Part shown: positions 1 to 21,112 of the stretch, piece by piece
Position numbering within the stretch: the first letter of the stretch is position 1
Layout: each line of letters begins with the position of its first letter
Source: a virus
DNA length: 21,112 nt
Virus record (IMG/VR): IMGVR_UViG_3300012189_000012
Span: 1-21,112 of that record
Direction: 5' to 3' (one strand)
Notes under the pieces: generated by a model
The model's input: only the letters and a program-made list of their open reading frames with translations
The model's database searches: none
Told to the model about the DNA's origin: nothing
Translations under genes and position numbers: made by a program

Positions 1-548
1 GCTATGACGATGTTAACCTGGGTTCGCCAGCCGAATGGGGAAGTGAATGTATCCTTGTCATCGACAGTCTCTCTCGGCTTTGTGACGCCGCCTATGACTT
101 CCAAGCAAGCATCGCGCGCCCTGGCAAGTCAGGAGAAATTGACACTCGGGCAATCTATGGAGCTGCACAAGATGCTGTTGAGATGGTACTTTCAAACCTC
201 AACAGCAATGCATTCCAAACTAACGTCATCGTCATCGCCCACATTGCGTATCAAGACCAGCCCGACGGCACGAAAAAAGGCTTCCCGCAAGGAGTTGGGC
301 AGAAGCTGAGCCCGAAGATCCCACAGTATTTCAGCAGTGTGGTTTTATACACCAACATCCGCAACAAGCGCACGATTAAAACAAATTCGACAATGCTTGT
401 CGATCTCGCCAACCCGAAGCCGTTTGAGATGTCGCCGGAACTGCCCATCGAGACCGGCTTGGCGACCTTCTTCGAAACCCTGCGCGGGCCAACGACCGCA
501 GCCAGTGCAGATAAACCCAAAGCGGTTGTATTGAAAAGGAGAGTTTGA
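1..548 (+). CDS. Sak4-like RecA-fold ATPase (5' end missing)
   Basis: The reading frame is open from the left edge (first full codon at 3) to TGA at 546-548, giving about 181 C-terminal residues. A Walker B-like strand, ILVIDSLSRL, lies about 17 residues in. It is followed by a second core strand, NVIVIAHIAYQD, and then a segment with GFPQGVGQKLSPKIPQYF, as in phage Sak4-like AAA/RecA proteins, which are single-domain ATPases linked to single-strand annealing recombination. The Walker A motif must lie upstream of the window. The conserved tail, PIETGLATFFETL, is typical of the group. Position next to a DUF669-like protein fits a recombinase and ssDNA-binding partner pair. A replicative helicase is less likely because no helicase C-terminal motifs follow. 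Family is fairly sure; exact function is inferred. Confidence 0.8.
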   Translation, partial: YDDVNLGSPAEWGSECILVIDSLSRLCDAAYDFQASIARPGKSGEIDTRAIYGAAQDAVEMVLSNLNSNAFQTNVIVIAHIAYQDQPDGTKKGFPQGVGQKLSPKIPQYFSSVVLYTNIRNKRTIKTNSTMLVDLANPKPFEMSPELPIETGLATFFETLRGPTTAASADKPKAVVLKRRV

Positions 549-549
549 G

Positions 550-627
550 ATGGACGATCGTGAACAGACATTCGGTGAGGCCCAGACCGCGCAGATGTGG
601 GCGGTCAAAGCAGTGACTTGGCGCTAA
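550..627 (+). CDS. 25-aa mini-ORF, possible coupling peptide
   Basis: ATG at 550 follows the ATPase stop by one base and has a strong Shine-Dalgarno, AAGGAG at 536-541, 8 bases upstream. The product is only 25 residues (begins MDDREQTFGEAQ) and its TAA overlaps the ATG of the next ORF as TAATG. I recognise no family. It may be a real micropeptide or simply a ribosome loading site that feeds translation of the next ORF; the good ribosome site and exact overlap are the only evidence. Confidence 0.4.
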   Translation: MDDREQTFGEAQTAQMWAVKAVTWR

Positions 628-860
628 TGCCCAAACCCACCCGCCCGATGAAGCTTATGGAGATCATGAACCTCCACGCCTACTTCATCTCCCTCATCCC
701 CCCACTCTCCGAACCCGCCAAGGAAATCCTTCGCGAGATCGAGGAGCATATACTTAGCGTTATTCAAAAAGAAAGGCACCCGACCCAGACCAACCCAGCC
801 CATTCACAACCCATCCAAAACCAAACTGAATCAACCCAATACGATAGATTTGGAGCATAA
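627..860 (+). CDS. 77-aa hypothetical phage protein
   Basis: I place the start at ATG 627 because it overlaps the preceding stop (TAATG). An in-frame ATG at 597 lies inside the 25-aa ORF and one at 648 is also possible. Residues around 10-45 form an amphipathic helical segment (NLHAYFISLIPP, then AKEILREIEEHILSVI), followed by a hydrophilic Gln/Asn/Pro-rich tail that looks disordered. No family is recognised. Stop TAA is 5 bases before the next ATG. The tight packing supports a real gene; the function is unknown. Confidence 0.55.
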   Translation: MPKPTRPMKLMEIMNLHAYFISLIPPLSEPAKEILREIEEHILSVIQKERHPTQTNPAHSQPIQNQTESTQYDRFGA

Positions 861-865
861 ACCCA

Positions 866-1306
866 ATGGCCACCAACTTCGAAGACATCCTCTCTCGATC
901 CGTTGACGACATCAAACCGCCGCCGATGTTACCGGAGGGTACCTACCTCTGCGTGGTCCAAGGCTTGCCGGAACAAATCGAATCCAGCAAGAAGAAAACC
1001 CCTGGACTCCGCTTCAAGCTCCAAGTCGTCCAGCCCCTCGAAGATGTCGACCCAGCCGAACTCCTCGCCTTCGAAGGCGGGGTTGGTGGAAAGATCGTCA
1101 ATCATGATCAATGGGTAACGGAAGATAGCCTATTCATGCTCAAGCAATTTGTTGAACACTGCGGCGCGCTTGAGGAAGGCGCTAGCTTGAGTGCGTGCAT
1201 CGACAACGTGCCGAACTCGAGTGTGCTTGCGTTTATCAAGCATGAAACCAGCGACGAAACCAAGCGCACCTTCGCCAAGATCCAGCGCACCGCACCCGCG
1301 GCCTAA
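866..1306 (+). CDS. DUF669-like protein, probable ssDNA-binding protein
   Basis: 146 residues. The N-terminal pattern (MATNFEDILSRSVDD, then LPEGTYLCVVQG) followed by a KKKTPGLRFKLQVVQP strand resembles phage DUF669-type proteins, which often sit beside recombination ATPases and are thought to bind single-stranded DNA. The middle contains WVTEDSLFMLKQFVEHCG, resembling the conserved helical stretch of that group. The start at 866 has GGAG at 852-855, 10 bases upstream. It follows a Sak4-like ATPase, which is the expected context. The role is inferred from family and neighbourhood; no acidic SSB-like tail is present (it ends TAPAA). A strong intrinsic terminator follows it. Confidence 0.6.
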   Translation: MATNFEDILSRSVDDIKPPPMLPEGTYLCVVQGLPEQIESSKKKTPGLRFKLQVVQPLEDVDPAELLAFEGGVGGKIVNHDQWVTEDSLFMLKQFVEHCGALEEGASLSACIDNVPNSSVLAFIKHETSDETKRTFAKIQRTAPAA

Positions 1307-1323
1307 CCCGTTCCTCCCCAACT

Positions 1324-1356
1324 GGCCGTGGGCGCAAATGCCACGGCCGTCTTTTT
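1324..1356 (+). terminator. Rho-independent terminator
   Basis: A perfect 8-bp GC-rich stem, GGCCGTGG (1324-1331) with CCACGGCC (1341-1348), has a 9-base loop and is followed by GTC and TTTTT (1352-1356). This is a textbook intrinsic terminator for plus-strand transcription, placed just after the DUF669-like gene. It ends directly at the GGAG (1357-1360) that serves the next gene, so it probably works as a partial terminator or attenuator inside the block rather than a full stop. Confidence 0.8.
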
Positions 1357-1366
1357 GGAGCCCAGC

Positions 1367-1579
1367 ATGTTCAAACAATACCGCCGCACACAAATCGCCG
1401 AGATGATGCCTTGGACGCCCGACTTCGATATGTGCTACGTCAGCGTTTCGGTCCCAGATCAAGAAGCTGGATCGCCAAAGCTCGGCGACATGATCGCGCG
1501 CAACCCAAAGAACCACGCCGATCAATGGCTTGTCGCCGCACAATACTTCGCCGACAACTTCGAACCGATGGAGTTCTGA
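1367..1579 (+). CDS. 70-aa conserved-looking phage protein
   Basis: The start is ATG 1367, served by GGAG at 1357-1360, 6 bases upstream. The longer in-frame start at 1328 lies inside the terminator stem and is unlikely. The product (begins MFKQYRRTQIAEMMPW) contains DFDMCYVSVSVPDQE and GDMIARNPKNHADQWLV. I recall a similar arrangement in small proteins of many Gram-negative phages, with a globular, slightly acidic character; no function is known to me. Its stop is one base before the next ATG. There are no membrane segments. Confidence 0.7.
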   Translation: MFKQYRRTQIAEMMPWTPDFDMCYVSVSVPDQEAGSPKLGDMIARNPKNHADQWLVAAQYFADNFEPMEF

Positions 1580-1580
1580 G

Positions 1581-1991
1581 ATGCAAAAACCATTCACCCT
1601 CACCGACGAAATGGCCCAGGAGCTTGCCAATGAAGTCTCGTCGCTCGCGCCCCAAGGGGATGAAGCAGCACATGACCCCACTGGAGCGCGGGCTTTCGCG
1701 CCAAAGCTACGCAGAAGGCAGATCGATCGACTACATAGCGAAAGCGATGCACCGAGACCATCGAACGATCAGCAGGTTGTTGAAGAAGATCCAATCAACC
1801 CAAGCCACTACCGACGACACCCAAGCGGAATAGAATGCATTGATATCACAGAACACATGCTCTTCAACCCAGGCAACGCGGTGAAGTACATCTGGCGGTA
1901 TATGGATAAGGGTGATCCAGTGGAGAACCTTCGCAAGGCACAGTGGTATTTGGAACGGGAGATATTGAGGCTGACTCGAGTTCCTCGATGA
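1581..1991 (+). CDS. DUF3310 protein with long N-terminal extension
   Basis: 136 residues from ATG 1581, with GGAG at 1570-1573, 7 bases upstream. The DUF3310 signature occupies about residues 71-131: DPINPSHY, then GIECIDITEHM, FNPGNAVKYIWRYMDKG and ENLRKAQWYLEREI. DUF3310 is common in phages, often near nucleotide or replication genes; its biochemical role is not settled. No ATG, GTG or TTG occurs in this frame between 1581 and the domain, so the first 70 residues must be part of the protein unless an unusual start is used. That extension looks low in conservation and overlaps a helix-turn-helix ORF in another frame. The stop TGA overlaps the next ATG (ATGA). Confidence 0.75.
   Translation: MQKPFTLTDEMAQELANEVSSLAPQGDEAAHDPTGARAFAPKLRRRQIDRLHSESDAPRPSNDQQVVEEDPINPSHYRRHPSGIECIDITEHMLFNPGNAVKYIWRYMDKGDPVENLRKAQWYLEREILRLTRVPR
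1672..1833 (+). CDS. Nested 53-aa helix-turn-helix ORF
   Basis: It lies wholly inside the DUF3310 gene, one frame over. The product (MTPLERGLSRQSYAEGRS, then IDYIAKAMHRDHRTISRLLKK) reads as a compact helix-turn-helix of the GcrA/resolvase-tail type: a helix, a turn after AEGRS, then IAKAMHRD and a recognition helix RTISRLLKK. An alternative ATG at 1660 adds four residues. AAGGGG at 1654-1659 lies 12 bases before ATG 1672, longer than ideal. The helix-turn-helix pattern is too good to dismiss, but overlap with a second coding frame lowers certainty. Alternatively it is joined to the N-terminus of the 1581 ORF by a +1 slip at CCCC near 1650. It could be a small regulator. Confidence 0.5.
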   Translation: MTPLERGLSRQSYAEGRSIDYIAKAMHRDHRTISRLLKKIQSTQATTDDTQAE

Positions 1992-3100
1992 CTAAGCCCA
2001 TCCTCCTCATCGGCGAGCAGCGCGGTGAAGCGGAAGCCCGGATCAATCGAACCTTTGTAGGCGCTACCGGTGCGGAGCTCCTCCGCATGCTTGCCGAAGC
2101 CAGTGTGATCTCCCTCACCAACCTTGATTCTGCCCACCTGCGTACCTTCTGGACCACCCGAGACCCATGGTCCCTCGATAAAATCTGGGAGAACCATCGT
2201 GAAACACTCATCGCCACCAACGTCTTCAACATCTACCCGCCCGGGAACAAACTCGAATACTTCTGCGGAGGGAAAGCAGCTGCCCTCCCAAACTACGCCA
2301 AGCTTCTCAAAGCCGGGTATGTTAGATCTGAGTTCGCCCCGGAACTGGATCGTCTGGGGGATGAAATCCTTTCTCATGATCCTAACCTCATTGTCGCTCT
2401 GGGGAATACTGCTATATGGGCTTTGTTGGGGACTACTGGGGTACGGAAACTACGGGGCACAACCGCTGTTAGCACTCATTGCGTTAGCGGGTATAAGCTT
2501 TTGTGCACTTACCATCCTAGCGCTGTTCACAGGCAATGGGAGTTGCGACCCACAGTAGTCTCCGACCTATCCAAAATCAACGATGAAAAGGACACCGCGA
2601 ATGTTGAACGCCCGCCAGTCGAAATTTGGACAGAACCCACGCTTGAAGACATCCAAACCTTCTTCGACAAGTTCGTTAGATTTGGACGTTGCCCTCTCCT
2701 TTCTATCGATATTGAAACAACTGGCACCCGGATTACCTGCATTGGATTCGCTCCCAGACCAGACCTTACACTCGTTGTTCCATTCGATGACGAGCGCGCA
2801 GAGTCGGGAAGCTATTGGGCTACTCCGCAGCTTGAACGACAATGCTGGCAGCTTGTTCGTGAGGTGCTTGAGGATAGCACAATCAAGAAGCTCTTCCAGA
2901 ATGGGATGTATGACATCGCCTTCACGCTTAGGAGTTACAAAATCAAAACGCTAGGTGCGATCCACGATACGATGCTATTGCATCACGCGTTACAGCCAGA
3001 GAGTTTGAAGAGCTTGGGGTTTCTGGGATCGATCTACACCAACCATGGACCGTGGAAATCGGAACGAAAGCGGAGTGATACAGTGAAGAGGGATGCGTGA
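1988..3100 (+). CDS. Uracil-DNA-glycosylase-like domain fused to DNA polymerase proofreading exonuclease (motifs I-II)
   Basis: 370 residues. ATG 1988 overlaps the previous stop (ATGA); the longer start at 1943 would intrude on DUF3310. Residues 1-195 match the family 4/UdgX-like uracil-DNA glycosylase fold: GEQRG (9-13) and FVG (23-25), TNVFNIYPPGN (77-87), and the HPS motif (176-178) in CTYHPSAVHR. The Cys of family 4 after NVVK is Asn here and the N-terminal CxxC is absent, so an iron-sulfur cluster is unlikely. Residues 236-350 are the DnaQ-like exonuclease of family A polymerases: motif I DIE (241-243), motif II N305-x3-D309 in FQNGMYDIAF, then HDTMLLHHAL. Exonuclease motif III is not in this ORF; it is in the next. 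This is a likely glycosylase/proofreading subunit of the phage replisome. Confidence 0.85.
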   Translation: MTKPILLIGEQRGEAEARINRTFVGATGAELLRMLAEASVISLTNLDSAHLRTFWTTRDPWSLDKIWENHRETLIATNVFNIYPPGNKLEYFCGGKAAALPNYAKLLKAGYVRSEFAPELDRLGDEILSHDPNLIVALGNTAIWALLGTTGVRKLRGTTAVSTHCVSGYKLLCTYHPSAVHRQWELRPTVVSDLSKINDEKDTANVERPPVEIWTEPTLEDIQTFFDKFVRFGRCPLLSIDIETTGTRITCIGFAPRPDLTLVVPFDDERAESGSYWATPQLERQCWQLVREVLEDSTIKKLFQNGMYDIAFTLRSYKIKTLGAIHDTMLLHHALQPESLKSLGFLGSIYTNHGPWKSERKRSDTVKRDA

Positions 3101-4650
3101 AGATCATTCACACCAACTCAACCACCCCAGCCGACATCAAAAACCAATGGGAGCGAGACCAAATCTACAACGGCCTGGATTGCGTCGTCACCCTCGAAGT
3201 CTTCAACGCAATCCATAGCCAGCTTGACGCAACCACCGCCAAGACCTATGCATTCTCCCGCGCTCTGCAAGGTCCGGTGTTGGAGATGAGATGCCGAGGA
3301 AGCTTAATTGATAACCACCGCAAACGTGAGGTCATAAATGAATTCCACGATAAAATCGATTATCTCGAACGCAGTCTTTCTCGTATCGTGCTGGACGGTG
3401 TGGGCATGCTCAACTTCAGCTGGCGAAGCCCTCCTCAAGTCATGGAGTTGTTTTATAATCATCTGCAAATCCCCACGATCAAGAAGCAAGGCCGCCCAAC
3501 AGCTGATCGCGATGCATTGGAGAAGGTCCGCGCCTTCACCGTAGCCAAGCCGATCGTGGCGCATCTGATCGCGCTGCGTGAATTGACGAAGAAGATCGAA
3601 GCCCTCGAAATGGGAGTAGACAATGACGGACGAATGCGAACATCGTACAACATCGCCGGAACGAATACAGGGCGCTTTAGCTCTAGCTTTAGCGAATTTG
3701 GCACTGGCGGAAACTTTCAGAACGTGGAGGAAAGTCTTAGAAGCATATTCATTGCCGATCGAGGATGTAAATTCGCCAAGTTCGATGCGAAGAGCGGTGA
3801 ATCCTACATCGTCGGAGCAATAGAAGGGAACCTTTTCAATGACTGGAGATACCTCGATGCTGTTGAGTCTGGAGACGTGCATACAGCTGTTGCTAGAATG
3901 TGCTGGCCGGAGCTTGGTTGGACGAATGATCTTAGAACGGACAGAGCAATCGCTGAACAACCCTTCTACCGACATTACGATTACCGCTTCATGTGTAAAA
4001 AGCTCGGACATGGTTCGAATTACGGTGGACAACCACACACCCTCGCCGAGCAAACCAAACTCCCTGAGCGAGTGGTCTCGCAGTTCCAGCCCAAATACTT
4101 CGGTGCTTTTCCTGGGCACCTTGAACGCCTTAGGTGGACCGACACTCAACTTAGTCGATTGGGATGCCTTACGACGCTTACAGAAAGAAAACGATGGTTT
4201 TTTGGCAGGCGAAGTGATCCTGCTACCCAACGGGAAGCTTATGCTTACGATCCCCAAGGAAGTCTTGCCGACATCGTGAATCGTGCCATGCTCCGCATCT
4301 GGCGAGCCCGAACAGCCGATGTGGTAATTGTTTTCCAAGACCACGATGCATTGACATTCATGTACCCCGAAGAGCGTGAGGACGAAGTCATCCCTGCGCT
4401 CCACTCGGCCCTAGGCGAAGATATTACCCTTCACAACGGTCGGGTAATGCGTATTCCATATGATTGCAAAACGGGATGGAACAAAGGAGAATACTGCTGT
4501 GGGGATCGAACCCAACCCGGGTGTGACCGATGTAACAAACAACAAAACCTCGACGGGCTCAGGGATTGGAAAGGAGGGGACCAACGGACACGCACTCCGT
4601 CGGAATCCGAGTTGGATAAACTTCTTCGTGGACTCAACCGCAAGACTTGA
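3097..4650 (+). CDS. Family A DNA polymerase catalytic subunit (carries exonuclease motif III)
   Basis: 517 residues. GTG start 3097 overlaps the previous stop as GTGA, implying coupled translation. Exonuclease motif III, YNGLD (24-28) followed by CVVTLEVF, opens the protein. The polymerase domain follows: TNTGRFSS (189-196), motif A with catalytic D230 in AKFDAKSGES, motif B KKLGHGSNYGG (301-311), and motif C QDHDA (414-418) with D417. GWNKGEY (460-466) marks the usual end of the fold. About 50 further residues (CCGDRTQPGCDRC, then NLDGLRDW and a basic tail) run into the next gene. It copies phage DNA; complete proofreading would need both ORF products or a joined form. Catalytic aspartates are intact, so it should be active. 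Confidence 0.93.
   Translation: MKIIHTNSTTPADIKNQWERDQIYNGLDCVVTLEVFNAIHSQLDATTAKTYAFSRALQGPVLEMRCRGSLIDNHRKREVINEFHDKIDYLERSLSRIVLDGVGMLNFSWRSPPQVMELFYNHLQIPTIKKQGRPTADRDALEKVRAFTVAKPIVAHLIALRELTKKIEALEMGVDNDGRMRTSYNIAGTNTGRFSSSFSEFGTGGNFQNVEESLRSIFIADRGCKFAKFDAKSGESYIVGAIEGNLFNDWRYLDAVESGDVHTAVARMCWPELGWTNDLRTDRAIAEQPFYRHYDYRFMCKKLGHGSNYGGQPHTLAEQTKLPERVVSQFQPKYFGAFPGHLERLRWTDTQLSRLGCLTTLTERKRWFFGRRSDPATQREAYAYDPQGSLADIVNRAMLRIWRARTADVVIVFQDHDALTFMYPEEREDEVIPALHSALGEDITLHNGRVMRIPYDCKTGWNKGEYCCGDRTQPGCDRCNKQQNLDGLRDWKGGDQRTRTPSESELDKLLRGLNRKT
4483..4489 (+). promoter_or_regulatory. Shine-Dalgarno inside polymerase gene deciding the ATPase start
   Basis: AAAGGAG at 4483-4489 lies 9 bases before GTG 4499, which is in the ATPase frame. 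The upstream in-frame ATG at 4460 has no comparable site. This favours GTG 4499 as the start of the downstream ATPase and means the two coding frames overlap by 152 bases. Confidence 0.65.
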
Positions 4651-5815
4651 GAGCCCAAGGGTGTTCCGACTCTGGGCAGCGATTAGCGTGATTGGCGCAG
4701 CGGTGGAGCAACGAGTTTGGATGATTAGCCAGGGAAGGAAGGTTTACCCGAATTTGTATTGCGGACTAGTTGCACACCCGGGGGTTGGGAAGACGAAGAC
4801 GATACATACAGCGAGGGATTATTATATGGAACTGGCTGAGCCGAAGTTGGCCCCGACGACAATGACCGCGGCGAGCATGGTCAAGGCGTTGAAGGCAAGT
4901 GCGCGGACGGTGATGCATATGCCCGAGGGAACGTTTACGTATAATACGATGTATGTGACTGCGGATGAGCTCACGGCCTTCATGCACAAATATGATGAGG
5001 AAGCCGCAGGGGTGATGTCGCATATGTATGACGTCAGTGTCTACCGCCGGACCCGGGTCACGGATAACATTGATATCAAAATCGAACGCCCGCAGCTCAA
5101 TCTCATCATCGGTACACAACCATCAATGCTCATGAACTACCTCCCGGAACGTGCCTGGGAGCAAGGGTTTTGCTCACGCACAATATTCGTTTTCTCAGAC
5201 GAAAGGACCGTCGGCGATGATTTTGAACAAGTGGACACTGCGCTTGATGCAGACCTTACTCATGATTTGCTTAGTATATCTGGGCTGGTTGGAGCGTTCG
5301 GGATTACTCCGGAATATCGAATCGCGGTTAACAATTGGCGAGCCTTGGGAGAGCCACCCATCCCAACCCATCCCAAGTTGCTCCACTACTGCACCCGGCG
5401 GCGCATGCATTTGTACAAACTATCAATGGTCTCCGCAATCGACCGCAGCGACGTGCTTCTCCTTACCGTTGATGACTTCAACCGCGCGCTGACTTGGCTT
5501 GTGGAAGCGGAGGCAACCATGCCGGATATATTCAAGGCCGGTGCAGGGAATGCGGATGCGAGGGCAATGGATGAGATTTATCACTTCGCGCTGACGTTGG
5601 GAGTTCAGCCAACGTTCAAAGGCGGGATACCCGAGCGGAAGATAATGGACCACGCTAGGCAGTTGGTGCCGCTACACACGCTAGATCGACTGATGAAGCA
5701 TATGGAAAACACCGGCCTGCTGATCCCCACAACCGCTGCGGATTACAAAACCGGCCAACGCAAATGGCGGGCCGCAAATCCACATATTGAGAAACCCACG
5801 GATGGAGAGGTCTGA
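4499..5815 (+). CDS. DUF3987-like P-loop ATPase, probable replicative helicase component
   Basis: 438 residues from GTG 4499 (ATG 4460 would add 13). After a disordered Thr/Asn/Gly-rich leader, the conserved part starts at NPSWINFFVDST. The Walker A motif is AHPGVGKT (about 92-99), an acidic strand TMYVTADEL lies near residue 155, and LNLIIGTQPSMLM (sensor-1 position) is followed by EQGFCSRTIFVFSDE. This order matches DUF3987-type ATPases, which often form the helicase half of phage or plasmid primase-helicases. No primase domain is visible. The C-terminal part (from about 370) looks like a small winged-helix region. Position after the polymerase supports a replication role. The helicase assignment is inferred. 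Confidence 0.75.
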   Translation: MGIEPNPGVTDVTNNKTSTGSGIGKEGTNGHALRRNPSWINFFVDSTARLESPRVFRLWAAISVIGAAVEQRVWMISQGRKVYPNLYCGLVAHPGVGKTKTIHTARDYYMELAEPKLAPTTMTAASMVKALKASARTVMHMPEGTFTYNTMYVTADELTAFMHKYDEEAAGVMSHMYDVSVYRRTRVTDNIDIKIERPQLNLIIGTQPSMLMNYLPERAWEQGFCSRTIFVFSDERTVGDDFEQVDTALDADLTHDLLSISGLVGAFGITPEYRIAVNNWRALGEPPIPTHPKLLHYCTRRRMHLYKLSMVSAIDRSDVLLLTVDDFNRALTWLVEAEATMPDIFKAGAGNADARAMDEIYHFALTLGVQPTFKGGIPERKIMDHARQLVPLHTLDRLMKHMENTGLLIPTTAADYKTGQRKWRAANPHIEKPTDGEV

Positions 5816-5816
5816 G

Positions 5817-6020
5817 ATGGCGACGCCAACCACGGCGATTCAGATCCGAATGATGCAGCAAGAATGTGATAAAAGGCTGAATGTGTTTCGTAATAGAATT
5901 CTAATCCCTTTCCAAGATCGCTTGCTTGATAGAATATACCGTTTGTTAATCCTCAGACGCCCTTATACAGATGACACATTCCAAATGCTGCAGGACCTTG
6001 GCATCGAGCCTCCGGATTAA
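5817..6020 (+). CDS. 67-aa hypothetical protein
   Basis: ATG 5817 starts one base after the ATPase stop, with GGAGAGG at 5804-5810 upstream. The product (begins MATPTTAIQIRMMQQ) is mostly helical and rich in Arg and Leu (RILIPFQDRLLDRIYRLLILRRP), ending QDLGIEPPD. The hydrophobic residues are interleaved with Arg, so it looks amphipathic rather than membrane-spanning. No family is recognised. It is the last gene of the plus block; its stop is 5 bases from the stop of the convergent gene. Confidence 0.6.
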   Translation: MATPTTAIQIRMMQQECDKRLNVFRNRILIPFQDRLLDRIYRLLILRRPYTDDTFQMLQDLGIEPPD

Positions 6021-6025
6021 CCTCC

Positions 6026-6298
6026 CTAATCCTTCTCAGTGATAACTCCCCTTCCACGACGAAGATCGTACAACTCGTGTTGAAGATTAGCCACAAGGCT
6101 AGTTAGATTGTCAATCCGGATATCCTGAACAGCAATCTGTGTGATAACAATCGCCAGCTTCTTTATCTCATCTTCCATTTCACTCATTTGCGTAGCCAAA
6201 GCTTTGCTACTCCAATCATTCTTCAACACCATCGCATACCCAGCCAAGACAAAAAGGGCTGTCTGCACACCAAGACCGATTATAACATCCCAAGACAT
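6026..6298 (-). CDS. Small membrane protein with coiled coil, holin candidate
   Basis: 90 residues from ATG 6298, with AAAGGG upstream. The longer reading from 6421 would run far into the neighbouring gene. One membrane segment, about residues 4-25 (VIIGLGVQTALFVLAGYAMV), is followed by a heptad-like helix (SEMEDEIKKLAIVITQIAVQ, then NLTSLVANLQHELYDLRRG) and a charged tail. This layout resembles small phage proteins annotated as holins or XhlA-like membrane partners. Being last in a lysozyme-containing cluster supports a lysis role. It could also be an inner spanin-like protein, but no outer lipoprotein partner is seen. Confidence 0.65.
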   Translation of the reverse strand: MSWDVIIGLGVQTALFVLAGYAMVLKNDWSSKALATQMSEMEDEIKKLAIVITQIAVQDIRIDNLTSLVANLQHELYDLRRGRGVITEKD

Positions 6299-6317
6299 GA
6301 GACAGCCCTTTCTGGAG

Positions 6318-6617
6318 TTACGGTGTGATCGCAGGTTTAGCCGCCGAGAGAATCGGCGAGTTGGGATGGTTAGGGCTAAGGTGCTGCAAGAGCTGAATGA
6401 ACGATTCCATAAAATCGCCATTGTTACCCGCAGCGAGATCGTTCAAGGCTTTCTCGACGAACGGCGCGGCGGCCAACACCGCGGGTTGGACCATAGCCAT
6501 GATTGGCGCGGCGCCGGGAACAAACATCCCAACGATAGTCGCGATGGTGGGTTCAACTTTCATCACACCCTCAACCACCTTCTCGGTTTCAGTCTCGATA
6601 GCTTTAAGATCAGTCAT
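6318..6617 (-). CDS. 99-aa hydrophobic protein of the lysis cluster
   Basis: ATG 6617 is chosen because AAGGAG lies 7 bases upstream; a GTG at 6623 lies right against that site. Residues about 22-55 form a long Ala/Val/Met/Pro-rich hydrophobic stretch (TIATIVGMFVPGAAPIMAMV, then QPAVLAAAPFVEKAL), long enough for one membrane pass or a hairpin. The C-terminal half is polar (AAGNNGDFMESFIQLLQHL) and ends with a Pro-rich tail. No named family is recognised. It lies between the lysozyme and the 90-aa membrane protein, so a holin or holin-partner role is a reasonable inference, not shown. Confidence 0.6.
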   Translation of the reverse strand: MTDLKAIETETEKVVEGVMKVEPTIATIVGMFVPGAAPIMAMVQPAVLAAAPFVEKALNDLAAGNNGDFMESFIQLLQHLSPNHPNSPILSAAKPAITP

Positions 6618-6628
6618 TTCCACTCTCC

Positions 6629-7273
6629 TTATAAAGGCTTGTCAAACCACGATACTTCAGCTTCACGGCGGGCGGTTAACCCAACGTTCACCGCACCTCC
6701 AGCGTGGTTATACTGGAGGATATCTGCTTTGACTGTATCCCATTTGGCGGCTTTGACCGCTGCGCCGAGGGACTCATGTTCCCAGCCTGAGCCTGCGTTG
6801 TAGGTCAGGTCGGTCAGGGCTTGTTGGATGCCGATTGGGGTGTCAGCTGGGATCACTTGCTCGGCGAGTTTCCAGGCCTTATCGACCTCCACGGTTAGGC
6901 GGGCCAAGGCTTCGACCTCGGTGATGACTTCGGTTGGGGAGGTGGCCTTGGTGCCATAACCGATGGAGTATTGTTTGTAGTCCCAATAGGCCTTGGATCG
7001 GAAGCCTTCTTCCTTTTTGATATAGTTCACCAGACCCTGATCGACAATGTCAACCGGTTGGGTGGAAATCGGTGCCGGGGAAGGTACGGGGGGCGCAACC
7101 TTCCCCGGCCTCGGCACAGGTGGAGGTGGAGTGGAACCAACTGCCTCCGGAGCCTGCGCTCGAGCGAGTGCGCGATCGGTGACCCCGATCATGCGGATTA
7201 GGACGTAGATGAGAGCTAAGGATTGGATAGACAGCGCGCCGATTACTAGGACCAAGACGTATTCGTTCATCAT
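6629..7273 (-). CDS. Membrane-anchored GH24-type lysozyme (endolysin)
   Basis: 214 residues. ATG 7273 overlaps the stop of the giant virion gene (ATGA), with AAAGGAG 9 bases upstream; the next Met codon at 7270 is further away. Residues 5-29 form a strong N-terminal hydrophobic segment. A Pro-rich linker (about 45-72) follows, then the lysozyme domain to the end. The catalytic motif reads KKEEGFRSKAYWDYKQYSIGYGT: Glu and Asp nine apart as in T4 lysozyme, with Ser where T4 has Thr. LTDLTYNAGSG and LTARREAEVSWF are further GH24 signatures. It cleaves peptidoglycan at lysis. The segment may be a signal-anchor that keeps the enzyme tethered until release; it is more hydrophobic than classical SAR segments. 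Confidence 0.9.
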   Translation of the reverse strand: MMNEYVLVLVIGALSIQSLALIYVLIRMIGVTDRALARAQAPEAVGSTPPPPVPRPGKVAPPVPSPAPISTQPVDIVDQGLVNYIKKEEGFRSKAYWDYKQYSIGYGTKATSPTEVITEVEALARLTVEVDKAWKLAEQVIPADTPIGIQQALTDLTYNAGSGWEHESLGAAVKAAKWDTVKADILQYNHAGGAVNVGLTARREAEVSWFDKPL

Positions 7274-10200
7274 CGTTCCACTCTCCTTTGGGCCTCACCG
7301 TGGATAATCCCGCGGATGACTTCGTTGAGATTGCGCGGGTTCTGTTGGCGATTGTAGACGTCTAGGCCGAAGCGGGCTGCGTTGCCAATGACCTTTGGAG
7401 ACATACCAGTGGCTTCGCCAAGGACGGTGATGGTGTCTTGAACGGTCTTGCCTGCGTGTTCACGGGTCATGGAGCGGGATGGGTTTGTGACATCGCGGTA
7501 CATCTTCGCAGCGTCGTGGGAGAATGAGCTGAGTAGTCCAACACCTGGATCGTGGGCCGTGACTAGGCCGTGGATGAGGTCTCGGGCGTAGAGGACAGAG
7601 GATGAGATTCCACCTGAGGCTGCACTGGCAAGGTACGCAGGCCAGGATTCATTACGCTGGGTAGCATAGCTGCGGACCGCTTCCTCTATAATGGTGGGCC
7701 AGACAACATAGGTCATGAAATTGGCGACGAATGATGGGAGGTGGGCTGCTACCTTGGCGAGTTCCTTCTCCCGGCCCAGCTTCCACATATCATTGGCTTG
7801 ATAAGCGAGTTCTAGGCGACGCTGCATGGCAGTGCCGAAGAAGCCATAGACGGAGGTGAGGAAACGGTTAAGTTGGCCACCACCAAGGACCAAAGGCGGT
7901 TGGTTGGTGATGGCTGTGGAACCGTGGGCTCGACGTACTGCACGTTCACCGAGGGTTACAGCATCACCATGGGAGAGACCTTCACCTCGAGCTGTGTCAT
8001 AAACTGCTAGTGCGGTTGGCTTGGCAGAGACCATGTCGGACCATGCTACCCCAGCTGCACCCCATTGCATCATCTTGGCGCGGAGATTGGAGGTCTGCTC
8101 AAACTCATTCTGTTGAGCGCCAAACGTATCCTGCCAATGTCGTTCGCGGCGTTGGATCTCCTCAAAGTTGGCCATTACGAAATCATGGTCTTGAAGCGCG
8201 ATGTCGAGAGACTGACCATAGAGTGTATGCACAGCGTTAGCGTATTGCTTCACATCCACACCGCCAAACCTCGCGCGAAGGAACGGGACAATCCCAGCTT
8301 CTTTCATCGACCAAACCCAAGCTGTCGGCCCGTGCTTGGCGATGGTGCCGACATTGCCAGCAATGTAGGTGGAGGTTATGTTCTGCCGGAATTTCTCAAG
8401 GAATGAATTGGCGCGGGCTTCGTTCTTGGAGGCTGAGCCAGCTGAGCCTGAGATACGCTTTAGGTAAGGCATCAGGCCATCCGCGTATTCCTTGCCATAG
8501 TATTTGGCAACATCGGATTGGAACCGTCGATCCGCGAAGATCTTTTGTGTTTCGATGATGGGTTCGCGGAAGTTGATATCGTGGATCATTTGAACAAGCG
8601 AATTGGGAGTCATATCGAAGCGAAGATCCAGCGGGTAGATCGCGCCGGTCCGGGATTTGGTGTAGCCGTTGGCAGTGGCAGAGTGGTAGAAATCGGTGGA
8701 GTTGTAGACATCCTCGCGTTTGCCTACGTCTTTCTCATGCCATAGACCGGCGACATCTTGGGTCCAGAGATTGCGGATTGGGTCGCGCTTGAGGGGATGG
8801 TACCAGCCAGGGTAGGTGGCCTTGGTACCATCCGCGAAGGTGACTTCAATCGGCTTGAGGTTGATCTTCTCGAACGGTGCACCGACGATGCGTTCGTACA
8901 TGTTGCCGGAGAGTTTCACGTATTTGGTGAAGATATCGCCGAGTTTCTGGGCCCGATCCCAGTCAGCTTTGGTTGAATTGCGCCCAAGCCATTTCATCGC
9001 CGCTTCGGGTTCGATCCCATATCCGCCAGCGAGAACACGCAGGTTGGATTCGTTCCCAGCGTTGTTGATCATTTGATAGACATGGCCTTTGGTAAACCCT
9101 GTCCAGCCACCGGAGTCGGGTGAGTTTGGATCGAAGGTCAGCGGGTCGGCGAACGGAGCATCCACAAGCTTTGCTATATCCTTCGGCCGGTCAATCTTGG
9201 CAATCAGCTTAGAGGCCTCGCGGAGCATTGCGGATTCGCCATTGGCAGCTTTGCTTAGCGGATAGCTAAACGTCCGGTTGAATATCCCCCAAGGGTCATT
9301 CCGATCCCAACGATTGAACATGGTCTCCTTGGCGGTTAGGCCGTAGACAACGAGCCTTGGGAACTGTGCGAATGGGCCCGGTTCAGCTTTGGATGGGGTT
9401 GTGCCGAACGTGGAAAGCTTATCCCTCATCTCTTGCTTGGTCCCAACCAAATCCCGTGCCTCGCCTTCCACATAGATCTTCTTCTCATCTCGACCAGCTT
9501 TGATAAGCATGTCGATGGCGGATTTGAAATCTTGAAACTGGGAGTGGCTCAGTGTATCCAGCTTCTGCCGGAACCCAGCATCTTGGATAAACTCCGCGAT
9601 CGGCAAATCTCTCTGTCCGTTCCACTCCTCAGCCTTTTCACGTACAAACGCGGCAAGCGCCGTCGACGTCTGGCGGCCGAGATTCTCTTGCAGGTCTTGT
9701 ATGCTACGATTGACAGGATAACCCACCCGGTTAAGCAAATCATGAACCCAATTAGTGTAAGTCGTTGCGACACTGGCTACCTCTCGTTTGCGGAAGGTCT
9801 TGGCGGTGCGGTCGAGTTGGCGGCGATCTCGTTCGTAGGTTCGAGCAAGCTTGGCGGCTTCGAGGGAGTATTGGCGCTGTTGGGAAAGGCGATAGGCTTC
9901 ATCCCATTTGCCTTTGGCTCCGGCTTCCTCGATCTTCTTGCCGATCTTGAGAGCGTTCTGGAGCAAGCGATCGGATTTGATCTGGCCAGTGGGGACTTGG
10001 CTGAAGGCCTCTTTGACCATGCCTTTGACTTCGTCGTGGGTGAATGGAGGTGCCAATCCACCCTCACCACCTTTTTGTAAAGGCCGGAGCTTATTGCCAT
10101 ACTCCTCAGGCAGCTCGAAATTTCGGTAGCGGTTGTTGATGTCATCATATCCACTAGCGAGTTCGGGTTTGGTCTTCATCTCATCTTCAGGGATGTCGAC

Positions 10201-13200
10201 ATAACTAACCTTGCGATCACCGGTGCCATAGTTACGAGCATAGTCTTCTTGAGTAGCCACCCAACGTTTGCCACTAGGCTTCTCGTCGTAGTGACCATGG
10301 TAGAATCTAACCGCCCCAGGCTTGACTGGTTCGGTGGGCAATGCACCGGCCTTGAGTGCATAGGCGAGGGTTTCCTCGTGGACCAGCTTCATCTGGGTTT
10401 CGCTAAGGGCTTGGTCTTTGGCCTCCTCAAGGATGTGTGCTTCGCGGTCACCGAACTCTTGGTTCAATCGACGATCGGTTTCAACATCGATGAGGCGATT
10501 GAGGTAATCGCGAGAAGACATACCAGACCGACGCCGATCTTCGGTCATCATGCCGAGACGTTCGACCATGGCGTCCCCAGAAGTGTAGCCGAAGTGCGGA
10601 GCGAGTTCGTCTGGGTTGACGCCGTCCTTTTTCTGGATGTAGTCTTTTGGCAATCGGGCTTTTTGCTCATCGGAGAGATAGTCTGGGTGGAACTTGACGC
10701 CGTATTTTGTCATGAATTGATCAGTGGCGATATCGGGTCGGCCGGTGAGTTGCTCGCGGACCTCGTCGCGGAGGACGGTGCGACGATCTTTCCAATCTGC
10801 GTTGGATCGTCGCCGTTGGCGAAGTTCAGCTCTGCGCGAGCTGGCCTCGAAGTCTTCTTTATTCCGCTTTTCGATTAGCTTCAACATCCGATCCATGTGG
10901 GATTGGGTGACGCCAAGGGCTTTGCCGCGGTCATAGAGACCAAAGGATTCGCCTTCTTTAGTCTGGGCCAAAGGTTCATGGCCACCATCCAATCGTGCCT
11001 GGGCCAACGCTGGAGCTTCACCTTCCTCAGGCTCCAACTCACGCCTCCCAACCCGACCAACATCAATCTCCTTGAAGATATCCTCCCAGCTCAGGTCCTT
11101 GCCTAGAGCTTCATTGATCCGCCGACGCACACCTTCCATGAAATCTTTGATCTTCTGGAAGACTGTGTCGTCCTTGAGAACCTCCTCACCCTTGCGCCAG
11201 GATTGATAGGCTTCGGCGATGGCTTCCTCGTGTTGGACGTCTTTGGAGAAGTTCGAGTATCGGCCTTCGATGTCGAATTTCTTCAGCCAGCCTTGGTCCG
11301 TCGCGGCCTTGGCCAAAGAATCCCATTCTGCGTCGGTGAAGAAACCTTCTCGAGCAAGGAAGTGAATGGCTTCATGTCGCAGTGTGTCAACCGCACCTTT
11401 ATTCTCCATAGCCACAAACATCTTGGCTGTGGAGGGTTGGAACAATCCACGAACCAAACCACCGGCTTTGGGGTAGTAGATCGCCGAGGGTGTTTCCACC
11501 TTGGCTGTGGGAACGATCCGGCGAGCCTCGGCAAGCACAGCCTCGCGAGTAGCCTGCTCAACTGGTGTCCAACCAGCTTCGGGCTTTTGGAGAACTTCGA
11601 CGTTGTCGGAGATAGATTGCCAGTATGGTTGGAGGAGGTCGCGGAAGGTTTGGGGATCTTCGCCGAGTTGGAGCTTGACCGTTGGGATGGACTTCTTTGG
11701 ATCCATGATTACATGTTCGCCAGCAGCATCACGTGCGCCGGTTACTCGGTGACCAGTAATGGACTCAGCGTTGGGGAACATGGCTTTGAGCTGAGATTTG
11801 ATATCGCGGACTAGGCTGGGCCCAAGGAAGTTGGGTTGATAGAACCCTCGCTGTTGTGGACCAGCGTTGATCATTTCAATGTAAAGCTGTTTGCCATCTT
11901 TAGCTTCACTCAAGTTGATCTGACCTATGAGTGCGCCCGTTTCATCATGCATATCAATATCATGAAAGGGTGGTAGACCTTGCTTCTCATTGTAGTCAGC
12001 CTTGAGACTCTCAACTCGTTGTAGAGTGACCTTGCGATCGCCAGCCATGGCGAGGGGTTCGAGACCGGCCGATGCGCGGAGGGAAGAGACTGGATCGGCG
12101 ATGGCCTGCTTGGGTTGGGATTCAATCTTCATCTCGTCGAGAGTTGGCACTCCATCCCGAATGGAGATATGATCGTGTAGGGCTTTGTGGATGTCAGGTT
12201 CGGTCTTGGCAAGGTAATCGGCCAATGGGACGGAGATATCCGCGCCAGCCGCTTCGGCGATGGGAAGGGATTCGGTTATGCCTGGGACCCAGCCGAGGAT
12301 GCCGTCGTCGGGAGTGGGGGATTTGTCTCCGTAGAGTCCGCGGATGGCTTCTGCGTTGATTCGAATCGTGCGATCGCCAAGTGGGCCGCGGAGGAAGTTG
12401 TCGGCGAAGAGATCTGGGCTGCGTTCACGGGTCGCGGATTTGGCGGATTCGGACATTGCACCATCGAGGGCACGGATGTCTTCCCGGGCTTGGATTTCCT
12501 TGGCTTTGTCGATGAGTGGGTGAAGGCCTAGGGGAGGTTCGCGGCCGATCTGGGTCCACGGGTCGGCAAGTTGGAGACCGCTAGCGACGGAGCGGATGTG
12601 TTCCAAAGCCTTGGTGTTTTGTTCAACGCGCTTGAGTGGACCACCTTCTGCGTGGACGCCGATATCGCCCCGCATCATTGCCCACTCAGCCATCGCGGCG
12701 AGTTCGTTGGCTGGACCTTCGCCGAGGACGTGGGAGATGCCATCATGGCCGAGGGAGATGAGGCCACCGGCTGCTCGGGACATGAACTCAACCGGGGTGG
12801 CGATGGTCATAGCCAACGCACCCATCTCCGGATGCGACATGGCGAATTCAACATCACTCGGGCGGGAGAGGATTGAGGAACCTAGCGGAGCATCCCCATA
12901 CCCGCGCATGAAGGATTCGGACATCGAATCGGACTCTAGCCATTTCTGGAGTCGGGACTTCTGGCCAATACCTTCGAGAGATTGGGAAACGTTATCGAGT
13001 TGGCCCAAGTCGTCGTGGGAGATGCGGGCCGCGAGAGGATGGGAGTTGATGTAATCGACGATGTGTTCGTTGTCGTTGATGATCTGCGAACCCAGGGTTG
13101 CTTTGTGGGTTCGTTCGAAGCCGTCAACATCGCCGTAGATAGTAGTGGATGGAACTCCAGTTGCATCGGAGAGATCGATCGCACGCGCGGCTTGCTCTGG

Positions 13201-13278
13201 ATCGTCGTCAAGCGCAGCGGCGTTGGCGCGCTTGGCAGCACCAACCTCTTCGGCGAGGAAGTCGCTATAGTCGGTCAT
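7270..13278 (-). CDS. Giant internal virion protein (gp16 position, large polyvalent type) with metallopeptidase motif
   Basis: 2002 residues, against about 1318 for T7 gp16. It sits in the gp16 position, after gp15-like and before lysis genes, so it is probably packaged and ejected with the DNA. Visible parts: a conserved block with NFLRGPLGD and DISVPLADYLAKTEPD (about 290-385); a region resembling an acetyltransferase fold (about 420-520); a zinc-peptidase motif HEAIH (H635, E636, H639) with EEAIAEAY (684-691) as candidate third ligand; charged coiled coil (about 780-900); a segment with VRFYHGH near 990 resembling ADP-ribosyltransferase-like domains; and a long C-terminal region like LPD38-type domains, with a hydrophobic segment near 1842-1862. 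ATG 13278 overlaps the previous stop (ATGA). Metallopeptidase is supported by motif only; the ribosyltransferase call is weak. Confidence 0.85.
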   Translation of the reverse strand: MTDYSDFLAEEVGAAKRANAAALDDDPEQAARAIDLSDATGVPSTTIYGDVDGFERTHKATLGSQIINDNEHIVDYINSHPLAARISHDDLGQLDNVSQSLEGIGQKSRLQKWLESDSMSESFMRGYGDAPLGSSILSRPSDVEFAMSHPEMGALAMTIATPVEFMSRAAGGLISLGHDGISHVLGEGPANELAAMAEWAMMRGDIGVHAEGGPLKRVEQNTKALEHIRSVASGLQLADPWTQIGREPPLGLHPLIDKAKEIQAREDIRALDGAMSESAKSATRERSPDLFADNFLRGPLGDRTIRINAEAIRGLYGDKSPTPDDGILGWVPGITESLPIAEAAGADISVPLADYLAKTEPDIHKALHDHISIRDGVPTLDEMKIESQPKQAIADPVSSLRASAGLEPLAMAGDRKVTLQRVESLKADYNEKQGLPPFHDIDMHDETGALIGQINLSEAKDGKQLYIEMINAGPQQRGFYQPNFLGPSLVRDIKSQLKAMFPNAESITGHRVTGARDAAGEHVIMDPKKSIPTVKLQLGEDPQTFRDLLQPYWQSISDNVEVLQKPEAGWTPVEQATREAVLAEARRIVPTAKVETPSAIYYPKAGGLVRGLFQPSTAKMFVAMENKGAVDTLRHEAIHFLAREGFFTDAEWDSLAKAATDQGWLKKFDIEGRYSNFSKDVQHEEAIAEAYQSWRKGEEVLKDDTVFQKIKDFMEGVRRRINEALGKDLSWEDIFKEIDVGRVGRRELEPEEGEAPALAQARLDGGHEPLAQTKEGESFGLYDRGKALGVTQSHMDRMLKLIEKRNKEDFEASSRRAELRQRRRSNADWKDRRTVLRDEVREQLTGRPDIATDQFMTKYGVKFHPDYLSDEQKARLPKDYIQKKDGVNPDELAPHFGYTSGDAMVERLGMMTEDRRRSGMSSRDYLNRLIDVETDRRLNQEFGDREAHILEEAKDQALSETQMKLVHEETLAYALKAGALPTEPVKPGAVRFYHGHYDEKPSGKRWVATQEDYARNYGTGDRKVSYVDIPEDEMKTKPELASGYDDINNRYRNFELPEEYGNKLRPLQKGGEGGLAPPFTHDEVKGMVKEAFSQVPTGQIKSDRLLQNALKIGKKIEEAGAKGKWDEAYRLSQQRQYSLEAAKLARTYERDRRQLDRTAKTFRKREVASVATTYTNWVHDLLNRVGYPVNRSIQDLQENLGRQTSTALAAFVREKAEEWNGQRDLPIAEFIQDAGFRQKLDTLSHSQFQDFKSAIDMLIKAGRDEKKIYVEGEARDLVGTKQEMRDKLSTFGTTPSKAEPGPFAQFPRLVVYGLTAKETMFNRWDRNDPWGIFNRTFSYPLSKAANGESAMLREASKLIAKIDRPKDIAKLVDAPFADPLTFDPNSPDSGGWTGFTKGHVYQMINNAGNESNLRVLAGGYGIEPEAAMKWLGRNSTKADWDRAQKLGDIFTKYVKLSGNMYERIVGAPFEKINLKPIEVTFADGTKATYPGWYHPLKRDPIRNLWTQDVAGLWHEKDVGKREDVYNSTDFYHSATANGYTKSRTGAIYPLDLRFDMTPNSLVQMIHDINFREPIIETQKIFADRRFQSDVAKYYGKEYADGLMPYLKRISGSAGSASKNEARANSFLEKFRQNITSTYIAGNVGTIAKHGPTAWVWSMKEAGIVPFLRARFGGVDVKQYANAVHTLYGQSLDIALQDHDFVMANFEEIQRRERHWQDTFGAQQNEFEQTSNLRAKMMQWGAAGVAWSDMVSAKPTALAVYDTARGEGLSHGDAVTLGERAVRRAHGSTAITNQPPLVLGGGQLNRFLTSVYGFFGTAMQRRLELAYQANDMWKLGREKELAKVAAHLPSFVANFMTYVVWPTIIEEAVRSYATQRNESWPAYLASAASGGISSSVLYARDLIHGLVTAHDPGVGLLSSFSHDAAKMYRDVTNPSRSMTREHAGKTVQDTITVLGEATGMSPKVIGNAARFGLDVYNRQQNPRNLNEVIRGIIHGEAQRRVER

Positions 13279-15050
13279 GGTTGTGGAGTCTCGGATTTGG
13301 CTTTGCCACCGTATTTCTGTTGATAAAGCTCAGCGCGATAATATCGATTGATCTTGCCTTGGTCTGGGGTTGCGCCTTTCCAGAATGGGAGTGCGCGGAT
13401 ACGGTTTTGATCCCCCTCCGGCGCCTTCATTTGATAGAACGCTTCATGGCTCTGCCACCAGCTAGCGTGCTGTTCTTGCATTAGCTGAGAGCCGATTTGT
13501 TTGACCTCTTCTGGGCTAGGCATTTTACCCGGATGGTCGGTTTGATATTGTTCAAGTGAATCCGCAAGCCCACCGACGAATTGGAAATAGTTCTGCGGGT
13601 CTTTCTTTGGATCGACGGGGTAGTCGGCGCCACGCAGGTCTGGGGTGAGGATATGCAAGGCCCGGGCTACGCGGGGATCGTCGTATTGGTTCTTCTGCAT
13701 ACGTTCTTGGAGATTCATGAGATGGTCACGCTGGGGCAGGGATAGGCGATTGTCTGCGCCGAAATTCTGTGCCATGAAGTTTGCACGTTTGTCATCGTCA
13801 GGAGAGAGTGCCATGCCTTTGTATTGGTGGGTTAGGATTAGGTTGGCTTGGGTGGTGGGAACTTTGTTTGTCCCGGCTGCGTTGTGTTCGAGTTGCTTGA
13901 GAACGGCGGCCTGCTTGCGCGGGTCTCGGCCAAGCGCGTCCCAGGCAGGGGAAACGGCTGGATCCTGGGCCTTGAGTTCTTCAAGAGTGGTTGGTGCTTG
14001 ACCTTCGGTGTTGGCTTTGATCAGGGCTTTGCCAATGGTCCGTACGTTTTGGTTGTCGGAATCGGTTTCGATGGATTTCTGTTGTTTGTATTTGGTCATG
14101 ATGGAAGTGCGGACGCGGTCTTTGAACTGCTCCAACCGCTCTGGATCGAGACCAAGCTTGTCAGCTTCTTTCATCCCCGCATCGATGTAGGTATCGACCG
14201 GTTTGTCATCTTCCTCTTCACCAGCGCGACGGTCGGCAAGGACTTTGTTGGTGATGACTCGGGAACCTTGAGTGTCGAATTGCTGTTGGACCGTCGCGGA
14301 GACCCGCCCAGCGTCGATCGGGGTGATGGCTTTGGACTTGGTTGCCGTGTCGAGCATCTTCTGGGCACCGATAGCATCGGTTTTGGACAGGCTGGCGATG
14401 CGTTTGGACCAATAGTCGGAGACATCAGATTGGTTGGTGGCCTCGAGTTGGTCCCCAGACCATCCTCCATTCTCGGCAAGGCGAGAGTTTTCACCCTTGA
14501 TTGCCTGACTGCCGCGTTTGAAGGTCACCTCATCGTTGGGATCGGCTTCGATGTTGTTTTTAATGATCTCCTTGCGCGAGGTCGCAGCGTTGTTATTGGC
14601 GACCTTCATTTGGGTGCCGGAGTAGCCCGAGGCTAGGCGGATGTACGAACCCATGTTGGAGAGGGATGAGCCATCGTACATGCGGGCTGCGGCTGGATTG
14701 AGGTTGCCGCGGAGGGAGGTGCGGAGATCGTTGAGGTCAGTGATGTGTTTGGCGAGAGCGTCTGGGCCAGCGTTGAGGCCTTCGCGCTGTTTGAATTCCT
14801 CGTTCTTGATGCCAGCTTGCATCATGTATTGCGCGTCAGCGTTCTTGGCTTCGGTTTCGTTTTGCAGGTTTTTGTTGGCGACGACCTGCCCCCAGATTTC
14901 GTTGGTGGCGTGTGTGAGATCGGTGCCGAAGGATTGGATAGCATGGCCGATTGCGCCGCCGAAGGCATCAACGGGAACGGGGAGGGAGACCTCTGGAGCG
15001 CCGGTGAGGGAGGGTTGGGCAGTAGGGACTAGGCCGGGTGCTTGGGGCAT
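13275..15050 (-). CDS. Internal virion protein, gp15-like position
   Basis: 591 residues (T7 gp15 is 747). It has an N-terminal Pro-rich leader, then long, mostly helical, Gln/Asn/Lys-rich sequence without Cys clusters or membrane segments, as expected for a virion core protein ejected into the periplasm to form a DNA channel. I recognise it mainly by position between a gp14-like protein and the giant protein and by composition; no catalytic motif is visible. ATG 15050 has no clear Shine-Dalgarno and starts 3 bases after the gp14-like stop, so coupled translation is likely. Its stop overlaps the start of the giant gene by 4 bases. Confidence 0.75.
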   Translation of the reverse strand: MPQAPGLVPTAQPSLTGAPEVSLPVPVDAFGGAIGHAIQSFGTDLTHATNEIWGQVVANKNLQNETEAKNADAQYMMQAGIKNEEFKQREGLNAGPDALAKHITDLNDLRTSLRGNLNPAAARMYDGSSLSNMGSYIRLASGYSGTQMKVANNNAATSRKEIIKNNIEADPNDEVTFKRGSQAIKGENSRLAENGGWSGDQLEATNQSDVSDYWSKRIASLSKTDAIGAQKMLDTATKSKAITPIDAGRVSATVQQQFDTQGSRVITNKVLADRRAGEEEDDKPVDTYIDAGMKEADKLGLDPERLEQFKDRVRTSIMTKYKQQKSIETDSDNQNVRTIGKALIKANTEGQAPTTLEELKAQDPAVSPAWDALGRDPRKQAAVLKQLEHNAAGTNKVPTTQANLILTHQYKGMALSPDDDKRANFMAQNFGADNRLSLPQRDHLMNLQERMQKNQYDDPRVARALHILTPDLRGADYPVDPKKDPQNYFQFVGGLADSLEQYQTDHPGKMPSPEEVKQIGSQLMQEQHASWWQSHEAFYQMKAPEGDQNRIRALPFWKGATPDQGKINRYYRAELYQQKYGGKAKSETPQP

Positions 15051-15053
15051 AGG

Positions 15054-15584
15054 TTATACCATTCCAATCGATTTGCCCTGCATCCATTTGGATCCAACAG
15101 ATCCTGCAGCGTTGAGGAATGAACCAAACATTTCGATCTTCCCGGCTTTCTCGACGTCAGTCGCAGCCATTTGATCGAGGTTGGATTCGGCGGTGTCCAT
15201 GACAGCTTTGGTTTCATAGCCGTATGAGGTCTTGGCTGCGTCCCAGCGGATGACGTTTTGGTTGAATTGCGCTATGGTGGATTGGTCTTCACGGACCTTT
15301 TCATTGGTGCCGGAGTTGACGTCGAATCCGGAGGCTGCTTGGACAACTTTAGTCTCGCCGATGTCTTGGCGTGATTTCATTCCGGATTCTTCGGCTTGGA
15401 TGTCACCAGCTTGAGTGGCCCAGTTAGCGTTTTGTTCGTTGATTTGTTTATTGAGGAGGGCTACGCCGGATTTGTAGCGATAGGCGGAGGCTTGAGCATT
15501 GGCGGAATCGGCTTGGCCAATGCCGGAGATGATACCTCCAGCGGCAGTTGCGGCCATGGAGATGCCGAGGGAGACTGGGTCCAT
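15054..15584 (-). CDS. Internal virion protein, gp14-like
   Basis: 176 residues (T7 gp14 is 196). A Gly/Ala-rich N-terminal segment (VSLGISMAATAAGGIISGIG) can insert in a membrane. It is followed by helical sequence with SGVALLNKQINEQNANW and QAASGFDVNSGTNEKV, a pattern I associate with gp14-like proteins of many podoviruses. In T7 the counterpart is ejected first and makes the outer membrane pore; the same role is inferred here. ATG 15584 overlaps the preceding stop by one base (TAATG), so translation is coupled. Confidence 0.85.
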   Translation of the reverse strand: MDPVSLGISMAATAAGGIISGIGQADSANAQASAYRYKSGVALLNKQINEQNANWATQAGDIQAEESGMKSRQDIGETKVVQAASGFDVNSGTNEKVREDQSTIAQFNQNVIRWDAAKTSYGYETKAVMDTAESNLDQMAATDVEKAGKIEMFGSFLNAAGSVGSKWMQGKSIGMV

Positions 15585-16000
15585 TATGCATCTCCACGGA
15601 TTGTGAAGGAGAGGATGTCTCCTGTGGATGTCGGCTCAAACTCCGCGCCAAGCCATTTTAGCCAGCGCTGGGATAGAACAGCACGCCGCTTGCAATGGCC
15701 GATGATGGTTGGATAGCGCTTGAGCATTTCCTTGACCTGAATCTGGCTGCGCCGGATGAAGGTGAACTGCTGCGCAATCGGGCCTTGGGACCACATCCAA
15801 AGGTAAGCTTGGTTGGAGATAAACGATCCCGGGATGAGTCCCCAGCAGCAGACGAACTTGTCATCGATGAAACCCGCGTAGACTTGGCCGAGTTTGTGGC
15901 AGTAGTCCATCATGGCGGTCTCTCGCTCGGTCAATACGTTACCGGACTGAGCACGAATGAAGTCTGAGATCGGGAATGGCACGGTCTCAATCCTATGCAT
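15584..16000 (-). CDS. gp13-like protein with GNAT-type fold
   Basis: 138 residues from ATG 16000, the same length as T7 gp13. The longer reading from 16084 lies inside the tail gene and is rejected. It begins MHRIETVPFPISDFIRAQ and has AGFIDDKFVCCWGLIPGSF, then ISNQAYLWMW and a helix KEMLKRYPTIIGHC, the beta-alpha order of N-acetyltransferase-like phage proteins (DUF2833 type). Such proteins are needed for virion assembly in T7 relatives; acetyl transfer is not established. The classic acetyl-CoA loop (Q/RxxGxG/A) is not visible, so activity is doubtful. It overlaps the tail gene by 8 bases and the next gene by 1. Confidence 0.8.
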   Translation of the reverse strand: MHRIETVPFPISDFIRAQSGNVLTERETAMMDYCHKLGQVYAGFIDDKFVCCWGLIPGSFISNQAYLWMWSQGPIAQQFTFIRRSQIQVKEMLKRYPTIIGHCKRRAVLSQRWLKWLGAEFEPTSTGDILSFTIRGDA

Positions 16001-18833
16001 CGCCAACCTCGATTTCTGGGATGACCCCGAGGATTGAGGCGGGATAGGGATTGGGCTGGGTGATGAAGTATTGACCAAAGACATCCCAGTCAGGGTCGAT
16101 GATCATACGTGCGTCGGAGGTGACAAGGCCGGTGACGAGGGTGTTGGACATGGTGCCGACGTTGTTGAGGATTAGGTCTTGCATGGGTAGGACTGTGGCG
16201 AGAGTTTTGCCTGCGGATAGGCCCAGGGTGTCTTTGACACGAGTGGTTACGGCTGCGACCTTCTTGCGCTTGCCTTGGACGGTTGGTTGGCCAAGATCGA
16301 GGGCGAGAGTTTGGAGCTGTGGAAGGAAGGCTAGGCCGACGGTTACGATGGAAGCGGATGGGATGGTGGTGAGGCCGGTGGTACCGCCAATGCCAAAGAC
16401 AAAGGTGCCTGAGACCGGCATGGTGAAGTTGATCACAACGCCATCGGCAACACCGGTTACGGGCTGACCTCCAAGATGCTGGGCACCGGAGAAGGTAACA
16501 GCTGGAGCGCCGTTGTAGCCAATCCCTGCATCGACCTGCCAAGAAGATTTGTAGTCATTGGGATAGAAAAGCTCAACAAAGCGTTCGATGTATTGAATGG
16601 TATTGCCGTTAATGGTTCGTTGGACGACATGATAGACCGCGTCTACGGTCCCAATCGAAGCTGATTCCGGGATCGTGGCGATGGATTGGAATGTACCTTG
16701 GGTGTCAGAGTGGGCCCAAGCAAGCATTTCTTGGTCTTTGACAAAGCAAAGGGAGAGGAGCTGGCCATCGTTGCGGACGGCCCAGACGGTGTGGAAGGGT
16801 TCTTCGGCCCAGGCCCATTCTTTGAGGGTGAAGCTGTAGAAGAGATGACTTGATAGAATGGAGATATCGGCGCCGACGTAGTTGTTCAGATAGAAATTAA
16901 AGGCAAGGTCACGGACGATGGAGCCTTTGGCTTGGATGTAGAGGATGTCGGATGGGGTGACGATGGGTGGAAGGTCAGCCGCACCAGCGTAGCCTTGGGA
17001 GTTGGCTACGATGCCGAGCGCGGAGATGGGTGAGCCAGAGGTGCCTCCGTTGATAAGCCAAGCGCCTTTGTCGGAAAGGACGATAAGACCTTGAGAGACC
17101 GGGATTAAAGATTTGATGGTGTTCAAGACAGTGTTGGTTAGGGTTTCTTGAATAGCGTCATCTGGTTGGAGGGGGAATGAGACGTTGTAGTTAAACAACG
17201 ATCCGGGTTGAGAGAAGTTCATTTGTGACGGAGATAGGACCGGCGCTGCGAGGATCAGGCGTTGTTGGAATAGGCCCGGGGTGGTTGGGTTGCCTGCGGA
17301 GGGGGCGCCAAGGACGGCGGTGGCTGCGGCTGTGCCATAGGAGATGCCTACGGTTGGTGGGGTGGTGTAGGCTGTGCCAGGGGAGGTAACACCGATTGAT
17401 GAAATGCCGTAGGTAAGGCCGAAGGTGGCGCCGGCACCTATCCCTGTTAACGCTGCTGACCCTGCGGGATTGAGTGGAGTTGAGCCGACTGATATGGTCC
17501 CTCCATTTGTAATAGTCACGCCAGTAAGGACACCACCGATAGTAATGCTGGTAACTTGTAAATAGACACCGCCAGTTACGAATAATATATCGCCCACCGC
17601 ATATCTAGAACCGGCGCTGTTAATTATGGCACTGAAGCATGTAAGGAATGCAGTTGCTGCTGCACCAGAGCCGCCACCACCGGTGAAAGACACAGTTGGT
17701 ACAGGATTGCCGCCTGCGCCGCCGTAGGAGCCTTGGTTTGTGACGTTTACGGTTTGGACACCAGTTCCAGAGAATGGGTTCTCGGGGATTTGTAGACCTT
17801 GGGAGAAGTCAGGGGTGATATTGCTGTCATTAAACGCGGTTCCGGTACAGTTGCCAATGAAGCCGAACTGAGCACCGATTTGAACAGTAGCACCACCGCC
17901 ATAGAAGGGCTCGGCTTTGTAGATATTGAAGCTAACCGCAGCGGGGCTTATACCGTTGATGTTAATAGTTATAGTACCTGGATTGGTACGGATGTCTTGT
18001 AAATTAACTACATTGCCTGGCGGTGATGGAGTACTCTCTTGGCCATTGATGTCTACCTGAGTGACTTTGTATGCGTAGCTAACAACGCCAGCTGCGAGGG
18101 AGGTGCCGATGCTGGCGATGCCCGGTGCGGCGATTGTGGCACCGATTACTATTGGAGCTAGGGTCCAGTTGTTGGCAGAGACTAGCGTGAGCACGTATGA
18201 CGGATAGTTCGGATGGCAGATGTACATCTGGTTGACGTTCTGGACGAACTTCAACTTTGCCAGTTCAGCGGCTTGGTAAGGGGAGGTTATGGTGTAGACC
18301 CGAGCAGCGGTTCCACCAGAGGTGTAGGCGGTGTAGGTGGTAGAATTGACCGGGTTGCCGAAAAGATCGTTGAGCTGGAAGGTATTGGCGGCAGCTCCGG
18401 CGACGATGTAGTAGTTGCCATTGACTTGGGTCATACCGGCTACGTTGGAGATAAGGATCCAATCGCCGTTGGAGTAGCCGTGGGCCGTGTCGATGACAAC
18501 GGCTGGATTGGCTTGGGTTATGTTAGAGATGGTTGTGGGAGCTTGAAGAATCGGCGCACCATTGTTGAAGAACCGAAGATAGCCTTGGCCAAACTCAAGG
18601 ATGTAGGTAACGGCGAAGCTGGCTTGGAAAGGGATGATGCGGACGGTGAGATTGGAGAAGGTCTTGAGGATATAGCGGGTTCCTGGGCGGGTAGTTGCGC
18701 CTCCGCGATAGTCGACGAAGAAGTTGCGGAGAAGAGCGGCGCCGGAGTGGTATTTGGCGAGATCGACGCGAGCGTTAAGGGCTGGCGCCCATTCGCCTGA
18801 GTTGAAGGAGGTTTGGATTACTGGGTTGGACAT
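15993..18833 (-). CDS. Tail tubular protein B (nozzle), gp12-like
   Basis: 946 residues (T7 gp12 is 794). The N-terminus, SFNSGEWAPALNARVDLAKY, then GAALLRNFFVDYRGGATTRPGT, is the hallmark of podovirus tail nozzle proteins. Residues about 102-178 form an FCCH-like beta domain (HGYSNGDWILISNVAGM, then VNGNYYIV). A Gly/Thr/Val-rich beta region (about 355-515) with GGGGSGAAATAF and INSAGSRYAVGD looks inserted; around 17450-17640 the DNA appears more AT-rich than its flanks. After it, the nozzle sequence resumes (QQRLILAAPVLSPSQMNFSQ). The protein forms the distal tail tube through which DNA and internal proteins leave. No Shine-Dalgarno is evident at ATG 18833, 3 bases after the upstream stop; coupling is likely. 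Confidence 0.92.
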   Translation of the reverse strand: MSNPVIQTSFNSGEWAPALNARVDLAKYHSGAALLRNFFVDYRGGATTRPGTRYILKTFSNLTVRIIPFQASFAVTYILEFGQGYLRFFNNGAPILQAPTTISNITQANPAVVIDTAHGYSNGDWILISNVAGMTQVNGNYYIVAGAAANTFQLNDLFGNPVNSTTYTAYTSGGTAARVYTITSPYQAAELAKLKFVQNVNQMYICHPNYPSYVLTLVSANNWTLAPIVIGATIAAPGIASIGTSLAAGVVSYAYKVTQVDINGQESTPSPPGNVVNLQDIRTNPGTITININGISPAAVSFNIYKAEPFYGGGATVQIGAQFGFIGNCTGTAFNDSNITPDFSQGLQIPENPFSGTGVQTVNVTNQGSYGGAGGNPVPTVSFTGGGGSGAAATAFLTCFSAIINSAGSRYAVGDILFVTGGVYLQVTSITIGGVLTGVTITNGGTISVGSTPLNPAGSAALTGIGAGATFGLTYGISSIGVTSPGTAYTTPPTVGISYGTAAATAVLGAPSAGNPTTPGLFQQRLILAAPVLSPSQMNFSQPGSLFNYNVSFPLQPDDAIQETLTNTVLNTIKSLIPVSQGLIVLSDKGAWLINGGTSGSPISALGIVANSQGYAGAADLPPIVTPSDILYIQAKGSIVRDLAFNFYLNNYVGADISILSSHLFYSFTLKEWAWAEEPFHTVWAVRNDGQLLSLCFVKDQEMLAWAHSDTQGTFQSIATIPESASIGTVDAVYHVVQRTINGNTIQYIERFVELFYPNDYKSSWQVDAGIGYNGAPAVTFSGAQHLGGQPVTGVADGVVINFTMPVSGTFVFGIGGTTGLTTIPSASIVTVGLAFLPQLQTLALDLGQPTVQGKRKKVAAVTTRVKDTLGLSAGKTLATVLPMQDLILNNVGTMSNTLVTGLVTSDARMIIDPDWDVFGQYFITQPNPYPASILGVIPEIEVGDA

Positions 18834-18836
18834 TGG

Positions 18837-19934
18837 TTAGTTAAATCCTGGCCACATAGCGCCCCAGTTGAAGCCGGTATTGTAGGGACCGGAGTAGTCT
18901 TCGACGAAATCGATGCCTCGGATGCGCAGCCAATCAGGGGTTACGTCGTTGACTTTGAGACCTTCATTGGCATCGTTGCCGCGGGCTTCGGTGATCATCG
19001 CATTGGCTTGGGCTATGGCGAGGTTGGCGCGTTTGGTATCGCCGGTTAGGGCTTTGCAGAGGGAGGCGCCGAGGATGTCTACGAAGGCTTCTTGGAAGGA
19101 GTCATCGAAGACGTTTTCGTCAGAGACATCGCGGACGTAGTTGAGGATTGCGAATTCTTGGTTGGTGAGGATTACTCGCTGATCGCTGGAGGTAGGGTTC
19201 TGTGTGAGAGTAAACGTCGCTCCAACGCCGACACCGGTGGTAGAGCCTTGTGCAACTGGGTTGGTTTGGATCGCGAAGTAGCTACCCCCGATCGGAGTGG
19301 CTTCGCCCCGGATGATATTATTAACGCTGACAGTAGTAATGCTACCGCCGCCACCGATGCCAGTGACCGTAAGCACAACTGGCGCGCCAACGGGAGCGGA
19401 GCCTTGAGGAGCTTGAGCGAGGGTGATTTGTTCGCCAAGGACATAGCCGGATCCTGCTGCACTGGGGACTGCTGAGGTGACGGGGAAGAATTGATCGATG
19501 GCGATGGTGAATTTGACCGGCGGACCTTGCCAGAAGGAGGGTGATCCACCGGTGACTGCGGTGGTGATGGGGATTCCTGATGCAAAGCCGGTTGCGGTTT
19601 GGGGAGTGACCCAGCAAGCGCGGATGCAATCGAGGGGGTATTGATATTCGTAGGCCCAGGGTGGGGCTGGTTGGCCCTTTTGCCAAATGTTGGTGGCTGG
19701 GGAGGTGTTTTCGGGAGTGCCAAAGGTTGAGGTGATGTAGGTGAGGATGGCAGTGTTGAATCCACAAGACCACGGAGCCATGCGGAGTAGGCGTCGGCGA
19801 TGGGGGATGTAGATGAGGTTGGCTTGGATTGCTTCGTTGGAGCCATTACTGGCGAGGAGAGCGGCGGTCACGGTTGTGCGTGAGCCGAAGGAGGCTAAAG
19901 CTCGGTTGACTATTGAGGTTGTGTCTGCCACCAC
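18837..19934 (-). CDS. Tail tubular protein A (gatekeeper), gp11-like, with inserted beta module
   Basis: 365 residues, well above the 196 of T7 gp11. The N-terminal part (TTSIVNRALASFGSRTTV, then ANLIYIPHRRRLLRMAPWSC) and PPWAYEYQYPLDCIRACWV match tail tubular A proteins. The C-terminal part (LTNQEFAILNYVRDVSD, then AFVDILGASLCKALTGD) is also typical. Between them, about residues 150-247, lies a Gly-rich beta module (SAAGSGYVLGEQITLA, TGIGGGGSITTVSV, GVGVGATFTLT) that explains the extra length. The start is GTG 19934 or the adjacent GTG 19931; GGAG just upstream suits the second slightly better. The protein joins the portal to the nozzle. Confidence 0.9.
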   Translation of the reverse strand: MVADTTSIVNRALASFGSRTTVTAALLASNGSNEAIQANLIYIPHRRRLLRMAPWSCGFNTAILTYITSTFGTPENTSPATNIWQKGQPAPPWAYEYQYPLDCIRACWVTPQTATGFASGIPITTAVTGGSPSFWQGPPVKFTIAIDQFFPVTSAVPSAAGSGYVLGEQITLAQAPQGSAPVGAPVVLTVTGIGGGGSITTVSVNNIIRGEATPIGGSYFAIQTNPVAQGSTTGVGVGATFTLTQNPTSSDQRVILTNQEFAILNYVRDVSDENVFDDSFQEAFVDILGASLCKALTGDTKRANLAIAQANAMITEARGNDANEGLKVNDVTPDWLRIRGIDFVEDYSGPYNTGFNWGAMWPGFN

Positions 19935-19946
19935 CGCTCTCCGTGG

Positions 19947-20222
19947 TTAGTATTTGCCTTGGGATCCGCAACAGCCGTAGTTGGTTCCGCCAAGGCCTGG
20001 AGAGCCGGAATGGGAACCACCGGAGTCCGGGCCGTTGGTGATGCCTTGGTTGGTGCCATGGAGGCCCGGGGATTTTGGATCGGTGATGTTCTTTGGACCC
20101 TGGGGCGGTTGGTAGTTGCGGACGTCTTTGGTTTGGCCCGGGAGGATACCGCCGCAGGAGGAAACAGGACGTTGTGGTTGGGAGGTTCCAGGACCGTAGG
20201 AGGAGAGGATGTCACTGGCCAT
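19947..20222 (-). CDS. 91-aa Gly/Pro-rich small structural-region protein
   Basis: ATG 20222 lies within the end of the preceding gene (11-base overlap); the longer reading from 20342 is a shadow of that gene. The product begins MASDILSSYGPGTSQPQRPV and is rich in Gly, Pro, Ser and Asn, so probably disordered. It contains an internal repeat, SPGLHGTNQG and SPGLGGTNYG, and ends CCGSQGKY. I recall small proteins of this sort between capsid and tail genes in related podoviruses; the function is unknown. A minor virion or head-tail accessory role is a guess from position. Confidence 0.7.
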   Translation of the reverse strand: MASDILSSYGPGTSQPQRPVSSCGGILPGQTKDVRNYQPPQGPKNITDPKSPGLHGTNQGITNGPDSGGSHSGSPGLGGTNYGCCGSQGKY

Positions 20223-20421
20223 CGTCGTGGTCCACTTCGTTGATTGTGGGTTTGGGTTCGGCGTCAACTTCCACAACTGGCCCAGGAGCCTTGCCATGTT
20301 CTTCGTTGATGACTCGCAGCCTGGCCATTGCGGTCTTCGCAATGTTGCTCAGCAAATCCCCATGCGCGGAAGCTTTCTCATGCACGTGGAGTAGGTTTGC
20401 GACTTCGTCTAGATCTGCCAT
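20212..20421 (-). CDS. 69-aa helical hypothetical protein
   Basis: ATG 20421 is preceded by AAGGAG with good spacing; the longer reading from 20688 shadows the upstream gene. The N-terminal 45 residues are helical (DLDEVANLLHVHEKASAHGD, then LLSNIAKTAMARLRVINEEH), followed by an acidic, Pro-rich tail (PVVEVDAEPKP, ending DHDDGQ). No family is recognised. It lies between two disordered small proteins in the virion block and overlaps the next gene by 11 bases. Confidence 0.7.
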   Translation of the reverse strand: MADLDEVANLLHVHEKASAHGDLLSNIAKTAMARLRVINEEHGKAPGPVVEVDAEPKPTINEVDHDDGQ

Positions 20422-20431
20422 TGTAGTCTCC

Positions 20432-20704
20432 TTACCGTTTGCCTTGTGAGCCGCTCTTGTGGATGACCATCCCAGCGCCCGGAGCGGAACCATCGGTGCT
20501 GGTGGAATATGGAGGTGGGTTGTAGCCTCGGCCTGCGGACCAGGGAGTTGCGCCGCCGTTAGGGGAAACAACGCCGTCTTCCATGACATGGTTGCCGAGT
20601 TTGTTGCCGAGGTAGGAGACCGCGCCTGGATTGATTGCTTTGGAGTTGGGTTCGACCTTTTGCCCGGTTGGACCGGAACGATCTGCACGTCCTTGTTGCT
20701 TCAT
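20432..20704 (-). CDS. 90-aa Gly/Pro/Ser-rich small protein
   Basis: ATG 20704 overlaps the previous stop (ATGA), with AAAGGAG 8 bases upstream. The product begins MKQQGRADRSGPTGQKVEPN, has KAINPGAVSYLGNKLGNHVM in the middle and GRGYNPPPYSTSTDGS later, and ends KSGSQGKR. It is basic and probably disordered. I recall similar small proteins (polar start, INP-A-V motif, GSQG-basic end) in phage head-tail regions; no function is known to me. Its C-terminus resembles that of the 91-aa protein two genes on. Confidence 0.75.
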   Translation of the reverse strand: MKQQGRADRSGPTGQKVEPNSKAINPGAVSYLGNKLGNHVMEDGVVSPNGGATPWSAGRGYNPPPYSTSTDGSAPGAGMVIHKSGSQGKR

Positions 20705-21081
20705 ATTCCATTCTCCTTTGGTTTGGGTAGTTGGCGAGTGTGGTCCCAGCGGTTGAGTGGATCTTTGGCCATCTCTCGGCGGACCTTTTCGAATATGCCG
20801 CCGTCCATGTGAAGTTCGACTAGGAGTTGACGGTAGCGATCGTCGCAGCGTTCGAGTTCGCGGCTGATGTAGTCGGGGACGGGGATGCCGCGGGATTCAT
20901 AGAGGTAGGAGACATCATGGACGTCGTGCATGTACATGATGAACCGGCGCATCTTTTCTGGGACTTCCGATTCGGCTTCGCGCATATAGGTGACAACGGT
21001 GGTTAGCATTTCGCGGACGAGTTTCATTTCGCGGGAGATGCGCTCGAGGTAGACGGAGTCGGGTTGTTCTGGGTTGGACAT
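20701..21081 (-). CDS. 126-aa helical hypothetical protein
   Basis: ATG 21081 is chosen because AAGGG lies 8 bases upstream; reading from a TTG at 21111 adds ten residues without a ribosome site. The product is almost fully helical and highly charged (ERISREMKLVREMLTTVVTY, then PEKMRRFIMYMHDVHDVSYL, ESRGIPVPDYISRELERCDD), ending with a Pro/Lys tail. No family is recognised. It is the first gene of the minus block in this window, presumably downstream of capsid genes off the right edge, and overlaps the next gene by 4 bases. Confidence 0.75.
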   Translation of the reverse strand: MSNPEQPDSVYLERISREMKLVREMLTTVVTYMREAESEVPEKMRRFIMYMHDVHDVSYLYESRGIPVPDYISRELERCDDRYRQLLVELHMDGGIFEKVRREMAKDPLNRWDHTRQLPKPKENGI

Positions 21082-21100
21082 ATAATTGACCCTTATATGT
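21078..21100. repeat. Perfect 8-bp inverted repeat over a gene start
   Basis: ACATATAA (21078-21085) and TTATATGT (21093-21100) are perfect reverse complements separated by 7 bases. The minus-strand ATG of the 126-aa gene (21081-21079) sits in one arm, and its AAGGG lies in the loop and the end of the other. The symmetry is seen directly; whether it acts as an mRNA hairpin, a protein-binding palindrome or neither is unknown. The stem is AT-rich, so the RNA form would be weak. Confidence 0.5.
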
Positions 21101-21112
21101 GCAACTGACAAC

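Follow-up and report, generated by a model that had tools for sequence, protein, structure and literature searches.

Gene content of the locus

The window, meaning the whole stretch of 21,112 nucleotides analyzed here, is a viral record of 21 kb that carries phage-family genes for tail, internal virion and endolysin proteins. Its replication genes form a cluster in the order Sak4-like, SSB-like, DUF3310, P1, P2 and DUF3987 (Table 1). P1 joins a uracil-DNA glycosylase (UDG) fold to motifs I and II of a DnaQ-superfamily exonuclease. An earlier note, made from the sequence alone, had recognized glycosylase landmarks and DnaQ-type exonuclease motifs in this single open reading frame, and all motifs it named are found as placed. 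The Pfam domains UDG (PF03167; residues 4-186, E 3.7e-12) and DNA_pol_A_exo1 (PF01612; residues 234-346, E 4.3e-7) both score above the gathering threshold. The AlphaFold model of P1 has a mean pLDDT of 90.6. In VIA-align comparisons, residues 1-205 match the Thermus family 4 UDG 1ui1 (Z 17.6, rmsd 2.1 over 151 residues) and UdgX (Z 17.4), which bears out the expectation that the first 195 residues adopt a UDG fold, and residues 211-364 match residues 325-479 of Klenow, in its exonuclease part (Z 14.2). The best Foldseek match of P1 is the phiLo polymerase (9qhs). Elsewhere in the window, an open reading frame of 2002 aa on the minus strand (7270-13278) matches phrog_9880, a family of unknown function.

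Table 1. Features of the replication cluster around P1 and P2, with positions in the window.
Feature	Position	Strand	Basis
Upstream DUF3310 gene, ATGA overlap with P1	1542..1991	+	PF11753
P1, 370 aa, ATG start, TGA stop	1988..3100	+	UDG domain and exonuclease motifs I and II
UDG-fold domain, P1 residues 1-205	1988..2602	+	PF03167; VIA-align Z 17.6 to 1ui1
UDG motif A, GEQRG	2012..2026	+	Family 4 GE[A/G]PG, P replaced by R
FVG motif of the P1 UDG	2054-2062		Motif position in sequence
TNVFNIYPPGN, with uracil-binding N78 and N87 at the family 4 N80/N89 positions	2216..2248	+	Alignment; residue roles from PMC10359453
UDG motif B, HPS	2513..2521	+	Alignment
Exonuclease motif I, DIET (D241, E243)	2708..2719	+	Invariant, 59/59
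Exonuclease motif II, QNGMYD (N305, D309)	2897..2914	+	Invariant, 59/59
GTGA overlap, P1 TGA within the P2 GTG start, -1 frame	3097..3100	+	Insertion site in relatives
P2, 517 aa, exonuclease motif III and family A polymerase domain	3097..4650	+	PF00476 E 3.2e-32; alignments
Exonuclease motif III, YNGLD (Y24, D28 of P2)	3166..3180	+	Invariant, 29/29
Polymerase motifs A (KFAKFDAKSGES), B (RFMCKKLGHGSNYG) and C (QDHDAL)	3769..4353	+	Alignment, P2
Downstream DUF3987 / phage primase-helicase-like gene	4601..5815	+	PF13148; phrog_14296

A family A polymerase divided within its exonuclease

The exonuclease motifs of the locus do not lie in one chain. Motif III is absent from P1 and is found instead as YNGLD at residues 24-28 of P2, and all exonuclease catalytic residues are present once both genes are considered. 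P2 itself is a family A DNA polymerase, carrying the PF00476 domain with motifs A, B and C. The two proteins match phrog_17 ('DNA polymerase') one after the other, at profile positions 547-787 and 807-1232. Since P1 and P2 match one PHROG in order and motif III opens P2, we conclude that they constitute one UDG-exo-PolA polymerase in two chains. We consider it quite probable that this is a single family A polymerase of UDG, exonuclease and polymerase domains, split inside the exonuclease between motifs II and III. The earlier note had tied the UDG to a replicative proofreading exonuclease. That link stands, but P1 appears to be the N-terminal part of a polymerase with a cut exonuclease rather than a free-standing UDG-exonuclease.

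Conservation of the break across a phage lineage

A single-sequence scan of IMG/VR returned 20 relatives of P1 with 62-87% identity, and a profile scan returned 523, of which 80 were kept. A profile search for the same domain order had been proposed in the earlier note. The number recovered, together with the confident model of P1 and its structural matches, shows that P1 is no chance product. P1 was identified in 83 loci, and the gene is split in every one of the 79 with P2 in view, the window and Caulobacter phage Kuura included. In these loci, P1 stops directly after a TIKRD-like tail (the tail differs in Kuura), 11-14 residues after its WK, while P2 starts separately at a common residue, which in nearly all loci lies 22-23 residues before motif III. 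Beyond the 79, seven more distant loci (L091, L092 and five bacterial-MAG contigs) are split alike, with the MAG-binned contigs showing 34-52% identity and a break at the same place. The nearest single-chain homologs belong to the Microcystis phage Mel-JY34 group, a sister group in which the domains follow one another as they do here. In a tree of concatenated P1 and P2 with 58 rows, the distinction between split and single chain is explained by one change (SH-aLRT 100). The tree of P1 only needs two changes, because the long-branch single-chain row L087 groups with Kuura-like rows. The break is fixed and old throughout a soil-phage lineage.

The four-nucleotide overlap with its change of frame resembles an indel, as an assembly or sequencing error in a single gene would produce. 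The break recurs in 79/79 loci, and in many of them entire genes separate the halves. This rules out such an error, to which we assign practically no probability. The earlier note had also allowed that P1 might be two separate genes joined by misassembly, an objection that fails as well.

Gene turnover at the junction

The spacing between P1 and P2 over the 79 loci is -4 nt in 20, -1 to 6 nt in 14, 60-120 nt in 3 and more than 120 nt in 42. The junction of the window holds no gene, and over half of the relatives carry small, varied genes there. The inserted open reading frames are mostly unrelated to one another, and many start at the same overlapping ATGA. Insert presence or absence changes 18 times among 45 rows. 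Pfam matches over the cut-off include endonuclease VII in four of ten scanned junctions (L017, L021, L041, L046) and HNH_3 in L038, with matches below the cut-off to HNH_3 in L037 and LAGLIDADG_3 in L012. The junction protein of L036 is nuclease-like and has no Pfam match. The junction is thus a site at which small genes, some of them homing-endonuclease-like, enter and leave. The gene is a single chain in relatives and split here, as in the pattern of the homing type, and an event of this type may have made the break. As the window junction carries no gene, we infer such an origin of its break from relatives only.

Additional junction genes were observed. A protein of 75-76 aa (MIDQIEAYNNERDAV...) without a confident Pfam match sits at the junction in L005, L006, L008, L009 and L031. 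The distant split relatives L123, L091, L092 and L122 have larger cargo genes, with several open reading frames in 1.2 kb in L122. Inspected by eye, one distant junction gene is HD hydrolase-like and one nucleoside deoxyribosyltransferase-like.

Programmed -1 frameshifting or intron splicing might restore one chain from such a gene pair, and P2 does occupy the -1 frame relative to P1 in the window, as it does in most insert-free loci. However, the frame of P2 relative to P1 is 0, 1 or 2 depending on the locus, no conserved slippery heptamer was found across the loci, and P2 starts at a conserved ATG or GTG even after unrelated inserts. Given the varying frames and the lack of a conserved heptamer, a single frameshifted chain is not the rule. 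Rfam introns were found neither in the window nor in 18 related loci. Both mechanisms were rejected, and we regard a restored single chain as very improbable.

Probable reassembly of the proofreading domain

The exonuclease residues D241, E243, N305 and D309 of P1 are invariant in 59/59 aligned sequences, single-chain ones included, as are Y24 and D28 of P2 in 29/29. All parts of the gene pair evolve under purifying selection (dN/dS 0.06-0.18). In L057, the two halves are in frame with one TAG between them, which enabled a read-through construct, with TAG as Q, to stand in for a two-chain model; its alignment also included fragments and relatives with a single chain. The model of 868 residues (pLDDT 87.3, pTM 0.81) matches Klenow 324-928 over residues 206-841 (Z 27.4) and M. 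smegmatis Pol1 over residues 210-842 (Z 30.0), with junction residues 356-367 disordered. Because the junction is disordered and the joined halves fit Klenow, the cut is predicted to fall in a loop and the fold to be whole when the halves meet. The two chains likely reassemble into a proofreading polymerase.

We suggest that a single message would give both P1 and P2, their translation being coupled through the stop-start overlap, and that P1 would bind P2 via the halves of the exonuclease domain, so that an active exonuclease site is rebuilt in trans. Positioned beside the primer-template, the UDG module might then remove, or at least bind, uracil in the template or in the newly made DNA. The break itself would be the scar of an old gene fission, at which small genes now come and go.

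Alternatively, P1 might be a separate repair protein made of a UDG and a vestigial exonuclease, with P2 an exonuclease-less polymerase and no reassembly. Each is a polypeptide with a start of its own, and more than 600 nt can lie at the junction, both consistent with independent proteins. Yet a dead exonuclease would not need motifs I and II in P1 and motif III in P2 to be invariant across the lineage, the end of P1 and the start of P2 always fall at the same structural loop, and P1 covers just Klenow 325-479 of the exonuclease. Independent proteins are hence an unlikely explanation. As two of the three exonuclease motifs are on a separate chain, P1 could also be conceived as a dissociable UDG-proofreading subunit. 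The phage could then run its polymerase in two modes, one that proofreads and senses uracil and one that does neither, and recruitment of P1, for example at template uracil, would switch between them. We consider this improbable.

Conservation and possible roles of the UDG module

E10, N78, N87 and H176 are conserved in 46/46 members of the clade containing the window, and F23 and R182 in 45/46. The catalytic set of known enzymes comprises E52, N91, H178 and R184 of UdgX together with N89 of the Thermus UDG (PMC10359453). These correspond to E10, N78, H176, R182 and N87 of P1, where the assignment of N87 to Thermus N89 rests on equal TN-to-PPxN spacing. In UdgX, H109 takes the role that N89 has in family 4 UDG (PMC10359453). 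P1 shares both the fold (Z about 17) and the catalytic E, N, H and R with family 4 UDGs (1ui0, 1vk2, 4zbx) and UdgX (6ajo), but differs from them in the missing Fe-S cysteines, in GEQRG instead of GE[A/G/Q]PG, and in a helical insert at residues 41-72. The only cysteines of P1 are at 93, 165, 173, 235, 251 and 286, which does not give the family 4 Fe-S pattern, and none of the aligned relatives has a cysteine at the KCRPP position. P1 lacks the family 4 motif A GE(A/G)PG, and the proline is replaced in 45 of 46 members (by R in the window and, in most relatives, by one of W, M, Q, K and R) and kept in one. The earlier note was right that uracil-holding residues are kept and that the iron-sulfur cysteines are gone. 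Its suggestion of a fold 'reduced for a new role' finds no support in this clade, where the family 4 catalytic E, N, N, H and R are kept in 45-46 of 46 members.

Judging from residue conservation, the UDG module is probably active. Uracil excision may be weakened owing to the loss of the motif A proline. The domain might instead have given up uracil excision and act in DNA binding or processivity, a reading that would be compatible with a split polymerase and that we consider less likely than not. Both the loss of the Fe-S cluster and the replaced proline are in line with a non-excising module. Among members of the single-chain sister group, L108, L111, L113 and L118 no longer have the N or the H of the pocket and retain the domain, so in that group its role may be structural. 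Such a module beside a polymerase is known from vaccinia D4, which is both a glycosylase and a processivity factor (PMC10253040). Nonetheless, a pure clamp would need none of the four pocket residues conserved in all members of the window's clade.

UdgX-type cross-linking was considered and rejected. The KRRIH R-loop with the cross-linking histidine of UdgX is not in P1, and Q in motif A occurs in just 5/46 clade members, the window among them. Genes for dUTPase, ThyA and ThyX were not found in 18 phage records, some of them possibly fragmentary, and a connection with a modified or uracil-containing genome is therefore not drawn. The helical insert (about 2108-2203) lies between motif A and TNV and is a feature of the window's clade, missing in Kuura and in single-chain relatives. 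The dS to close relatives is about 0.46 in the UDG part (1988-2602) versus about 1.0 in the exonuclease part (2603-3097), and this half-size value hints at recombination or extra constraint.

Relation to known polymerases

The fusion of UDG, exonuclease and PolA is already known from the SPO1 lineage, PaBG gp205 and the phiLo polymerase, whose structure has been solved (PDB 9qhs), all with the same domain order as P1 and P2 together. PaBG gp205 comprises a UDG, a 3'-5' exonuclease and a family A polymerase (PMC7412058), and UdgX entries in the PDB are titled 'Phage SPO1 DNA polymerase-related protein'. The SPO1-like, PaBG and phiLo polymerases are single chains or broken elsewhere, whereas here the cut passes through the exonuclease, after motif II and before motif III. 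In Goe2, it is the polymerase domain that is broken, with an HNH gene at the break. The Mel-JY34 DNA polymerase and its relatives, the nearest single-chain homologs found, have 29% identity to P1 and a DUF3987 gene downstream, but contain motif III (YNGKD/YNCKD) in the same open reading frame. The Kuura genes Kuura_029 and Kuura_026 (33% identity) are split at the same residue as P1 and P2, with two small genes between them.

Split phage polymerases have likewise been described. In T4-like phages, the chains of the split gp43A/gp43B (phage 25) and of nrdA in Aeh1 reassemble, and a homing endonuclease is found at the junction (PMC2988022). Those cases concern a family B polymerase or a ribonucleotide reductase, in contrast to the family A polymerase with a UDG studied here. 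The OM43 phages MEP401 and MEP402 encode a family A polymerase in two open reading frames with a small gene between (PMC10580990). There the break lies in the polymerase domain, with the exonuclease and part of the polymerase in the first frame, and the description of the split does not mention a UDG. Vibrio phage VS-ABTNL-3 also has a split family A polymerase with a break in the polymerase domain. The distinctive feature here is a fixed break inside the exonuclease, while UDG-PolA fusions and split phage polymerases were each known before. We found no report of such a break in the literature, though subscription papers may hold one.

The gene pair would represent a replicative polymerase with a built-in uracil module, in which the proofreading site is rebuilt from two gene products across a whole lineage. 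With split points provided by nature and two parts that have stayed together, it could serve for testing how far proofreading depends on chain continuity. In evolutionary terms, the locus would exemplify a gene fission whose breakpoint has since gained and lost genes repeatedly. The counterpart of P1 in Kuura is annotated only as a hypothetical protein, a warning for annotation.

Breaks at other positions occur among relatives of the single-chain group. In L004, L106, L107, L109 and L118, the gene is broken close to the NLQN motif of the polymerase domain, hence splits of this polymerase gene have arisen on more than one occasion and in different places. In L116 (4995-6421) and L117, an interruption separates the UDG domain from the exonuclease, with the UDG open reading frame ending after about 233 aa and the polymerase in another open reading frame.

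Follow-up and report, generated by a model that had tools for sequence, protein, structure and literature searches.

The DNA polymerase gene of the phage analysed here is divided into two open reading frames, and the division falls inside the 3'-5' exonuclease domain. The window, i.e. the whole stretch of DNA analysed, comprises 21,112 nucleotides of the IMG/VR virus record IMGVR_UViG_3300012189_000012. The same split point was found in all of the 156 distinct viral or MAG contigs carrying both halves. Judging from the sequences, the two coupled polypeptides very probably come together as a single UDG-exo-pol enzyme, with a proofreading site to which both contribute. The phage lineage probably has no DNA polymerase other than this split one, which is present as two cistrons.

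The upstream half, ORF1, extends from an ATG at 1988 to 3100 on the plus strand (370 aa), and is composed of a UDG-like domain and the first part of the exonuclease domain. The Pfam profile UDG (PF03167) was matched by residues 4-186 with an E value of 3.7e-12 (46.9 bits against a cut-off of 24.3). Together with an HP[SA] motif, in which H176 is found in 140/144 split loci, this match places ORF1, as far as can be judged from the profile and the motif, in the UDG superfamily. DNA_pol_A_exo1 (PF01612) was matched by residues 234-346 (E 4.3e-7), covering only profile positions 19-123 of 173. The downstream half, ORF2, starts with a GTG at 3097 and ends at 4650 on the plus strand (517 aa). It has a leader of about 23 aa, exonuclease motif III, and a family A polymerase domain, the last matched by DNA_pol_A (PF00476) at residues 78-443 (E 3.2e-32; 112.3 bits against a cut-off of 34.3). 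The two ORFs cover successive parts of PHROG 17, a phage DNA polymerase family: ORF1 matches 547-787 and ORF2 matches 807-1232. An exonuclease domain of the PF01612 type within one polypeptide was not found, motif III being in ORF2, and this was likewise the case in the 156 loci. The proposal of the initial annotation, a polymerase split inside its exonuclease domain, was thus borne out by the partial PF01612 match of ORF1 and by the same split in every two-half locus.

The two ORFs meet in a GTGA start/stop overlap at 3097-3100 on the plus strand, in which the TGA at 3098-3100 terminates ORF1. The ORF2 frame is closed upstream by a TGA at 3076-3078, and the two frames are jointly open only over 3079-3100. 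The last part of ORF1, HGPWKSERKRSDTVKRDA (3044-3097, plus strand), is a new C-terminal tail of the N half. In the tail comparison across loci, an ending of the form T-[IV]-K-R-D-x-stop was common in the lineage, and the amino acids of the tail match those of close relatives despite high dS. The leader of the C half, MKIIHTNSTTPADIKNQWERDQI (3097-3165, plus strand), is absent from fused relatives and is 19-29 aa long in distant split loci. The window is a metagenomic contig for which there are no reads to inspect, so that an error of sequencing or assembly, or a decaying pseudogene in this contig, had to be considered. The same GTGA at the same codon was found in an independent contig from another metagenome (L027), and the same split in 156 loci including a cultured phage. 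The low dN/dS and the invariant catalytic residues described below also argue against it, and the probability of such an error or decay is close to nil. An indel restoring one continuous ORF, which the initial annotation had taken as the decisive counter-evidence, is in effect excluded by the independent split relatives.

The catalytic residues of the exonuclease are present at the positions that the initial annotation had given. Motif I, D241-I-E243 (DIE), is at 2708-2716 (D241 at 2708-2710, E243 at 2714-2716) and motif II, D309, is at 2912-2914, both in ORF1. Motif III, YNGLD with Y24 and D28 (residues 24-28), is at 3166-3180 in ORF2. All three, on the plus strand, are invariant in 144/144 split loci, and D28 is replaced by H in one locus of the first set of split loci. 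The Pol I-type DEDDy residue set is therefore complete, but it is divided between two ORFs. In the polymerase domain of ORF2, the residues of motifs A, B and C of family A were all found. The motif A aspartate D230 (3784-3786, plus strand), both residues of motif C, H416-D417 (HDA; 4342-4347, plus strand), and the motif B lysine K301 are conserved in 144/144 split loci, and the motif B tyrosine Y309 in 142/144. The residue following the motif C aspartate (window 4342-4350) is Ala rather than the usual Glu, with Ala in 129/144 split loci; this Glu is mostly missing from the fused outgroups, too. Among close relatives of the window, nearly every segment, whether before or after the junction, had a dN/dS of about 0.03-0.2, and values of up to 0.31 were obtained against the more distant L035. 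By these sequence comparisons, both halves are under purifying selection, including both new ends at the junction.

Because all of the exonuclease active-site residues are kept on both sides of the break, the two pieces very probably must come together to work. Y24 and D28 of the C half would have no known use without the partner. A different reading would be that the halves stay apart: the C protein would then be a polymerase lacking exonuclease activity, and the N protein would only bind or repair DNA through its UDG-like domain. There are PolA enzymes whose exonuclease is inactive or missing, such as divPolA1 (PMC11348598), and the C protein of the window was predicted to fold well alone (pLDDT 84.4). 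However, neither D241, E243 and D309 nor Y24 and D28 make a full site alone, and this reading leaves their invariance in 144/144 loci and the purifying selection on both new ends unaccounted for. It is considered unlikely.

The fold was examined with locus L105, whose halves share one frame that is interrupted by a single TAG. The read-through chain was modelled with AlphaFold2 for the fold only; as both halves are in one chain, the model says nothing on the binding of separate chains. One complete Klenow-like chain was obtained, with a pLDDT of 84 and a pTM of 0.79. The pLDDT was under 50 at residues 357-366, and the split is located at residue 365/366. Alignment with Klenow fragment 1kln by VIA-align gave a Z score of 27.8 and an rmsd of 4.0 over 548 residues, with model residues 206-841 placed onto chain residues 324-928. 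The model and this alignment indicate that the joined halves would make a complete exo-pol fold, broken in a poorly ordered loop. When the C half of the window was modelled alone, its first ten residues were coil, and the leader corresponds to a strand (369-372) in the L105 read-through model. This hints, with the reservation that the L105 model is one covalent chain, that the leader might dock on the N half.

The search with ORF2 gave 28 viral contigs, in each of which the C half begins at the same place. Further members came from searches that started from ORF1, from Kuura, and from two alignments, the second one deeper, and from scanning bacterial genomes. After removal of duplicates, the 156 loci consisted of 91 in a first set and 65 in a second set; a few further contigs were left out of this count since one half lies beyond the contig end. 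The MAG contigs L131-L133 belong to the split set. No fused gene was found inside the split clade among the 156 contigs with both halves. The cultured member is Caulobacter phage Kuura (OQ067476), a podophage with the same split point and the same architecture at about 33% identity. Two small ORFs (612 bp) lie between its halves, and its N half is annotated as a hypothetical protein. Kuura has been cultured to about 10^10 pfu/ml (PMC9959647). The word "split" is absent from the Kuura paper (PMC9959647), and by word search this split is unmentioned in Nasko et al. 2018 and in the 2024 polymerase-swapping paper.

The Kuura genome and 11 contigs of 47-51 kb have one PolA locus each, and neither PolB nor a second PolA locus was found in any of them. 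The exo1 profile was matched once in ten of the 11 contigs and was below detection in Kuura and L109. From the single PolA locus and the lack of PolB in these twelve, it is likely that no other recognised protein does this work. A second polymerase making the split one dispensable was ruled out in Kuura and the 11 contigs by the same result.

The two ORFs correspond to one ORF of fused relatives. One-ORF UDG-exo-pol polymerases were found in Microcystis phage Mel-JY34, MW202489, vir526, and a Desulfofustis phage, as well as in the MAG contigs L134, L136, L137, and L140; the fused outgroups include OP947158. A smaller tree, built from 89 split and 8 fused sequences, groups all split sequences in a single clade with a support of 0.99. 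In a larger tree of 144 split and 9 fused sequences, they again form one clade, with a support of 0.70, and parsimony required one split/fused change. The simplest history is a single old fission in the ancestor of a large tailed-phage lineage, as far as these trees tell. With support falling from 0.99 to 0.70, two fissions at the same place could also have occurred. The distance between motifs II and III is 79-93 residues in split proteins and 57-70 in fused ones. Therefore, the fission added about 20 residues, namely the tail of the N half and the leader of the C half. The fission site would be the loop that connects motif II of the exonuclease to motif III. The fused polymerase of Mel-JY34 agrees with the split lineage in the order of its domains and in the catalytic residues of its exonuclease, whereas polymerases of this type are encoded by one ORF and have about 20 fewer residues between the two motifs.

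The halves abut or nearly abut in 51 of the 156 loci, and at least 25 nt lie between them in the other 105. Among the 51 bare loci, a 4-nt overlap was found in 25 and a 1-nt overlap in 17, and the halves of the rest are 0, 3 or 24 nt apart. In the 105 insert loci, the intervening DNA is 25-1702 bp long and usually consists of whole genes. Besides many small unknown ORFs, the inserts of the first set include HNH genes (L017, L019, L020, L088, and HNH only in L010), an HNH gene with an AP2-like tail (L073), endonuclease VII-like genes (L011, L041, L045, with a remnant in L028), and LAGLIDADG genes (L036, L085). The nucleases of L036 and L017 were below Pfam cut-offs and were assigned through matches with PHROG endonuclease families. 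The longest junction insert of the first set, at L110:1798-3501, has 1702 bp and three ORFs. A further 59 insert ORFs, mostly from the second set, include DUF7768 (13), the nucleoside deoxyribosyltransferase family PHROG 355 (16), HNH_3 (7), RNase H, and a YfbR-like 5'-deoxynucleotidase. Nucleoside deoxyribosyltransferase-like genes (DUF7768, PHROG 355, PHROG 12607) were seen repeatedly between the halves, for example at L128:3061-3495 and in loci of the range L212-L290.

This variety bears on how the halves could be rejoined. A single fused polypeptide made by programmed frameshifting or stop-codon readthrough might be imagined, since the two frames of the window differ and share 4 nt, and the halves of L076, L079, L096, and L105 are in one frame with a single TAG between them. 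However, the relative frame of the halves varies among relatives and DNA lies between them in 105/156 loci, so that a frameshift or an indel is excluded as the general explanation for the family. In agreement with the initial annotation, no classic slippery heptamer is visible in 3079-3100. A fused product is thus highly improbable. Rejoining through an intron or a split intein, by RNA or protein splicing, was judged to be just as improbable. Group I introns in genes of HMU phages and a split intein in MIJ3 are known for phage polymerase genes (PMC6892783), and homing-endonuclease-like genes are found at the junction in relatives. On the other hand, neither the window nor any of ten relatives gave an Rfam match at the gathering threshold, no intein domain was found in either ORF with Pfam, the approximately 20 extra residues between motifs II and III are too few for an intein, and the bare loci have no room for an intron. 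Two separate polypeptides that assemble are therefore retained as the preferred reading.

Sister loci carry different nucleases (L073 and L085; L036 and L041). The changes between inserted and bare states, 24 including the fission, are about as frequent as those of randomly shuffled labels, with a mean of 29, which indicates a fast turnover of the inserts. The junction has probably gained and lost whole genes repeatedly after the fission, some of them homing-endonuclease-like. Parsimony favours an insert as the ancestral junction state by two steps. The bare overlap of the window may follow the loss of junction genes; with a difference of two steps only, this is a weak inference. Of the N-C junctions, 47/79 have inserts; the figures are 8/79 for the junction that follows downstream and 12/27 for the upstream DUF3310-N junction. 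The N-C junction as a unique insertion hotspot is only partly true, and the 12/27 inserts at the DUF3310-N junction indicate that the operon gains cistrons elsewhere, too.

As to the origin of the break, and in a way compatible with two assembling polypeptides, the insertion of a homing endonuclease gene might have caused the fission, as with Aeh1 nrdA/mobE. In relatives, four kinds of nuclease gene are located exactly at the junction, and the insert state was reconstructed as ancestral, by the two steps noted above. The window has no homing endonuclease gene at the split, only the 4-nt overlap, and a minority of relatives has one. In the deepest of the branches examined (Kuura, L130, L132), the inserts are small ORFs or RNase H, without recognised endonucleases. 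Genes of nucleotide metabolism are no less common than endonucleases in distant members, and endonucleases may have entered a gene already split. We regard this origin as plausible, with the chances leaning against it.

A possible start signal for the downstream half is found in the last codons of ORF1. The Shine-Dalgarno-like word AGAGGGA (3087-3093, plus strand) is spelled by the codons AAG AGG GAT. Arg at the fourth codon from the ORF1 end, stop included, is encoded by AGG in 47/77 cases, compared with 7.5% elsewhere in these genes; the p value of 3e-33 is not corrected for relatedness and is indicative only. AGG and the next codon spell AGGGA just ahead of the ORF2 start. A word of this kind upstream of ORF2 was found in 20/39 bare loci, compared with about 7% at internal ATG/GTG codons, and in only 10/52 insert-bearing loci. 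Since about half of the bare loci and most of the insert loci lack such a word, initiation of ORF2 must work otherwise there. The varying frames, the DNA intervening in 105/156 loci, and the AGGGA before the start all favour termination-reinitiation over frameshifting, as the initial annotation had preferred. We infer that translation of the two halves is coupled. One message would give two proteins: the N protein would carry the UDG-like domain with motifs I and II, the C protein motif III with the polymerase. A ribosome stopping at the TGA would restart on the overlapping GTG, aided by the AGAGGGA inside the end of ORF1. The N and C proteins would then fold together into a Klenow-like, presumably active UDG-exo-pol enzyme with a proofreading site built from both polypeptides.

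Split phage enzymes have been reported before, and those nearest to the present one in their mode of working are 43A/43B and Aeh1 nrdA/mobE. Gene 43 is split into 43A and 43B in the T4-like Aeromonas phages 25 and 44RR. The split is associated with the homing endonuclease seg43 in phage 25, whereas 44RR has a non-coding insert; the phage 25 products co-purify and have polymerase activity (PMC2988022). As here, a replicative phage DNA polymerase is encoded by two cistrons. However, 43A/43B belongs to family B and to some T4-like phages, whereas the present polymerase belongs to family A, carries a UDG-like domain, and is split in the whole sampled lineage. In the present lineage the cut is inside the exonuclease domain, often without an insert. 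In Aeh1, nrdA is split by mobE, and an essential enzyme works from two ORFs with an HNH homing endonuclease between them (PMC2988022). The likeness is an essential enzyme in two ORFs. Aeh1 concerns a ribonucleotide reductase in which an endonuclease insert split the gene, whereas the inserts here vary and are absent in a third of the loci. In MEP401-type OM43 phages, PolA is split over ORF13 and ORF15 with a small ORF between them (PMC10580990). There the cut is inside the polymerase domain and the exonuclease domain is in the first ORF, in contrast to the cut inside the exonuclease domain here. By these sequence comparisons, the present split appears to differ from the known cases in family, in the exonuclease-domain cut, in age and breadth, and in the insert-free window.

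Three polymerases with other interruptions were also observed. At L053:1727-4364 (MW202554, ctLwi270), a related polymerase is split at about the exo/polymerase border with the exonuclease in the first ORF, which is a second, different fission. At L051:2956-6090 (Vibrio phage VS-ABTNL-3), the break in another related polymerase falls within the polymerase domain, and the parts are separated by a 184-aa ORF without a Pfam match. At L155:3005-6247, in a Nealsonbacteria MAG contig, a fused UDG-exo-pol polymerase has an in-frame insert of about 970 bp in the polymerase domain; the insert matches LAGLIDADG_3 and is a probable intein.

Replicative polymerases in two pieces have been described here and there among phages. 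In the present case, the break passes through a catalytic domain, seems to be ancient, and is found in all sampled members of a large lineage of environmental phages. Should the halves assemble as proposed, the enzyme would be a naturally occurring family A polymerase of two subunits, with one proofreading site formed by both. The split also accounts for annotations such as "hypothetical protein" and incomplete polymerase, as in Kuura. An essential gene has long stayed in two pieces while its break is a landing place for other genes. More speculatively, and with rather low probability, proofreading in this lineage could be a function of a subunit that can detach. How often the polymerase proofreads would then depend on the amount of the UDG-exo half or on its binding, and junction cargo would shift the ratio of the halves and tune fidelity. 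Since Kuura is cultured, the claim of a two-subunit enzyme is directly testable.

Two other ORFs of the window were recorded. On the minus strand at 7270-13278, a 2002-aa ORF is located on the virion-gene strand. On the same strand, at 15993-18833, a 946-aa tail protein (PHROG 376) is encoded, of which residues 114-179 match the eukaryotic E1_FCCH domain.
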